From the NCBI GenBank assembly GCA_015295835.1, contig DVEG01000027.1, forward strand, positions 310,001 to 374,000: a stretch of 64,000 nucleotides of DNA, in the 5' to 3' direction. This document shows, one piece after another, positions 1-64,000 of this stretch (positions within the stretch are counted from its first letter, which is position 1; each line of letters starts with the position of its first letter). This DNA is from Oscillatoriaceae cyanobacterium M7585_C2015_266 (GTDB lineage Bacteria > Cyanobacteriota > Cyanobacteriia > Cyanobacteriales > Oscillatoriaceae). Below the pieces are notes generated by a model. It was not told the origin of the DNA. It made no database searches and worked only from the letters and a program-made list of their open reading frames with translations. The position numbers and the translations under genes are program-made.

Positions 1-1
1 T

Positions 2-301
2 GCGGGGTATGTGGATGTAGTCGAAAAAATAGCCGAATATCAGAAGAATCAGGGAATTGCACGAGCGCGACAGAAAGCCGAGCAAGAAGCAACAGAAGCG
101 CTGAAAGAAGCAAAAGAAATGATCGCCGAATTGCAGAAGATGGCAAGTTATCCCAGCACCACTACAGGCGAAATCACGAGCAAATTGCAAGAAATCATCA
201 ATAAATTGGAAAAGGTGAAAACTGGTACAACGGCTTATGTAGAAGCGCAAAATTTGCTAAAATTTGCGCGGGAAAGCCAGCAGAAATTGCAGGTGAATTA
301 A
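2..301 (+). CDS. C-terminal part of a helical protein (partial)
   Basis: The reading frame is open back to the left edge, so this is the 3' end of a gene that begins outside the window. The visible 99 residues are rich in Glu, Lys, Gln and Ala, with heptad-like spacing that suggests a coiled coil, for example the KAEQEATEALKEAKEMI stretch. No catalytic motif or membrane segment is visible, and I do not recognise the family. An internal GTG at 11 could be read as a start, but it has no ribosome binding site and the frame continues upstream. Confidence 0.6.
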   Translation, partial: AGYVDVVEKIAEYQKNQGIARARQKAEQEATEALKEAKEMIAELQKMASYPSTTTGEITSKLQEIINKLEKVKTGTTAYVEAQNLLKFARESQQKLQVN

Positions 302-308
302 AAGAACA

Positions 309-410
309 AACGGGGCGCCTCTCCCTGGCAAGGGCTCCGGAGGGAAAGCGTTCGCTGTATCGAAATCGCCTCGAAAACCTTCTCTGACTGCGTTTAGCCA
401 GCGCCCCGTT
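309..410. repeat. Inverted repeat with long spacer downstream of the first gene
   Basis: The arms AACGGGGCGC (309-318) and GCGCCCCGTT (401-410) are perfectly complementary over 10 bp and separated by 82 bases. They lie just after the stop codon at 301. No T-run follows, so a classical terminator is unlikely. The spacer contains no convincing coding frame. Confidence 0.35.
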
Positions 411-564
411 CGCAAAGCGAACCCGATAACCGTGCAGCTATCAGTTATTTACGCCATCAGAAAGATAAAAAAGCTCAGTCTTCGCCCTAATCAATCCCTC
501 GAATGCCGCGCCAGAAACGAGATTACCATAGAGCCAGAGTGAATATAAATTGGCATAAACAGGA

Positions 565-987
565 ACCTGCCGCCAAATCGAGGCAAGCGAAATGGTGAAT
601 ATTCGAGAAAGCCCTTCCAATGACAGCTGCGTAATTACCGTATTAACCGACGAACAAATGATCAACATTATCAATCGGGGCAAGCAATGGCTAGGTGCCG
701 ATTAACTCGCCAGTGCGAGGCTATGTAGAGGCTAGATTTCTCACTGCTTGTATGGGAGTCATTCCGTCTGCAGCGAATAACAGTTGCCGCAAAGTTGAAT
801 CAATCAGCGGGTTGAACGTGCGAGAACAACCTTCCGCAAACAGTCGCGCGCTCGCCGGCTAAGCCGAGGAACAAATTGTCAGAATTGAGAATCTGGGCAG
901 CAATGGCTGGGTGCCGATTAACTCGCCAGTCTTGGGAGCTTCAAATTACCTCACTTATTGTTCCGCCAGATAGGATTAAATCACCAA
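565..987 (+). pseudogene. Decayed tandem SH3b (bacterial SH3) domain gene
   Basis: Fragments of at least two SH3b domains survive in the plus-strand frames. The first reads EMVNIRESPSNDSCVITVL and onward from 589. It then shifts frame and continues with VPINSPVRGYVEARFL, followed by SGLNVREQPSANSRALAG, an in-frame stop, EEQIVRIENLGSNGWVPIN, and a final stop at about 987. The motifs NVRE.PS and NGWVPI are typical of SH3_3 repeats, which usually occur in periplasmic or cell-wall proteins. A segment of about 30 bases containing gtgccgattaactcgccagt is duplicated near 687 and 900, one copy per domain. At least one frameshift and several stops leave no intact product. Confidence 0.6.
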
Positions 988-1159
988 GGCGCTTGCCGCT
1001 CGCGCCTTCGATTGGCAGCGACGCCATACAACAATCGGGGAAAAACAAGATAAAAAAAACAGGCGAGTTGCCTCGCGCCACTCCCCGAGCGCCCAGAAAC
1101 AGCGTTAGGTTATCTGGGGAAGATTTACCATATATCTGAGCCCCGAGCGCCTTTCTCCT

Positions 1160-3010
1160 ATGAGCTACTGCTTCAACCCCGAATGCCAGAAGCCCCAGAA
1201 CCCCGACAGTAACAAGTTTTGCCAGAATTGTGGGTCAAAATTACTACTCAGAGAACACTACCGTGCTATCAAACCCCTCGGCAGCGGCACTCTCAGTCGC
1301 ACCTTTTTAGCAATAGATGAAGATATTCCCTCTAAACCAGCCTGTATTATTAAGCAGTTTTTGCCCCCAGATACTAATCTTAGTGAAGTACAAAAAATCG
1401 CAGAAAGATTTGAACGAGAAGCACTGCAATTGGATATTCTGGGAAAACATCCCCAAATCCCCCGACTGCTAGCATATTTTCAACAACAACAGCGGCTTAA
1501 AGCAGGGGTTGTGACAGCACTATATTTAGTGCAAGAATTTATAGAAGGGCAAAGCCTCGCCCAAGAGCTGGAAAAACAAGGGCCATTCAACGAAAACCAA
1601 ATCCGCGCCCTGCTATTGGATGTTTTGCCGGTACTGCAATTTATTCATAGTCATCAAGTTATTCATCGCGATATCAAGCCGGAAAATATTATTCGTCGAG
1701 CAGGGAATATCTCAGCTTTGCCAGGAGAGAGAGGTAAATTCGTTCTCGTAGATTTCAGCGCTTCTAAATTTATACCTCAAACTGCCGCTTTGAGAACGGC
1801 AACGATTATTGGTTCTCCAGAATATATAGCTCCCGAACAACTAGAAGGCAAGGCTGTATTTGCTAGCGATTTATATAGTTTGGGTGTTACCTGTGTTCAC
1901 CTGCTTACACAATTGCCGCCGTTTAATTTACGCGCTCACGCTCACTGGGTTTGGCAACAGTATTTGCCCCGCCCTGTCAGTGCCTCTCTCTCCCGTATTC
2001 TTGATAAGATGTTACAACTTTCGTTAAAAGAGCGCTACAAATCGGCAGCAGAAATACTTAAGGATTTGACACAGGAAACCCCCACAGTTTGGGGCTGCGC
2101 GCAGGTACTCTCAGGTAACTCAGGGCGGCTCCGGTGTGTGGCTATTAATCCTGACGGGGAAGTTGTGGCAGCAGGAGGAGAAGATAATACTATAAAGTTA
2201 TGGAATTTAGGGATAGGAAATCAACCAAAAACTCTGGGGAATTTATTGACACAACATTCAGGATGGGTAAATGCGATCGCCTTTAGTCCAGATGGGCAAA
2301 TTTTGGTTACAGGGAGTAGCGATCGAAATATTAAAATTTGGGATATGGGAACGGGAAAATTGATTCGCACCCTGGGAAGTTTGTTCGCAGATTGGGGATG
2401 GGTAAATGCGCTCGCTATCAGCGCCAACGGACAATTTTTAGTCAGCGGGCATGGAGATAAGACTGTTAAAATTTGGAATTTAAAAACAGGAAAACATTTG
2501 TGTACTTTAGCAGCACATGCTGCCTGGGTAGAAACTGTCGCAATTAGTGCCGATGGAAAACTAATCGTTAGCGGCAGCGGTGATAAAACTATGAAGATTT
2601 GGCAATTGAAAACTGATGGCAGGATTTCAGGAGCGCTGGTAGAAACTATAAATGCTCATACGGATACTGTGAAAGCGCTCGCTATTAGCCCTGACGGAAA
2701 AATTATCGCTTCCGGTAGCAGCGACAATACTGTAAAATTGTGGCAAGTAAATGCTAACACAAATTTGCAAGAGATATATACTCTGATGCATTCAGATTGG
2801 GTTAGTGCCTTAGCTTTCTCCCCAGATAAACAACTCCTCGCTAGTGGCAGTCGAGACGGTAATATTATTTTATGGAATCCCTACATTGGGCAAGCGCTCT
2901 CTACTCTTCAACACAAAGCCCCAGTCAATGCTGTCACTTTTAGTGCTAACAGTCAGATTCTCGCCTCTGGCGGCGCCGATGGCACCGTCAAAATTTGGCG
3001 GGCTTCTTGA
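1160..3010 (+). CDS. Ser/Thr protein kinase with Zn ribbon and WD40 propeller
   Basis: This is a 616-residue soluble signalling kinase. An N-terminal zinc ribbon uses Cys4, Cys9, Cys21 and Cys24. The kinase domain spans about residues 33-305, with a Gly-rich loop (GSGTLSRTF), a likely ATP-binding Lys65, HRDIKPEN at 169-176 with catalytic Asp171, and an APE motif (IAPEQ). The magnesium-binding DFG motif reads DFS at 198-200. Seven WD40 repeats follow from about residue 318 to the end, enough for one complete propeller, which is likely the protein-interaction platform. Kinase-WD40 fusions are common in filamentous cyanobacteria. The substrate is unknown. The start is the only ATG that keeps the zinc ribbon. 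Confidence 0.93.
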   Translation: MSYCFNPECQKPQNPDSNKFCQNCGSKLLLREHYRAIKPLGSGTLSRTFLAIDEDIPSKPACIIKQFLPPDTNLSEVQKIAERFEREALQLDILGKHPQIPRLLAYFQQQQRLKAGVVTALYLVQEFIEGQSLAQELEKQGPFNENQIRALLLDVLPVLQFIHSHQVIHRDIKPENIIRRAGNISALPGERGKFVLVDFSASKFIPQTAALRTATIIGSPEYIAPEQLEGKAVFASDLYSLGVTCVHLLTQLPPFNLRAHAHWVWQQYLPRPVSASLSRILDKMLQLSLKERYKSAAEILKDLTQETPTVWGCAQVLSGNSGRLRCVAINPDGEVVAAGGEDNTIKLWNLGIGNQPKTLGNLLTQHSGWVNAIAFSPDGQILVTGSSDRNIKIWDMGTGKLIRTLGSLFADWGWVNALAISANGQFLVSGHGDKTVKIWNLKTGKHLCTLAAHAAWVETVAISADGKLIVSGSGDKTMKIWQLKTDGRISGALVETINAHTDTVKALAISPDGKIIASGSSDNTVKLWQVNANTNLQEIYTLMHSDWVSALAFSPDKQLLASGSRDGNIILWNPYIGQALSTLQHKAPVNAVTFSANSQILASGGADGTVKIWRAS

Positions 3011-3152
3011 TTGTGGCTCATTTCTGGCCTTTTACCCTACCTAGGCTTTTGTAAGAAAAAACTAATACAAAAATTATTTTATATAATATAAGATTATATT
3101 AGACCACTTGCGTTTTTGGGGAGAGGAGTGCTACACTAACAAATCGTGAAAA

Positions 3153-3226
<74 letters not shown>

Positions 3227-3281
3227 TAAGGGAGCTCTCCCATAAATAACCAAAGCAAAAGCAGAGAAATCTCTGTTAAAA

Positions 3282-5102
3282 TTATATGGGTAACCGAACG
3301 ATAAATTGAGTAAGATTGTTTAAACTTTCAACAGTGAGTGAGCCGCCGCTTTGTTGTATCAGTTTTTGCACTAATGCCAACCCTAAGCCAGTGCCACCAT
3401 ATTTCCAGGGATCATTATTGGGAATACGGTAGAATTTATCGAAGATGCGGGGCAATTCTTCCGAGGGAATTTCTACACCTGTGTTAGTAATGATTATTTG
3501 TAGAAAACAAGGTTGATTGGGCGTTTCGTCGCGAATTATGTTAACTGTTAAGGAAATGGTTTCGCCTGTGGGTGTGTATTTGCACGCATTAGTTAGCAAT
3601 TCGGTGATGATGCGGCTAACACTGATAGAATCTATTTCTGTAGTTGGTAAGTCGGGGGCGATATTAACACGAAAGATTTGTTGCTGGTTTTGGGTACGGG
3701 CATGAAATGGCTCGATAACATGTTCAATCCAGTCACGAAGGTTAAGCGTTGAAAGTTGCCGGGAATATGTTCCTGCTTCCAGATATTGCAGGTTTAATAA
3801 ATCTTCGACTAAGCTTAATTCGCGATCGCACTCTTCCTGTAAAACTTGCAAATACTGTAGAGCTTTATCACTATGAGCCAATGATGGCAATTTTTCTGCA
3901 ATTATATCCCTTTCTTGCTGAAGTGTAGAAATCAACAACTTAATTACCATTTTCATGCTAGCAATCGGAGAGCGCAGCTCGTGGGAAATCGTACAAAGAA
4001 AGTCATTCTTAAGGTAGTTGAGTCGCTGAAGTTCCCTAACTTGAGCTTGGGCAAGTTCATAGAGACGAGCTTGACGCAAACCAAGAGCGCACTGGTTAGC
4101 AACTTGTTGCACTAGGTGTATTTCCATTTCGTCAAAAATAGAACCTGTATCTTTAAATAACCACAAGACTCCTAAAATTCCTGTTTCTTCGACGCGATCG
4201 TCAAAAATAGGGCAAGCAAGAATCGCTGCATTGTTGCTAATCGTTGGCGGTTGAATTTGACAAAAAACTAACCAACATTTTTGTTGTTGCAATTGTTTGT
4301 GTATCTCAGTAGCATCTGCCATATATATTTTTTGTTCCTGAGTTACAGATAGCCCTGATGCTACTGATTGATAGCAGATGGTTGAAGATTGACTGTCAGA
4401 GCCGTAAAGCAATGCATTACAGTATTTTAAGTTCAATGCAGCTGCTAATTCCTCTACAGCATATTGCAATATTTTATGACTATCTAGTGAATCTCGAAGC
4501 CGATCAAAAATACGTTTTATTGTCGCTTCAAAGTTTAAAGCTTGCTGTAATTCTATAGTGCGATCTTGTATCCGCCGCTCTAAATCACAATTTAATCGTT
4601 TGACTTCATCTTCAGCCCTCTGACGTTCTTGCACCTGTTTTTCTAATTGTTGATTTTTTTGAATTAGCAATTGCTGTTGTTGAATAAGTTGTTGACGCTG
4701 TTGCTGAATAATTAATTGATTTCTAATTCGAGCTAATACTTCTTGTTCTTGAAAAGGTTTTGTGATATAATCATGACCTCCCATTTCAAAAGCGCGGACT
4801 TTATCGTTCACTCTATCAAAAGCGCTAATAAAAATAATTGGAATGTGCCGCGTGACTTCGGAAGCTTTTAAGTGCTGGCAGACTTCATAGCCATCCATTC
4901 CCGGCATGTTAATATCTAGCAAGATCAAATCCGGTATTACTCGATGGGCTACTTCTATTGCTATTTTGCCATTCAGAGATTTGCGGACAAAATAACCCTG
5001 TGAAGCTAGGATATGGCTGAGCAAACGCACATTATCGACATTGTCATCTACAACTAAAATATTAATATTGGTATTTTTGACAGGTTTGATAAAAGCAGAC
5101 AT
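3282..5102 (-). CDS. REC-GAF sensor histidine kinase
   Basis: This 606-residue cytoplasmic hybrid kinase has an N-terminal receiver domain (residues 14-128, phosphoacceptor Asp63, conserved Lys115). A Gln-rich coiled coil follows (130-190), then a GAF domain (about 195-345). The HisKA helix carries His374 in SHELRSP, and the ATPase domain ends in the G2 motif GGTGLGLALVQKL. With the receiver at the N-terminus, the protein probably acts in a phosphorelay and receives phosphate from another kinase. No partner response regulator is adjacent. The pentapeptide-repeat gene lies upstream on the same strand, separated by an inverted-repeat element. Confidence 0.92.
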   Translation of the reverse strand: MSAFIKPVKNTNINILVVDDNVDNVRLLSHILASQGYFVRKSLNGKIAIEVAHRVIPDLILLDINMPGMDGYEVCQHLKASEVTRHIPIIFISAFDRVNDKVRAFEMGGHDYITKPFQEQEVLARIRNQLIIQQQRQQLIQQQQLLIQKNQQLEKQVQERQRAEDEVKRLNCDLERRIQDRTIELQQALNFEATIKRIFDRLRDSLDSHKILQYAVEELAAALNLKYCNALLYGSDSQSSTICYQSVASGLSVTQEQKIYMADATEIHKQLQQQKCWLVFCQIQPPTISNNAAILACPIFDDRVEETGILGVLWLFKDTGSIFDEMEIHLVQQVANQCALGLRQARLYELAQAQVRELQRLNYLKNDFLCTISHELRSPIASMKMVIKLLISTLQQERDIIAEKLPSLAHSDKALQYLQVLQEECDRELSLVEDLLNLQYLEAGTYSRQLSTLNLRDWIEHVIEPFHARTQNQQQIFRVNIAPDLPTTEIDSISVSRIITELLTNACKYTPTGETISLTVNIIRDETPNQPCFLQIIITNTGVEIPSEELPRIFDKFYRIPNNDPWKYGGTGLGLALVQKLIQQSGGSLTVESLNNLTQFIVRLPI

Positions 5103-5103
5103 A

Positions 5104-5219
5104 AGAGCTGATTTATAAAGAAAATATCGCTTCCCCTTTTCCCCCTAAAAAGGGGGTAGGGGGTATCTTTTCGCCACTGGACGCTGCTATAATTCAAAAT
5201 TACTTTATAAATCGGCTCT
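5104..5219. repeat. MITE-like element with 17-bp terminal inverted repeats
   Basis: The arms at 5104-5120 (AGAGCTGATTTATAAAG) and 5203-5219 (CTTTATAAATCGGCTCT) are inverted copies with one mismatch over 17 bp. They enclose 82 bases. Inside lies a second inverted repeat, CCCCCT-AAAA-AGGGGG, at 5141-5156. The element fills the entire gap between the pentapeptide-repeat gene stop and the histidine kinase start, and could fold as a long hairpin in the transcript. It has no coding capacity. Confidence 0.55.
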
Positions 5220-6129
5220 AAGGGTGAATTTTGCCATCCGGCATCACAGTCATTTCCAGCCTAGCCTGAGAGAGAAGCGCATCTTCCAGATTGGCTGCCT
5301 CTAGATTAGCACCGGTGAGATTAACCTTGCTGAGATTTGCTTTGTTTAGAGAAGCCCCTCTCAAATCAGCTCCAGCGAGTATAGCATTACTGAGATTTGC
5401 CCCTGTAAAATTGGCATTGCTCAGATTTGCTCCTGCCAGATTTGCCTTACTCAGATTTGACCAGCGGAAGTCAGCTTTATAAAGATCTGCCTCACTTAAG
5501 TCTGCCCAGAAAACATAAGCGCCACCGAAATGAGATTCACTTAATTTTGCTTTGTGCAAGTTAGCTTTGTAAAGATAAGCGCCGTGAAATCTAGCTTCAT
5601 GTAAATTAGCACTACTGAGATTAGTAAGATTGAGGTTAGCTTGGTACAAATTTGCTTCGCTGAGATTTGTTCTTTTCAGATTTGCTCCGCTCAGATTTGC
5701 GCCTCTGAGGTTGGCTCCGCGCAACTCGGTACCGATGAGATTGGCTTCGCTCAAATCCGCTCCTTGCAAATCAGCCCCTCTGAGATTGGCTCCTATGAGA
5801 TTAGCGTGACTAAAATCGGCACCTCTGAGATCGGCATTGATGAGTTTGGCATCTACAAGAGAAGCTTCTATCAGGTGAGCATCGAGAAGGGATGCTGCTT
5901 GTAGGTTTGCTGTATTGAGATTAGCCCGCGACAGGTGGGCTGCTATCAGCACCGTTTCGCTTAAGTCGCAATTGCGTAGACAAGCCCCTTCTAAGTAGGC
6001 ACCCCTTAGGTTTATGCCTCGTAGAGAAGCCCCACTAAGATCGGGTTCTATTTCTGGGTTTTTTGTTCTCCATGAGAGCCATCGAACTGCACCTTGCTTG
6101 AGTAAGGCAAGATGCTCTTTATTTGCCAT
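5218..6129 (-). CDS. Pentapeptide-repeat protein
   Basis: The 303-residue product consists almost entirely of A(D/N)LXX pentapeptides from about residue 35 onward, roughly 50 copies. These should fold as a right-handed quadrilateral beta-helix. A short N-terminal segment (MANKEHLALLKQGAVRWLSW) is typical of cyanobacterial members. No signal peptide is visible. I chose the ATG at 6129 because GGAGG lies eight bases upstream; an in-frame start at 6192 would add 21 poorly conserved residues. The biochemical role of most cyanobacterial members is unknown. It is followed on the same strand by the REC-GAF histidine kinase. Confidence 0.88.
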   Translation of the reverse strand: MANKEHLALLKQGAVRWLSWRTKNPEIEPDLSGASLRGINLRGAYLEGACLRNCDLSETVLIAAHLSRANLNTANLQAASLLDAHLIEASLVDAKLINADLRGADFSHANLIGANLRGADLQGADLSEANLIGTELRGANLRGANLSGANLKRTNLSEANLYQANLNLTNLSSANLHEARFHGAYLYKANLHKAKLSESHFGGAYVFWADLSEADLYKADFRWSNLSKANLAGANLSNANFTGANLSNAILAGADLRGASLNKANLSKVNLTGANLEAANLEDALLSQARLEMTVMPDGKIHP

Positions 6130-6227
6130 AAAAAGAGCCTCCGAGTAGGAAATCGGGCAGTATAATTTTTTGGATTTACTTTTATGCTGCAAATAAGAAA
6201 TCTAGATATCTGAAAGAGGCGATCGCG

Positions 6228-6872
6228 CTATTCCTTGCGCCCACCGACGTCAGCCTTTTGACGTCCACCCAAACTTTCGATCGCCGCCAGTGCTCCGGCA
6301 GAGCCTGCCAAAATATCCCGTTCCTCTCCGCCCAGATACAAACGACCGAAGCTGCCCACCGGCTGAACCTCAAGAATATTAATTGACGCAGCCTTTTCCG
6401 CTTCGTTCGCAGCCAGCGCCGCATAAGCCGCTGGTTCGACTTCCAGAACGTAAAGAGTTTGCCCCGCCAAAAGCAACTGTCCGCGTCGATTCCGGTTAAT
6501 CAATTGGGTTTGATGAGCGTCGATATTGCGGATAATCTGACTGGAAATAACCCGTGGTTTGAGACAGTCGTTTTCACTGACGCCGATTGCCCTTAGAATC
6601 GCCTTACCTGCCGCCAGTGTTTCCCCCTGACGGCTAGAATGAATTTCCAGCAGCCCATAAAGCCTTTCAACAATCTGCACACCGGGGCGTACAGAGGCGG
6701 CTTTAAGAGCAATATCCGTAATTCGGTTAATTTCGATTCCGGGAGAAATTTCAATCCATAGAGAGGAATCTCCCGGTAGTGGCAAAAACCCCAGGGCTAC
6801 TGTGCCAATGTAAGCCGCGTGTTGGGGCTGCAATCTGTCTAGATACACATAACTGCGCAGTTCTATACCCAA
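6228..6872 (-). CDS. ccmP: Carboxysome shell protein CcmP (tandem BMC domains)
   Basis: The 214-residue sequence matches CcmP as I know it, from the start [12 protein letters not shown] through [32 protein letters not shown] and [18 protein letters not shown] to [14 protein letters not shown]. It contains two fused bacterial-microcompartment domains (about residues 1-105 and 106-205). CcmP forms pseudohexameric trimers that stack face to face in the beta-carboxysome shell and are thought to gate larger metabolites such as RuBP and 3-PGA. It is commonly found outside the main ccm operon, as here. It is divergent from def. Confidence 0.93.
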
Positions 6873-7044
6873 GATTTCCAGCTCCGTATATCAGAGGAAA
6901 GCAAGAAAGAGGTGCAACATTTGAGTTTACCGCGCTTTCAGCCCTGCCAGAAACTCTTTAAAAAAAACAAATTGCGGGACTTTTACTGGCCAAGGATAGC
7001 TATGTCAAGATAAAATAAACAACAAGAGTAATTACCCCAAACCC

Positions 7045-7608
7045 ATGAGTGCTGAAGTTCTGGTTGAGAAGAAAAAATTAGACAAACCGCCTTTGCAGAT
7101 TCACTATCTAGGCGAGCGGGTATTGCGCATGAATGCCAAACGGATTGCCAAAGTAGATAGAGAAATACGAGAACTGGCAAAGGAGATGCTGCAAACCATG
7201 TATAGTGCTGATGGCATCGGTTTAGCAGCCCCGCAAGTAGGGATTCAAAAACAATTGATTGTGGTAGACTGCGAGCCGGATAACCAAGCAAAACCTCCGC
7301 TCGTACTAATTAATCCCACTATTAAGCGCTTCAGCAGTGAACTGTGCGTTTACCAAGAAGGATGTCTGAGTGTACCCGGGGTTTACTTGGATGTTACCAG
7401 ACCTTCGGCGATCGAAGTTTCCTATAAAGATGAGTTTGGACGTCCTCAAACCTTATTCGCCACCGGCTTACTCTCCCGCTGCATACAGCACGAGATAGAT
7501 CACCTCAGCGGTGTGATGTTTGTCGATCGCGTTGAAAATAAACTTGCACTCACTGAGGAACTGATTAAACATAAATTCTCGCTTCGGGATGTTAAATCTA
7601 TTGTTTAA
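7045..7608 (+). CDS. def: Peptide deformylase
   Basis: The enzyme removes the N-formyl group from nascent proteins. All three signature motifs are present: GIGLAAPQVG (57-66), EGCLSVP with metal ligand Cys107, and HEIDH with His149, Glu150 and His153. The length (187 residues) fits the bacterial family, with a short N-terminal extension. Its transcription ends at the hairpin immediately downstream. It is divergent from ccmP. Confidence 0.96.
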   Translation: MSAEVLVEKKKLDKPPLQIHYLGERVLRMNAKRIAKVDREIRELAKEMLQTMYSADGIGLAAPQVGIQKQLIVVDCEPDNQAKPPLVLINPTIKRFSSELCVYQEGCLSVPGVYLDVTRPSAIEVSYKDEFGRPQTLFATGLLSRCIQHEIDHLSGVMFVDRVENKLALTEELIKHKFSLRDVKSIV

Positions 7609-7623
7609 CTAAATGAAAAAATT

Positions 7624-7656
7624 AACCCGGTTTCTTGAATAAACCGGGTTTCTACT
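7624..7656 (+). terminator. Terminator-like hairpin after def
   Basis: The arms AACCCGGTTT (7624-7633) and AAACCGGGTT (7641-7650) are a perfect 10-bp inverted repeat with a 7-base loop. They begin 16 bases past the def stop codon. The downstream T-run is short (TTTCT), so termination may be partial. The same AACCCGGTTTCT core recurs at 35664-35714. Confidence 0.6.
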
Positions 7657-7789
7657 ATTTTAAATATCGGAAAATAGTAATGCCCTAGCAAGAATAATAA
7701 GCAGCCGAATTAACGATTTTTTTCGGCAGAGAAATTATAATGAATAATTTGAGTTATAATAAAATGAAATATCGATTAAAAATTGCCAA

Positions 7790-7990
7790 ATGCCACTGAC
7801 TCCAAAAAGTGCTGTCTTCCTGGGTGCCTGCTGCGTAGCCGCGATCGCAGCAGTAGGTTCTATTTTCGAGCTATCATCTGGCCAACCTCAACTCGGAAAC
7901 TTAACCACTAGCATAATCTTGGCCATAAGTGTGCCAGCAGTGGGATTACTATTTTATGCGGCAGTACGCAGCGCCAACACCAGTGAATAA
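7790..7990 (+). CDS. Small two-helix membrane protein, unknown function
   Basis: The 66-residue protein has two predicted membrane helices (about residues 8-26 and 38-58) joined by a short polar loop. The ATG is preceded by an A/T-rich stretch without a clear ribosome binding site. I do not recognise a named family. The regular hydrophobic pattern and its free-standing position between def and the FHA-PrsW gene suggest a real gene. Confidence 0.6.
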   Translation: MPLTPKSAVFLGACCVAAIAAVGSIFELSSGQPQLGNLTTSIILAISVPAVGLLFYAAVRSANTSE

Positions 7991-8132
7991 ATAATCTAAA
8001 CGTGCAAGATTTTGCTTGCACGTATTTTCCTTACGGCTTGAAACGCCCGTAACTCGTAAGTGTAAGCAGTAGAGACATAGAAAACGTCTCTTTCCCCAGA
8101 CAATCAGTCTGATAAAAAAGCATCCCAAAACC

Positions 8133-9461
8133 ATGACGGGCAACGCAACGTATCGTGGATTTCTACGACAATTGAACCCTCCAGGTTCAAAGTCGAATCA
8201 GCCACAGCCTCTCTATCCGCTATCAGAAACTCAGGAGGTGACTTTAGGAAGAGATCCAAGCTGTGAAATAGTCTTGGATTCCAATCAGTACGGAGGCGTT
8301 TCCCGAAAACACGCAACCATTCGACCTTTTGGCACAACTAAAGCAGGTGACGTACCCACTTGGCAAGTATGTGATTTAAATAGCGCCAACGGGACATATG
8401 TTAATGGCCAGCGCCTACTCGGATGCCGCAGGCTACAGGCAGGCGATCGCATTACATTGGGCATAAACGGGCCAGAATTTATCTTTGAATACCCGCTGCC
8501 GAATGTCTCTAAATCACCCAGCTCCTACCATCCAGATAGCGTCACCCTGACGCAATTATTTCCTATTTTATCTACAGGGCGAGATTTAAAACGCAAAGCA
8601 TATCTCGTGCCAGCAGCGATCGCAATAATTTTTGTCGTATCAATGTTCGCCTCCATCGGCAATTCCGCAGCCTTTAACATGCTATTGGCTGCATATCTAT
8701 CGGGAATCGCCTATTATTTTATCTACCAACTATGCGGACAGCGTAAACCGTGGTGGTGGCTCGTAACCTGCGCAATTATAACCGCACTCATCCTGATTAG
8801 TCCCCTACTGAGCGGCTTTGTACTGGTGTTTCGCCAAATCCTACCCGGTAAAATACCAGGGGAAAACGAGCAGATAAGCTTTGCACTCTTGTTAGTGCGT
8901 ATGTTTTTCGGCGCTGGGTTAATGGAAGAACTACTCAAAGCTCTGCCCGTTTTACTAGCATTTGTAATCGGCTATTTCCTGCGCTCGCCCTGGCGAGAAC
9001 GCCTCGGAGTTTGGGAACCCCTCGACGGTATTTTATTGGGAACAGCTTCGGCAGTAGGATTCACCCTTTTAGAAACCCTTGGACAATACGTCCCCGACAT
9101 CATACAAAATGTTACCTTACAAGCCGGCAAAGACATGGCGGAACTGGTAGGCTTGCAGTTACTCATTCCCCGCATTCTCGGCTCAGTTGCCGGGCATATG
9201 GCATACAGTGGCTATTTAGGATATTTTATTGGTCTGAGTGTCCTTAAGTCACGCAAGCGCTGGCTGATTCTCACCGTCGGCTACCTCACAGCCGCTTCTC
9301 TCCACGCCCTCTGGAATGCCACAGGCACTGTCAGCTTTTTGTTGCTTGCATTTGTGGGCATCCTCTCTTATGCTTTCTTGGCAGCAGCAATTCTTAAAGC
9401 CCGCGCTCTGTCGCCTACGCGAGCGCAAAACTTCGCTACCCGCATATCAGGATCGTTCTAA
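8133..9461 (+). CDS. FHA domain fused to PrsW-family membrane protease
   Basis: The 442-residue protein starts with a forkhead-associated domain (about residues 30-118; GRD, SRKHA and NGTYVNG motifs), which binds phosphothreonine peptides. A PrsW-type multi-spanning domain follows (about 155-430). Its candidate catalytic residues are Glu265-Glu266 with Lys269 in MEELLKA, Glu314 in LLETLG, His355 in AGHMAYSG and His391 in LHALWNA. PrsW is a membrane-embedded protease known from cleavage of the anti-sigma factor RsiW in Bacillus. The fusion suggests substrate recruitment controlled by Ser/Thr phosphorylation (inference). Confidence 0.85.
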   Translation: MTGNATYRGFLRQLNPPGSKSNQPQPLYPLSETQEVTLGRDPSCEIVLDSNQYGGVSRKHATIRPFGTTKAGDVPTWQVCDLNSANGTYVNGQRLLGCRRLQAGDRITLGINGPEFIFEYPLPNVSKSPSSYHPDSVTLTQLFPILSTGRDLKRKAYLVPAAIAIIFVVSMFASIGNSAAFNMLLAAYLSGIAYYFIYQLCGQRKPWWWLVTCAIITALILISPLLSGFVLVFRQILPGKIPGENEQISFALLLVRMFFGAGLMEELLKALPVLLAFVIGYFLRSPWRERLGVWEPLDGILLGTASAVGFTLLETLGQYVPDIIQNVTLQAGKDMAELVGLQLLIPRILGSVAGHMAYSGYLGYFIGLSVLKSRKRWLILTVGYLTAASLHALWNATGTVSFLLLAFVGILSYAFLAAAILKARALSPTRAQNFATRISGSF

Positions 9462-9500
9462 TTTTTTATTAAATTTTAGAAAATTCCGTTCACAGGGCAC

Positions 9501-10643
9501 ATGACTATAGTCATTGGTTTAATCAGCGGCACGTCAGTAGATGGCATTGACGCAGCCCTCGTGGACATCAGAGGCAAGGAATCAGACTTACAAGTAGAAT
9601 TACTGGCAGCTGCTACTTACCCTTATCCTAAAGAACTGCGGGCGCGGATATTAGCTGTTTGTGGGGGTGCAGCAATTTCTGTGGCAGAATTGGCAGAACT
9701 CGACGACGCTGTTGCCGAACAATTTGCTCTCGCCGCCCTAGCTATAAAAGGCGATCGCTCTGTAGAGCTAATCGGCTCTCACGGACAAACAGTATACCAC
9801 CGTCCACCCTGCCCAGGGAATATAGAACACTTGGGTTACAGTCTGCAAATAGCTCGCGGAGCTGTACTCGCCCGCATCACCGGCATTACCACAGTCAACA
9901 ACTTCCGCGCTGCTGACATCGCCGCTGGCGGGCAGGGAGCACCATTAGTTTCTAAAATTGATGCCTGCTTACTGACGCACTCCCGTCTGAACCGGTGCGT
10001 ACAAAATATTGGCGGTATTGGCAATGTTACTTATCTTCCCTCTGCTTCCTCCCAAGGTCAAACTATAATAGGCTGGGATACAGGTCCTGGAAATGTGCTA
10101 ATTGACATGGCAGTACAGCAACTCAGCAACGGGAAACAAACCTATGATAAAGACGGCACACTGGCAGCAAGCGGTACGCCCTGTAAGGCTTTGGTAGAAA
10201 AGTGGATGCAGCACCCCTTTTTCCACCAGCCGCCGCCAAAATCGACTGGGCGCGAGTTGTTTGGCTTCAGTTTCTTGCAGCAATGTCTCGCTGACGCAAA
10301 TAGTTATTATCTTAGTGATGCTGACACCCTCGCTACTCTCACGGAACTGACTGCCGTGTCGATTGTCCACAGCTACCGTAATTTCTTGCCGCAAATGCCC
10401 GATGAGGTACTTTTGTGCGGTGGCGGCAGTCGTAATTTATATTTGAAACAACGCTTGCAAGCGCTACTCGCCCCGGTGCAGGTTCGGACAACTGATGAGG
10501 CTGGATTGAACGCTGATTTTAAAGAAGCGATCGCTTTTGCCGTGCTCGCCTACTGGCGAATATTGGGCATCCCAGGCAATCTCCCCCAAGTAACCGCCGC
10601 TCGCTATCCTGTATTGTTAGGAGACGTTCACGTTGGCGTTTAA
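9501..10643 (+). CDS. anmK: Anhydro-N-acetylmuramic acid kinase
   Basis: The 380-residue enzyme phosphorylates and opens 1,6-anhydro-MurNAc during peptidoglycan recycling, giving MurNAc-6-phosphate. The N-terminal phosphate-binding motif [16 protein letters not shown], the [12 protein letters not shown] segment, [12 protein letters not shown] and the C-terminal LLCGGGSRN are all family hallmarks. It is cytoplasmic. It starts 39 bases after the FHA-PrsW gene on the same strand and could be co-transcribed with it. Confidence 0.95.
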
Positions 10644-10708
10644 AGTGTCATAATATAACATAGAAAGAACTTCATCGGCAGCAAGCAATTGAGGCAAGGA
10701 ATCGTGCC

Positions 10709-11158
10709 GTGACTCACACATTTTTAATGCAACCAGGTAGGTGGACGCTGGAAGGCACTTGGCTACAGCGTAATGGAATGCCGATTTTAGTCAAAGGTAA
10801 AACCATAGTAGCCTGGAATCAGGATAACTGGTTCACAATGGTGACAAAGCTCGTATTTCCCAACGGCGAGCGAGATGAAATTACCTTCCAGTATCGGGGG
10901 CACCTCGATGCCGGTGAACGTCAGTACACTTTTGTGCTGCAGCACAGTGATCTAGGGCGCGTAGAAGGTGAAGGTTGGATTGCGCCAGAGACAATTGTAC
11001 AGCGCTATTGGGTACTCGGTGACAATAAGTTACGCCGCACCGGTTTTGAAACTCTGCACCAGCTCAGCCCAAACAAGTATTTCCACTCTAGCGGCATTAT
11101 GGCTGGTCATTACCTAACCAGTACTATGGAAGCTACTCTGGAGCGTCAGCCCGATTAA
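10709..11158 (+). CDS. Conserved hypothetical protein (149 aa)
   Basis: A soluble, beta-rich sequence with many Trp and Tyr residues (MQPGRWTLEGTWLQRNG, YWVLGDNKLRRTGFETLH), which suggests a lipocalin-like or small beta-barrel fold. The GTG start is supported by AAGGA eight bases upstream. It follows anmK on the same strand at 65 bases. I do not recognise a named function. Confidence 0.7.
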   Translation: MTHTFLMQPGRWTLEGTWLQRNGMPILVKGKTIVAWNQDNWFTMVTKLVFPNGERDEITFQYRGHLDAGERQYTFVLQHSDLGRVEGEGWIAPETIVQRYWVLGDNKLRRTGFETLHQLSPNKYFHSSGIMAGHYLTSTMEATLERQPD

Positions 11159-11438
11159 TCCACGCTGCAACTTTTGATGTTAAATTTACTTTTTTAATTA
11201 AAATTTATGGCAGGCGCTCGCTCCTTAAATTAGAAAAATGCGCTCGCTTGTCTCTTACAAAAACTGTTATTATTAATAACTTTATCAAAACTTTATCAAA
11301 CAAAAAGCATAAAATTTGAGTTTATATAAGCTAATAGCATCTTCGGTAATGAAGGTGACGCCCCAGCATCCCCAGCTCCTTTCCTTACTTGGAACAAAGC
11401 AAGAGACGGAGGTCGCCCACTGTAGGACAATGGACAGC

Positions 11439-11633
11439 CTATTCAAATTGCGGTCCTGCGTCAAGTCCCCACTGATGTTTTAACAACTGCTGGTAAGTTG
11501 CTTCCCGTACTATCATTTGCTCGTAGAGTTTAACTAAAAATTCCTGCGCCTGTTCAAGGTTCATTTTTGCAACTTGAGTTTGAAAGGCGCGGATGCTGAA
11601 TTCTTGTTCTAAAGACAGTTCGATAGGATTCAT
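11439..11633 (-). CDS. nblA: Phycobilisome degradation protein NblA
   Basis: The 64-residue protein MNPIELSLEQEFSI... carries the family core QAQEFLVKLYEQMIVREATY and the C-terminal LLKHQWG. NblA is a small helical adaptor that binds phycobiliproteins and brings them to the Clp protease when nitrogen, sulfur or other nutrients run short. I chose the ATG at 11633, with GGAGG ten bases upstream; a TTG at 11642 touches the ribosome binding site and is unlikely. Confidence 0.95.
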   Translation of the reverse strand: MNPIELSLEQEFSIRAFQTQVAKMNLEQAQEFLVKLYEQMIVREATYQQLLKHQWGLDAGPQFE

Positions 11634-12045
11634 TACACACAACCTCCAATCTTAGGTCAATCTTAGGTAGTTCAGGATAGTGCGAGAGTTTCAAACTGGT
11701 TAACTCCAGAATTACAACTCCCTTTCATAAACAGCCTTTGGGTTTCAGGATTCCGTGAACCCTTCCACCTCGAATGTATATGTTACGAATTATAACAAAT
11801 GGTTGACAAAATGCACATTCTTTTACTCACGAAGTTAATGGTATAGATGCCAGCCGTACCGGGTAGGTTCCCCGGTCGATACAGCAGTTGTAGCAATCTG
11901 TCAACAGAAAAACTGCTCATATTGAACGAAATCGTTGTATAAATTCCATCATCCGCTCTTGCCAGCAGCTGGAAGGCGGCCCTTAAAAAGGTAAAATAGT
12001 ATTGCAAAAAAAAAAGCGGCCAAAAAAGCTTGTAGAGCAGGGGGT
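11634..12045. other. nblA upstream region and PP2C 3' flank
   Basis: These 412 bases contain no credible gene. An inverted repeat TGTTA-cgaatta-TAACA lies at 11781-11797 and a hairpin ACCGGG-N6-CCCGGT lies at 11858-11875. Both are upstream of nblA, which is read leftward. I found no clean NtcA box (GTAN8TAC). Confidence 0.4.
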
Positions 12046-12819
12046 TTATTCGTCTGTGCGGTCGCGTCCTTCAATGGCAACAATCACGACTGTAATATTG
12101 TCGCGTCCCCCTTTATCTTTAGCAGCATTAACCAAAACTTTCGCTGCTTGTTCGCAGGCGCGGATATTTTTGAGATGGTTAGCGATCGCTCCATCAGGGA
12201 GTTCTTCCGTCAAGCCATCACTGCACAAAAGCAGGCGATCGCCTGGCTGAACATCAACATATTGCACATCTATTTGCTCAAGATCCTGACGCCCCAGACA
12301 TTGAGAGAGAACATGTCGCCAGGGGTGGTTGCGGGCTTGTTCAGCATTGATGTGACCTAATTTCATTGCCCGTGCCACCCAAGTATGATCTTCTGTAATT
12401 TGCTCCAACTTAGCTCCTCGCAGTCGGTAGAGACGAGAGTCACCGATGTGAGCTACCCATATTCCTTGAGATTTCCCTGATTCTGGTTTATGCTCTTCGT
12501 CTCGGAACATCACCACGACTGCTGTAGTGCCCATATCTGCTCGTTCGGGATGCTCTTGTTGATCCTCAATGATCGCCTGATTAGCCTTTAAAAAAGCCGT
12601 TTCCAAAAGCTCCACCGAAGATTGCTGCGAATCCCAATACTCCGTTAGATAGCGTTGCATCACCTCAGTAGCGATTTGACTTGCTTCCTTACCACCGGCG
12701 TGCCCTCCCATGCCATCTGCCACGATAAAAAATCGCCCATTAGGCTCTATATAGTAGGCATCTTGATTGACAGAGCGAACCATTCCCCGATCAGTAAGAC
12801 CTGCAAAGTAGCGTTTCAT
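12046..12819 (-). CDS. PP2C-type protein Ser/Thr phosphatase
   Basis: The 257-residue protein carries the PP2C metal-site motifs: TDRGMVRSVNQD near the N-terminus, VADGMGGHAGG, HIGDSRLYRLR, LCSDGLTE and the C-terminal GGRDNITVVIV. These phosphatases reverse Ser/Thr phosphorylation and often act with FHA or STK proteins, both of which occur in this window. I chose the ATG at 12819 because homologues start at MKRYFAGLTDRG; an upstream TTG at 12888 would overlap the preceding ABC1 kinase gene by 23 bases and adds residues that do not look conserved. Confidence 0.92.
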   Translation of the reverse strand: MKRYFAGLTDRGMVRSVNQDAYYIEPNGRFFIVADGMGGHAGGKEASQIATEVMQRYLTEYWDSQQSSVELLETAFLKANQAIIEDQQEHPERADMGTTAVVVMFRDEEHKPESGKSQGIWVAHIGDSRLYRLRGAKLEQITEDHTWVARAMKLGHINAEQARNHPWRHVLSQCLGRQDLEQIDVQYVDVQPGDRLLLCSDGLTEELPDGAIANHLKNIRACEQAAKVLVNAAKDKGGRDNITVVIVAIEGRDRTDE

Positions 12820-12865
12820 AACAGGATTGGGTGAGAACAAAGGTGAGATGCAACTATTTGAAAAA

Positions 12866-14758
12866 TCAGAAGCGATCAAATCGCTCAAGCCGGATGAGCA
12901 ATCGGATTAGTGAGACAGCGAGCGCCCCTGCTATTAAAGCCACTATCAGAGCCAAACCCAATTTACCGTTAACAAACAAGATCGTAGCCGAGAGAGTAAA
13001 AGCACTGATGAGTAAAGCATAATTACTCCCCATCTGAATACTGCTGATGCGGCGGAGAACTCTATCCATTTCTGTAGAGCGAACCCGAATGCGTATATCT
13101 CCGCGCTCTAGTTTTTCGATCGCCTCTTCGATGCGGCGTGGCAGATTAAACGCCGTCGTGCCCACCTGAGCCGCTTGACGGCTGATTTCATCGATAAAGC
13201 TATTCCTATCAAAGGAATTGCCGTTACTCATAATTTGCATTGCAAAAGGCTTTGCAACCTCCATAAAATTAAATTCGGGATCGAGACCTTTCCCCACCCC
13301 TTCCAAAGTAGAAAAAGCCCGCATAACGAAAGTGAAGGTAGCGGGAAAGCGAAAAGGTTGATCGTAGGCAATTTCATACAAATCATCAGCGATCGCCGCC
13401 ACCGACTGATTTTCAAACGGCTGCTCCATAATATTATCCAATATATATTGAATAGAGCGCCGAACTGGTCCCAGATCCTCCACTGGCACGAGGGCACCCA
13501 GTTCAATCAGAGAATCGACAACGCGATCCGCACTTTTTTGAGCAATCCCGAAAAACAACTGCATAAGTTTTTCGCGGACATCATTGCGGATGCGCCCCAT
13601 CATGCCAAAATCGTAAAATATCAGTGCTCCGTCGGGGCTGACTGCAATATTGCCTGGGTGAGGATCAGCGTGGAAAAAGCCATTATTCAACAACTGATGC
13701 AAATAAGCTTGCGCTCCCAGATTTGCCAGCATCTTGCGATCCAAACCGGCAGCTTCCAGAGCTTCGTAGTGACTGATTTTAATTCCTGGGATATATTCCA
13801 GAGTCAGAACTCTAGGAGAGGTATAGCGCCAGTAGACGCGAGGTACCCGCACCCAATTGATATTGCGGAAGTTGCGGCGAAAAGTATCGGCATTGCGCCC
13901 TTCATTGAGATAGTCGATTTCCTCGTATAGAATCTTGCAGCACTCCTCGTAGATCCCCATCCAATCGCGGCCACGGCCCCATTTTGGGTGATTTTGGAAG
14001 TAGCGGGCGATTCCTTTAGCGATACCCAAATCGATTTCAAATAGCCGCCGCAATCCTGGGCGCTGAACTTTTACCACTACTTCTTCGCCGGAGTGGAGCT
14101 GAGCTTTATGTACCTGCCCCAAACTAGCGGCTGCCAGAGGAACGGGATCGAAACTGCAAAAAAGAGTAGAAATATCTTTGCCCAAATCTTGTTTAATAAT
14201 TTGTTCTACCTGCTCATAACTGAATGCAGGTACTTTATCTTGCAGTTTTGAGAGTTCTTCGACATATTCGTTGGGGATGATATCGGCGCGGGTGGAGAAT
14301 AGCTGACCCACTTTGATAAAGGTTGGCCCCAGTTCCAGCAGGCTTTCGCGAATCCAGATGGCTTGTTGCCGGCGTCTAGCTTTTTTCTTGGCTTCAGTCA
14401 TGCCGCCGATATAAGTCCAAGATTTGCTATCGCGCCATAGCCAAGCCAGTAATATTAAAACGAAAGACCATATTTCTATAAAGCGTTGTTGGCGGGAATA
14501 GTTTTCGCGATTCCAGCGGTAGGCTTTGTCTTTTTTGTTTTTTTTGAAAATCCGATACCATCCCGACTGGCGCGAGGGAGCGACAGTTTTCTCGTGGCCA
14601 TTTTGTTTTGGGGGGTGCGTTCGCGCAGCGTCAGCGCCGCTGAATCGCGAGGATGCGAGTAATTCTTTGCCATTGGCAATCGCACCTTTGGCGGAGACAT
14701 TTTCCCAGCCTTCGGTGTAGTGTTGGCGAGTGATAGATTGATCAGAAAAAGCAGACAC
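12866..14758 (-). CDS. ABC1/UbiB (AarF) family atypical kinase
   Basis: The 630-residue protein has the ABC1 signature: KVGQ at 149-152 in the family-specific helix, the Ala-rich loop AAASLGQVH near 209-217 that replaces the Gly-rich loop, VVVKVQRPGL with the ATP-contacting Lys, HADPHPGN, and a YDFGMMG magnesium motif. Two membrane helices close the C-terminus (about 578-622). Cyanobacterial and plastid members are linked to prenylquinone metabolism and stress. The first 80 residues are a basic, poorly ordered extension. The GTG start has AGGAATCAGA just upstream. It lies directly upstream of the PP2C gene and is probably co-transcribed with it. Confidence 0.93.
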   Translation of the reverse strand: MSAFSDQSITRQHYTEGWENVSAKGAIANGKELLASSRFSGADAARTHPPKQNGHEKTVAPSRQSGWYRIFKKNKKDKAYRWNRENYSRQQRFIEIWSFVLILLAWLWRDSKSWTYIGGMTEAKKKARRRQQAIWIRESLLELGPTFIKVGQLFSTRADIIPNEYVEELSKLQDKVPAFSYEQVEQIIKQDLGKDISTLFCSFDPVPLAAASLGQVHKAQLHSGEEVVVKVQRPGLRRLFEIDLGIAKGIARYFQNHPKWGRGRDWMGIYEECCKILYEEIDYLNEGRNADTFRRNFRNINWVRVPRVYWRYTSPRVLTLEYIPGIKISHYEALEAAGLDRKMLANLGAQAYLHQLLNNGFFHADPHPGNIAVSPDGALIFYDFGMMGRIRNDVREKLMQLFFGIAQKSADRVVDSLIELGALVPVEDLGPVRRSIQYILDNIMEQPFENQSVAAIADDLYEIAYDQPFRFPATFTFVMRAFSTLEGVGKGLDPEFNFMEVAKPFAMQIMSNGNSFDRNSFIDEISRQAAQVGTTAFNLPRRIEEAIEKLERGDIRIRVRSTEMDRVLRRISSIQMGSNYALLISAFTLSATILFVNGKLGLALIVALIAGALAVSLIRLLIRLERFDRF

Positions 14759-14876
14759 TCTGATTCCTAACTTATTTTCTCAACTGTGATTGACGCAATT
14801 TTCTCATTTAGTTATAATAATAGGTTATAACTAAAGTAAATCATTTTTTCACTTTTTATTTCTCACTTTATATTTT

Positions 14877-15203
14877 TCACTTTTGACTACGATAGCGCTG
14901 CAACTGTGCACGTAGTTGAGCAATTTCAGCGCGCAAGTCGTCTATCGTTGCTTGCAAGTCACCCACAGGCACGTCTGCTCGCCCTGTTGTTGAAGCAGCC
15001 GTGCGGTAAGCAGTAGCAGTTTCTTCTTCTTGGCTTGCTCGCTCCATGACTTGTTCAATGAAAGTCCGCAACTTCTGCCGCTGTTCGGCATCAAATTTGC
15101 CGATTTCACTGAGAGCGTTAGTTAGGGCTTTCTCTAGCTGTTCGTTTAGTGCTTCAGCCAAAGCTCTGCCCACAAAAAAAGCATGGACCAAAGGATTACT
15201 CAT
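14877..15203 (-). CDS. Conserved cyanobacterial protein, DUF6825-like
   Basis: A 108-residue helical protein. The N-terminal half (MSNPLVHAFFVGRALAEALNE, then KALTNALSEIGKFDAEQR) is strongly reminiscent of a small family conserved across cyanobacteria and plastids that I believe is DUF6825. The C-terminal half is a coiled coil (DLRAEIAQLRAQLQRYRSQ). The function is unknown. The family label is from memory and should be checked with a profile search. Confidence 0.65.
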   Translation of the reverse strand: MSNPLVHAFFVGRALAEALNEQLEKALTNALSEIGKFDAEQRQKLRTFIEQVMERASQEEETATAYRTAASTTGRADVPVGDLQATIDDLRAEIAQLRAQLQRYRSQK

Positions 15204-15248
15204 AAACTCAGATTTCTGCCTGTCCGTTACAAATTATAACAATCTATC

Positions 15249-16016
15249 TTATCTAATGTCTGCTTTAGGAACAAAACTAGACTCTGGAAGTGAACTCTGA
15301 TCATCGATAGGAGTCTGTAAATTCTGTTCTGTCTCTAATTCTGGCTGCGGTAGAGTTTCTGATTCGGAGAATACAGCAGCCTCTCTTGTATAATTGTGGG
15401 CAGAATCGGGGTTTATGGGGTCATTGGCAGGAGTAATAAGGCTATTTTCTGAGGCTGGTGGCTGTTGTTGAGGATTAAGCTCGCTGTCGTGGGGTAGATC
15501 CTGTATTTCTGGCATTGGATCAGAAAGCCATTCCAGAGATTGCTGTGGCCAATTTTCTATAGGGGGAAATGACTGTTCTGCGTGAAATAAAGAGTAACCG
15601 AATTTGCCTGTAATCACAAAGCGAAAGGCAAAGCCGCAACTGGCTCCGATTAAAGCGCTGAATGTGGCAGTGAGCAGGAAGACTCGCGGCAAGGATTGTT
15701 TGCTAGACACCAGTTTTTTTACGATCTTTTTCCCCTCAGAGGGTTGCTTGGGTGGCTGCTCTTCTTGGGTGAATGTGTTTTGTTCGGCGACGGGATTGAT
15801 GTTATAAGGTTGTATGGGTTGGGAGTAATTGTGATCGCCCCCTTGCCCCTCTGGTGATACTTCCGTGAGGCTAGATTGAGCGGATACTGTCGAAGAGAAG
15901 GATTCTTGAGCTTTTTTGAGCATTGAAGTTTTGACACTGAGTAGGGGAAGTTGGGCTAGAGCTTTCCCGGTAAAAACTAAATTTAAAGCGGGGCTGAGCT
16001 TTTTGCCACTCCCCAT
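15249..16016 (-). CDS. Hypothetical single-pass membrane protein
   Basis: The 255-residue protein has a hydrophilic N-terminal region of about 110 residues, one membrane helix (about 112-134, VFLLTATFSALIGASCGFAF) and a Pro/Gln/Glu-rich outer tail without clear fold. No domain is recognised. It may share a transcript with the 108-residue gene 45 bases downstream. Confidence 0.6.
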   Translation of the reverse strand: MGSGKKLSPALNLVFTGKALAQLPLLSVKTSMLKKAQESFSSTVSAQSSLTEVSPEGQGGDHNYSQPIQPYNINPVAEQNTFTQEEQPPKQPSEGKKIVKKLVSSKQSLPRVFLLTATFSALIGASCGFAFRFVITGKFGYSLFHAEQSFPPIENWPQQSLEWLSDPMPEIQDLPHDSELNPQQQPPASENSLITPANDPINPDSAHNYTREAAVFSESETLPQPELETEQNLQTPIDDQSSLPESSFVPKADIR

Positions 16017-16177
16017 ATTAACAGGTGAGCGCGTAGTGGCGTGGCTACTGGGGGAATATCAGCGAGAACATATTTTTGACAACTGTAAAACCCCCTAGGA
16101 AAAAGACATTTTAGAATTGTATGTCTACGTGCAAGATGCCCTATCTTGTACTTTTCTTATTGCCGCCATTAAAATGC

Positions 16178-18346
16178 CTATTGCTCTCCTCGGCGCGCCA
16201 ATTCCATAAGAATTTTTTGACTAGACTGTTCGCTGAATTCATCGAGAGGGCGACGCTGGATATAGGAACCGTCGGGCTGCAATTCCCAGGCTTGACGGTT
16301 GTCTGAGAGCAGAATACCGAGGATTTCTTGCAAGTCTTTGGAAATTGCGGGTTCTTCAATTGGCACGAGCGCTTCAACGCGGCGGTTGAGATTACGCGGC
16401 ATCCAATCAGCACTGCCAATATAAACCTCTTCCTGCCCGCGATTGTGGAAGTAAAAGATACGAGAGTGTTCCAAAAACCGTCCGACAATACTAATAACCT
16501 TGATATTTTCGCTGACGCCGGGTATGCCTGGGCGCAAGCAGCATATACCGCGCACAATTAAATCGATACGCACACCTGCAATAGAAGCTTCGTAGAGGGT
16601 GGCAATAATTTCTGGATCGACTAGAGAATTCATTTTAGCGACGATGCGGCCGCTATAGCCGTTTTTACAATGTTCGATTTCACGGCGGATGAGAGCGATA
16701 GTGCGTTCGCGCATATTCACCGGCGCAACCAGCAACTTTCGATAAGAGCGTTGTCGGGAATACCCAGTTAAATAATTAAATAAATCCGTCAAATCTGCTC
16801 CCAAATCTTCTCGGGAACTAAGTAATCCCAAATCCGTATAAATCCGTGCTGTTTTGGGATTGTAATTGCCAGTGCCGATATGAACGTAGCGACGGATGCG
16901 ATCTTGTTCCCGACGTACTACCATTGCAATTTTGGTGTGGGTTTTTAATCCAACTAACCCGTAGACGACGTGAACCCCTGCCTTTTCTAACCTTCGCGCC
17001 CAAATAATATTATTTTCCTCGTCAAATCGTGCTTTCAATTCCACCAAAACCGCCACTTGTTTACCATTTTCAGCGGCAGTAATGAGGGCATTCAGAATCG
17101 GGGAATCTCCTGAGGTGCGGTAGAGAGTCATTTTAATTGCCAGTACGGCAGGATCGTGAGCAGCGATCGTCAAAAAGCGTTGCACGGTTGCAGAAAAAGA
17201 GTGATAGGGATGGTGCAATAGTAAATCGCGCTCACGGAGTAAGGCAAATAAATCTTGCCCTTCGTCGCTTTCTGGCTGCGAATCGCTGACTGTCGGCTCG
17301 ATGAGGTTACGGAAACAGGCAGGAACTACGGGTTTCCAGGGGGGATCTTTGAGTTCCGGCAGGGGCAATTCCATGAACGACATCAAATCGTTTAGAGACA
17401 GCAACCCCTCAACTTCGTAGACATCGCTTGGTACAAGGGAAAGTTCTTCCATGAGCATGTCTCTGATGGAAGCAGGCATAGTCTGTGGAATTTCCATGCG
17501 CACGACTTCGCCGCTAAGTCGCCGCTTTCGCAGTTCTTGTTCGATCGCCTGCATCAGATCGTCGGCTTCATCTTCTTCTACTTCCAAATCAGCATTCCGG
17601 GTAATGCGAAAAGGGTAATATTCTTGAATGTTCATTCCCGGAAACAGATATTCTAGATTATGGGCTATCACTTGTTCTAAGGGAACACCTGACCATATAG
17701 CAGGTTTTCCTCGATGGTGGAGGCGTAATTCTTTTGGTAAGGGAATGAAACGTGGCAGGAGTGGGGGAACTTTGACGCGGGCGAAGAGTTCTTTTTCGGT
17801 TTCAGGATCTTTGACGACAACGGCAAGATTGAGGCTGCGGTTGGAGATGTAGGGAAATGGATGACCCGGATCGACTGCTAGAGGTGTTAAGATGGGGAAA
17901 ATTTGTTCCTCGAAATAGGTTTGCAGGTAGAGGCGTTGTTCTTGGTTTAAATCTACATATTCGAGTATGTGAATGCCGTAGTCAACCAGTAGGGGGCGCA
18001 AGACTTGTTGAAAGTGCTTGTGCTGTAGTTTTACCATCGGGTGTAGCTTTTCGCTAATTAAATCCAGTTGTTCTTTGGGCGAGCGCCCGTCGGGGGACAA
18101 CTGGCTGACTTTAGCTTCTAGTTGCTGTTTTAGGGCGGCGACGCGCACCATGAAGTATTCGTCGAGGTTTGAGCTGAAAATTGCTAAAAACTTCAGGCGC
18201 TCCAGTAGTGGCGTCCTCTCGTCCAGGGCTTCATGCAACACCCGGTAATTGAATTCTACCCAACTCAGCTCGCGGTTGAAGTAGTATTGGGGATCTTGCA
18301 GGTTGATTTGGGATATAGTTTCTATTGGATTTTGGGTTGAGGTCAT
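16178..18346 (-). CDS. ppk1: Polyphosphate kinase 1
   Basis: This 722-residue enzyme polymerises ATP gamma-phosphate into polyphosphate, and reverses the reaction. The N-terminal signature YYFNRELSWVEFN, the phosphate-binding DPAVLAIKMTLYRT, the catalytic-His region KTHTKIAMVVR, HIGTGNYNPKTARIYTD and a C-terminal IYIGSADWMPRNLNRRVE are all present. Length matches the family. I chose the ATG at 18346; a TTG eight codons upstream is possible. Confidence 0.96.
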   Translation of the reverse strand: MTSTQNPIETISQINLQDPQYYFNRELSWVEFNYRVLHEALDERTPLLERLKFLAIFSSNLDEYFMVRVAALKQQLEAKVSQLSPDGRSPKEQLDLISEKLHPMVKLQHKHFQQVLRPLLVDYGIHILEYVDLNQEQRLYLQTYFEEQIFPILTPLAVDPGHPFPYISNRSLNLAVVVKDPETEKELFARVKVPPLLPRFIPLPKELRLHHRGKPAIWSGVPLEQVIAHNLEYLFPGMNIQEYYPFRITRNADLEVEEDEADDLMQAIEQELRKRRLSGEVVRMEIPQTMPASIRDMLMEELSLVPSDVYEVEGLLSLNDLMSFMELPLPELKDPPWKPVVPACFRNLIEPTVSDSQPESDEGQDLFALLRERDLLLHHPYHSFSATVQRFLTIAAHDPAVLAIKMTLYRTSGDSPILNALITAAENGKQVAVLVELKARFDEENNIIWARRLEKAGVHVVYGLVGLKTHTKIAMVVRREQDRIRRYVHIGTGNYNPKTARIYTDLGLLSSREDLGADLTDLFNYLTGYSRQRSYRKLLVAPVNMRERTIALIRREIEHCKNGYSGRIVAKMNSLVDPEIIATLYEASIAGVRIDLIVRGICCLRPGIPGVSENIKVISIVGRFLEHSRIFYFHNRGQEEVYIGSADWMPRNLNRRVEALVPIEEPAISKDLQEILGILLSDNRQAWELQPDGSYIQRRPLDEFSEQSSQKILMELARRGEQ

Positions 18347-18504
18347 GGTTTGAGTCGCTGCGTTCTTCAACTATAGCCAGGAAGTTTTGGCGAGGTTAGG
18401 GTATGATATTGCTCGCCTTTTTTAAAATTTGGAATTTCAAAATTGTTTTGGTTCTTTGTTTATTTTGCAACGCTTCCACGACCTTCAGGATATTTTTTTC
18501 TGTT

Positions 18505-18711
18505 TTAAAAAACTTCGCTTTCTATTCCCTTCCACCACTCTCCTAGGTTGATTAAGTCTTTGTGAATGTCTGCCAGCTCTTGGACATATTCTTCGGTTGA
18601 GAGATGTTCTTTGCGCTCTTGCAATTTCTGTAAGCGCATTTGTACTAACAGCCACGGTTTGGAAATACCGTTAGTTGCTTCTAGATACCTGGCCAGATCT
18701 TTACTGTTCAT
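18505..18711 (-). CDS. Small helical hypothetical protein (68 aa)
   Basis: From the ATG at 18711 the product reads MNSKDLARYLEATNGI... and contains an amphipathic helical pair (VQMRLQKLQERKEHLSTEEY, then ELADIHKDLINLGEWW). The upstream extension of this frame to 18822 is A/T-rich and Lys-rich and is probably not translated. I do not recognise the family. It stands alone between ppk1 and sodB. Confidence 0.55.
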   Translation of the reverse strand: MNSKDLARYLEATNGISKPWLLVQMRLQKLQERKEHLSTEEYVQELADIHKDLINLGEWWKGIESEVF

Positions 18712-18888
18712 TTCATCACATTTGTTAACTTTTGTAAAAATTTTCCTGAAACGAATTACATTTAATTTATCTAATTTATCTTTTTTTATCAGGCAGAGTC
18801 CAAGCTTTTTATAGCTTATCAACTACTGCCTGAAAAACAAATACAGACTTTATTGCAAATTAACTACATCGACAATACTTAAGGACCT

Positions 18889-19494
18889 TTAAGCGGCTTT
18901 CGCTAGATTTTCAGCAGCAAAGTCCCAGTTAACTAAATTGTCGAGGAAGTTTTGAATGTAATCGGGACGGCGGTTTTGGAAATCCAGGTAATAGGCATGT
19001 TCCCAGACGTCAAGGGTGAGTAGGGGGGTTTGCCCGTGAACCAGAGGCAGTTCGGCGTTGGGAGTCTTGGTTACTTTAAGAGTGCCGTTGTCTAATACCA
19101 GCCAAGCCCAACCGCTGCCAAATTGAGTGGCGGCGGCGTTTTTAAATTCTTCCTTGAATTTATCGAAGCTACCAAAGTCGGCTTTGATTTTGTCAGCTAA
19201 TGCGCCGGTGGGTTCTCCTCCACCACCCGGTTTTAAGGAATTCCAGAAAAAGGTATGATTCCAAACTTGGGCGGCGTTATTAAATATCCCGACTTTAGAC
19301 GGATCTTTGAAGCTGATTTGGATGATTTCTTCTAGCGATTTGTCGGCTAGATCGGTACCCTCAATCAATTTGTTAAGGTTTGTGACGTAAGCAGCGTGGT
19401 GCTTGCCGTGGTGAAAGGATAAGGTTTGAGCCGACATGTGGCTGGATTCGAGGGCGTCAGAGGCAAACGGTAAGTCGGGAAGGGTAAATGCCAT
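18889..19494 (-). CDS. sodB: Iron superoxide dismutase
   Basis: The 201-residue cytoplasmic enzyme disproportionates superoxide. The metal ligands are visible as His28 (SFHHGKHH), His80 (WNHTFFWNS), Asp162 and His166 ([10 protein letters not shown]). The [13 protein letters not shown] segment and GSGWAWLV favour the iron rather than the manganese form. No signal peptide is present. Confidence 0.97.
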
Positions 19495-19961
19495 AGTGTT
19501 CTAGTCTCTCTAAAATTGCTTGACGTGTAGAATCGTTAGGCTCTGGGATTGCAAGAGCCTCCGGTTACCAGCGTCTGGATTCCCAAACGATGGACTGTCG
19601 AACTTAACGATAGAATTTTATATCAAAAGTTTACCTTAGCGCTTCACTTGTATTTATCGGCTTGCAAGGTAGCGAGAATAATGTTACAATCATAAGCTTA
19701 CTTCTGCAACTAGCAATTAGTGTTAATTGTTAAGCGAATTTAATTCTTAATCCTTTATTTCTCACTTTTTCTTACCTATTACATTGCATATGATTAATTT
19801 CATTCGCTTAGATTTGCAAGAGTAAGTACTTCAATATGGGAGTGCAGGTGTATTTGAGATCACAAAAATAATAAGATCGAGATCACTTTTGTCTATTGTA
19901 ATGTTTTGTAAAGTAAAATTAAGGACTTACTTTGTAGCCCCCGCCTGGTTGAGCAAGCGTT
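19495..19961. other. Divergent promoter region, sodB and hybrid kinase
   Basis: These 467 A/T-rich bases separate two genes that diverge. They should hold both promoters. I see no riboswitch fold, no strong palindrome and no credible small gene in either direction. Confidence 0.4.
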
Positions 19962-22166
19962 ATGAATCAAGAGCCAATTGAGAAGCAGTTACAAAGATTA
20001 AAGGAGGAGCAAGAGCTGATCCTCAACCATGTGGATAATGCGATCGCGCTGTTTGATCAAAACAATAATTTAGTATTATTCAATCGGAAACTAGCTGAAA
20101 TTTGGGAGAGATCGCCAGATTGGTTTAAAAACAAACCTCACAGCGATGTCGTATTTGCTAGCATAGTAGAAAGAGGATATTGGTCGAAAGAACAAGTAGA
20201 ACAAATACGGCAAGCGCTTCAAAAAGCAGATAATGACAGTTTTGCCGTTTGTATAGAGCAAAAAAATGGCATTTGCCTAGAAGTCTACGCCACGATGACT
20301 TCAGATGGGGGATGGCTATTTACCTTTCGGGATGTCACAGGTTATCGCCAGTCGCAAGATAGTTTAAATGCCGAAGTCAGGCGTCTAAGATTTTTACTTG
20401 GTTTAATGGAGCGGCTACAGGCTTCAGTAGACGTGCGGGAAATAGGTCAATTTGCGCTTTCCTACCTAGTAGAAGCAATGAATGCGGCTTTTGGCGACGT
20501 CAAAACAATCAGCGGAGAGGGAACAGAACGCTACGCAGGGATGCTCACAAATAAAATTTCGTCTCAGTTTATTGCCACTTACGGAGAGCCGGCAGTAAAT
20601 GAAATGCAGGGGCTGCTGAATCAGGGGATTCCTTATGGGCAAGGGCTGCTATGGGAAGTGGTGGCAACAGGCAAGCCCTTGTTTGTGGAAAATTATTACA
20701 AACATCCTAAGGCGGTGCCAGGATTTCGCCACCCAGCGATCGGACAATTAGGTATTTTCCCAATTCCCTCTAATACAGGAGGGATTATTGGAGTGCTGAC
20801 GCTGGAGTCGCGAACGCTAGAAAAATTACAGGATGCACCACAGCAGGATATGCTGCTGGCGGCGTGTCGAACTCTGGGAGTGGCGATCGAACGTGCCAGA
20901 GCAGAAGAACGCTTACGCCAAATTAATAAAGACTTAGAGCGGGCGTCACAGTTGAAGTCGGAATTTTTGGCATCAATGTCTCACGAACTGCGGACACCGC
21001 TAAACAGTATCTTAGGCTTTTCAGATTTGCTACAGCGACAAACAGGGGGCAAGCTGACAGAGCGACAGGTAAATCATGTTAAAGCGATCGAAAAAAGTGG
21101 GCAGCACTTATTACAGTTAATTAACGATATCTTAGATTTGTCAAAAATTGAAGCGGGAAAAGTCGAGCTGGATTTAGAACCGGTTTCGGTTCATGAGCTT
21201 TGCAGTCAGTGCTTGAAAATGATTCAGCCGCGGGCTGAAATGAAAAAACTAGCTCTGTCGCTGGAATTAGACTACCAAATAGGTACGGCGCTACTCGATG
21301 AGCGGCGAGTGCGGCAGATGCTGATTAATTTGCTCTCGAATGCGGTGAAGTTTACGCCGGAGGGTGGAAAAGTTAAACTGGCGGGGCGATTGGCTTACGG
21401 CAATCAATTGGCGGCAGATATCCGCCCCGATCAATCGCCGGTGAATATGACGACACCCTATTTATGTCTAGAGGTAAGCGATTCTGGGATTGGGGTGCCG
21501 CAGGATAAGTGGCATTTACTGTTTCGTCCTTTTCAGCAGATAGATTCGTCTCTGAGGCGTCGTCACGAGGGTACGGGGCTGGGGCTGGCGCTGACGAAGC
21601 GGCTGGCGGAATTGCACGGGGGCACGGTTTCATTTCAGTCGGTGGTAGGGGAGGGAAGTACGTTTCGGATTTGGCTGCCTTTGCGGGAGCCGCCTCGACA
21701 GTTGGCAAAGGAAAGCGATCGCTCTGAGGTGAGTTTAGGTGCGCTCGCTGATACCGCAAATGAGAAAGTTACAGGCAATGTCAAGCGAATTTTGGTGGTA
21801 GAAGATCAGCCCCTCAATCAAATTCTTATTGCTGAACTTTTGGAATCTGAGGGATATACGGTTGAGATGATATGCGACGGGGGTGCTATGCTGGAAGCAA
21901 TTTATTCGCCGCTGGTAAAGCCGAGTTCGCTGCCGGACTTAATTTTAATGGACATTCAATTGCCAGAAGTGGATGGATTGGAGTTGATTCGTCAGCTAAA
22001 GGCACATCCGATATGGAAGAAGGTGCCGGTGATTGCGGTGACGGCAATGGCGATGCCGGGAGATCGCGAGCGCTGTCTAGAAGCTGGTGCTGACGGTTAT
22101 TTGAGTAAGCCAATTGAAGTCAAGCAAGTACTTTCTACTGTGGAATCTTTTATTGGCAAGAAGTAA
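19962..22166 (+). CDS. PAS-GAF hybrid sensor histidine kinase with receiver
   Basis: The 734-residue soluble kinase contains a PAS-like domain (about residues 15-125), a GAF domain (about 150-312), and HisKA with His341 in SMSHELRTPLN. The ATPase domain has N-box LINLLSNAVKF, DSGIGV and GTGLGLAL. A C-terminal receiver spans about 608-732, with phosphoacceptor Asp664. It precedes, on the same strand, a receiver-nucleotidyl cyclase gene 176 bases downstream. The two probably form a phosphorelay that controls cyclic-nucleotide synthesis (inference from adjacency). Confidence 0.93.
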   Translation: MNQEPIEKQLQRLKEEQELILNHVDNAIALFDQNNNLVLFNRKLAEIWERSPDWFKNKPHSDVVFASIVERGYWSKEQVEQIRQALQKADNDSFAVCIEQKNGICLEVYATMTSDGGWLFTFRDVTGYRQSQDSLNAEVRRLRFLLGLMERLQASVDVREIGQFALSYLVEAMNAAFGDVKTISGEGTERYAGMLTNKISSQFIATYGEPAVNEMQGLLNQGIPYGQGLLWEVVATGKPLFVENYYKHPKAVPGFRHPAIGQLGIFPIPSNTGGIIGVLTLESRTLEKLQDAPQQDMLLAACRTLGVAIERARAEERLRQINKDLERASQLKSEFLASMSHELRTPLNSILGFSDLLQRQTGGKLTERQVNHVKAIEKSGQHLLQLINDILDLSKIEAGKVELDLEPVSVHELCSQCLKMIQPRAEMKKLALSLELDYQIGTALLDERRVRQMLINLLSNAVKFTPEGGKVKLAGRLAYGNQLAADIRPDQSPVNMTTPYLCLEVSDSGIGVPQDKWHLLFRPFQQIDSSLRRRHEGTGLGLALTKRLAELHGGTVSFQSVVGEGSTFRIWLPLREPPRQLAKESDRSEVSLGALADTANEKVTGNVKRILVVEDQPLNQILIAELLESEGYTVEMICDGGAMLEAIYSPLVKPSSLPDLILMDIQLPEVDGLELIRQLKAHPIWKKVPVIAVTAMAMPGDRERCLEAGADGYLSKPIEVKQVLSTVESFIGKK

Positions 22167-22342
22167 AATAAAATAAAATTAAAATGGATCCATCTATTTT
22201 GGGTAAATCCGCTGCGAGTATTTTATCTAGCCGCGTGCTAAGGGGGCATCTAGTTGAAGAGTTTTTTTACGCTTAGTTTTGAGAGCGTAATTTTTAGCGT
22301 TCTAGCAGCGCTGTTATAGTCGTCGCTTTTAATGTAAGATTT

Positions 22343-23674
22343 ATGTCAAACACGCAGCCCCGCATTCTGATTGTTGACGACGAGCCTGTAAATTTGTACT
22401 TCCTGGAAGAGCTATTGCAATCGGAAGGCTATGCGACGCTTTCGGCAACATCGGGGAAAGAAGCGATCGCTCTTGCTAAAGAATCTATCCCGAATATAAT
22501 TTTGCTAGACGTGATGATGCCGGATATGGATGGTTTTGAGGTATGTCGGCGGCTGCGGGAAGATAAAGAATTAATAACGATACCGATAATTTTTTTGACG
22601 GCGCTGGATGATGACGAGTCTCGTCTGAAGGGATTAGAAATGATGGGGGATGATTATCTGACGAAACCAATTAAAAGTAATCTGCTGCTGGCAAAAATTG
22701 CTAGTACGCTGCGGTTACAGCAAGTGCGAGAACAGCGATTGCAATCACAATTGAGCCAGCAGGTAAAGGAACAAACGCGTAGAAATCTTTCCACTGCTTG
22801 GCGAATCAATCAAGCGCTGACTGAAAAGTTTCGGCTGTTTGTACCGGAACAATTTCTGCAGAGAATTGCTCCTGAAGGAGTGGAGTCAATTCAACTTGGC
22901 AATGTTAAGGAAGAAGAAGTGAGTATTTTATTCTGCGATATTCGCGGGTTTACTACGATCGCAGAATCTCAGCAGGCGGCGGATACGTTTCGGTGGTTGA
23001 ATGCGTTTTTTACGCAGATGAATCAAGCGATCGCTTCTCAAGGCGGCTTTATAGATAAATTTCTCGGAGACGCGCTAGTGGCGGTTTTTGATCGTCAAAG
23101 GCTGCACCCGCAAGATGCTCTCACGGCTGCGGTGATGATGCGACAAAGTTTGCGTGATTTTAATAATAACAGGGCGCTGTTTAAATTATCAGAGCCGGTG
23201 AATATTGGAATTGGTATTCATGCAGGAAAGGTAGCAATCGGAACTTTAGGAACAGATTCTCGTATGGATTCTACAGTGATTGGGGATGTGGTGAATACGG
23301 CTTCTAGATTGGAAGAGATGACGAAGGTTTATGGGTGTCAGGTTATTGCGAGTTCCTCTGTGCTTGCTCAGGCTCCTGAGCCTGAGCGATTTTGCTGTCG
23401 TTGTATTGACAGGGTAATTCCTCGTGGTAAGCAGGAGGCGATCGAAATTTACGAAGTGCTGGGAACAAATGATTGTATTTTAGATGAGGAAAAGTGGCGT
23501 GCGCTGCCAATTTTCAACGAGGGAATGCAGGCATGGCAGCGGGGAGATTTTTCTACTGCTTTGTTATATTTTCAGGAATTGGTAAAGCAAAATCCAACAG
23601 ATCAAGTAGCTGCGCTTTATGTTGATAGGTGTCAGGAACGTTTAGCGGCAGGAGATGAAATAGCGGTAGGGTAA
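22343..23674 (+). CDS. Response regulator-adenylate cyclase
   Basis: The 443-residue protein has an N-terminal receiver (residues 6-122, Asp56), a helical linker, and a class III nucleotidyl cyclase domain (about 190-372). The metal-binding pair is Asp199 (FCDIRGFT) and Asp243 (FLGDALVAVFD). Lys239 and the Asp in VIGDVVNTASRLE match the adenine-selecting pair, so cAMP is the likely product. A short TPR-like tail (EGMQAWQRGDFSTALLYFQEL) closes the protein. Its natural partner is the hybrid kinase just upstream. Confidence 0.92.
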   Translation: MSNTQPRILIVDDEPVNLYFLEELLQSEGYATLSATSGKEAIALAKESIPNIILLDVMMPDMDGFEVCRRLREDKELITIPIIFLTALDDDESRLKGLEMMGDDYLTKPIKSNLLLAKIASTLRLQQVREQRLQSQLSQQVKEQTRRNLSTAWRINQALTEKFRLFVPEQFLQRIAPEGVESIQLGNVKEEEVSILFCDIRGFTTIAESQQAADTFRWLNAFFTQMNQAIASQGGFIDKFLGDALVAVFDRQRLHPQDALTAAVMMRQSLRDFNNNRALFKLSEPVNIGIGIHAGKVAIGTLGTDSRMDSTVIGDVVNTASRLEEMTKVYGCQVIASSSVLAQAPEPERFCCRCIDRVIPRGKQEAIEIYEVLGTNDCILDEEKWRALPIFNEGMQAWQRGDFSTALLYFQELVKQNPTDQVAALYVDRCQERLAAGDEIAVG

Positions 23675-23731
23675 ATTTAAATTTAAATTTTTTAAATTTT
23701 AAATTAAATTTTTATAAAAATAATTTTTTAG

Positions 23732-24088
23732 TTATTTTTCTCGGACAATATCGACAGTAATTTTACCGGCAAAATCGGGAATTGGGGCGGCGAGTTTTGT
23801 CAAACGGACTTGTACTTTTTGCACGAGAGGCTGTTGCAAAATATCGGAGGCGATCGCTTCTGCCAAGCGTTCAATTAGGGCAAATTTAGAAGTTTTCACC
23901 AAATTTTGAACAGTAGTGATCGCACTACGGTAGTCGAGAGTATCTGCGATCGCATCACTTTTGCCTGCAGGTTTCAAATCCAGCCACATAGTCAAATCCA
24001 CCTCAAACCACTGACCCAGTACCCGTTCCTCTGGTAGGTATCCCGTATAACCATAGCATCGAATGCCACTGAGTTGAATCGAATCCAT
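23732..24088 (-). CDS. folB: Dihydroneopterin aldolase
   Basis: The 118-residue folate-pathway enzyme begins MDSIQLSGIRCYGYTGYLPEE. It contains the family motifs GYTGYLPEER, LDYRSAITTV and LIERLAEAIA, with the catalytic Lys near VRLTKLAAPI. I chose the ATG at 24088, with a GTGGA element upstream; a longer frame to 24223 adds a hydrophobic segment absent from homologues. It diverges from gvpV. Confidence 0.9.
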   Translation of the reverse strand: MDSIQLSGIRCYGYTGYLPEERVLGQWFEVDLTMWLDLKPAGKSDAIADTLDYRSAITTVQNLVKTSKFALIERLAEAIASDILQQPLVQKVQVRLTKLAAPIPDFAGKITVDIVREK

Positions 24089-24163
24089 TTTTTCCACTTG
24101 CCGAAAGGTTAGCAGCATTACAGAATAATATAGTACTATAACTAGAAAAAACCGAAAAAAAAT

Positions 24164-24478
24164 ATGTATCCCCGCCCCTGCACTGGAAACATTCGTCCTA
24201 AATTCAGCACGATGCCGCGTCAAAAGACTGAGGCGTCAGTCTATTTAGATCTGTACAAACTAGCGCTAGAAAAAAAGCGGTTACAGCAAGACTTACAAAA
24301 TATCGAAAAGCGCCGCCAGCAGATTCTTAAGCGTCTTGCCCTTCTTGAAGTTCAAATAGCGGAGCAGGAAAGAGACGCCCAGCAGTTGCGGGAGGCTCCT
24401 CCTGTAGTTACTAATTTGCCCATTCAGCCTATTTCTTCTCAGTCAGCTAATTTTAACACAATATTTCTAGAATATTGA
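24164..24478 (+). CDS. gvpV: Gas vesicle protein GvpV
   Basis: The 104-residue protein has a short basic start (NIRPKF), then TEASVYLDLYKLALEKKRL and a long coiled coil, then a Pro-rich tail. This pattern matches GvpV as I recall it from cyanobacterial gas-vesicle loci. Its role is presumed assembly or accessory. It is on the opposite strand to the rest of the cluster, converging on gvpG with 51 bases between the stops. An alternative start at the internal Met17 would remove the NIRPKF motif. The assignment rests on sequence memory plus context. Confidence 0.75.
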   Translation: MYPRPCTGNIRPKFSTMPRQKTEASVYLDLYKLALEKKRLQQDLQNIEKRRQQILKRLALLEVQIAEQERDAQQLREAPPVVTNLPIQPISSQSANFNTIFLEY

Positions 24479-24529
24479 GAATTATAAAGTTTTCAGGCGC
24501 AAGAAAAGTAAAGATAGAACTAGAGCAAG

Positions 24530-24775
24530 CTACTCTTGATTTTTCAATTGCTCTTCTTGCTCTTGAATAGCGCGTAGTATTTCTTCTTCTTGGATTTCAA
24601 ACTCTTCTTCGGAGATTTCACCCATATCGAAGGCGAGCTGTAGTGCCAAGAGTCGCTTTTTTAAATTTTCTTTTTCATCGATTTCGGCATTAGCACGTTC
24701 TAGAAGTTGTTCTCCAATCCAGAGGATGCCCTCAAGAGGACCAGTAATAGGCAAAGTAAGCAAGCGTAGAATCAT
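24530..24775 (-). CDS. gvpG: Gas vesicle protein GvpG
   Basis: The 81-residue protein starts with the family-typical MILRLLTLPITGPLEGILWIG and continues as an acidic helix (FDMGEISEEEFEIQEEEI). GvpG is a small accessory protein needed for vesicle assembly. It is the last gene of the minus-strand gvp series, 43 bases after gvpF/L. Confidence 0.92.
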   Translation of the reverse strand: MILRLLTLPITGPLEGILWIGEQLLERANAEIDEKENLKKRLLALQLAFDMGEISEEEFEIQEEEILRAIQEQEEQLKNQE

Positions 24776-24818
24776 ATTTTGCTGTTGTTTATAGAGATGT
24801 GGTTAAAGTAGCCTCTGT

Positions 24819-25559
24819 TTAGAGGTAAGAGAGTTGAGCAAAGTTATAGGGGGCGGTAAAATTATTATAGCGGATGCGAAGACGAGATTCAAAATATCGG
24901 TCTAGGTTTTCGAGGTGAGCGGCAAATTTTTCTTCTTCATCCCATGCTATCAAATAAGAAGCATTGTAAATCATCGCTTCAGTCAGCCTTTCATTTTCCA
25001 CGACTTCCACTGCCAAAGGATTAAGTGTTTTCTGAAATACTTCAATAATTTTACGCTGACGTTGTTGCATTTCCCTTTCGATTTCTTGCCCGATGCTTAT
25101 CACCTGCTCTATGCCCAGCGGTTTTCCTTGCAGACTATCTCGTTTTGCTTTCAATTCGCCATTTTCTTCAATAAGTTGGTTTAACTCTGCAGTAGCATCC
25201 CAAAAAACCTTAATGCCGACTTCTCGTTTGCCTTCCAATTTTAAAAATAGCTGCTGCAATTTATCACCATAGGGTAAAATCAAATGTTGAGTCACCGTTT
25301 CCCATGCATCTACAATCAATCCAAATTGCAAAGGCAGGAGAGTGCGATATCCGTGCTGCATTGCTTCTTCTAAAACCTTTTCGTGCCCGAGCAGATTGCG
25401 GCGGCTGGCTAAATACCGTTCTTGTTGCGCTTCCGAATGCAAAAAAGCAAAACCATGCCACAATTTTACTTTCACAGGTTGATTATCCAAGCCTTTTACT
25501 TGCAAACCTTCAGGTCCAGGTTCAGGAAAAATCCCGTATAAATAAATACCGTATCCCAC
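24819..25559 (-). CDS. gvpF: Gas vesicle protein GvpF/GvpL
   Basis: The 246-residue protein starts GYGIYLYGIFPEPGPEGL, the hallmark of the GvpL/GvpF family. It shows the two-part layout of the family: an alpha/beta N-terminal domain and a helical second domain with VISIGQEIEREMQQRQ and a C-terminal RIRYNNFTAPYNFAQL. GvpF/L contacts GvpA during assembly. I prefer the GTG at 25559, with GGGGA nine bases upstream, over a TTG at 25568 that abuts the ribosome binding site. Only one F/L gene is present here. Confidence 0.92.
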   Translation of the reverse strand: MGYGIYLYGIFPEPGPEGLQVKGLDNQPVKVKLWHGFAFLHSEAQQERYLASRRNLLGHEKVLEEAMQHGYRTLLPLQFGLIVDAWETVTQHLILPYGDKLQQLFLKLEGKREVGIKVFWDATAELNQLIEENGELKAKRDSLQGKPLGIEQVISIGQEIEREMQQRQRKIIEVFQKTLNPLAVEVVENERLTEAMIYNASYLIAWDEEEKFAAHLENLDRYFESRLRIRYNNFTAPYNFAQLSYL

Positions 25560-25570
25560 CTTTAACAATC

Positions 25571-25595
25571 CCCAAATTCCCTAATCCCGGCTTCC
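25571..25595. repeat. Short repeat shared with 42863-42886
   Basis: The sequence ccctaatcccgg with similar flanks occurs here in the gvpK-gvpF gap and again just after the carotenoid oxygenase gene. On the minus strand this copy also supplies the GGGGA ribosome binding site of gvpF/L. Only two copies are seen in the window. Confidence 0.4.
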
Positions 25596-25608
25596 AAACC
25601 TGCTTATT

Positions 25609-26073
25609 TCATACCTGTTTAGAAGTCAATACTAATTTTAACTTAGCGTGAATGAGATTGAGTTGTGCAAGACCTAAATCCACATTTCCTTCTATAACGA
25701 TGCCCGTATTTAGCAAGCGATCAAGTAATTCTAAAACAGAAGGATTGCTAGAGGTTTCCCCTGGATAGTAGCCGCCGTTTTTGGGGAGGAGGGTGCCGAT
25801 TTCTCCAAGATCAATATTTAAATCAGCGGGGTCAATTTCAAAGATTTCACACAGTTTGACGATTTGTGTTTCGAGCTGGCGCAGGCTTTCGGCGGCGCGT
25901 TCGAGCTGTTCATCTGTGAGAGTGCCTGCTTCCATGCGTCGAATCACTTGTGCTTCCATGAGTTGGCGCACGAGTTCGACGATTGTGAGCAGCAGGGGTG
26001 CTAAGCCAGCATTTTTTTTGCTGGTTGGCTGTAGCTGTGCGATCGCGTTATTGGATGATTCAGATGATAGCAT
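25609..26073 (-). CDS. gvpK: Gas vesicle protein GvpK
   Basis: The 154-residue protein matches GvpK: a helical core (GLAPLLLTIVELVRQLMEAQ, RRMEAGTLTDEQLERAAE), the LCEIFEIDPADLNIDLGEIG segment, and a C-terminal part that resembles GvpA (LELLDRLLNTGIVIEGNVDL). GvpK is a minor component essential for proper vesicle growth. It sits between gvpJ (41 bases) and gvpF/L (49 bases). Confidence 0.93.
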   Translation of the reverse strand: MLSSESSNNAIAQLQPTSKKNAGLAPLLLTIVELVRQLMEAQVIRRMEAGTLTDEQLERAAESLRQLETQIVKLCEIFEIDPADLNIDLGEIGTLLPKNGGYYPGETSSNPSVLELLDRLLNTGIVIEGNVDLGLAQLNLIHAKLKLVLTSKQV

Positions 26074-26114
26074 GTATTTATACTAGCCGCCAGGCAGCAG
26101 CAATTTTATCTCAC

Positions 26115-26486
26115 CTATGTGATATTCTCTGTTCCGGCTGACTGAGTAGCGGTGAGTGCGCGTAAGCAGCGGATTTCTTCCTGCAATTGCTTCACCTGTT
26201 CCATAAGTTGTTGATTAGATTCTATCAGGTTGCGAGTTTGGGAGTTGAGATAGGGATCGCTTTCCCACCAGTTAATCCCGATTTCTTTAGCTTTGTCTAC
26301 CGAGGAAATCAGCAAGCGGATGCGAACGTTGAGCAATTCTGTTGAGCCAACGGATACAGAAATATCGCCGGCGATGACGATACCTTTGTCGAGAACTCTT
26401 TCTAGGATATCAGCAAGGGTAGAGCCGGAGGTGGCACTGGGGATTCCCCGGTTGGCGGCAGAGTTAGGGTGCGAGATTGTTGTCAC
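26115..26486 (-). CDS. gvpJ: Gas vesicle protein GvpJ (GvpA-like)
   Basis: The 123-residue protein contains a GvpA-type core at residues 20-75 ([37 protein letters not shown]). A helical C-terminal extension absent from GvpA ends in a coiled coil ([18 protein letters not shown]). GvpJ is a minor shell protein thought to act at the tips or at nucleation. The GTG start overlaps the gvpN stop by four bases (GTGA), indicating translational coupling. Confidence 0.92.
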
Positions 26487-27658
26487 GATTGGTTTTCTCC
26501 TCTAGCGACAAAGAGGCGCTCGTCGCGCTGTTTGAGTATGCCTTTTTTAAGAAGCGATCGCAGCGCGTCGATAGTTTGAATTCGGTTAATTTGCAAGGCG
26601 GCTTCTATTTCGGAAACTTTAGCTCCCCCTGATTTTAGCAAATAGGCATATATTTCCGACTCATAGGGAACACTTTCGGGTTTTAAGGAAGCGGGCACTT
26701 CCGGGTTTGTAATTTGGCTGTCATTTTTTAGCTGATTTTCTCCCACAATCAGTTCTATAATAGAGTGCTCCCGTTCGCGCGGGAGTGACTCGATCACCTC
26801 ATCGAGCAATTTTAGGGCTTTTTCCGGCTCTAGAGAGGTGCGAGACAAAAGCACGTCGGCACAAGTTTCTCGAAATTCTTCGCAGCTTGGTGTAGCTTGG
26901 ATGCCATATTCTTTGCAGATTTTGCTGATTATCAAACCTGAGCGCAAACCAGAAGTTTTTTTCGAGCCTGTTCGTTCTCGAAAATTTCTCACCACTTGCA
27001 CAATTTTCTCAGCATTTTGGCGATCAATACCTGTTTTTTGCATGAGGATTTCGGTTTGGGTGTTTTCGTCTGGCTCTGGCATATCGAGAGTCACCAACCG
27101 ATCCATCAAAGCATCTTGCGTTGCGTGAACTCCGCAATATTCCTCTGGGTTTGATGTTAAAATAGCGCGAAATTGGGGATGAACGCGAATGTATTCTGAG
27201 CGGTTGCCGTTGGGGGGCAGTACCAGGAGTTTTTCTTCTAGCGCGGAGAGGAGGATGTTGTTTACTTCGGGGCGTGAGCGGTTGAATTCGTCGTAAACGA
27301 GGGTGAATCCTTCTCGACAGGCGAGGGTGAGTCGGGAATCCATCCAATTTTGCCGCAGTTCGTCTTCGATTTTGACGACGCTGTGAATGTAGTTATCGAC
27401 GACTTTTTTGCGGGTATAGCCTGAATTATTGCCGATCAAATCTGAGCTTTTTAGGTCATCATCGCCAAAAATCAGCATGATCGGACGTCCCAAAAGGTAT
27501 GCTAAGTGTAGCGCTAAAGTGGTTTTCCCGGTGCCTGCAGGTCCTCTAAGGTGAACAGCAAAACCGGTTTGCAGATAGCGCAGCGCCCGCTCTGCGGTTC
27601 TCGTCGTGGTTGGTGTTTGCACAAATCCTTTGGGACGAGCTTGAAGCACTGTTACCAT
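26483..27658 (-). CDS. gvpN: Gas vesicle AAA+ ATPase GvpN with extra C-terminal domain
   Basis: The 391-residue protein is a MoxR-type AAA+ ATPase. Walker A is GPAGTGKT at 39-46 and Walker B is LVYDEFNR near 119; a sensor region ([14 protein letters not shown]) and the Arg-rich [14 protein letters not shown] follow. GvpN binds GvpC and is needed for vesicle growth beyond small bicones. Residues about 337-385 form an added domain ([20 protein letters not shown] through [15 protein letters not shown]) that looks like a winged helix and is homologous to the C-terminus of the neighbouring GvpC. It starts 33 bases after gvpC and is translationally coupled to gvpJ. Confidence 0.94.
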
Positions 27659-27691
27659 ATTATTATATTTAATTATTATATATATGGGGCG

Positions 27692-28624
27692 TTATTGCAG
27701 AGTTATTTCTTCTACGGCTGTGTAGGTGCGATCGCGCTCTATTATTAATCCTTTTTGCATGAGAGAGCGCAAGATATCTACTGCTTGGATTCGTTTTAGT
27801 TTTAATGCACTTTCGATTTCTGCCAGTCGTGTGCTTTTATTTTCACATATGTAGTTGTATACTTTTTCTTCCCATTCGATGTTTATTGATTTTTCGCTGT
27901 TATCTTGTGAGTATATTTTTTCTTCTGTTGGCAGTAGCGTCTCGACTTTCTTTGTTTCTGAAGTTTCGACGATTTGCTGTTCTTTTATCGCGCTGCCCCA
28001 TACTTCTTGGAAGAGATTTATGCGCTCTTGCCGAAGTTGGGAGCGCAGGGCGAGCGCCTGTCTTTCTCTATTTTCTTTGCAATATTGCAGGTATTTCGAT
28101 GTTTCAATTTTTAGTTCTTTTCTGAATTCTTCTAATTCTCGATTCAGTTGGGTTTTCAAAAATGCTTGTTTTGTTTGATTTATTTGTCGTTGTTTAGCTA
28201 CTGTTCTTTTCAGTTTTGTGTAATAATCGTGCAATTTCTCTGATTGCTTTTTAGCCATTTCCATGCGGGCAGAGCGGGCGGAAGCAAGTAAATTAGCGGT
28301 TTGTTCGGCAAGCGATCGCTTTAATTTTTTAGCTTGTTCTTGACGATGAGCGCGAGTATTTTTCAAAAATGTTTGAGTTTCCGATTGTAGGTTTAGAATC
28401 AATCTTTTTCGCTCTTCTGCGCGCTGAAGCTCAAGGCGAGCGCGGTTTTCTTCCGCCTGTGCCAATTTTTCCCTAAATTCTCTCAGCTCTCTTTTGTAAT
28501 TTTCTGCTTTTTCTTGACGTTCTTTTTGCAATTGCGTCAATTGCGAATTTACTTGAGAGGAGCGTTGTCTTACTTCTTGCAGGCGTTGTTCTCTTTCTCG
28601 ACGCCACTGATCCCATAGAGCCAT
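27692..28624 (-). CDS. gvpC: Gas vesicle outer protein GvpC with C-terminal winged-helix-like extension
   Basis: The 310-residue protein starts with a charged helix, then shows degenerate 33-residue GvpC repeats with the ETxxFL...RxxQAxK pattern (ETQTFLKNTRAHRQEQAKK and later copies), forming a long alpha-helix. The repeat region ends around residue 218 with INLFQEVWG, where Anabaena-type GvpC proteins stop. A linker leads to a domain at about 253-305 (VYNYICENKSTRLAEIESAL, LRSLMQKGLIIERDR) homologous to the GvpN C-terminus. GvpC binds the outside of the GvpA shell and raises its critical pressure. The ATG has AAGGAGAA seven bases upstream. Confidence 0.85.
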   Translation of the reverse strand: MALWDQWRREREQRLQEVRQRSSQVNSQLTQLQKERQEKAENYKRELREFREKLAQAEENRARLELQRAEERKRLILNLQSETQTFLKNTRAHRQEQAKKLKRSLAEQTANLLASARSARMEMAKKQSEKLHDYYTKLKRTVAKQRQINQTKQAFLKTQLNRELEEFRKELKIETSKYLQYCKENRERQALALRSQLRQERINLFQEVWGSAIKEQQIVETSETKKVETLLPTEEKIYSQDNSEKSINIEWEEKVYNYICENKSTRLAEIESALKLKRIQAVDILRSLMQKGLIIERDRTYTAVEEITLQ

Positions 28625-28697
28625 TTTTCAATTCTCCTTGTATACTAGAAGCCTTTACTCTGGCAAGACAATTTCAAATCAAATCGTCTTTTTAAAC

Positions 28698-28731
28698 AAG
28701 TATGAAGTATAAAATTTCATACTTCATACTT
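28698..28731 (-). terminator. Intercistronic hairpin between gvpA and gvpC
   Basis: The arms AAGTATGAAGTAT (28698-28710) and ATACTTCATACTT (28719-28731) are perfectly complementary over 13 bp with an 8-base loop, 24 bases after the gvpA stop. In the gvp direction it is followed only by GTTT, so read-through is likely. It may also protect the 3' end of gvpA mRNA. On the plus strand it is followed by TTTTT. Confidence 0.65.
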
Positions 28732-28755
28732 TTTTACCATGAAAGCTAGATTTCT

Positions 28756-28983
28756 CTACGTCACTGGAACCGCCGGCACAGCAGCTTGAGCCGTCAAACC
28801 TACAGCTTCGGCATACTTGAGATAGGTTTCTACAGAAGCAATAACCACTCTAGCTTCGATCGCAAGCAGTTCTATTCCCACGAGAGAAACTCGTGCCCAT
28901 GCATCAATGACGATACCTTTGTCCAAAATGCGATCAATTACTTCAGCCAAGCTAGAAGAAGAATTCACTTTTTCAACTGCCAT
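28756..28983 (-). CDS. gvpA: Gas vesicle structural protein GvpA
   Basis: The 75-residue protein is the near-invariant shell subunit. It starts [20 protein letters not shown], contains the amphipathic beta-turn-beta core ([18 protein letters not shown]) and ends with helix [15 protein letters not shown]. GvpA polymerises into the ribbed, gas-permeable, water-excluding wall. An AGGAGAT ribosome binding site lies about 11 bases upstream. It is the first gene of the cluster and only one copy is present in the window. Confidence 0.98.
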
Positions 28984-29087
28984 AATAAATAATATCTCCT
29001 GAGATTAACTGTTTGCTTTGGGGAGTGCTTATTTTTCCAAAGCCTGATAAACTGGTAGGCTGCGCAACAAAACCGTCTCACCCTGAC

Positions 29088-29093
29088 TATATA
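29088..29093 (-). promoter_or_regulatory. Putative gvpA -10 element
   Basis: TATATA lies about 105 bases upstream of the gvpA ATG, read leftward. The hexamer 18 bases further upstream (TGTGGA) is a weak -35, which would fit an activator-dependent promoter. This is inferred from position and composition only. Confidence 0.35.
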
Positions 29094-29122
29094 CACTACC
29101 TGTTTTCCTACTCCACAGTCTA

Positions 29123-29152
29123 TTAACATCCGTGGACTTACGGACATGTTAA
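29123..29152. promoter_or_regulatory. 30-bp inverted repeat upstream of gvpA promoter
   Basis: On the plus strand TTAACATCCGT (29123-29133) faces ACGGACATGTTAA (29140-29152). The arms pair over 11 bp if two bases (AC) bulge out. The centre lies about 150 bases upstream of the gvpA start and about 55 bases upstream of a start site inferred from the TATATA box, a usual place for an activator site. Confidence 0.5.
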
Positions 29153-29625
29153 TTTGGGTTCACCTCACCCTGAGTTCGGCTTTGTTTTTAGCCTCTAGCA
29201 CTTGTATTCTGCATTATCTGCTCGTGCTTTGTCTAGTAAAAAGCGAAAAAATGCGGGCCATTTTCTTTCTTTATTAAAATTTAATCATTTATTTGCAAAA
29301 ATTTACAATAAATAGCAAATAAAAATAGTAGAATCAAAATTTAGTATTATTATTAATAGAGTGTTCCTGCGGATTAGCTGAAGGAAAATAAGGAAAAAAG
29401 GGAGCGAGCGCATGTGATGGAGCGTTCGCTTTCCAAAATCTGCCCCAGCAAAAAATTCCACACTCCAACCCAAATGCCAACCTGTAAAACCAGCATTTGT
29501 AATTTGTAAGCTTTCTTTGGTATTCAATACCTCATTTTCTGTGATAAAATACTTTAAACAATAATAAAAAAAATATACAGGTATACAGGAGCTCAGGTTT
29601 TATATTACCTAAATTGTAGCAGCAG
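29153..29625. other. Gene-free region between gvpA promoter and fba terminator
   Basis: This A/T-rich stretch contains only a 74-codon minus-strand open frame (29303-29527) with no ribosome binding site, no recognisable motif and a hydrophobic, Arg/Phe-rich random-looking product. I see no RNA fold or repeat worth naming. Confidence 0.4.
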
Positions 29626-29658
29626 ATAAAAAACCGGGCAGCCAATAAGCCACCCGGA
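29626..29658 (-). terminator. Terminator of fba
   Basis: On the minus strand CCGGGTGGC and GGCTGCCCGG pair as a stem with two wobble pairs around a short loop. They are followed directly by TTTTTTAT, a standard rho-independent terminator. It lies 34 bases after the fba stop. Confidence 0.85.
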
Positions 29659-29691
29659 GAGCAAGTAGCAAGTTTAGATTAGAAATTATTT

Positions 29692-30771
29692 TTAGACAGA
29701 AACTGCTTTCTTGACAGCGACACCGATTTCGCCCTTAGCATACTTAGCGGCGAACTCATCGACGCTGATTTGCTTAATCTTGCTAGCATTACCGGCGGCG
29801 CCGAACTGCTGATAGCGCTCCGCACAAACCTTCTGCATATACTTAATAGAAGGCTTGAGGAAGTAACGGGGGTCAAATTCTTTAGGATTTTTAGCCAGAG
29901 CTTCCCGCACAGCAGCAGTAATTGCCAGACGGTTATCGGTGTCGATATTTATCTTACGCACACCGCTTTTGATACCTTTTTGGATTTCTTCCACGGGCAC
30001 CCCGTAGGTTTCGGGGATAGCGCCTCCGTATTGGTTGATCAGGGCCACCAATTCTTCCGGCACAGAGGAGGAACCGTGCATCACCAAGTGGGTATTAGGC
30101 AAGCGGCGGTGAATTTCTTCAATGCGGCTGATAGCCAGAATTTCGCCAGTTGGCTTGCGGGAGAATTTGTAGGCGCCGTGGCTGGTACCGATCGCGACTG
30201 CTAGAGCATCTACTTGAGTTTTTTCGACGAAGTCAACAGCTTGATCGGGATCGGTGAGTAGTTGGTCATGGCTGAGAACACCTTCAGCACCGTGACCATC
30301 TTCTGCTTCACCCCTGCCGGTTTCCAGAGAACCCAAGCAACCCAGTTCACCTTCGACGCTTACGCCAATAGAGTGAGCGACTTTTACTACTTCGCTGGTG
30401 ACGCGGACATTATACTCGTAGCTGGCAGGGGTTTTGGCGTCCTCTTCCAGAGAGCCATCCATCATCACGCTGGTGAAACCGTTTTTAATCGCCGAGTAGC
30501 AGGTAGCTGGTGAATTGCCATGATCTTGGTGCATGACAATAGGAATGTGGGGGTATGTTTCGACTGCAGCCATAATCAGGTGGCGCAGGAAGTTTTCCCC
30601 AGCGTATGAGCGAGCTCCACGGGATGCTTGCAGAATCACGGGGCTATCTGTTTCATCGGCAGCCCGCATGATCGCTTGGATCTGCTCCATGTTGTTGACG
30701 TTATAAGCTGGGATGCCGTAATCATTCTCAGCCGCGTGATCTAGCAGCAGCCGCATAGGTACAAGCGCCAT
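29692..30771 (-). CDS. fba: Class II fructose-bisphosphate aldolase
   Basis: The 359-residue zinc enzyme acts in the Calvin cycle and glycolysis, and in cyanobacteria also forms sedoheptulose bisphosphate. Visible motifs are [15 protein letters not shown], the zinc-site [42 protein letters not shown], and [11 protein letters not shown] with the phosphate-binding Asp. The ATG is preceded by AGGAGG. Length fits the Calvin-type subfamily. Confidence 0.96.
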
Positions 30772-30818
30772 AAGATACCCTCCTAATGTGTTTTGTCAGC
30801 TAGTTGAGTGTGAACGAG

Positions 30819-30858
30819 CCTAATTCTTTAGGATAAGCGTGACATATTCTCGCGCTTA
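30819..30858. promoter_or_regulatory. Paired palindromes upstream of fba
   Basis: CCTAA-TTCT-TTAGG (30819-30832) is followed by TAAGCG...CGCTTA (30834-30858). Both lie 48-88 bases upstream of the fba start and could be operator half-sites. No regulator is assigned. Confidence 0.3.
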
Positions 30859-31050
30859 CCTTGTGGTATAGGTTGAGAAACTCGCCCTTACGGAACGAGA
30901 TTCCTGCTACTCTACAATAAGCCGGGCGGAGCGCGTCTACACCCTCCACAGGCAGACACCGCAATTCCGACGGCGTTGAGTCTAGTATACAGCAATTCCC
31001 CCTGTCACTAACCTAAGGTATAGTTACAGTACCCTTGGCAGGGTTTCTGA

Positions 31051-31122
31051 TGGGTCGCCCGGGATTCGAACCCGGAACTAATCGGTTAAAAGCCGAGTAC
31101 TCTACCTTTGAGTTAGCGACCC
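31051..31122 (-). tRNA. trnK: tRNA-Lys (TTT)
   Basis: Read on the minus strand, GGGTCGC pairs with GCGACCC in the acceptor stem. The anticodon loop CTTTTAA carries TTT, flanked by TCGG/CCGA, and the T-arm is CCGGGTTCGAATCCCGG. The discriminator base is A and the CCA end is not encoded. It lies upstream of fba on the same strand. Confidence 0.95.
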
Positions 31123-31312
31123 AGACTGGGGGTGTTTTTTTTCGACACCTTTATAACCATATCACGGATTGCGTTTTTGCGATCGCTTTTTACGCAAATT
31201 TTTGAAATTTTTTTCCTTTATTAATATAACTAAAACTTATACAAATTCTAGGTTTCTCAGACAAGTTGCCAATGGGCAATGTCATCTGCCCCCGGCCTGA
31301 TTGCCAACACGC

Positions 31313-32212
31313 CTAAAAATACTTAACACTCATACGAACAAAAGTTTCACAACTGGCTCCGGGTTGTAACTGAATGAGAGGCTTACCGATATTAAGAGCA
31401 TTGCGAGGAGCAGTCCACGGTTCAAGACAGTAGAAATTCTTACCCTTAAGAGTCCAAAAAACAACAGTAGAATAAGCCGAGTTATAGCTTATAGTAATGC
31501 GCAGGCGACGGCTAAAGTCATAAACAGAGGCGGAAAGCCCGGTTATTTCGGTGAAGGCGGCGTCAATTTCATCCTGAGCGAAATCAAAAGTGCCATTGTA
31601 GGGATGGCTTGTCTGGCTCTTTTGATCCGTATATTTGATAGCTGGGATCTCAAAGCGGAGATGAGACTTATCGAGAGTAGCAAAATAAGGATGCAACCCC
31701 GTAGAAAAAGGCATCGGCTCCTCGGAGTAATTAGTATAGCGCTGCCTGATGTCCAAATGTTCGCCTTTGAGAGTGTAGGTGAAAACGAGTTGAAAGTCAA
31801 ACGGATAAACAGAGCGGGTAAAATTGTTGCTATTGAGGACGAGAGTGATGCTAGCTTTGTCTTGGGTGACTTGCTCGGCTACTTCCCAGGGTAAATCCCG
31901 GGCAAAACCGTGTTGTTTGAGGGTGTACTTTCGCCCTTTGTGAATATAGGTGTTGTTGGGGAGGTTGCCACAAATGGGAAAAAGAATCGGAATTCCGCCG
32001 CGCACGCTCAACTCTGGATTGGCAAAACGCTGTCGCTCCATATAGAGGATATCCTGCCCTTTAACTTGCCAGGTGGTAATCATGCCGCCCCGTTCGGGAA
32101 CAACTTCTAGGCGGGATTTCGAGGCGGAGTCAGTCAGGATATAGGTTTTGTATTGTTGCTTTCTGACGGCGATCGCGAACACAGTTATTAGATGATAAAA
32201 TTCAGTGGTCAT
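31313..32212 (-). CDS. Aldose 1-epimerase-like protein
   Basis: The 299-residue protein has the galactose-mutarotase fold signatures: VVPERGGMITTWQVKGQDIL, VRGGIPILFPICGNLP, LKQHGFARDLPWEV and GLHPYFA. These belong to the glucose-6-phosphate 1-epimerase/aldose epimerase group, which interconvert sugar anomers. The exact substrate is not predictable. The ATG has AGTAGGG upstream; a GTG ten codons in is an alternative start closer to some homologues. Confidence 0.87.
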   Translation of the reverse strand: MTTEFYHLITVFAIAVRKQQYKTYILTDSASKSRLEVVPERGGMITTWQVKGQDILYMERQRFANPELSVRGGIPILFPICGNLPNNTYIHKGRKYTLKQHGFARDLPWEVAEQVTQDKASITLVLNSNNFTRSVYPFDFQLVFTYTLKGEHLDIRQRYTNYSEEPMPFSTGLHPYFATLDKSHLRFEIPAIKYTDQKSQTSHPYNGTFDFAQDEIDAAFTEITGLSASVYDFSRRLRITISYNSAYSTVVFWTLKGKNFYCLEPWTAPRNALNIGKPLIQLQPGASCETFVRMSVKYF

Positions 32213-32225
32213 TTACCCTACTGGA

Positions 32226-32272
32226 GTCATTTGTCAGAAGTCCTGGGTTTAAAAGGACTTTGGACAAATGAC
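32226..32272. repeat. 47-bp imperfect palindrome between capA-like and epimerase genes
   Basis: The outer arms GTCATTTGTC (32226-32235) and GACAAATGAC (32263-32272) and the inner arms AAGTCC/GGACTT give 16 paired positions. No T-run follows on either strand, so it is not a standard terminator. Confidence 0.55.
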
Positions 32273-32323
32273 AACTCAAAATCTTTACTCAAAACTGAAA
32301 ATTTCAAACTATACCGTTAACGG

Positions 32324-34270
32324 CTATGACTGGCAGTTGAATCCCTTGATAGAGATTTTGCCTAGCGAGCCAGCGAGCTTGTCTGCCTGTTGGCAATTAG
32401 ACACCCTAGATACATTAAAAGATATAGAGGATTTAGTGGGTAGAAAACTGTGCGGAATCGGTAAGGGCTTGGTCTTGTCGGGAGAGGTGATAAAAGGCTG
32501 CTTGCTAAACGGCTCGTCATCTGCTTCGGCAGACTCTGAGGTTGGCGTCATGCCTTCTTCTTCTTGCTGCCAACCAGGCAAAACTTCGTCTTTTAGGTAG
32601 TTTCGGCGAATGATATTCCCAGGAAATACAGGAGTGATTACCTCGGAGTTTGAGAGAGTAACTGACGAGGTAGAAGGTTTAGGTAAGTTGGGCAGTTCTG
32701 GTTGCAACAAGCGGGTTTCCGCAGTATGAGCTTGCCGCCGACGAATGGTGATTACTGTTGGACTGCGCATAGGGCGTTCAAAAATCTTTGAAATCTCCTC
32801 AATGTGGTTGAGGATTTCATTAGCGCGCTCGCCTTTAACCACCTTTGGCTGATATTTCCTTACCTCTACTGGCAGGAACTCCACCTTCATTTTTTTCCCT
32901 TTCAGCGAAACCTTTAACACCGCCGTATCGTAATCGCTGCGATAATTCCCGCCGAAGATAAAATTCCCCAGCGAGTAAGCAATAGGTCGTCCCTTATAAA
33001 TTTCTGCACCCTGTAAAACGTGGGGATGGTGCCCTACAACCACATCCGCTCCTTGGTCAATTGTAAACCGGGCTAAGTCACGCTGCCAATCAGCAGGATA
33101 CTCTGCCAGTTCTTCTCCCCAGTGATAATTGACTACAATCCAATCTACTTGGTCGCGAATTGCTTTAATATCTTCAGCAATCTGATCTTCAATTAAAGGA
33201 TTGGTGCCGGCAACTCCTGGTGCTGCAGCGTGAAACTCCGGATTATAATAACCCAAATAGGCGATCCGTTGTCCTTTGACTTCGATAATTTCTGGACGCC
33301 GCGCTTCTTTGATGTCCTGACCTGCTCCTACGTAGCGAATCCCGGCTTTATCTAATGTTTCGGTGGTTTCTTTCAGACCAGGAGCCTCATAGTCCATTAT
33401 ATGATTATTGGCTAGGTTGACTATATCTATGCCGCCCTCGGTCAATACTTGCACTGATTCTGGATCGGCTTTGAAATTAAATTGCTTTCCTTCTCGTCGT
33501 GTTTCGGCTCTTGTCAAGGGATTTTCTAAATTTACCATTGCTAAGTCGGCTTGGCGGTATTCATCCATCTTGGCAAAAGCCCATTTGTAATCTTTGCCTA
33601 CTACATCAGCAAATGCATCTGAAAGGTTGACGTCGCCGCCAAACATTAGTGTTACAACAGGATCGTTAGGATTGACTACTTGATTGTGATATCGCACTGG
33701 TACGATTTCTAATGCTGCCTGCACTTGTTTGGGGCGCGCTGGTTTCTGGATGGCGGTGACGGCTGCGGTGGGAATGGAAGTGGGTGCTTTCTTTTTGGTC
33801 AAGATTGTTTGGTAGCTAAACCAGCAACCTATAATAAATGATGTTACTGCTGTCCCCACCATCAGCAGCAGGCGCAGAGTTTTAAAACTTATTTCTGCTG
33901 TTGCTCGCTGCTTGCAAACCCGTGCTGTATATGCTCGATATTGTTGCCGTCTTCTATTGGCTGGGGTTATGATGCGGACTGATTGCTTCCAAAGAATATC
34001 GGATTGTCCGGCAAGGCGAGCTACTATCCGCACTCCCTCGATCGCTTCTGAGTTTAGCCTCCAAATCTGGTGGCATATGAATTGAACTAGGCGCTCCCGT
34101 TCTGGGATTTGTCTGAATTCTACTAGGATTTGTAGGCATCCCGCCCGCACGTCTTCTACACTGGCACGCATTCCTTGAGGTAGCAGGAAAGTATTCATCC
34201 AGTAAGCGAGCGCCCTAAAGTTTCCAGAGCGCGCTAAATCCACTACAGATGGTTGCAATATGCTTTCCAT
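32324..34270 (-). CDS. CapA-family protein with N-terminal membrane anchor
   Basis: From the ATG at 34270 the product has 648 residues. It has an N-terminal helical domain (about 1-115), one membrane helix (about 137-155), and a CapA/PgsA metallophosphatase-like domain (about 200-450) with LMFGGDVNLSDA, VNLENPLT, DIVNLANNHIMDY, VNYHWGEE, DVVVGHHPHVLQG and YSLGNFIFGG. The Pro/Ser-rich tail looks disordered. CapA proteins are linked to export or processing of poly-gamma-glutamate and other surface polymers. A GTG frame start at 34315 adds 15 residues but its own ribosome binding site is too close. Confidence 0.88.
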   Translation of the reverse strand: MESILQPSVVDLARSGNFRALAYWMNTFLLPQGMRASVEDVRAGCLQILVEFRQIPERERLVQFICHQIWRLNSEAIEGVRIVARLAGQSDILWKQSVRIITPANRRRQQYRAYTARVCKQRATAEISFKTLRLLLMVGTAVTSFIIGCWFSYQTILTKKKAPTSIPTAAVTAIQKPARPKQVQAALEIVPVRYHNQVVNPNDPVVTLMFGGDVNLSDAFADVVGKDYKWAFAKMDEYRQADLAMVNLENPLTRAETRREGKQFNFKADPESVQVLTEGGIDIVNLANNHIMDYEAPGLKETTETLDKAGIRYVGAGQDIKEARRPEIIEVKGQRIAYLGYYNPEFHAAAPGVAGTNPLIEDQIAEDIKAIRDQVDWIVVNYHWGEELAEYPADWQRDLARFTIDQGADVVVGHHPHVLQGAEIYKGRPIAYSLGNFIFGGNYRSDYDTAVLKVSLKGKKMKVEFLPVEVRKYQPKVVKGERANEILNHIEEISKIFERPMRSPTVITIRRRQAHTAETRLLQPELPNLPKPSTSSVTLSNSEVITPVFPGNIIRRNYLKDEVLPGWQQEEEGMTPTSESAEADDEPFSKQPFITSPDKTKPLPIPHSFLPTKSSISFNVSRVSNCQQADKLAGSLGKISIKGFNCQS

Positions 34271-34765
34271 ATTTGTTTTTTTGTTCACTCCTCCCGACGC
34301 GAAGCGCTCGTACACCGAGTCGGCGCAACTTTTTGCAGTCTATCGCAAGTTATTCTCCTCAGCTGTTTATACAGCTCAAAAACCCGTTCTCTTGTTGGGA
34401 TGACGGATTTCTTTGTCTTCCTACACTTGCAGGTATTATCTGTCAGGGCATTCGCAATTGCCTGCCTCCCTGGCTTATTTAGGCAGAAACTAAGCCAGCA
34501 GAAGCCTCTTCTTCACGGCTCGCGCCCCCGCCGCCCCATTTATATTAAAAGAAAGGCACACAGTCTGAAAGCGGCTACTGCTTTCAAAAACCAAAATCTA
34601 CGGTCTTTAGGGTCACTTTTACTGGTGTTATCTGTCAGTGATTTAGATCACCGCTCTATTGTCTTTAAAATCACAATATTTTCTGATCGCGATCGATGCT
34701 GTCGTTTTGAAAATACCTGACATTAAATTATAGGCAATTAATAGGCTAAATCTGTAAGGGCTATT
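34271..34765. other. Gene-free region upstream of capA-like gene
   Basis: About 495 bases without a convincing gene. Plus-strand frames of 77 and 155 codons starting near 34250 begin inside the capA-like gene, lack a ribosome binding site, and give low-complexity products. No repeat or RNA fold stands out. Confidence 0.4.
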
Positions 34766-34969
34766 ATGATTCGTACCCTGGTAGAATCTGCCTTTCAAAC
34801 TGGTTGCCTCAGTGTCGAATCTGAGGGACTTATTCGCCAAGTACTTGCCTTCAGGGGGTATCGCTCAGAAGATCTAGATGCACTGGCCAACCTCTTCGAG
34901 GCCGTGAAAAAAGGGCACATCCAACGAGAAGGACGGGGCGATCTTAATATTTTCGCGCTTTCTCGATAA
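34766..34969 (+). CDS. Small conserved-looking hypothetical protein (67 aa)
   Basis: A short helical protein, MIRTLVESAFQTGCLSVESE, with a C-terminal LANLFEAVKKGHIQREG. Its length and C-terminal pattern resemble the 67-residue protein at 39251 (VFERLQRGLIKVV), which suggests the two belong to one small family. The role is unknown. Confidence 0.65.
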   Translation: MIRTLVESAFQTGCLSVESEGLIRQVLAFRGYRSEDLDALANLFEAVKKGHIQREGRGDLNIFALSR

Positions 34970-35189
34970 AAACTAGAGCTATAGATGCTTTTGCTTCTTT
35001 CTTGCTTGTTTCTATTCTCCTCGCAGCAGAGCGCGGCTCCCTTGCCTTTTCCATCACATTTACCTTAAAAATATATTAACACTAAATAAAAGGTAAAAGT
35101 AAAAAACATTCAGATTCTGTCATCAAAACCTAATTGGGGACTAAAAATGGTAGGATCGGCGCAGTAGTAGATGCTGAGCTAAAAATTAG

Positions 35190-35654
35190 ATGACAACTGC
35201 GACTTCACTTTCTGCTGCGCCTGATTTGTCTAAGGATGATTACCTAGTAGTAGGATTGGCCACTTGTTTTATCAAAGAAAATGGCGAAATCCGAGAAGTA
35301 CAAATAGTAGAGCCAGTACCTTCGGCAGCGCTGGAAGCGATCATAAAAGGAATTCCCACTTCATACAAAATGGCGATCGCTACCACTATAGGTGCAATAC
35401 TCGATGGCGACACCCCCAAGATGCTGCCCCAATTCCCAGCCGAAGCACAATTTTGTGATGAATTTGCATTTCGAGCAATTGCCGCAACCCGCACCTATAA
35501 AAGCCGCCCCATTGCCCGCGAACACATTCCACTCGGCACAGTTCGTCAGGATTTCAAATATTCCTTAGAACGCAAACGCATACTTAATTCCAAACGCCAA
35601 GTCAGAACTGAAGATAATGTCAAGCAGCACGAATACACCCACAAAGTGCTGTAA
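35190..35654 (+). CDS. Conserved hypothetical protein (154 aa)
   Basis: A soluble protein with no signal peptide or membrane helix. The central part (YLVVGLATCFIKENGEIREV, EPVPSAALEAIIKGIPTSYK) looks well folded and the C-terminus is basic. I do not recognise the family. A hairpin of the AACCCGGTTTCT type follows ten bases after the stop. Confidence 0.65.
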   Translation: MTTATSLSAAPDLSKDDYLVVGLATCFIKENGEIREVQIVEPVPSAALEAIIKGIPTSYKMAIATTIGAILDGDTPKMLPQFPAEAQFCDEFAFRAIAATRTYKSRPIAREHIPLGTVRQDFKYSLERKRILNSKRQVRTEDNVKQHEYTHKVL

Positions 35655-35663
35655 TTCTATTCG

Positions 35664-35714
35664 AGAAACCCGGTTTTTACAGTCGGATTTCTAAATTTTC
35701 CAAACCGGGTTTCT
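35664..35714 (+). terminator. Inverted repeat of the AACCCGGTTTCT family
   Basis: AGAAACCCGGTTT (35664-35676) and AAACCGGGTTTCT (35702-35714) are perfect 13-bp arms around a 25-base spacer, just after the 154-residue gene. The same core forms the hairpin after def. Confidence 0.55.
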
Positions 35715-35806
35715 AGCAGTATTTATAACACAAATCAATCAATACTAATTTTACCAACTGGCTTTTAAGCGAATATCGAAGCGCCCAAAGTTAAATCTTA
35801 TCCCGT

Positions 35807-36500
35807 CTAATCGGCAATTAAAGCATTTTCAATATCATCTTCCGAGGGGAAACGTTTGCCTCCCAATCCCAGGGATAAAGTTACTTGACTGAAGAGTTAT
35901 TTCGAGCTAGGTTTGGTGCGAAAAATTTTACTGACGACGCCGTAATAGCATTTTCTATGCCAACTGCTACGGCAAAATCTTCAGGAAGAATGCGATATAC
36001 TTTGAAACGGATACCTCCTTGCTCTAAAGAATCGTCTCCCAATAAACTAAGCACTGCGACTGTGATTTCTGCACCTACGGTTTTGCGAGGCTCTCCAAAA
36101 CCCATCCCGATTGAAATAGTGTCATCTGCTTCGTCGGTATAGCGAGTTCGCGCTTGCAAGCCAATTCCTGTATAAACTTGCCCCCAGCTAGCGCCGAAGG
36201 CAGTCGGCGAAGCGAAACTTGCTCCCCGGGCGGCACTGCCAAGGGTGGGAATTTCGATAGTGGGGGGTTGTTGCAGTAGGTATTGCTGCTGCAAGCGCTG
36301 TAATTCTGACGACTAGGTAGTTTGTTGTTGAGAAACGAGCTTATTATATTGCTGACTGCGGCGATTCAGGAATTAGCGATTCAATGGGCGGGTGGCGCTG
36401 GTGCGGGGCAGCTTTTCTCGCAGTTTTGCAGCGCCCTGAGCTTGAGGTTCGAGTTGATGCCCACGGGCAAAGATAGGGGCGTTGAGCAAAGCCTTGCAAA
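35807..36500 (-). pseudogene. Broken gene for a repeat- or barrel-like exported protein
   Basis: The largest intact piece (35881-36294) encodes FGASWGQVYTGIGLQARTR, TISIGMGFGEPRKTVGAEI and related beta-rich sequence with alternating residues. In the same frame upstream are two stop codons (TAG at 36313-36315, TAA at 36373-36375), with coding-like sequence continuing beyond them (FARGHQLEPQAQGAAKLREK). At the 3' end a shift of frame recovers VTLSLGLGGKRFPSEDDIEN and a natural stop at 35807. Two nonsense mutations and one frameshift mark it as decayed. The family is not identified. Confidence 0.65.
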
Positions 36501-36940
36501 AGCGGCGAATATCCAAGCATCCCGTTAAATCTTTTTCCTCCTCAGTACCCGCAGGCGGCTTTTGGAAGCTAAACTTTATCTAAACTATATACAAAAACTG
36601 ATTCGCCTATAACCAGAGTTGGCTGACGCTTAGAATCAAAAAAGAACAACCAAGAAAGCATATTTTCTTTTCACCCCTGCCAGGAGGGAAGGGAGTTTGA
36701 GCACAAAGTTATTCAGTTCGAGCCAAAGCCCCCAGAAATTAGGAAAAGTCGCCCTTAAGCTAGAGGCTTTCGCCTTGAAAGCGAATAGCATTGAAGGATT
36801 AGCTTCTGACATACCCAGCCTTCAAGTAGAGCGCAGCTAGCGGAGGTGAGCGCCTAATTAAACTCCTGTCGCAGGAATTTTACTATCGGGTGCTTACTCA
36901 ATTTAAATTTTGCTTAACTTAATTAAAGCCTAGGTAATCC
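36501..36940. other. Upstream region of TPR gene with one possible tiny ORF
   Basis: Mostly non-coding. A 47-codon plus-strand frame (36697-36840) with AGGAGGG eight bases upstream is listed separately. A weak hairpin TCCTG-TCG-CAGGA lies at 36864-36876. Confidence 0.35.
36697..36840 (+). CDS. Possible 47-aa ORF
   Basis: TTG start with AGGAGGG eight bases upstream. The product reads MSTKLFSSSQSPQKLGKVAL and continues with an Ala/Leu-rich helix. A weak hairpin follows. Nothing else supports expression and it may be a relic or chance frame. Confidence 0.22.
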   Translation: MSTKLFSSSQSPQKLGKVALKLEAFALKANSIEGLASDIPSLQVERS

Positions 36941-38065
36941 ATGAAGATATACAAACAAGTTGCCCTTGCCATATCCACCCTGCTACTGTCTGTAGAAGTT
37001 GCTTGCGCTGTCACACAGCCGAAGCCATCGGCTGCACGAGCCGCCACAACAGCTGCGCCCAAACCCACTATCCAAAATACTTCCCCTGTTTTTCCCGCCT
37101 ATTTCCTATCTGAGCAAGAGAGACGGGAACTCGATCAGCGGCGACAACAAGATCGCATTCGTGATCAAGTTCAAAAGGAAGTTGCTCGCAGTTTTGGCTT
37201 TACAACTGGTCTTTTGAATACCTTGTTGTTTTTGCTGATCCTGTTTCCAGTCGTCGGCATTATCAGCTTTTGGCTAATGCGGCGTGCTTTGGCTAGCCAG
37301 ATCAAAACTGAGGTGCAAAACGAACTTCGTCCGGAGTTAAAAGCTGAAATTATTAAAATTGTGAGTGCACAATTGCAAAGCAAAGGTGAGCTTCCCTCAT
37401 CTTCACACCAGCTTGCTAGTAGTTTAAATAGTGAAAATGTAGCTTACCTAAAAGAATTAATATCGATGGCAATGGCTACTCAGAATGTCATTTCTGAGGC
37501 TCGCGCCACAATTGAGAATTCTCTGAAAGCTCAAACTAAAACGGGGGAGCTGCTCAAAGAAGTTTTTGAGTCTAATCAAACGCAGGAAGCTTTTGAGTCT
37601 CCTCAAACACAGGAAGCTTTCGAGCCTTCTCAAACGCAGGAAGTTTTTGAGATTCATAATAAACAGCCAGATGAAAAACAAGGCAAAGATTTTTTTCTCG
37701 AAGGGCGCTATGAAGAGGCCCTAAAAGTTTATGAACAGGCAATTGAAGCCGATCCTGAATCTTATGAAGCATGGTGTGGAAAAGGTATTGCCCTCACGAA
37801 AATGAAACGTTTCACCGAGGCAATCCAGGCGTTCAACCAATCTATACGGCTGAATTCTGAATATGCTGAGTCTTGGTATGAAAAAGCTCGCTGCTATGCT
37901 CTGCAAAAAAATGAGGATTCGGCTATTGAAAACTTGAGAAGAGCGATAAATCTCAATCCCGCTAAGAAACTAGCGGCGAAAAATGACCCTGATTTTAGTA
38001 GTCTTCGCGACAATGAATGGTTTGAAATGCTTGTTTCTGCCAAGGGGGAATTGTCATCTAGATGA
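36941..38065 (+). CDS. Membrane-anchored TPR protein
   Basis: The 374-residue protein has a signal-like N-terminus (about residues 1-24), a Pro/Ala-rich stretch, a membrane helix near 89-112 (LLNTLLFLLILFPVVGIISF) and a helical region. A 9-residue tandem repeat (FESNQTQEA, FESPQTQEA, FEPSQTQEV) at about residues 209-235 follows, then three TPR motifs (GRYEEALKVYEQAIEADPES and two more). TPRs bind partner proteins; the membrane anchor suggests a scaffolding role. The partner is unknown. Confidence 0.8.
   Translation: MKIYKQVALAISTLLLSVEVACAVTQPKPSAARAATTAAPKPTIQNTSPVFPAYFLSEQERRELDQRRQQDRIRDQVQKEVARSFGFTTGLLNTLLFLLILFPVVGIISFWLMRRALASQIKTEVQNELRPELKAEIIKIVSAQLQSKGELPSSSHQLASSLNSENVAYLKELISMAMATQNVISEARATIENSLKAQTKTGELLKEVFESNQTQEAFESPQTQEAFEPSQTQEVFEIHNKQPDEKQGKDFFLEGRYEEALKVYEQAIEADPESYEAWCGKGIALTKMKRFTEAIQAFNQSIRLNSEYAESWYEKARCYALQKNEDSAIENLRRAINLNPAKKLAAKNDPDFSSLRDNEWFEMLVSAKGELSSR
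37564..37651 (+). repeat. 27-bp tandem repeat, about 3.3 copies, inside TPR gene
   Basis: Units start at 37564, 37591 and 37618, with a partial fourth at 37645. They encode FExxQTQEx. The copies differ by a few bases, so the array is not newly expanded. Confidence 0.85.
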
Positions 38066-38107
38066 TTTCCAGGTATAATGATATTTTATCTTGATATTGA
38101 GGACAAT

Positions 38108-38142
38108 AAAATCGGCTTTGAAGAAGAGAAGCCGATTTTTTT
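38108..38142. terminator. Bidirectional terminator between TPR gene and mtnP
   Basis: AAAATCGGCTT (38108-38118) and AAGCCGATTTT (38129-38139) form a perfect 11-bp stem with a 10-base loop. A T-run follows on the plus strand and A's precede it, so it can serve both convergent genes. Confidence 0.85.
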
Positions 38143-38157
38143 ATTCTATGAACTTGT

Positions 38158-39030
38158 TTACAGATATTTTTTCAACAGCAATTCTAACTTATCTTTGGCA
38201 GCCGCTGGCACCTTGTCTAGGGGTGTTAAAATTGCGTATTTTAGTGCCGAGTGGGCAAGGGAAATCGGTGGGTTTTCGCGCAGGCGTCGCACGGTTTCCT
38301 GGATGACTTTTTGGGCATTTTCGGCGTTGCGGTGCAGGTTCGCTACTACCATCTCGACGGTTACGCTGTCGTGATCCGGGTGCCAGCAGTCGTAATCTGT
38401 TGCTAGGGCTAGGGTTGCGTAAGCGATTTCTGCTTCTCTCGCTAGCTTGGCTTCTGGTAAGTTTGTCATTCCTATGACTGTTGCGCCCCAACTGCGATAG
38501 AGATGTGACTCGGCTTTGGTGGAAAAAGCGGGTCCTTCTATACAGATGTATGTACCGCCTCGGTGCAGTGTCACTCCTGGCAAGTGTAAGCTTTCTGCGG
38601 CATCTGCAAGTATCGCTGCCAGTTTTTCACAGACGGGATGATCGAATGTAATATGCGCGACTATTCCGTTGCCGAAAAATGTGGACACTCGATTCCGGGT
38701 GCAGTCGATAAATTGATCCGGTATGACTAAATCTAGGGGTTTGACTTCTTGTTTGAGGGAGCCAACGGCACTTGCGGAGATGATGTACTCCACGCCTAAA
38801 CTTTTCATGGCATAGATATTTGCCTGGTACGGCACTTCTGAGGGCAAGAATCTATGGTTACGCCCGTGGCGGGCAAGGAAGGCTACTGGCATTTCTTCTA
38901 AGGTTCCCAGAATTAAGGCGTCTGATGGTTCGCCCCAAGGGGTGTTAATGTATACTTCTTCTATATTTTTGAGGGCTTCCATTTTGTATAGCCCGCTGCC
39001 GCCGATGATGCCTATTTTTGCCTCTGCCAT
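38158..39030 (-). CDS. mtnP: 5'-methylthioadenosine phosphorylase
   Basis: The 290-residue enzyme cleaves methylthioadenosine to adenine and methylthioribose-1-phosphate in methionine salvage. Motifs: [10 protein letters not shown], the phosphate-binding [48 protein letters not shown] and [17 protein letters not shown]. The substrate Asp is in [12 protein letters not shown] chose the ATG at 39030, with GGGAAAA upstream, over a TTG four codons earlier. Confidence 0.94.
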
Positions 39031-39250
39031 GAATTTTCCCAAATGCTTTGTGATCGAGCGATGTTATTTTACCGATAAATTGGTGGGGGTGCTTTACTTA
39101 GATGGCTGTTTTTGTCAATGATGGCGATCGCTTCTTTTGTTGTAAAATTATCACACTTCACTTATGAGGGCGATCGCTTCCCTACTTTAAATAATCTTTA
39201 AGTATTAAATATGTACTGTTCTCACTGATTTCCTTTAGTTTCTTAATCCC

Positions 39251-39454
39251 ATGCAAGCTGCAACCGATTTGCCAAATCTCTCAGTGGAGAAAATTCTCGA
39301 ACGGATATTAGTCTTGCGCCAAATTACACGTCTTGATCAACACTTGCTGATGTCTGCTGCTTTGGCGAAAGATTCGCTCAGCGAAAAAGATCAGCATCAA
39401 ATCAATCTAGTTTTCGAGCGCCTCCAGCGGGGCTTGATCAAAGTAGTGGATTGA
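39251..39454 (+). CDS. Small conserved-looking hypothetical protein (67 aa)
   Basis: Helical protein with LSVEKILERILVLRQITRLD and LSEKDQHQINLVFERLQRGL. The fold could be a small DNA- or protein-binding helical bundle, but no motif proves it. Its length and C-terminus resemble the protein at 34766. It stands alone between mtnP and yajQ. Confidence 0.65.
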   Translation: MQAATDLPNLSVEKILERILVLRQITRLDQHLLMSAALAKDSLSEKDQHQINLVFERLQRGLIKVVD

Positions 39455-39545
39455 ATTGCCATGGAGCGCCTTTTATTTTGTATAACTTCTCACTTTAATT
39501 GGATATTTTTCTCCCTTATATATTATATCTTGATATACAGAAGAA

Positions 39546-39571
39546 ATCCGGTCCATCTAAAAAAACCGGAT
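39546..39571. terminator. Terminator-like hairpin between convergent genes
   Basis: ATCCGGT (39546-39552) and ACCGGAT (39565-39571) pair over seven bases around a loop rich in A. It lies between the 67-residue gene and the yajQ stop, which converge. Confidence 0.5.
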
Positions 39572-39617
39572 ATCCAATTTTTTGTGGCTTAAGTGAAGAG
39601 ACAGAGATGGTTCAAGT

Positions 39618-40109
39618 TTACCGATAATTAGTAAATTGCAGAGCTACTGGATAATCCTGCTGCTTCAGACGTTGAATCACTGCTTGCAAATCATCTTTAG
39701 ATTTACTGGAAATCCGCACGGCATCGCCTTGAATTGATGCTTGTACCTTTTTAAATTCATCGCGAACTAACTTAGCAATCTGCTTAGCTATTTCCTGACT
39801 AATTCCTCTTTTTAATTTAATCACCTGGCGAACGCGATTGCCGCTTGCCTGCTCTACTTTGCCGTAATCGAAAATTTTTAACGACAGATTGCGCTTCACG
39901 GCTTTTTGCTGTAGAATACTGTGAACTGCTTGCAAAGTCATTTCACTTGCCGTGTTTACCGTAATAGCATCGTCGCTCAATTCTAGAGTGGTTTTAGTAT
40001 CTTTCAAGTCGTAGCGACTGTTAATTTCTCGTATGGATTGATCGACAGCATTGATTAATTCTTGCCGGTTGAAATCGCTGACGACATCAAATGAATAAAT
40101 ATCGGCCAT
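39618..40109 (-). CDS. yajQ: YajQ-family nucleotide-binding protein
   Basis: The 163-residue protein shows the family start ([20 protein letters not shown]), then [36 protein letters not shown] and the C-terminal [18 protein letters not shown]. Members fold as two ferredoxin-like domains, and in Xanthomonas one binds cyclic di-GMP. A c-di-GMP role here is inference only; an HD-GYP phosphodiesterase is encoded elsewhere in the window. Confidence 0.93.
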
Positions 40110-40143
40110 AAATTGCTATTTAGAATTGCTATTTACTAAAATT

Positions 40144-40554
40144 TCAGCTATTGACACTCAGGAGGCTTAGGACGAACAAAGTGAGGGTACTTAGAGAGCC
40201 AATGCCGAACATAAGCGATCGCCCGATAGGGAAGTTTACAATATAAAAAATTGAGTAAAATAACCTTGCTAGACAAAAGGCGAGCGCTGCTATGCCTGCC
40301 CATTCTGACTTCACGCCTGTGACATAAGCCATAAGTGCCGCTGATGCGAACACCATAAAAGTCTCGAAAGAATTTTGGTGTGCCCAAGTTGCTCTTTGGG
40401 CGTAGGCAGGCAATTTATCAAACATAGCGCGGGGTGCTGCCATATCGTACCCTACCTTAGCGCGGGCATAGCCCACTACCAGGAAAGGGAGGTAAATAAG
40501 GAGAGCCGCCACAGCAATAGAGTAGAGCAGAATTGCAGATACTGAAAATTGCAT
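40144..40554 (-). CDS. MAPEG-family membrane protein
   Basis: The 136-residue protein has four predicted membrane helices and the MAPEG signature around RATWAHQNSFETFMVF. MAPEG proteins include microsomal glutathione transferases. The cyanobacterial members are mostly uncharacterised, so a glutathione-dependent activity is a family-level guess. It is 34 bases upstream of yajQ on the same strand. Confidence 0.87.
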   Translation of the reverse strand: MQFSVSAILLYSIAVAALLIYLPFLVVGYARAKVGYDMAAPRAMFDKLPAYAQRATWAHQNSFETFMVFASAALMAYVTGVKSEWAGIAALAFCLARLFYSIFYIVNFPIGRSLMFGIGSLSTLTLFVLSLLSVNS

Positions 40555-40637
40555 AAGCAGTAATTGGTAATGGTTAATAGGTAAGGCGTAATTGGGATTG
40601 CGCCTTATCCTTTACCCATTATCATGCTGACAAAGCC

Positions 40638-41159
40638 TTAATCAAAGTAAAACAGCGTCACCACTCGGCGTTGCTCCTCTGCTTCCTTACAGGTTCTAAG
40701 TAGTGTGTGACTATCGTGAAAAGCAAAGCAGATGAGCTGCTGGCAGCGTGACACGATCTCTTGATTGCACAAAGCGCTCGCTTCTGCGAGGGAGAGGTTA
40801 TCATTAGAGGGGTTTTCCACGAGATGTATCACTTGCTCCAGCTGTGCTCGCGACTCAGCGGGCTGACGCTCTAGGCTTTGGGGCAAAATCACCGTTAGTA
40901 GATTGGGATCTGCCCGCATTGCCCCTTTGATAGCAGCTGAATTAGTGCCAGCTGCCCCGGAAGTGATGAGCCGATTCCCTGACAAAACCAGGGCATAGCT
41001 CATCATTTCGATCAGGTGCTGGTGAGTAATCGGTACATGGCGAGAACCCAATAGCGCAATTCGCTTGGCACCTGTTTGCTGGATCGTTGCCAGTTCTTGT
41101 GCCAGTATATCTATTTTGGGTATGTCTATTGATTGAGTCAAAGACGGTATACTACTCAA
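40638..41159 (-). CDS. DprA-like Rossmann-fold protein
   Basis: The 173-residue protein resembles the nucleotide-binding core of DprA/Smf (IALLGSRHVP, LITSGAAGTNSAAIKGAM, VILPQSLERQ). It lacks the flanking SAM and winged-helix domains of full DprA. In cyanobacterial genomes such proteins are usually named DNA recombination-mediator protein A. A direct role in DNA uptake is not shown. It could equally be a LOG/SLOG nucleotide-binding protein. Confidence 0.72.
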   Translation of the reverse strand: MSSIPSLTQSIDIPKIDILAQELATIQQTGAKRIALLGSRHVPITHQHLIEMMSYALVLSGNRLITSGAAGTNSAAIKGAMRADPNLLTVILPQSLERQPAESRAQLEQVIHLVENPSNDNLSLAEASALCNQEIVSRCQQLICFAFHDSHTLLRTCKEAEEQRRVVTLFYFD

Positions 41160-41270
41160 CAGGACAACGATTTTATTTTAGCAGATACAAGCCTGATTGA
41201 AAATGAGTGCTGAGTGAAGTGCTTGCCTTTGAGCCTAAGAAAGTATTGTTTTAGGAAAAGAGAAAAATTT

Positions 41271-41286
41271 TCAGTGTAAACACTGA
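41271..41286. promoter_or_regulatory. Inverted repeat upstream of carotenoid oxygenase gene
   Basis: TCAGTGT-AA-ACACTGA is a perfect 7-bp palindrome with a two-base centre, 132 bases upstream of the oxygenase start. Its size and symmetry suit a dimeric repressor or activator site. Confidence 0.4.
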
Positions 41287-41418
41287 CTCACAAGACTGCC
41301 ACCCAGAGATATTTTTTAAAATTAACAAAACTTTGCTTTTTTTGAAAAAGAAGCAGATTTGTTGAAAAGTTGAAAAAGGAAATTTTGTGTCAGCCTGAGA
41401 GGAATTCCGAAAAACACC

Positions 41419-42855
41419 ATGACTGTGATTCAGCCACTTCAAAAAACAACCTGGGCAAAAGCGATCGCCTCTCCGGCGGCAGAATTCAACTCCACGCCCC
41501 TAAAAATAACCAAAGGCGAGATTCCTGCTGGTTTGAGGGGAAGTCTTTATAGAAATGGTCCAGCACGCCTAAAAAGAGGCAGCCAATCAGTAGCTCATTG
41601 GTTTGACGGAGACGGTGCCATTCTTGCTATTCACTTCACAGGTACAGGAGCAACAGGGGTTTATCGCTACGTTCAAACTGCGGGTTATCAAGCCGAAGAA
41701 AAAGCTGGCAAATTTCTTTATGGCGGCTACGGTATGATTTCTCCCCTGCCTTGGTGGCAGAGATTTGGTAAAAGTCTGAAAAATACCGCCAATACCTCCG
41801 TGCTAGCATTGCCAGACAAATTGCTGGCACTATGGGAGGGAGCACATCCCTACGCCTTAGACTTACAAACGCTGGAAACCATAGGGAGCGACAATCTAGG
41901 CTGGTTAAAAGCCAATTGGTCTTTTTCCGCCCATCCGAAAGTAGATCCACATACGGGAGAAATTTACAATTTTGGAGTCACGCCAGGGAAAAATAGTACC
42001 TTGCATGTGTATCGCTGCGCTCGCACTGGTAAATTACTGAAACATTCTGCAATTCGTATAATAGGCGTCCCCCTTATTCATGATTTCATTTTAGCTGGTA
42101 AATATTTAGTATTTTTTATTCCCCCCGTACGCTTGCAACTGCTGCCAGTATTATTACAGCTCAAAAGCTTTAGCGATGCTCTCACTTGGCATCCAGAAAA
42201 GGGAACACAGATTTTTATTCTTGAGCGCGACACACTAAACGTCGTCAGTTACGGCGAAGCAGAACCTTGGTATCAATGGCACTTTGGCAACGGATGCACC
42301 AACGAAAATTCTGAAATAGTAGCGGATGTTGTCCGTTATCCGGATTTTCAAACCAATCAACGTCTGAAAGAAATTGCTGCCGGAGAAACCAAAACATTGG
42401 CGGTAGGTACTCTGTGGCAATTACGCCTCGATCCAAATTCTGGCCAACTTAAAGAAATACAAAAAGTTCTTGATCGCAGTTGCGACTTTCCCACCGTTGC
42501 TGCTTCAGAAATAGGACAAACTTGGCGGTATACCTACTTGTCATTGCACAGTTGCCAGACAGATATACAGCGGGATATTTTCACAGCGATTGGACGTTTT
42601 GACTACCATACAGGTACCCTTACCGAAGCGGATCTAGGTAAGAATCGCTTCCCAAGTGAACCGATTTATGCCCCAGATGCGGATAATCCGGGGAGGGGCT
42701 GGGTGCTTACCATAGTATTCGATGGCGAGCGCGCTAAGAGCGAAGTTTGGATATACGACGCCGAGCGTTTGGATGCGCCACCGGTTTGCTGCTTAGAACT
42801 TCCCAAAGTAGTGCCGTTTGGATTTCACGGTATTTGGAAAGCCGAGGGCATGTAA
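41419..42855 (+). CDS. Carotenoid oxygenase (RPE65/CCD family)
   Basis: The 478-residue enzyme has the four His residues expected to hold the non-haem iron: His172 (FSAHPK), His221 (PLIHDF), His288 (YQWHFGNG) and one near 471 (FGFHGIW). The N-terminal LRGSLYRNGPARLKRG, with HWFDGDGAI, is typical. The family cleaves carotenoids or apocarotenoids to retinal-type or other products. The exact bond cut cannot be read from sequence. No signal peptide. Confidence 0.93.
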   Translation: MTVIQPLQKTTWAKAIASPAAEFNSTPLKITKGEIPAGLRGSLYRNGPARLKRGSQSVAHWFDGDGAILAIHFTGTGATGVYRYVQTAGYQAEEKAGKFLYGGYGMISPLPWWQRFGKSLKNTANTSVLALPDKLLALWEGAHPYALDLQTLETIGSDNLGWLKANWSFSAHPKVDPHTGEIYNFGVTPGKNSTLHVYRCARTGKLLKHSAIRIIGVPLIHDFILAGKYLVFFIPPVRLQLLPVLLQLKSFSDALTWHPEKGTQIFILERDTLNVVSYGEAEPWYQWHFGNGCTNENSEIVADVVRYPDFQTNQRLKEIAAGETKTLAVGTLWQLRLDPNSGQLKEIQKVLDRSCDFPTVAASEIGQTWRYTYLSLHSCQTDIQRDIFTAIGRFDYHTGTLTEADLGKNRFPSEPIYAPDADNPGRGWVLTIVFDGERAKSEVWIYDAERLDAPPVCCLELPKVVPFGFHGIWKAEGM

Positions 42856-42862
42856 ACAAATT

Positions 42863-42886
42863 TCCAAATCCCCTAATCCCGGTGCC
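42863..42886. repeat. Short repeat shared with 25571-25595
   Basis: This copy of ccctaatcccgg with similar flanks lies between the convergent stops of the carotenoid oxygenase and DRTGG genes. Confidence 0.4.
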
Positions 42887-42892
42887 CAATTT

Positions 42893-43984
42893 CTACACTG
42901 CTATTACCGCTGGTTGCAAGCCCAGCTTAGCAAGCAAACGGTCAATTTGAAAATGTTCTGCTATCATTTGGCGAATATATTCTACCTTAATTGGTTCTTG
43001 GATGCGAACTTGACCTAAAGTATGTTCGATAATTTCCACAGCGCTAATAGTATCCAAATCTACAGAAAGAATAGGTATTTCTACTTCTTCAGCGCGACTA
43101 ATTACTACTGGTGCCGGTGGGATGTGACCAGTTAGAATCAGGCATTGGGTGCTAGTTTCTAGAGCTGCCATTTGAATATCAGTGCGATCACCTCCTGTAA
43201 TCACAGCTTGATTTTTCCCTTCGGAGAAATATTTGAGGGCTGAAATCACGTTCATGGCCCCAATTTTCAGGCTTTCTACCATTAAGTCCAAGCGATCGGG
43301 GCGGCAGATGACTTCGGCGTTGAGGCGGCGTGCGAGTTCTCCGACGCTGACGCTGCGTAGCAAATCACTTTTGGTAAGCATTCCCAGCACTGGTATGCCT
43401 TTGGATTCGAGAAAAGGTCGAATAATTCTCTGAGTAGTTTCCAGTTTTGTTGGCGGAATCTCGTTGAGCAATACCCCCACGAGGCGCTCGCCCAAGCGCT
43501 GACGAGCCACCAGCAGAGTTTCTATTGCCAGAACCGAGCGGAAGCTGCTCACTAATAGTACGGAGGCGTTAGCCACCTCAGCTATTTGTAACAAAGACAA
43601 ACCTAAAAAACTGCCCTCGTCTAGGGTTCCTGGACCTTCTATCAATACTAGATCAACTCCGGGCACTTGCAGCGATTGTGCCAGAGCTTGAGTATAATTA
43701 GTTTGGTTTTGTTCTTGCAAGCGGGCGAGGGCTGTTTCTTCGTTAAGAAATACCAGGGGCGAGCGCAGTCTATGCTCTGGAATGTTAAGAGTTTTTGCCA
43801 AAAACCTCACGTCTTCATCTATACCATCTTCAGCCTCCGAACTCGTATAGTTTCCCAGGGGCTTGCTGTAAGCAATTTCTAACCCTTTTTGCTGCAACTG
43901 ATGGCCAAGTCCTAGTATCGTTGCCGACTTGCCACTGTAAGCCTCTGTTGAGCCAATTAATAGATATTTAACCGATTTGGGCAC
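42893..43984 (-). CDS. P-loop/DRTGG-domain protein (phosphotransacetylase-like N-terminus)
   Basis: The 363-residue protein starts with a BioD/MinD-like P-loop (LLIGSTEAYSGKSATILGLG) and DLVLIEGPGTLDEGSF. A DRTGG-type domain follows (about 215-325; AVITGGDRTDIQMAALE) and then a short C-terminal segment. This layout equals the N-terminal part of long phosphotransacetylases without the catalytic domain, so it is more likely regulatory. The partner is unknown. Confidence 0.85.
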   Translation of the reverse strand: MPKSVKYLLIGSTEAYSGKSATILGLGHQLQQKGLEIAYSKPLGNYTSSEAEDGIDEDVRFLAKTLNIPEHRLRSPLVFLNEETALARLQEQNQTNYTQALAQSLQVPGVDLVLIEGPGTLDEGSFLGLSLLQIAEVANASVLLVSSFRSVLAIETLLVARQRLGERLVGVLLNEIPPTKLETTQRIIRPFLESKGIPVLGMLTKSDLLRSVSVGELARRLNAEVICRPDRLDLMVESLKIGAMNVISALKYFSEGKNQAVITGGDRTDIQMAALETSTQCLILTGHIPPAPVVISRAEEVEIPILSVDLDTISAVEIIEHTLGQVRIQEPIKVEYIRQMIAEHFQIDRLLAKLGLQPAVIAV

Positions 43985-44129
43985 ACCCTATCTCCTCTAC
44001 TTATATTTTTGTTTTTTATTGCCCGCTTTCTCTATTTTAGGAGTGCGGACGTTCACTAACCAGTTGCTCTCTCACTTAAATTTTATTAGTTTTAACTTCA
44101 TTTAAGTTTTGTGTAAAGTTAATTAAACA

Positions 44130-44525
44130 TCACTCATCCATACGCAGTAGCTTGCGATAAAAACCTTTCGAGAAATCGACGATATGATAACGCTTATAAT
44201 TGATAATCAACTCGATGAGAAAATCGACAAAGACGTGATTTTCGATTTTGACTTCGTAAATAAGTTGTTCACCATGGTTGTCAAATTGCATACGACAATT
44301 ACTTTGATCTGAGGGCAGCATGGAAACTGTCCAGGTGGCGACGAAGGGCACGCTCTCGCCCCCTTCTATTTGTCGAGCTCCTTCTAAACTCCGATTTTGA
44401 TAGAGGCTGAGGGCGCGAGGCAGTATGCTGCGCTTGGTGCCCTCCCGGTAGTAAGGTTGATAGATGTTAACAATCCTGGGATCGGCTGGTTGCAGTTGCT
44501 CGATTAATACTTTTCCTGGGGCCAT
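44130..44525 (-). CDS. Conserved hypothetical protein (131 aa)
   Basis: From the ATG at 44525 the product starts MAPGKVLIEQLQPADPRIVN. It is soluble, with a long C-terminal part (VKIENHVFVDFLIELIINYK, FSKGFYRKLLRMDE) rich in aromatic and hydrophobic residues. I do not recognise a named domain. The longer frame to 44582 is less likely to be translated. Confidence 0.62.
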   Translation of the reverse strand: MAPGKVLIEQLQPADPRIVNIYQPYYREGTKRSILPRALSLYQNRSLEGARQIEGGESVPFVATWTVSMLPSDQSNCRMQFDNHGEQLIYEVKIENHVFVDFLIELIINYKRYHIVDFSKGFYRKLLRMDE

Positions 44526-44923
44526 GGTTGCATTTTTTTCTGGTTTTATACTTAAGTGAGAAAAGCGAGGCGCGGTCAGCAAAATGACTGCGATCGCGAT
44601 AGTTTACCCCAAATAGGCAAAGAAAATCCACAAGGCGGGTAAATTTTTAAACTTGAGGTAGGTTATACAGGTTGCAGGAGGTTACTACCATTGAAAAAGC
44701 CGCTAAAAACCACAGTGATCTTGGATACAATAAAGCAGCTTTAGCTTTCTTATTTAGCTGGGGGCAATGACAGCTTTAATCGCTGCTGCTGCCCTATTCT
44801 AATTGTGCCCCAACAGACAACTCCATTAACGGGCAAAAAGTAGGCAGTTTCAGGCGTATGCAGCGTATATTTACCCTCAGCAATTTTAAGGTTGTTGATA
44901 GTGGAATTTCAGTAAGGTAGGCT
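44526..44923. other. Divergent region upstream of mgdA
   Basis: About 400 bases with both promoters expected. A 17-codon TTG frame near 44693 has a good AGGAGG but is too short to call. No clear palindrome is present. Confidence 0.35.
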
Positions 44924-46318
44924 ATGCCGGCAAATCCCTACTCAGAAAATGATTCTTACAGCGAACTGTGGCCTTTTGGAGAAAAAACGGAGGGAAACAA
45001 CCCACTAGAAACCTCATGGCATAAAAACTCTCCGTCTTGGTATCAGGGGCGCAGGCGCAAAGCAGCACTGGTACTGGTTGCTGTCTGGAGCGGAACTTTT
45101 GCCCTGCACTGGTTTTCCTGGGGCACTTTGCTAGTACTGGGCTTAACAGGAGTGATAGCAATACACGCGGTACGGGTTTTGGGCGCTAAGCCCCGCAACA
45201 CCCCGGAATTTCTATCTGAGGAAACTCGGAACGAATGGCCTTATGTTTCTCTATTAGTAGCTGCAAAAAATGAAGAAGCGGTGATCGAACGCCTCGTAGA
45301 AACACTCTGTAATCTCGACTATCCAGAAGATCGCTGCGAACTCTGGGTAATTGACGATTACAGTACAGACAAGACGCCGGAAATCTTAGATCGATTGGCT
45401 GAAAAATATAAGCAATTGCGGGTTTTTCACCGAGCACCTAATGCTGGAGGCGGTAAGTCGGGGGCTTTGAATCAAGTTTTGCCTTTGACAAAAGGGGAGT
45501 TTTTGGCGGTATTCGACGCCGATGCTTCAGTACAACCTGATGTGCTGCGCCGCGTGCTGCCAATCTTCGCTCGCCTGCAGGTGGGAGCAGTACAGATGCG
45601 TAAGGCGATCGCTAATAGTAGTGTCAATTTCTGGACTAAGGGCCAAGAAGCTGAAATGGCCCTCGATAGCTATTTCCAACAGCAGCGAATAGCCATCGGC
45701 GGTATCGGCGAATTACGAGGCAATGGTCAATTTATTCGTCGCTCGGCTTTACAGGGCTGCGGCGGTTTTAACGAAGAAACAATTACTGATGACCTCGATT
45801 TAACTGTGCGCTTGCACTTGGAAGGTTGGGATATTGAATTTGTAATGGTGCCTGTGCAAGAAGAAGGTGTGACAAATGCGCTCGCTCTCTGGCACCAGCG
45901 CAATCGTTGGGCAGAAGGAGGATATCAACGTTATCTAGACTATTGGTCCCTAATTGTCAGTAATCGCATGGGCTTTCGCAAAACTTGGGATATGTTCATT
46001 TTTTGGATTATTCAGTATTTTCTGCCCATGGCAACGGTGCCCGATTCCCTAATCGCGATCGCTTTTAAACGTATGCCTATCTATAGCCCCATCACCGCCC
46101 TAATGCTTGGTATCTCCTTCTTTGCTATGTCTTCCGGGCTGCGGCGTATCCGTGCTAATGAAAACTTACCCCCTTCCCCCCCTTTCTTCATCTTCTGGCA
46201 AACTCTTCGCGGCATATTCTATATGTTCCACTGGATTATTGTTATGGCTAGTGTTACTGCTCGCATGGCGGTACGCCCCAAACGTCTGAAATGGGTAAAA
46301 ACTGTGCACACGGGTTAA
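44924..46318 (+). CDS. mgdA: Beta-monoglucosyldiacylglycerol synthase (GT2)
   Basis: The 464-residue membrane glycosyltransferase matches the cyanobacterial MGlcDG synthase (Synechocystis sll1377 type). It has two N-terminal membrane helices, a GT2 domain with WVIDDYSTDKTP, the metal-binding FDADASVQPD, TDDLDLTVRL and the acceptor-binding QRNRWAEGGYQRYLDYW, then C-terminal helices. It transfers glucose from UDP-glucose to diacylglycerol, the first step to galactolipids of the thylakoid. Confidence 0.88.
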   Translation: MPANPYSENDSYSELWPFGEKTEGNNPLETSWHKNSPSWYQGRRRKAALVLVAVWSGTFALHWFSWGTLLVLGLTGVIAIHAVRVLGAKPRNTPEFLSEETRNEWPYVSLLVAAKNEEAVIERLVETLCNLDYPEDRCELWVIDDYSTDKTPEILDRLAEKYKQLRVFHRAPNAGGGKSGALNQVLPLTKGEFLAVFDADASVQPDVLRRVLPIFARLQVGAVQMRKAIANSSVNFWTKGQEAEMALDSYFQQQRIAIGGIGELRGNGQFIRRSALQGCGGFNEETITDDLDLTVRLHLEGWDIEFVMVPVQEEGVTNALALWHQRNRWAEGGYQRYLDYWSLIVSNRMGFRKTWDMFIFWIIQYFLPMATVPDSLIAIAFKRMPIYSPITALMLGISFFAMSSGLRRIRANENLPPSPPFFIFWQTLRGIFYMFHWIIVMASVTARMAVRPKRLKWVKTVHTG

Positions 46319-46343
46319 ATCTAATACTTAAACTAATTAAAAA

Positions 46344-48104
46344 TTAAAATGGAATGTTCCAACCATCCTCTCTATTAACTGAAGAGGAATGGGGAGGAAC
46401 TTCTTGCTCAATAACATCTTCAGTTGCGAATTCCCTTGTCAGCTTCATCACTGTACCATTAAAATACTTTACCATTTCCTCAATAGAATTCTCTACTTTA
46501 TTTGCCTTATCCTCTGATTGTAAAGAGGGTGTTTTTTCGGTGCTTTTATCGGGCAAGCGCCTCTTTGGCGCAGAATCTCCCAAATATTCAGCAGTCTCCC
46601 CTTCCACAAAATCGATTTTGACTTTATAACCAACGGTTATGGAAAAAGCTTTCTCAATTTGGGGAGACATGTTTTTTATTAGCTTTTGTATGATCTTGTT
46701 TTTAGAATTGATGCTAATAGATGCTTTTTCGTTGTTAAAAGCTAGCAGGCAGCAGTTTGTTTTAACCATACTGCGAGTTGAATCTAGCTCAATATTTTCA
46801 ATCAATTTTTGCCAGACGTGATTAAGATTATCTTGAACGTCTTCTGTATTGGAATTGGAAATGTCGGCATTTTGGGATTGAGGAATTTGGTGGGAATGTG
46901 GAGTTTTCTTTTCTTTTGGTTGACTGGTTGGTGGGGTTGGTTGTGGTGATGGTTTTGGGGTGGCTTTAGGGTAATGAGAAAGGTACTCGCTTTCTGTAGT
47001 TACTGGCTTTGTTAAAACTGATGGTAGCAATCCCAGTAAAGTAACTTCTAACCACAGGCGCGGTTGTGTGGTGTTTTTTATTTGTATTTCACTTTCGCGC
47101 AAATGTTTTTGCCCTGCTAGAATTAAATTAGAATCCCAGCGTTTGGCAAATTCGCATAACTGTTGCCAAGTTAGAGAAGTGATGGCTACTAAATCTTGAC
47201 GACTGGGGGCTGTTTTTGCTATCAATAAATCTCGGTAAAAGCTGGCGAGGTTTTGTAAAAGTATGAGTGGTTCTCGCCCCCGGTTGATAATGTTACGTAC
47301 TTTATCTATTACAGATTCTGGTTTTTCAGAGTCTATGGCTTCTAAAAGCTCCATTAAATCTTTTTCTGGAACTGCTCCAACTAAATCCCAAACATTTTCT
47401 GCTGTGATTTCTTTGTCAAATAGGGATAGTTGATCAAGTAAACTTTCTGCATCACGTAATCCGCCTTGAGCTATTTGGGCTACTAAAGTTAGGGCTTCGT
47501 CAGTAATAGCAATGTTTTCTTTTTTAGCGATTTTTTGCAAATGATTAAACATTGCTTCTAAAGGAATACGGCGAAAGTCATACCTCTGACAGCGAGAAAT
47601 AATTGTTGGTAAAACTTTTTGCGGATCGGTAGTGGCTAATATAAATACTACCTGCGGCGGCGGCTCTTCTAAAGTTTTTAAAAGAGCGTTAAATGCCGCA
47701 GTACTGAGCATGTGAACTTCGTCAATTATGTATACTTTATAGCGGCACTGAACAGGGGCAAATTGTGACCGTTCGATTAATTCACGAATATTATCAACGC
47801 CGGTGTTACTAGCAGCGTCTATTTCTATAATATCCAAAGAATTGCCTTTGGCAATGGATTGGCATGTTTCACACTGGCCACAGGGGCGGTCTGTAGGTAC
47901 ACTACTGGCCAGACAGTTAAGGGATTTAGCAAAAATCCGGGCGCTGGAAGTTTTGCCAGTACCCCTTGGCCCTGTGAACAGGTAGGCGGGTGCGATTTTG
48001 TTCTGGCGCAGAGCGTTGCTGAGGGTGGTAGCGATCGCTTGTTGACCGACTAAATCGGCGAAAGTCTGAGGTCGATATTTGTGGTGTAGGGGTTCGTAAG
48101 ACAT
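46344..48104 (-). CDS. dnaX: DNA polymerase III subunit gamma/tau
   Basis: The 586-residue clamp-loader ATPase has Walker A GPRGTGKTS at 45-53, the zinc-site cysteines Cys64, Cys75, Cys78 and Cys81, DEVHMLS and the sensor segment LATTDPQKVLPTIISRC. A Pro/Lys-rich linker leads to a C-terminal domain. The gene is uninterrupted, with no intein, unlike some cyanobacterial dnaX genes. I chose the ATG at 48104, where the conserved YEPLHHKYRPQTF begins. Confidence 0.96.
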   Translation of the reverse strand: MSYEPLHHKYRPQTFADLVGQQAIATTLSNALRQNKIAPAYLFTGPRGTGKTSSARIFAKSLNCLASSVPTDRPCGQCETCQSIAKGNSLDIIEIDAASNTGVDNIRELIERSQFAPVQCRYKVYIIDEVHMLSTAAFNALLKTLEEPPPQVVFILATTDPQKVLPTIISRCQRYDFRRIPLEAMFNHLQKIAKKENIAITDEALTLVAQIAQGGLRDAESLLDQLSLFDKEITAENVWDLVGAVPEKDLMELLEAIDSEKPESVIDKVRNIINRGREPLILLQNLASFYRDLLIAKTAPSRQDLVAITSLTWQQLCEFAKRWDSNLILAGQKHLRESEIQIKNTTQPRLWLEVTLLGLLPSVLTKPVTTESEYLSHYPKATPKPSPQPTPPTSQPKEKKTPHSHQIPQSQNADISNSNTEDVQDNLNHVWQKLIENIELDSTRSMVKTNCCLLAFNNEKASISINSKNKIIQKLIKNMSPQIEKAFSITVGYKVKIDFVEGETAEYLGDSAPKRRLPDKSTEKTPSLQSEDKANKVENSIEEMVKYFNGTVMKLTREFATEDVIEQEVPPHSSSVNREDGWNIPF

Positions 48105-48142
48105 GGATATTAGCGACAAGTGCCTACAATCAAAGGTATATA

Positions 48143-49327
48143 ATGCTGAGGGTGCGGGAGATGCTCAAGCAAATTTGGCAAAAGTTGTTTGGTAAGGCTG
48201 AAAAATCCGTAGAATCTGAGAGTACACCAGTAGGGAGCAAGCCGCTACCGCCGCTAGAAGATGCCGATTATTTATTGTTATGGACGCAACTACAAGAGGG
48301 GTTGAAACGGGGTTGGGATCGGGAGCGGGTGTTAAGGTTTTTCGCGGCTCTGGGCGAGCGCGGTAATGATCAGCTGTGGGGGGATTGGTTGCGTCGCTAC
48401 GGAGAAAGGTTTTTGTCGGTGCCAACGCCGCATCCGGATTTGGCAAGACAATTGCTGCTGCTGGCGCAGTTTGAATTTGGTTATTTTTCGGCAGTGGCGT
48501 CTGAAATTGGACGGCAACTGTTGGAACGAGAAATTAGTCCGCCAGCACCGTCGCCTCAAGATGCTGATGCTTGGGTAGAGCAGGGAAATCAGCAGTTGGG
48601 GGCTGGGGATTTACAGGGGGCGATCGCTTCTTATGAGCAGGCACTACAACTACAGCCGGAATTGCTGACAGCTTGGGTGAACCGAGGGGCAGCTTTGTTT
48701 TATTTGCAGCGTTATGAGGAGGCGATCGCTTCTTATGAGCAGGCTTTGAAACTTCAGCCTCATAATCCTAATATTTGGTATATCCGAGGTTTAGCGTTTT
48801 CCGCCCTGGCACGATACGAAGACGAAATCGATTCTTACGAAAAAGCTCTGCAAGCCAATTCTAATTTTCCGGCTGCCTGGCACAGTTTAGGGGTAGCGCT
48901 GACACGACTGAACCGCTATGAAGAGGCGCTTAGATGTTACCAGCAAGCACTGCAACAACAGCCGGATTTTCCGATGGCTTGGCACAATCAAGCCAGTGTT
49001 CTCACTAATCTAGGGCGCTACGAGGAAGCTCTTGCTAGCTATGATCGCGCTTTGGAAATGGAGCCGATGGATGTTGATTGCTGGGTGAATCGAGGAATTG
49101 TTTTGGGGAATATGCGGCGCTTTGAAGAGGCGATCGCTTCTTTTGATCGAGCTTTGCAAATCCAACACGATAACTATAAAGCTTGGTTGAATCGTGGTAT
49201 TGCTTTGCACAGCTTGCAACGCTACGAGGAGGCTCGCTGCTGCTTTGATGAAGCCCTCAGAATTAAACCTGATGATCCCGATACTCTTCAACGTCGACAA
49301 GCTGCTATTGAACAGATGTCAGCCTAA
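48143..49327 (+). CDS. TPR-repeat protein
   Basis: The 394-residue soluble protein has an N-terminal helical region (about 1-140) followed by seven consecutive TPR units from about residue 143, each with the WxxxGxAxxxLxRYEEAxxxYxxAL pattern. It diverges from dnaX and carries no signal peptide. The role is protein-protein interaction; the partner is unknown. An internal ATG six codons in is an alternative start. Confidence 0.85.
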   Translation: MLRVREMLKQIWQKLFGKAEKSVESESTPVGSKPLPPLEDADYLLLWTQLQEGLKRGWDRERVLRFFAALGERGNDQLWGDWLRRYGERFLSVPTPHPDLARQLLLLAQFEFGYFSAVASEIGRQLLEREISPPAPSPQDADAWVEQGNQQLGAGDLQGAIASYEQALQLQPELLTAWVNRGAALFYLQRYEEAIASYEQALKLQPHNPNIWYIRGLAFSALARYEDEIDSYEKALQANSNFPAAWHSLGVALTRLNRYEEALRCYQQALQQQPDFPMAWHNQASVLTNLGRYEEALASYDRALEMEPMDVDCWVNRGIVLGNMRRFEEAIASFDRALQIQHDNYKAWLNRGIALHSLQRYEEARCCFDEALRIKPDDPDTLQRRQAAIEQMSA

Positions 49328-49334
49328 TAGATTA

Positions 49335-49351
49335 AGGCCACTTAATGGCCT
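49335..49351 (+). terminator. Hairpin after TPR gene
   Basis: AGGCCA-CTTAA-TGGCCT forms a 6-bp stem eight bases after the stop. The T-run is weak (ATTTTAG after a short gap). Confidence 0.45.
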
Positions 49352-49410
49352 GGCATTTTAGTTAAATTTAATCTTTTCTAATTTTTATTAAAAATTAATT
49401 TTTTTTATCA

Positions 49411-49431
49411 AAAAAAATCTTTTTGAGATTT
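49411..49431 (-). terminator. Terminator on the minus strand after the 50-aa ORF
   Basis: On the minus strand AAATCT-CAAAA-AGATTT is followed by an unbroken T-run. It lies about 30 bases after the stop of the 50-residue frame at 49458-49610 and gives that frame a transcription end of its own. Confidence 0.55.
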
Positions 49432-49457
49432 GATTTTTGTCGAATAAAAAGATGCAA

Positions 49458-49610
49458 TTAAAACGCAAATAAACCGCTCACTTCAAAACTGAGGTACTTG
49501 TCGGTGACATAGCTCACAGCCGCAAGACAGCCTAAAGCTAAGATAAAGTTGAAACCCACAAGGGTTATCAAAAATAGTTTGTAATTTCTGGCACGTGCCG
49601 CAAAAAGCAA
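49458..49610 (-). CDS. Possible 50-aa membrane protein
   Basis: The product has a basic N-terminus (AARARNYK), one membrane helix (LFLITLVGFNFILALGCLAA) and a polar tail (VSYVTDKYLSFEV). This follows the positive-inside rule expected of a real single-pass protein. The TTG start has no clear ribosome binding site, but a good terminator follows. I do not recognise the family. Confidence 0.35.
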   Translation of the reverse strand: MLFAARARNYKLFLITLVGFNFILALGCLAAVSYVTDKYLSFEVSGLFAF

Positions 49611-49725
49611 ATATCAAGCTTTCAGGAAAGTGGCACTTTCTCCCGCCCCACTTTCCCCCCGTGTAAGAAGCGCTGCGATTCCCATGCGGAGAGCTGCGCT
49701 AAGGGGAATTCAGCGGGTTTTTGAG

Positions 49726-50421
49726 ATGACTGCTGTTTTAGAAACTACCCTGACACCTGAACAGATTTCTGTTTGGCTGCGGGGGCTCTTCGCTATCGCT
49801 TGGGCAGATGGCCACTTCGATCCCGAAGAACAGGAGACAATTGCAGAGCTAACTCAGCAAGAATTGGCGCCCAAAATCGATTTAGGACCTCTAGAACCCA
49901 TCACTCCTGAAGAATTGGCTGCTGTTTTGGGAAAAGATCCCAGGATTGCTGAAAATTTCTTGAGAACCGCCGTAATGGTGGCTTTGGCAGATGGGGTCTA
50001 TTCTACCAGCGAAGATGAAAAATTGCATCAGTTTTGTCAGGCGCTCGGACAAAAAGTAGAGGCGCTGGAAGCACTGCGCCACACTCTTTATAATAGTCAC
50101 AATAACAATCACACTTGCGAGCAGAAGGCATCTGTTATTCCCCCTGCCTTCGCTAAACACCATTTAGATTTGCTGGCGCCGATTAAACATTGGTTGGATG
50201 GGTTGGAAATTCATGATCCCAGGTTGGCGCGATTTTTGTGTAAAATGATTCCGTCTCAATGTCCTTTCGAGCGGGATATTATATTATTTGGTCGCAAAGT
50301 GGTTCACATCCCCCCTTTGTGTAAACTAAATCCACTTTACGAGCAGTTAGTAGGTTTACGCTTCCGCGCTCTATCCTATTTGGCGGATAAGTGCGGGGAA
50401 GATGTTACGCCTTATTGTTAG
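49726..50421 (+). CDS. Mo-dependent nitrogenase C-terminal-domain protein with TerB-like region
   Basis: From the ATG at 49726 the product has 231 residues. The N-terminal half resembles a TerB/tellurite-resistance helical domain (GLFAIAWADGHFDPEEQETI, ALADGVYSTSEDEKLHQF). The C-terminal half (HWLDGLEIHDPRLARFLCKM, PSQCPFERDI, IPPLCKLNPLYEQLVGLRFR) matches the family named Mo-dependent nitrogenase C-terminus. That name is historical and does not show a nitrogenase role; no nif gene is present in this window. A GTG start at 49630 is possible. Confidence 0.8.
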   Translation: MTAVLETTLTPEQISVWLRGLFAIAWADGHFDPEEQETIAELTQQELAPKIDLGPLEPITPEELAAVLGKDPRIAENFLRTAVMVALADGVYSTSEDEKLHQFCQALGQKVEALEALRHTLYNSHNNNHTCEQKASVIPPAFAKHHLDLLAPIKHWLDGLEIHDPRLARFLCKMIPSQCPFERDIILFGRKVVHIPPLCKLNPLYEQLVGLRFRALSYLADKCGEDVTPYC

Positions 50422-50434
50422 GGCATAGAGGCAT

Positions 50435-50499
50435 AGGCTAATGGCTTGGAATATAAGGCATTATTAATGAAATCAATGCCTAGTTTCTAGCCATTGCCT
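50435..50499 (+). promoter_or_regulatory. Nested hairpin in the obgE leader
   Basis: The outer arms AGGCTAATGGCT (50435-50446) and AGCCATTGCCT (50489-50499) enclose inner arms AGGCATT and AATGCCT (50456-50462, 50475-50481). The fold ends 32 bases before the obgE ATG. It could be an attenuator or the terminator of the preceding gene, but no T-run follows. Confidence 0.4.
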
Positions 50500-50531
50500 A
50501 GTTTACAGTTGCCTGTTACTAATAACATAAG

Positions 50532-51566
50532 ATGCAATTTATCGATCGCGTAGAAATAGAGGTTGAAGCGGGCAAGGGTGGCGACGGGCTAGTTGCCTTT
50601 CGTCGGGAAAAGTATGTGCCTGCAGGAGGTCCTTCTGGTGGTAATGGCGGTAAGGGAGGATCGGTTTTTTTGGTGGCGGTAGAAAATTTACAAACGCTGT
50701 TGGATTTTACTTATAATCACCGCTTTAAGGCAGAGGATGGCCAAAGAGGCGGGCCAAACAATCGTACGGGGGCAAATGGGCGCGATCGCTTTATTAAAGT
50801 GCCTGTGGGCACGGTTGTCTATGATGCCGATACTGATGAAATCTTAGGAGATCTCGTAGAAGTAGGTCAAACTCTTTGCGTTGCTAAGGGGGGCAAGGGG
50901 GGTTTGGGAAATCAACACTTTCTCAGTAATCGTAACCGCGCTCCGGAATATGCTTTGCCTGGTTTGCCGGGAGAAACCCGACGTCTACGCTTAGAATTAA
51001 AATTACTCGCCGAGGTGGGCATTATCGGTTTGCCCAATGCTGGTAAATCTACTCTGATTTCGGCGCTTTCTGCTGCTCGCCCTAAAATCGCTGATTACCC
51101 TTTCACTACTTTAGTACCTAACTTAGGGGTAGTACGTAAGCAAACTGGCGACGGTACTGTATTTGCAGACATTCCCGGACTAATTGCTGGTGCTCACTTA
51201 GGTGCAGGATTAGGACATGAATTCTTGCGTCACATTGAGCGTACGAAATTGTTACTACATTTAATCGATGTAACGAGTGAGCAGCCCCTAGAGGCATACC
51301 GAATTATTCAGGAGGAATTGCAAGCTTATGGGCGGGGGTTGGCAGAGCGCCCTCAAATTTTAGCGTTGAATAAAATAGATGCGGTGGATACAGAGAGGGA
51401 AGATATACAGGCGCTGAGGGAAGAATTGCGTCGCATATCTGGTGTGTCAGTGTTTCTGATTTCGGCGGTAGCGCGAATTGGATTAGATGAATTGCTGCGA
51501 GAAGTTTGGCGAATGCTTGATGAGATGGCTGCCTGCCGAGGCGAAACGGCAGGGATTAGTCGGTGA
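50532..51566 (+). CDS. obgE: Obg family GTPase
   Basis: The 344-residue protein has the Gly-rich Obg fold (about 1-158; [32 protein letters not shown]) and then the GTPase domain with GLPNAGKST (G1), [10 protein letters not shown] (G3) and NKID (G4). It acts in large-ribosomal-subunit assembly and stress control. Length is typical; no C-terminal extension. Confidence 0.96.
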
Positions 51567-51572
51567 ATGGGT

Positions 51573-53027
51573 TCAGTTGCTGGCTTGACTGAAGAATTGA
51601 TAAGCTTTTTGAGAAAATTGGCGAATTAATTCTTCTGCGCGGGCGTCGTTGTGGGGGCGTTTGACTATTGCTGCTGCTAAATAGCGTTTGCCGTTTGGTA
51701 AGTCGATGATGCCGACATCAGCAATTGATGTACCTATATCACCTGTTTTGTGAGCGATTGTTGCGCTTTTGTCTATTCCCTGGGGTAGTAAAGATTTATT
51801 AACTGTACGGCGCATAATCTCGAAAATGCGATCGCGACTACGCAAGGAAATTAATTTGCCTTGATGTATTTGGGCTAACAAATTCCCCATATCTCTGACA
51901 GAGGTAGTATTTGTTCCTTCTAAATCAGGTAACAAATTGCGGATTGCAGTTTTATTTAATCCCCAAGATTTAAACCTCTGATTAAGTATTGTTGCACCCC
52001 CTAGACGCTTAATCAACATATTAGTTGCTGTATTATCACTATTCGTAATCATTAGCGTAGCTACTTCGATCGCTGAGTACAATTTTCCTGGCGGTTGATA
52101 TTGCATTTCGCCTGAGCCTTGAGCGATATCTTCTGCCTCCATTTTCAACATTTCATCGAGACGGATTTTGCCTGCATCTACATCTTGAAAAAATGCAATC
52201 AGTATGGGCACTTTAATCGTGCTGGCAGCAGCAAGGCTCAAATTACTATTCAATTCAGTATAAGCACCTGTATCGACATCGACGAATATTGCTGCCGCTG
52301 TTAAATCAGAATGCTGAGCTGCCAATTCTTGCAATTGTTTTTTTAGCGGCTCGATTTCTGATGTCATCTGTAAATTTTGCTGGGCGAAACTATTACTAGT
52401 CTTTTGTAGCTCGGTGGCTTCTAATTGAGAATTTTTTTTTGGCATTCGGCTGGCTGGATCGAAAATTGATAGCAGGGTGCCAGCAATTACGCCGATTCCT
52501 ACTCCCAGTATTAATATTCTAGCACCGTAAATTAGCGGGGAGATAGCTTTTTTCTGCTGTTTTGCTCTTCTAATTCGCTGCTGGCGCGTTGATGATGGCA
52601 CGTTAAGATTATTAACAATATTGCCGCGATCGCTCTGTGGATTGCGCTCAAAAGCACTTTGTTTGCGCCCACGCTCTCTGTAACGTTGCCACTCTAAAAT
52701 TTTATAAGTTTCTACCGCTGTTTGCCTGGGTAAGGGCAGCCCGTTTACCATTCTGTTGATTGGGGTTTCTGCTGATAAACGCTGTCTAGATTGCAGCGGC
52801 AAAATCGGCTCTTGTGCAATTTTTTTATTAAATTGCTGCTTTTGTTGTGGCTGTTGTGTATTTGGCTTTGTCTGACGTCTTTGTCGAGGTGGTTGTCTTT
52901 CGGAGGCATTGCGCGCTCTTGAAGCTCCTCTTTCAGAGGGTTGCTCTTTTTTTGGCATTCCCTCTGTTGACGTTTGTGTTGATGGTACTACTGATAAAAT
53001 TGAACGGATGGGAGTTCTTTGAGCCAC
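51573..53027 (-). CDS. Class A beta-lactamase-like serine hydrolase, membrane-anchored
   Basis: The 484-residue protein has a Gln/Arg-rich cytoplasmic N-terminal tail (about 1-160), one membrane helix (163-189) and a penicillin-binding fold outside. The catalytic set is Ser269-x-x-Lys272 (STIK), Ser330-Asp-Asn332 and Lys427-Thr-Gly429. The long disordered N-terminus and anchor differ from secreted class A enzymes, so a cell-wall role is as likely as antibiotic hydrolysis. The GTG start has AAGGAG upstream. Confidence 0.87.
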   Translation of the reverse strand: MAQRTPIRSILSVVPSTQTSTEGMPKKEQPSERGASRARNASERQPPRQRRQTKPNTQQPQQKQQFNKKIAQEPILPLQSRQRLSAETPINRMVNGLPLPRQTAVETYKILEWQRYRERGRKQSAFERNPQSDRGNIVNNLNVPSSTRQQRIRRAKQQKKAISPLIYGARILILGVGIGVIAGTLLSIFDPASRMPKKNSQLEATELQKTSNSFAQQNLQMTSEIEPLKKQLQELAAQHSDLTAAAIFVDVDTGAYTELNSNLSLAAASTIKVPILIAFFQDVDAGKIRLDEMLKMEAEDIAQGSGEMQYQPPGKLYSAIEVATLMITNSDNTATNMLIKRLGGATILNQRFKSWGLNKTAIRNLLPDLEGTNTTSVRDMGNLLAQIHQGKLISLRSRDRIFEIMRRTVNKSLLPQGIDKSATIAHKTGDIGTSIADVGIIDLPNGKRYLAAAIVKRPHNDARAEELIRQFSQKAYQFFSQASN

Positions 53028-53110
53028 ACCAGACTCCTTTACACCACATTAATTGTTTTTTAATTTTATATTTCAGCGGTTGTGTAAAAATGACAAAGCA
53101 ATCAGTATAA

Positions 53111-53932
53111 TCAATCACTTGTGCCCTGTTTAGAAATATCTGGCGACGCTTTTAATATATCATTAACTTTTTGGTGTTCAGAGGCTAACCATTCTATTTG
53201 AGAGAGAATCCCTTGCAACATGGCTACCTCAGAGGTAGAAAGCTGTGCGCGGTTGAATATTCTCCGGAATTTTTCCATCCGCGAGGCGACGGTGTGAGGA
53301 TAGAGGTAGCCAATTTGTAGTAAAACATCCTGCAAATGCTGATAATACCTTTCTAAGGCTTCTATTGAAGCTGCAGGTAGGGGGGGAGGGGGAAAGGCGG
53401 ATTTTTCTGCGGTTGTTTGAGAGTGTTGCAGGTTGTCGGGGGAGTAGGCACCTATGGCTGCCTGATACAGTTCGTAAAAACAAATAGCGGCAGCTTGTGC
53501 TAGATTCAAAGAACAATAGGCGCTGCTGGCGGGAATACGGATAAACCGCTGTGCATAATTTAATTCTTCTTTATTCAACCCTCGAGCTTCGGGACCAAAA
53601 ATTAGGGCTGAGGGGGCTTCTAATAACCAAGGTAAGGCGGTACGGGGATGTTCGATTTGGAAGTTTTTTGAGCAAGCGCGCCCCGTTGTAGCGATCGCTC
53701 TCTGACAGTTTTGTAAGGCTTGCGGCAAGGTATCCACCGTAAGAGCTGTTTCCAAAATATCTACCGCATGTACCGCCATCTTCCGGGCATCTTCCCCCAG
53801 GGGATCACACTGAGGGTTTACTAGAATCAACTGCCGCAACTCCATATTTTTCATCACTCGCGCTACTGCTCCCACGTTTAAAGCACCAGCAGGCTCTACT
53901 AAAACAACCCGTACATTATCACCTAAACTCAT
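53111..53932 (-). CDS. SpoU-family RNA methyltransferase, TrmJ-like
   Basis: The 273-residue protein has the SPOUT trefoil-knot motifs: VVLVEPAGALNVGAVARVMK (motif 1), LIFGPEARGLNKEEL (motif 2) and IPASSAYCSLNLAQAAAICF (motif 3). These fit TrmJ, which 2'-O-methylates tRNA position 32. I chose the ATG at 53932 because the longer frame to 54115 adds 61 residues with no homology and overlaps the divergent DUF2256 gene. Confidence 0.88.
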   Translation of the reverse strand: MSLGDNVRVVLVEPAGALNVGAVARVMKNMELRQLILVNPQCDPLGEDARKMAVHAVDILETALTVDTLPQALQNCQRAIATTGRACSKNFQIEHPRTALPWLLEAPSALIFGPEARGLNKEELNYAQRFIRIPASSAYCSLNLAQAAAICFYELYQAAIGAYSPDNLQHSQTTAEKSAFPPPPLPAASIEALERYYQHLQDVLLQIGYLYPHTVASRMEKFRRIFNRAQLSTSEVAMLQGILSQIEWLASEHQKVNDILKASPDISKQGTSD

Positions 53933-54016
53933 CCTAAAAACATCACAAGCAGTTTTTGTAAAATCGCATCTAAATAGTAATAGGGATTGAAATAAACTAA
54001 CACAAACTCCTAGTCT

Positions 54017-54178
54017 ATGGCACGCCAGCGAGCCAAATCGGATTTTCCTGTTAAAATTTGTCCTGTTTGTCAGCGCCCATTTGCTTGGCGCAAAAAATGG
54101 CAAGATTGTTGGCATGAGGTGAAATATTGCTCGGAGCGTTGTCGTAGGCGCAAGTCTCAGGCTAAATCTCAGGATTGA
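54017..54178 (+). CDS. DUF2256 small zinc-ribbon protein
   Basis: The 53-residue protein contains two Cys pairs (CPVCQRPFAWRKKW, CWHEVKYCSERCRRRK) and is the whole of DUF2256. Such proteins are widespread in cyanobacteria; elsewhere they sit near photolyase/cryptochrome genes. The function is unknown. Its TGA overlaps a TTG that can start the isoaspartyl peptidase gene by three bases. Confidence 0.88.
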   Translation: MARQRAKSDFPVKICPVCQRPFAWRKKWQDCWHEVKYCSERCRRRKSQAKSQD

Positions 54179-55176
54179 GAAATGTAGCGCCGCTCAGAGA
54201 TAGATTATCAGTTGTGTTTGAAAATCAAGAGGCAGCACAAGTGCAACCAAAGTTAATTATTCACGGAGGGGCGGGTAGTTCCCTGAAAGGAAAGGGAGGC
54301 GCTGAAAAAGTTCGCCATTCTCTATACAAGGTATTAGAAGATGTATATGCTTTTTTGCTCACAGGTGCTAGTGCAAAGGAAGCTGTTGTGCGGGGCTGTC
54401 GATTGTTGGAAGATGATCCCTGTTTTAATGCTGGAACCGGTTCGGTTTTGCAATCTGATGGGCAAATCCGTATGAGTGCGTCGCTTATGGATGGGCAAAG
54501 GCGGCGTTTTAGTGGCACTATTAATGTATCGCGGGTGCGAAATCCGATTGATTTGGCGTTGTTTTTGCAAGATTCCAGCGATCGCGTTTTATCAGATTAT
54601 GGCTCAGCAGAATTACTCAGGGAGCTACAAATCCCCATCTATGATCCCCTCACAGACATTCGTTTGCAAGAATGGATTCAAGAGCGCAAGCAAAACTTTG
54701 TTAAAGAAATGGCAGGTGTTGTTGCTGAAAAAGAACTTTTGACAGAACCCGGATACGGAACTATTGGCGTTGTTGCACTAGACGCGCATGGATATATTGC
54801 AGCTGGTACTTCTACTGGCGGCAAGGGATTTGAGCGCATTGGGCGTGTCAGTGACTCTGCTATGCCAGCAGGAAATTATGCTACTACTGAAGCTGGTGTA
54901 AGTTGCACCGGAATTGGGGAAGATATAATTGATGAGTGTCTGGCAGCGCGAATTGTGGTGCGAGTAACGGATGGTATGTCTCTGCAAGCTGCTTTTGAAC
55001 GCTCTTTTGCAGAAGCTGAGCAGCATCAGCGAGATTTGGGCGCTATCGGCATTGATGCTACAGGAGCAATGGCTTGGGGCAAAACTAGCCAAGTTATCCT
55101 CGCTGCCTATCACACAGGTGAGAAAATTGGCGATACTTTAGATGCAGGTCCTGGGACTATAGTGAAAATTGTGTAG
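54175..55176 (+). CDS. Isoaspartyl peptidase/L-asparaginase (type III)
   Basis: The 333-residue enzyme is an Ntn hydrolase that cleaves itself before Thr in PGYGTIGVVALD, freeing the nucleophile. Motifs include LIIHGGAGSS, FNAGTGSVLQ, GRVSDSAMPAGNYAT and the AWGKTS C-terminal region. It removes isoaspartyl dipeptides and asparagine. The TTG at 54175 overlaps the end of the DUF2256 gene; a GTG at 54214 is another possible start. Confidence 0.92.
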   Translation: MRNVAPLRDRLSVVFENQEAAQVQPKLIIHGGAGSSLKGKGGAEKVRHSLYKVLEDVYAFLLTGASAKEAVVRGCRLLEDDPCFNAGTGSVLQSDGQIRMSASLMDGQRRRFSGTINVSRVRNPIDLALFLQDSSDRVLSDYGSAELLRELQIPIYDPLTDIRLQEWIQERKQNFVKEMAGVVAEKELLTEPGYGTIGVVALDAHGYIAAGTSTGGKGFERIGRVSDSAMPAGNYATTEAGVSCTGIGEDIIDECLAARIVVRVTDGMSLQAAFERSFAEAEQHQRDLGAIGIDATGAMAWGKTSQVILAAYHTGEKIGDTLDAGPGTIVKIV

Positions 55177-55246
55177 CTTGTAACAGGGTGGGAAAATCAT
55201 ATTTCCTGCCCCTTATTTTTTCAACCGAGATTCGAAATTCAGATAT

Positions 55247-56851
55247 TTAAAAACTAGGAATCTTTATAAAAGATGTCGCTACGCGAAAACCTATATTTTC
55301 TCCCCCAATATCAAACCCAATTCTATTACGATAGGCTGCACGGCAAAATCTAGAATAAATATCCCACGAGCACCCACGCAACAAACGTATTCCCTTTTTC
55401 CCTCCAGTCTCCCAAACACTCCCATCACTCGGCGCACCATCGTAATTGTCATGCCAAGGATCGGCAATCCACTCCCAAACATTACCATGCATGTCGTATA
55501 AACCAAAAGCATTTGGCGGAAAACTCCCTACTGGTGTTGTCTTCCCCCTATATATCCCTCTTGGCTCTAATGCATAAGTGTCAGCAGCATTATAATTGGC
55601 TAATTCTGATGTAATTGTCTCTCCAAAATAAAATGGTGTGGTAGTGCCTGCACGGGCAGCATATTCCCATTCGGCTTCACTCGGAAGTCTATACTCTCGC
55701 CCTGTTTTCCGAGTTAATCGCACACAAAATTCTACTGCTTCCTCCCATGATACGCTATCTACTGGTAAATTATCTCCTTTGAAATAAGAAGGATTTGGTT
55801 TCAATGGTATCTTGACTTGAGGTAAGGCGGCAACTGCTCTCCACTGTGCTTGTGTAACTGTATATTTTCCCATAAAAAAAGATGCAACTGTAACTCGACG
55901 CTGTGGGCTTTCAGAGTTTGAGCGCCCTTTCTCTGTTTCGGGAGAGCCCATGAGAAATGTTCCCGCTGGTATTAATACCATATCCATCGTTATGCCATTC
56001 CCTAAGTTTTCACTAAAGTATTGCGCTTCGTGCTTTTCAGATTTTATTTTCTCTCCTTTTTCATTGATGGTTATGGTTTCAAAGCTAAATGTTTTTAGTG
56101 GAGGTGGTGTCGCTTGGGCAAAATGAGCATTCTCAATATATGTCTTGATGGGTATCCCCCAACTAAATGTCTCTATTTTTGCTTGTAACTGGGATTCTAT
56201 TTCGGATTTCTGCTCTTGCGATAGTTTGGCTAAATCTGCTTTTCCATGAATGGCAATTACTTCTCCCTCTTTGTTTATTATTGGGCTGCCACTCATTCCA
56301 CTAAAGGTGCTTGCATTGTAGGAAATGGCGTATCCCTGTGGTAAGGGCGGCTTTTGTATGTTTGTTATCTCTCCGCTTGAAAATTGCAAAATTAATCTCT
56401 CTTCTCCTAATCTTTGAGGATAGCCAAATACTCTGACGCGCTCACCTAGTTTTAATTTATCGGAATTTCCTAATTTTAATGTTTCATACCGGCAAGTTTC
56501 CCCTCCCGCCGGAAATGTTACTAGCGCTAAGTCGTAATCCCCTGGTAAGTATTTTACTATCGCATATTTTGCTTCTTCAATCAATTTGTTACTATAGTCT
56601 GTTAAAAGCAATCTTTTTTTTCCTTCTACGACGTGGGCTGTTGTTATTACTGTGCATCTTCCTGCTTCTCCTTTTACAAAAAATCCTGTGCCGTGCTCTG
56701 CTTTCTCTGTCTCTCCGTTACTGATTAATACTATGCTTTTTTCTACAATAGCACGAATCTCTTCTGGTGTTTTTTCTCTCCCACATCCGCTTATTGCTAA
56801 TACAACAATTATTCCTACTATAACTGTTATCAAATAGTGCCGCTTTTTCAT
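55247..56851 (-). CDS. Lipoprotein: trypsin-like protease fused to SUMF1 (FGE-type) domain
   Basis: From the ATG at 56851, with AGGGGGG upstream, the product has 534 residues. A signal helix and lipobox end at Cys23 (AISGC). A trypsin/DegP-like domain follows, with His73 (TTAHVV), Asp107 (DYDLALV) and Ser187 (FSGMSGSP). The C-terminal SUMF1 domain (about 285-525) has IPAGTFLMGSPE, RLPSEAEWEYAARAG and MHGNVWEWIAD, and ends in GENIGFRVA. The Cys pair of true formylglycine-generating enzymes is not found in the RGCSWDIYSRFCRAAYR segment, so oxidase activity is doubtful. The protein is probably anchored in the periplasm or outer membrane. Confidence 0.87.
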   Translation of the reverse strand: MKKRHYLITVIVGIIVVLAISGCGREKTPEEIRAIVEKSIVLISNGETEKAEHGTGFFVKGEAGRCTVITTAHVVEGKKRLLLTDYSNKLIEEAKYAIVKYLPGDYDLALVTFPAGGETCRYETLKLGNSDKLKLGERVRVFGYPQRLGEERLILQFSSGEITNIQKPPLPQGYAISYNASTFSGMSGSPIINKEGEVIAIHGKADLAKLSQEQKSEIESQLQAKIETFSWGIPIKTYIENAHFAQATPPPLKTFSFETITINEKGEKIKSEKHEAQYFSENLGNGITMDMVLIPAGTFLMGSPETEKGRSNSESPQRRVTVASFFMGKYTVTQAQWRAVAALPQVKIPLKPNPSYFKGDNLPVDSVSWEEAVEFCVRLTRKTGREYRLPSEAEWEYAARAGTTTPFYFGETITSELANYNAADTYALEPRGIYRGKTTPVGSFPPNAFGLYDMHGNVWEWIADPWHDNYDGAPSDGSVWETGGKKGIRLLRGCSWDIYSRFCRAAYRNRIGFDIGGENIGFRVATSFIKIPSF

Positions 56852-57091
56852 TCGCCCCCCTATCATATTACGGCACACTCCTGTAATAATTTAAATTTGG
56901 CTTGCTAAACCGGTAGTCAAGAATGATTTAAAAATAGTTTATCTTTTGTTAAAGAAGGTAGGGGGCGAGGCTAGTATGATAAAACCTGAGATTATATGAC
57001 GCTACATTTTCCCACGGTAACATTATATGTCAATTGGAAGGGGATGTCAAGAGATTTTAGGAAAATTTTAGGATATTTAATTGTAAAAAAT

Positions 57092-57106
57092 GGAGGCAGA
57101 GCCTCC
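57092..57106 (-). terminator. Terminator of glmU
   Basis: On the minus strand GGAGGC-TCT-GCCTCC is a perfect 6-bp hairpin followed by ATTTTTTAC. It lies 42 bases after the glmU stop. Confidence 0.8.
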
Positions 57107-57148
57107 GGATGATAGAGGTTGGTAAAAATACGACTAGAAATGATAGGT

Positions 57149-58516
57149 TTAATTTTTTTGTTCGTCTTTTTTCTTCATTCGCCAACCGGGTTTGACTACT
57201 TGACGCGCTCGCGCAATAACTAAACTATCACTTGGTACATTTTCTGTTACTACAGAGCCGGCTGCAACGGTGACATTTTCTCCTAATACAACTGGTGCTA
57301 CTAAAACGCTATTGGAACCGACTTTTGTACCGCTGCCGATGTGAGTAGGATGTTTATTTATGCCGTCGTAGTTAGCAGTGATAGCGCCTGCACCAATGTT
57401 AACGCGATCGCCTATGGTAGCATCACCTATATACGCTAAGTGAGCTGCATTATTTTTCTCACCAAGCTTACTATTTTTCATTTCTACAAAATTTCCGATG
57501 CGGCAATTTTCGCCAATAATAGTATGAGCTCTTAAGTGGGCGTAAGGACCTACTCTTGTTCCTGCTGCTATTTTACTATCAGAAATTACTGAATACAAAA
57601 CAGTTACATTTTGACCTATTTCGCTGTTTTCAATTAAGCTACCTGGACCTATTCTACAGCCAGATTGAATTATGGTATTGCCACGCAGATGAGTTTGTGG
57701 TTCAATAATTACATCTGGGTATAATTTTACTGTATCATCAATAGTGATACTATCGGGATCAATAAGAGTGACGCCGGCTGCCATCCAAGTATCTTTGATC
57801 CGCGTTTGTAAGATATTATAAGCTGTGGCTAGTTGTTTGCGATCGTTGACACCGAGAATTTCTTGATAGTCTTCGATATCTACTACCATTACGGGATTGA
57901 GATAATTTACTGCATCTGTTAGGTAGTATTCTTTTTGGTCATTTTCTGCTTTGAGATTGGGCAAAACTTTTGCTAAAGCAGGCCAATTAAAACAATAAAT
58001 GCCTGCATTGACGCGGCGATTTTGTTTTTGAGCGGGAGTACAGTCTCTGTCTTCTACTATTTCTTTAAGGATATTGTTGTTGTCGCAAAATACTCGTCCG
58101 TAGCCTTGGGGATTGGGTAGGTAAGCGGCGATGAGGGTAGCGGCGTTGCGATTTTTTTTGTGGGTTGTTAATAGTAATTCGATGGTTTCGGGGCGTAACA
58201 GGGGTACGTCACCGTTGAGTACGATTAAGTCGCCTTCAAATCCTTCTAGGTATGGTAGGAGTTGTTGTACTGCGTGCCCGGTTCCTAGTTGTTGTGTTTG
58301 CTCAACGAATTCGATGTCGGGATAGGATTTGAGGGATTGTTTGACTAAGTCGCCTCCGTATCCGATGATGACAAATTTTCTCAAGGGGTGGAGTGGGAGA
58401 CAGCTATTGACTATTCGTTCGATGAGCGATCGCCCTGCTAATGAATGTAAGACTTTGGGCAGAGCAGATTTCATTCGTGTTCCGCGTCCTGCCGCAAGAA
58501 TTGCTACTGCTACCAT
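57149..58516 (-). CDS. glmU: Bifunctional UDP-GlcNAc pyrophosphorylase/GlcN-1-P acetyltransferase
   Basis: The 455-residue enzyme makes UDP-N-acetylglucosamine for peptidoglycan and lipopolysaccharide. The N-terminal pyrophosphorylase domain (about 1-225) has [20 protein letters not shown] and [11 protein letters not shown]. The C-terminal half is a left-handed beta-helix of hexapeptide repeats with the acetyltransferase site ([34 protein letters not shown]). Confidence 0.96.
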
Positions 58517-58739
58517 TTTTTTATTAGTCTATTTTTCTTTATGGAGTATACCGCGCTTTTTGTTTCCGCAGTCTTTTTATCTCTCAAACTTTATAAAAAT
58601 TTGAGGTTGATAGTTTTTATTCTCTTATCAAGGTTGCTTTTCCGGTTTTCTATTCAAACATGGTTTGAAAATGGGGCGATCGCTTTTTAGGGATAGGTTC
58701 AGGGAGTTTAAAAGTGCTCCCCGACATATATCAATCTTA

Positions 58740-59771
58740 CTATATTGGCGAAACTTCTGCATTTATTAGTTCACCAGTGATTGGTTTCAATTCAGTTGTT
58801 CTCAGATTTTGGCTACGAATGAATTCAGTAAATTTTTGGATTAGTTCGGGATTGCGCCAGCCTTTGCGAGTTTCTTCGGCTATAATTTCTAGGGCTGCTT
58901 CGGGTGTGAGGGGTTGTTTGTAGGGGCGTTCGCTAGTGAGAGCGTCATAAATGTCGATGATTTGAAATACTTGAGCTATATATGGGATGTTGTTTCCTTT
59001 GAGACCTTCGGGGTAGCCGCTGCCATCCCAGCGTTCATGATGAGAGCGGATAATCGGTAGCACGCCTCGCATTGTCCGTAGGGGTTTGCAGATTTGTTCG
59101 CCTATTAAAACGTGTTGGTTCATTATTTCTCGCTCTTCGGGGGTCAATGGCCCTTTTTTCAGTAGTATGGCGTCGGGAATACCGATTTTGCCGATGTCGT
59201 GGAGGTAACTGCCCCATATTAAGTCTTTGATTTCTGAGCGTGAGAGTTTAAGATATTCGCCAAATGCTTTGCTTAGGATTACTAGCCGTTCGCAGTGATC
59301 TCCTGTATTTGGATCGCGACTTTCTACGGCGCGAGCGAGAGAAAATAGTACTTGTGCGGCGTGATCGAGGTCTTCGTTGAGGCGTTTTTGACGGATGAGG
59401 GATTTGACGCGGGCTGAGAGTTCTAAATGATCGAAGGGTTTGGTGAGGAAGTCGTCGCCGCCGGCTTCTATTCCTTTGATGCGCGCTCGCCTATCGTTGA
59501 GGGCGGTAATAAATATTACCGGTATCAGGCGTGTCTGTTCGTCTTGTTTTAAACGCCGACACACCTCGAACCCATCCATTCCTGGCATCATTACGTCTAG
59601 CAGGATCAAGTCGGGATCTGTTTCGCCGACACTTTTCAGAGCCTCTGGCCCACTTTCTGCTTCGTATACTTCGTAGCCTTCTACTGACAGCAGGGCTACC
59701 GCTGTCATGCGACTTGCTGGATGGTCGTCTACTACGAGAACTTTTGGCTTTTCTGATTCGAGAAACGTCAC
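58740..59771 (-). CDS. Response regulator with HD-GYP domain
   Basis: The 343-residue protein has a receiver (residues 8-125, Asp59) and an HD-GYP domain (about 140-330) with HDIGKIGIPD and HHERWDGSGYPEGL. HD-GYP domains hydrolyse cyclic di-GMP. It should therefore lower c-di-GMP on phosphorylation, affecting motility or adhesion. The GTG start has AAGGAG five bases upstream. No cognate kinase is adjacent. Confidence 0.92.
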   Translation of the reverse strand: MTFLESEKPKVLVVDDHPASRMTAVALLSVEGYEVYEAESGPEALKSVGETDPDLILLDVMMPGMDGFEVCRRLKQDEQTRLIPVIFITALNDRRARIKGIEAGGDDFLTKPFDHLELSARVKSLIRQKRLNEDLDHAAQVLFSLARAVESRDPNTGDHCERLVILSKAFGEYLKLSRSEIKDLIWGSYLHDIGKIGIPDAILLKKGPLTPEEREIMNQHVLIGEQICKPLRTMRGVLPIIRSHHERWDGSGYPEGLKGNNIPYIAQVFQIIDIYDALTSERPYKQPLTPEAALEIIAEETRKGWRNPELIQKFTEFIRSQNLRTTELKPITGELINAEVSPI

Positions 59772-60063
59772 TGCAACTCCTTGCCAATTAAAACTATATA
59801 TGCTTTTGAGCCATGAGTAGCCACCTTATAATAATCGTTGTTTATGAACCCTTACTTTTATTATTTTGAGATTATTTTTGGTTCTTTTTACTTCTCATTC
59901 TTGGCATTTTTAAGTTTTTATTTTTTGCCTTGGGATCAACGATTTTAAATGGGGCATAAATAGAAAGCTGAGTTTATATACCTGGCTTGGTAATTTTCCT
60001 ATTTCTAGATTGGCATATTTTTCGGTATTTGCCCAGCTTTTGCAAAATTTTGTAACATTTAAT
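59772..60063. other. Gene-free region, 292 bases
   Basis: Separates the HD-GYP gene from the end of mnmD, both on the minus strand. A/T-rich, with no repeat, terminator or short gene that I can support. Confidence 0.4.
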
Positions 60064-60954
60064 CTATTTATTTTCGGCGGTTTTTTGTAGATAAGGAAAT
60101 GACCAGCGCTTTTTCCAATGCGAGGAAGGCTCTAGGGAGGAGGCTTGTTGTTCGAGTATGCGTCGCTGGGCGATCGCAAATGCTGAATCTTTTAGGTAAG
60201 GATCGCGGTATGGCACTGCTGCCCTTGTTTGTAAGTGTTCTTGCTCTTGCTGGGAAAGTCTTGGTAAAGAGGTCAAAAAGCAAGCCACTGTTCCGGGGGA
60301 TTTTCGCCCTATTGGTGTTGTTGAACCAATGTTCAATCCGGCTGCAATTAAGGCGGTTCTTACTGCTGCTGAGCAGGAATAAGTGGCTAAATAACCGTCT
60401 GGCTTAAGGCATTTAGCGACTAAGCTTAAAAATTCTACTGTCCACAATTGCGGACAAACGGCTGGAGAGAAGGGATCAAGAAATATAGCATCGGCTTGGA
60501 AATGCTGATAGATTTCTTGAATAGTTTGTCGTGCGTCTCCTATTAGCAACTGCCCTTGAAATTTATCTGTTTTTACATAGCAATTTTCTGCTAGTTGGGC
60601 CAAAAGTTGGGGAATGGGAGACTGCCACTGATTTAAGAACTGGGAAGCGCTCGCTGCTCTTGGCACGTCTATATCTATTTCCAACCCTATACATTCAATT
60701 CTGCACTGGGGATTTTCTGCCCAAATTTTCGCCAAAGCCGCTGCCGTATTATACCCCAACCCATAACAAATGTCAAGAATTTTTATTACTGGTTGTTTGG
60801 CTTTGAGTAACAGTTGAGTCGGCTCGACAAATTTGCGTTCTGCTTCTTGTTTGGCACCCCCTAAGGAGTGAAAGGTTTGACTAAATTCAAGGGAGAAAAA
60901 TGTGAACGAACCGTCTGCTGTCTGTTGGGTTATAAATTTTTCTAGCTCCTGCAT
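60064..60954 (-). CDS. mnmD: tRNA 5-methylaminomethyl-2-thiouridine methyltransferase, MnmD-like
   Basis: The 296-residue protein is the free-standing methyltransferase domain of MnmC: DGSFTFFSLEFSQTFHSLGG at the start, the SAM-binding ILDICYGLGYNTAAA, DAIFLDPFSPAVCPQLWT and LATYSCSAAVRTAL. It methylates nm5s2U in tRNA wobble positions to mnm5s2U. No fused FAD-dependent oxidase domain is present. Confidence 0.9.
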   Translation of the reverse strand: MQELEKFITQQTADGSFTFFSLEFSQTFHSLGGAKQEAERKFVEPTQLLLKAKQPVIKILDICYGLGYNTAAALAKIWAENPQCRIECIGLEIDIDVPRAASASQFLNQWQSPIPQLLAQLAENCYVKTDKFQGQLLIGDARQTIQEIYQHFQADAIFLDPFSPAVCPQLWTVEFLSLVAKCLKPDGYLATYSCSAAVRTALIAAGLNIGSTTPIGRKSPGTVACFLTSLPRLSQQEQEHLQTRAAVPYRDPYLKDSAFAIAQRRILEQQASSLEPSSHWKKRWSFPYLQKTAENK

Positions 60955-61079
60955 AGGAGTGCGATCGCCTGCTGTAATAAAATCAAGTTTTCTGACATTT
61001 AAAAATATAAATTGCTAACTATAGAAGCGAAGGCTATTTCTAGCAACAAACTAGAAAAACTAGAAAAAACTAGAAAAGA

Positions 61080-61098
61080 GATGGGTAAAACACCCATC
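61080..61098 (-). terminator. Terminator of the DUF5132 cluster
   Basis: On the minus strand GATGGGT-GTTTT-ACCCATC is a 7-bp hairpin followed by TCTTTTCTAG and further T-runs. It lies 29 bases after the DUF5132 stop and marks the end of the HMA2 gene run. Confidence 0.75.
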
Positions 61099-61126
61099 CC
61101 TTAAATTTCATTGCCCGACGAGGAGT

Positions 61127-61408
61127 TTAATCTTCCGGCGATGTAACTCCTCCATTTAACTGAGTTTTTTGCATTTGTTCTTCTGCTAGTTCAGCTCTTG
61201 CCTCTGCGACTAAATCTTCTAGTACTTCACCTGCTTCTGCAATTATACCTTTACTCTTTTCATATAGAGAAATTCCTCCCTTAATAGCAGCTTTGGCAAG
61301 GGGTTTGCCAACTCCAGCGATAACAGGAAGCAGGATGACGGCTCCAATTCCGGCCACCAATCCAGCTGGGCCAACATCTTCTAATAAATCCCCGAATTTT
61401 AGTGCCAT
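61127..61408 (-). CDS. DUF5132 membrane protein
   Basis: The 93-residue protein starts MALKFGDLLEDVGPAGLVAG, has one membrane helix (about 12-34) and a long acidic helix (EVLEDLVAEARAELAEEQ). The pattern fits DUF5132. Members of this family commonly lie beside HMA2-type proteins and P-type ATPases. The ATG has GGAGG nine bases upstream. It is the last gene of the run. Confidence 0.82.
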   Translation of the reverse strand: MALKFGDLLEDVGPAGLVAGIGAVILLPVIAGVGKPLAKAAIKGGISLYEKSKGIIAEAGEVLEDLVAEARAELAEEQMQKTQLNGGVTSPED

Positions 61409-61448
61409 AGCATCTATCCTCCAGTAATATAGATTTCACACTTATTGT

Positions 61449-62804
61449 TTAAGAAATTGCCCCCGCATCTTTCAACCCTGCAATTAGAGCGTGTATCGGA
61501 GGCAAGCCTGCACGTAAGCCCTGAATTGTGGAGCGGATGGTTTGCCAGAAACAGGGCCATATGTTAAGTGGTTCTTCTGCTTCGGTTTTGCAGAGTATTG
61601 CTTGTGTTTGTGGTGTTTGTAGGGATGGCTCTATTCCTCCTTCTTCTTCAGTTTGTATTAAGGGTTCTATCTCTTTCTCATCTGTAGCGATCGCGTTTGT
61701 ATTTTCAGCCGTTTCACTTTCCATTGATTCTGGAGTGCTTTCTTCTATTTCAATTTTACTCTCTTCTTCTGAGGTATAATTATTATTTTCGCTTTCAATA
61801 AAAGTTGTTTCGGTTACACTTGTGAGTTCCGAAACAGATTCCTCTTCAGAAGGATTTTCCGTTTCAGCCGGGATATCAAGGGTAGCCTCGGTGGTATCAG
61901 CGGCGGTATCGCTGACTGTTTCGTATGCTGCTGTTATTTTATCATTTTCTGGGGGTTTTATTTCTAGAGGTGGTGTTGGTGGGGGAGGGGCTTTTACTTC
62001 GGCGGCATCTTGAATTAGCTCGGTGATGCGCGATCGCATTTGCCCAGGGGATAGTAAGCTTATATCATATGTTATTATTATTGCTCCCGCTCTTGTATTT
62101 ACCCGCACCCCCGTAACACCTTCTGTTGATTCGACTAACTGTTGCAAGCGTTGAGCATATTCGATATCTTCAGCAATTCGCGGTACTTGAAATCTTACTC
62201 TTCCTGGGATAGCATGAACGATATCATAGGTAATTTTAGGTGGTGTTTGGTTTTCTACTTGTGACGGTAAAAACCCATTTTTTTGCCATTGCTCATGTTC
62301 ATATGGCATAGTCTGTTCGCTTGAATTTTCCTTTCTTAAAAGCGGGGAGACTGGTAGCAATACAGATTTTTCCCAATCCAATTGCTCAATTTCCTTAATT
62401 AGCTCGCGAGTAGCGCTAGCTGTTAATATATAAGCCAGTATTGCTCGCCACCCCACAAGCTTTAATCCTCTTGCAACTAGCAGCCCTGTCAAAATTGGCA
62501 GAAAAGTTTTTCCTTGTTTTTTCCAATAGGCGGCAGACTTCCAAGTAGCCAAGGTATCGTTTTTGATTGTTTCTGTGACGCCATACTGTTGCAATTGCTC
62601 TAACAACTGTGGCAGGGGCAGAGTCAGGGCATCAAAATAAACAGTCAAACTGCCCGTTTCTACATTTTTGCGTATTTCGTAAACGCCTGTTTGCTGACGC
62701 AACTGTGTTGCTAGCGTCTCTAGTGTTGATTGCATTTCTTTACCGCTTACACGCAATCGAATACGATTTTTTAGCGCGTGTACGATTTCAACCTTGTCAG
62801 TCAT
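61449..62804 (-). CDS. Protein with two HMA2-type domains and an acidic linker
   Basis: The 451-residue protein has an HMA2-type domain at about residues 4-80 (IVHALKNRIRLRV, VETGSLTVYFD), a hydrophobic pair (about 98-128), and a second HMA2-type domain at about 190-268 (IVHAIPGRVRFQV, NTRAGAIIITYD). A Glu/Thr/Ser-rich acidic region (270-415) follows, with a C-terminal helix. The CxxC of classic HMA domains is absent from both copies, so metal binding, if any, must use other residues. It lies 40 bases upstream of the DUF5132 gene. Confidence 0.8.
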   Translation of the reverse strand: MTDKVEIVHALKNRIRLRVSGKEMQSTLETLATQLRQQTGVYEIRKNVETGSLTVYFDALTLPLPQLLEQLQQYGVTETIKNDTLATWKSAAYWKKQGKTFLPILTGLLVARGLKLVGWRAILAYILTASATRELIKEIEQLDWEKSVLLPVSPLLRKENSSEQTMPYEHEQWQKNGFLPSQVENQTPPKITYDIVHAIPGRVRFQVPRIAEDIEYAQRLQQLVESTEGVTGVRVNTRAGAIIITYDISLLSPGQMRSRITELIQDAAEVKAPPPPTPPLEIKPPENDKITAAYETVSDTAADTTEATLDIPAETENPSEEESVSELTSVTETTFIESENNNYTSEEESKIEIEESTPESMESETAENTNAIATDEKEIEPLIQTEEEGGIEPSLQTPQTQAILCKTEAEEPLNIWPCFWQTIRSTIQGLRAGLPPIHALIAGLKDAGAIS

Positions 62805-62839
62805 TTTTTACTCCCATCCCCTTGTTTTTATTTTTCACT

Positions 62840-63421
62840 TTATTCTATGTGTCTCAACTCCTTACGCAAGATATCAATCGCTTCTACTACTGCTAGCCCA
62901 GTTGCCATTACTGCACTCACTAATAATAGTACATATCCTTGTGTTTCTGACTGCCCTGTCATCCAGACTCCGTCTATAAACGCAAACATACAGGGGCAAA
63001 TCAGGGCTAATTTAATTCTCATGAGTTTTGCCGCCCCTCTGTCTTTAATTTTTTTGTTCTTTAGAGCTTTTAAAATGTTTGATATCAGTTGATTATTACC
63101 CTCTAGGTTAATCATTTGTTTGCCTTCGCCATTTACTATCATCTTGCTTTTTTCTAAATCTAGTACTTGATACCATTCCGGCTTACTTTCACAGCTCATC
63201 CTTCCAAAAATTTTTATTTTTTTTATCCCCTCTAATTGCCAATTTAACAAATTATATTCTATTACTTTAACTAAATTATTATAATCTATCTGCGCTCTCC
63301 TGGCGCGATTTATTATAAGAATTAATTCATCTTTATGAAAATGCGTTTTAACAGTGAATCGTTGCTCTGGTAAAGCATCCTGCAGGGATTTTTCTATGTC
63401 AATTGCAGCATTTACCATCAT
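62840..63421 (-). CDS. Orphan membrane protein in the HMA2 cluster
   Basis: From the ATG at 63421, with GGAGG six bases upstream, the product has 193 residues. The N-terminal part (INRARRAQIDYNNLVKVIEY, KKIKIFGRMSCESKPEWYQ) is soluble and beta-alpha in character and is known to me from other cyanobacterial orphans. Two membrane helices lie near 130-178 (LALICPCMFAFIDGVWM, VLLLVSAVMATGLAVVE). The role is unknown. It sits between two HMA2 genes with gaps of about 35 and 108 bases. Confidence 0.72.
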   Translation of the reverse strand: MMVNAAIDIEKSLQDALPEQRFTVKTHFHKDELILIINRARRAQIDYNNLVKVIEYNLLNWQLEGIKKIKIFGRMSCESKPEWYQVLDLEKSKMIVNGEGKQMINLEGNNQLISNILKALKNKKIKDRGAAKLMRIKLALICPCMFAFIDGVWMTGQSETQGYVLLLVSAVMATGLAVVEAIDILRKELRHIE

Positions 63422-63529
63422 TTCACACCTCCCTGAAAAATTCCCTGAAAAATATTGATATGAGGATGATAGTTGCAGCGGCAGGCAATTTTCTGCTCTT
63501 ACCACTGCTTATGCGGTGCCCAAATTATT

Positions 63530-64000
63530 TTATCGGTTTGGTGGTAGCTCATAGCTTTCTCTTGGCTGCCCTTTGTGAGTGTAATGCAGTTTAATAAAAC
63601 TGTCAAAGGCATACCAAGCCAATACATACCAAGGCACGCTTTCCAATTGTAGCCCTTTTACTAACAATTGTCGTATTGCAAGTGTTCCCAATCCCAAGGG
63701 TATGAGGAATCTTAAATCTACTTTGCCAGAGGTTGCTTCTGCAACTCGTTGGTTAAGCTCAGCAAAGGCATTAGCGACTTCTGCTCCGGCATAGGATTCT
63801 CCGTGATTTAATTGGGAGAAAATGATCCCCAAATCTTTTAAAGTGGAGTAAACAGCATCGCGGGCACTTTGATTATGGTTGTAGTGGATGACGATGCTGC
63901 CAGTTTTGACATTAATGCGCACTTCGGTGATGTCAGGATGCTCTTGCAGTTTTTCGGCTAGTGCTTCTAAATATTGTGGTATTCGCTTTTGGTGGGATAC
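63530..64000 (-). CDS. HMA2-type membrane protein (partial, runs off the right edge)
   Basis: The frame is open to the window end. The visible 156 residues start in the middle of an HMA2-type domain (EALAEKLQEHPDITEVRINV, KTGSIVIHYN), then a helical region, and a membrane pair (VDLRFLIPLGLGTLAIRQLL, VPWYVLAWYAFDSFIKLHY). The arrangement parallels the N-terminal half of the 451-residue protein. No CxxC is visible. Confidence 0.75.
   Translation of the reverse strand, partial: VSHQKRIPQYLEALAEKLQEHPDITEVRINVKTGSIVIHYNHNQSARDAVYSTLKDLGIIFSQLNHGESYAGAEVANAFAELNQRVAEATSGKVDLRFLIPLGLGTLAIRQLLVKGLQLESVPWYVLAWYAFDSFIKLHYTHKGQPRESYELPPNR

Follow-up and report, generated by a model that had tools for sequence, protein, structure and literature searches.

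Two neighbouring genes of a gas vesicle (gvp) cluster, located in a 64,000 nt stretch of cyanobacterial DNA (the window), raise the question of why a structural shell protein and an ATPase should end in the same domain. GvpC, the product of the first, is a structural shell protein on the outer surface of the gas vesicle, while the second encodes the MoxR-type ATPase GvpN. In the accessible text of the respective reports, GvpC is described as coating the outer surface of the shell (PMC10185304) and the GvpN of Anabaena 7120 as possessing ATPase activity (PMC7204071). The tail common to the two proteins is real, conserved and functionally constrained, and has been partly noted before.

The C-terminal domain of GvpN and GvpC

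All of the genes and subregions described here are on the minus strand, with gvpC (27692..28624) positioned between gvpA (28756..28983; NF006874, E = 6.2e-41) and gvpN (26483..27658), as is the case for cyanobacterial-type GvpC. The surrounding context consists of a gvpJ-type gene (26115..26486; PF00741, with a match to NF046090 at E = 6.4e-16 that is below the cut-off), gvpK (25609..26073; PF05121, E = 7.9e-33), gvpF/L (24819..25568; PF06386, and over the cut-off for NF052351) and gvpG (24530..24775; PF05120, E = 4.4e-23).

The 391 aa GvpN, a MoxR-type AAA+ ATPase with a C-terminal winged helix-turn-helix (wHTH), passes the equivalog cut-off of TIGR02640 (388.5 bits vs 266.8; E = 1.5e-116). 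Its ATPase core (aa 12-273; 26840..27625) was delimited by this model and by VIA-align, the top ten entries of which comprise MoxR-type CbbQ/NorQ proteins (Z of 15.0-17.7). A linker modelled with low confidence (aa 302-326; 26681..26755; pLDDT <50) precedes the C-terminal wHTH domain (aa 329-385; 26504..26674), which is identified by PF01978 and by the structure model. The 310 aa GvpC comprises a shell-binding region (aa 1-210; 27995..28624) ending in the VWG motif at 208-210, a linker (aa 211-244; 27893..27994) and its own C-terminal wHTH domain (aa 245-303; 27716..27892), assigned through PF01978 and an AlphaFold2 (AF2) model. Its repeats score 21.7 bits against the 33-residue PF01304 (Gas_vesicle_C; cut-off 21), with the best stretch at aa 78-105, and 18.4 bits against TIGR02641, which also describes 33-residue repeats, slightly under the cut-off of 18.8. 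The GvpC domain of the window begins near aa 250, following the VWG motif that ends at aa 210 and the linker; the same order of a [VI][WFY]G motif, a linker and the domain holds for 58 of the 61 GvpCs that bear a tail, the linker being 25-142 aa in length (median 68).

When full-length GvpN and GvpC were compared by BLASTP, one significant segment was returned (GvpN 324-385, GvpC 243-303; E = 1e-12), in which 24 of 62 positions are identical and 45 of 62 similar, with one gap. The tails reach a local score of 126, whereas none of 2000 shuffles of the GvpC tail exceeds 53, and profiles built from 47 GvpC tails and 46 GvpN tails match each other at an E value of 2.7e-33. The underlying tail alignments, each including the window, contain 46 of the 47 GvpC-tail rows (A1) and all 45 GvpN-tail rows (A2), with a further alignment (A3) holding 33 of 39 full-length rows plus the window; nine more full-length rows were omitted, their start motif not having been found. 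Chance similarity is ruled out by the BLASTP, shuffling and profile-profile results, and homology between the C-terminus of GvpN (aa ~331-385) and that of GvpC (aa ~250-304) is established by sequence comparison. An earlier note on this DNA had claimed just such a shared homologous domain, and is borne out; its count of 19 identities over about 50 ungapped positions is close to the 20 identities found on recounting a 64-position ungapped stretch.

Both tails match the Pfam TrmB family, PF01978: that of GvpN over aa 332-381 (E = 4.3e-9; 36.5 bits against a cut-off of 25.6), and that of GvpC over aa 251-302 (E = 1.1e-5) at 25.6 bits, exactly the printed cut-off, with a score of 29.4 bits for the isolated tail. 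At E <= 0.01, the same family is matched by 40 of 47 GvpC tails and 31 of 46 GvpN tails. The AF2 model of the GvpC tail, built from a 47-row alignment, has the order helix-helix-helix-strand-strand at a mean pLDDT of 84; the predicted GvpN tail has helices at aa 333-343, 348-355 and 359-371 and strands at 375-378 and 381-384, with block means of pLDDT between 93 and 96 over aa 331-380. A Foldseek search of the PDB with the GvpC-tail model gave 1852 matches at E <= 10, none of them reaching 0.001 (best 7.9e-3, at a probability of 1.00); despite these weak E values, probabilities were 0.99-1.00 in the best 50 of the 1852 matches, most of which are winged-helix proteins (IclR, MarR, CadC, 1sfx, FtsK gamma and Z-alpha). 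The helix-turn-helix plus wing anticipated in the earlier note is hence supported by the Pfam matches, the models and the Foldseek matches, and the prediction of each tail gave the same wHTH fold in both rather than folds that differ. The tails are paralogous TrmB-like winged-helix domains, as judged from sequence comparison, profile matches and modelled structures.

A search of 60 genomes of the order with a GvpC-tail profile found 15 matches below 1e-6, for which position and frame length, judged from the rows, fit gvpN or gvpC; elsewhere in these genomes there were four weak matches (2.5e-4 to 1.4e-3). As profile matches are confined to gvp-like loci in this way, the domain has the appearance of a winged-helix branch specific to gas vesicles.

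Distribution, origin and loss of the tails

Of 292 genomes sampled from the phylum, 46 encode a GvpN that scores above the family cut-off. The loci surveyed were 46 found through the core only (TIGR02640; L033-L078), 80 named ones supplied by scanning genomes, and the window, a total of 127 that came down to 115 distinct loci once 12 duplicate pairs of named and unnamed entries had been collapsed. Three of these were left unscored, one with a contig beginning at gvpN (L139) and two without an upstream gvpC candidate (L036 and L049). Using an HMM seeded with both window tails (E < 1e-3), the remaining 112 gvpN loci were scored as carrying both tails (51), that of GvpN only (14), that of GvpC only (10) or neither (37), with the 80 named loci favouring tail-bearing cases because the scan patterns included tail peptides. 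Within the core-only set, a GvpN tail is present in 23 of 46 loci and a GvpC tail in 16, all of which carry the GvpN tail too; at two (L033 and L035) the GvpC tail is on a gvpA-linked gene approximately 7 kb away. GvpC was assigned by position only in tail-less loci, and in five of the 37 with neither tail (L042, L143, L144, L146 and L147) the interval from gvpA to gvpN contains no gvpC candidate. L091, with an in-frame stop in its copy, was counted as being without a GvpC tail, and L157 and L133, with tail pieces present in other frames, as being without a GvpN tail.

Both tails are kept across Leptolyngbya-, Phormidium-, Planktothrix- and Roseofilum-type cyanobacteria, and neither is present in the Microcystis loci or the Anabaena sp. 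FACHB-1237 of this sample. The GvpC-only pattern occurs in ten Leptolyngbya-like loci, among them L133 through its broken GvpN frame. The co-occurrence that the earlier note had looked to a survey to establish was thus found only in part: the tails stand together at 51 of 112 loci but are partly independent, the 14 GvpN-only and 10 GvpC-only loci indicating that they do not form an obligate pair.

In a quick tree built on 53 columns from 66 GvpN and 61 GvpC tails, with many open forks, the N and C labels require four changes, compared with 42.5 when shuffled, and a tree with all of the C tails as a single clade is 12 log units above the free quick tree (p-AU 0.73). A single split between N and C tails is not rejected, and the simplest reading of the tree would be one old duplication of the C-terminal domain between neighbouring genes, followed by separate descent. 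Recent gene conversion between the tails within genomes is unsupported, given the few label changes and the better one-clade tree. Within genomes, N-C identity is slightly raised (41.4% vs 39.7%; 1 of 2000 permutations as high).

The GvpC tail is missing from a clade of 41 loci, which includes Microcystis, Nostoc, Calothrix, Dolichospermum and Sphaerospermopsis, having been lost once; within the same clade, 12 loci retain the GvpN tail, which was lost nine times by Dollo count. Decay of the GvpN tail is visible in proteins that end at the first helix (L066, L151 and L154) or that have an eroded end (L062 and L158). Planktothrix rubescens and Arthrospira represent separate losses of the GvpC tail with that of GvpN retained, the GvpC domain of Arthrospira still being visible with an in-frame stop. 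Under a loss-only model, the GvpN tail is lost at a rate of 6.9 per unit branch where the GvpC tail is absent vs 0.52 where it is present (LR 24.9); the corresponding rates are 5.7 and 0.54 (LR 19.0) when the early-branching rows with no tail are set aside, and 8.7 and 0.18 (LR 23.4) when gains are allowed. GvpN tails are therefore lost around ten times faster where GvpC is tail-less, in a comparison that is pseudo-replicated and derives mostly from the one 41-locus clade. The GvpN tail has little bearing on loss of the GvpC tail (LR 4.9, falling to 0.5 without the early-branching rows). A test of correlated tail presence by phylogenetically independent pairs gave a median p of 1, with too few pairs.

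Selection, co-variation and the possible role of helix 3

Among close relatives, dN/dS is between 0.00 and 0.18 for the GvpN tails (11 groups) and the GvpC tails (nine groups), and between 0.02 and 0.17 for the GvpN core (12 groups), with dS exceeding 1 in several groups of this set. Both tails are under purifying selection. Those of GvpC are the more conserved, having a mean distance of 0.65 vs 1.32 for GvpN tails across 51 paired genomes, in which the GvpN core has a value of 0.28. These results bear on the possibility that the domain was simply carried along by an old duplication of a gene end, having no joint role now, with each copy stabilising its own protein. Repeated loss, amounting to 14 to 18 disappearances of the GvpN tail overall by Dollo count, and the loci of Microcystis and Anabaena sp. 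FACHB-1237 that have neither tail would fit such an origin; by contrast, the purifying selection on both copies, the invariance of R38, V42, L48 and Y61 in 47 GvpC tails and the retention of both tails across the four types of cyanobacteria listed above make it decidedly improbable.

In regulators, helix 3 of this fold is the DNA-reading helix. The corresponding segments in the window are aa 278-290 of GvpC (27755..27793) and aa 359-371 of GvpN (26546..26584), each defined by predicted structure and the co-variation test, with Ile279 and Ile360 respectively occupying what is here termed position 3. When N-C concordance was simulated along the GvpN-core tree, this position alone of 48 columns passed correction (p = 4e-4); the tails agree at it in 63% of comparisons within genomes vs 33% between genomes, although a count by independent pairs, with 2 to 4 starred pairs, did not confirm the signal. 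Column 7, in helix 1, was not equalled in any of 300 draws of a first simulation and failed correction once the draws were raised to 5000 and the root state was shared. A mirror-tree comparison of the tails gave a weak partial r of 0.12, with 34 of 999 permutations as high.

In the 51 paired genomes, position 3 of helix 3 is F, V, I or L in 50 GvpC tails and F, V, I, Y or L in 43 GvpN tails; position 6 is V or I in all 51 GvpC tails; and position 7 is D or E in 50 GvpC tails but in only 24 of those of GvpN. Eight distinct wHTH matches from the same genome, when aligned by eye, lack F, V and I at position 3 throughout, carry only S, T, R or H at position 6, and have a basic residue at position 7 in seven cases. 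D also occupies position 7 in 1sfx, which is the nearest match by sequence in the PDB and is annotated as a putative HTH regulator, and the TrmB consensus has an aromatic residue at position 6 and an acid at position 7, so helix-3 composition is a weak argument against DNA binding. Tails and same-genome wHTH matches do not differ in net charge, which is not discriminating in this respect.

Were the domains to bind nucleic acid, they might act as autoregulators of the gvp operon, or tether vesicles and the ATPase to the nucleoid. The closest Pfam family, TrmB, consists of DNA-binding regulators, as do many of the best 50 PDB fold matches (IclR, MarR, FtsK gamma and Z-alpha being regulators or domains of this type), and a tail charge like that of other wHTH matches would be compatible with such a function. 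Yet the almost invariably hydrophobic positions 3 and 6 and acidic position 7 of the GvpC tails point, weakly, the other way; the fold list includes the cullin WHB, a protein-binding winged helix; a structural shell protein would be an odd site for a regulator; and the 707 bases upstream of gvpA contain no inverted repeat of at least 10 bases within 120 bases. Binding of nucleic acid is accordingly considered unlikely. The same 707 bases contain one 10-base direct repeat.

Of the two roles that the earlier note had offered, docking or dimerisation and the binding of nucleic acid, it is the former that is tentatively favoured, at just short of even confidence; helix-3 composition and the lack of an inverted repeat in this upstream region speak only indirectly against DNA binding. 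Composition and the co-variation at position 3 together favour docking through the helix-3 face, either directly from tail to tail or onto a common partner. The latter arrangement, in which both wHTHs bind the same third component, such as another Gvp, a cytoskeletal protein or a nucleoid protein, would make the domain an address tag rather than a handshake. It would explain why helix 3 of GvpN tracks that of GvpC at the same position and why single tails persist at 24 of 112 scored loci, and the similar strength of purifying selection on both tails would accord with it. No third protein bearing a cognate feature came to light, short of a systematic search, and a common partner alone would not lead one to expect loss of the GvpN tail to follow absence of the GvpC tail, leaving this alternative as a rather unlikely one.

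The preferred reading, held with slightly less than even confidence, is that the wHTH tails constitute a protein-protein docking module, joining the MoxR-type ATPase GvpN to the GvpC-coated shell. With GvpC on the vesicle exterior, its wHTH would hang from the shell on the linker, and the C-terminal wHTH of GvpN would pair with it, directly or as mixed dimers, via the helix-3 face. Such pairing may hold the ATPase at the shell during vesicle growth and GvpC deposition. Where the GvpC domain has been lost, that of GvpN would be left partnerless and tend to decay, as the pattern of losses suggests; direct pairing cannot be obligate, given the 10 GvpC-only and 14 GvpN-only loci among the 112.

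If docking is correct, a removable shared domain of a single 55 aa unit would make the action of GvpN on growing vesicles, and the delivery of GvpC, directly testable, and would offer a natural means of attaching proteins to gas vesicles serving as ultrasound reporters. It is also suggested that much-studied gas vesicles, for instance those of Microcystis, come from a clade in which GvpC is without the domain.

Comparison with known systems

The tails resemble TrmB (PF01978) in that both of those in the window are at or over the curated cut-off and are predicted to have the order helix-helix-helix-strand-strand. They differ from it in being appendices of around 55 aa at the C-termini of an AAA+ ATPase and a shell protein, in having no Pfam sugar-binding regulator domain beside them in a Pfam scan of the window, and in the hydrophobic residue at position 3 of helix 3. 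Similarly, the fold of the GvpN core is that of CbbQ and NorQ, which work with the dedicated adaptors CbbO and NorD, whereas the top-ten chains align only within aa 7-294 of GvpN, which leaves the wHTH tail without a counterpart in these alignments. VIA-align rows for RuvB and ORC that spanned the tail had an rmsd above 16 and were discarded.

Novelty is partial, as a 28 aa C-terminal stretch of Planktothrix GvpC40 was reported in 2017 to share 64% identity with the GvpN of Planktothrix, and 60 aa of the same C-terminus to be common with Geitlerinema GvpC (PMC5259702). This is the same region as the GvpC tail of the window, and the domain helps to explain the large GvpC size class of approximately 40 kDa in non-planktic Planktothrix (PMC5259702); the accessible text of that paper names no domain, fold or function, and contains no survey beyond Planktothrix and Geitlerinema. 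In the literature searched, the scope of which excluded most subscription papers, no paper linked gas-vesicle GvpC with a winged helix or a DNA-binding domain, or GvpN with TrmB. Papers joining gas vesicles, helix-turn-helix and GvpN concern transcription regulators, judging by their titles and the first lines of their abstracts. Within the searched literature, the novel elements are the recognition of the domain and its fold, the account of where it has spread and been lost, the likely single origin and a mechanism open to testing.

The closest functional parallel is provided by Halobacterium salinarum, in which a small globular domain following the GvpC repeats is described, in the accessible text, as binding GvpN and GvpO and as self-associating (PMC9372576). 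The haloarchaeal GvpC end is unlike that of the window in being a zinc finger, matching Pfam ROS_MUCR over the cut-off (E = 1.9e-6) in a protein with many chance-like coiled-coil matches. The GvpN encoded by the same haloarchaeal plasmid has no ROS_MUCR-type domain, and the best E value between it and its GvpC is 2.0, giving no homology and no domain common to the two; the wHTH model, applied to the GvpN proteins of Halobacterium and Octadecabacter, found only a 2.7-bit chance match in the Octadecabacter core. As the GvpN-binding domain of haloarchaea belongs to another family, the GvpC C-terminus may be a slot for docking domains. A broader and more doubtful proposal is that this end of GvpC might be a general GvpN docking slot, filled at least twice by repurposed DNA-binding folds of transcription factors: in haloarchaea by a Ros/MucR-type zinc finger, and in cyanobacteria by a TrmB-like winged helix mirrored on GvpN, the recognition helices of which would have co-evolved as a cognate pair before being given up by several bloom-forming lineages.

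Departures in GvpN, GvpK and cluster layout

At L138, one of the gvp loci compared with the window, the GvpN open frame extends to 762 aa (L138:8135-10420), with several hundred residues separating the ATPase core from the TrmB-like winged-helix tail. Two genomes of the family coded f6, represented by loci L033 and L035, have a rearranged cluster in which gvpA and a tailed gvpC lie approximately 6-7 kb downstream of gvpN. The GvpN core of these two groups apart from that of the other f6 genomes, and horizontal transfer is possible. Within the window itself, gvpK (25609-26073) encodes a GvpK domain and, C-terminal to it, a stretch at aa 112-150 that matches PF00741, the Gas_vesicle domain of GvpA-type proteins (E 5.7e-13); the product is a predicted fusion of GvpK with the shell fold.

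Apparent remnants and interrupted copies of gvpC

In Planktothrix rubescens the GvpC linker, the segment that precedes the winged helix, is present in two stray copies (L085:4925-4999 and L085:6545-6619). Both break off at about the expected start of the winged-helix domain, and they are apparently debris of the GvpC tail lost from this species. In the gvpC region of Arthrospira sp. PCC 9108 (L091:7121-8150), the copy adjoining gvpN has its winged-helix end in a different reading frame and containing an in-frame stop, and two additional gvpC-like copies are both interrupted.

Other domains at the GvpC terminus

The early-branching GvpCs of L041 (7896-8933, minus strand), L043 (5837-6958, plus strand) and L044 (5985-6968, plus strand) carry, past the VWG/VWS end, a conserved domain of approximately 60 aa distinct from the winged helix. 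It had no match in a Pfam scan of the L041 and L043 proteins, and no further copy among the 127 loci. At its C terminus (aa 317-371), the GvpC of Halobacterium plasmid PHS1 (L189:1173-2318) exceeds the Pfam cut-off for ROS/MucR zinc-finger regulators; judged by this similarity, haloarchaeal GvpC is a second case in which the protein terminates in a putative regulator-type domain.
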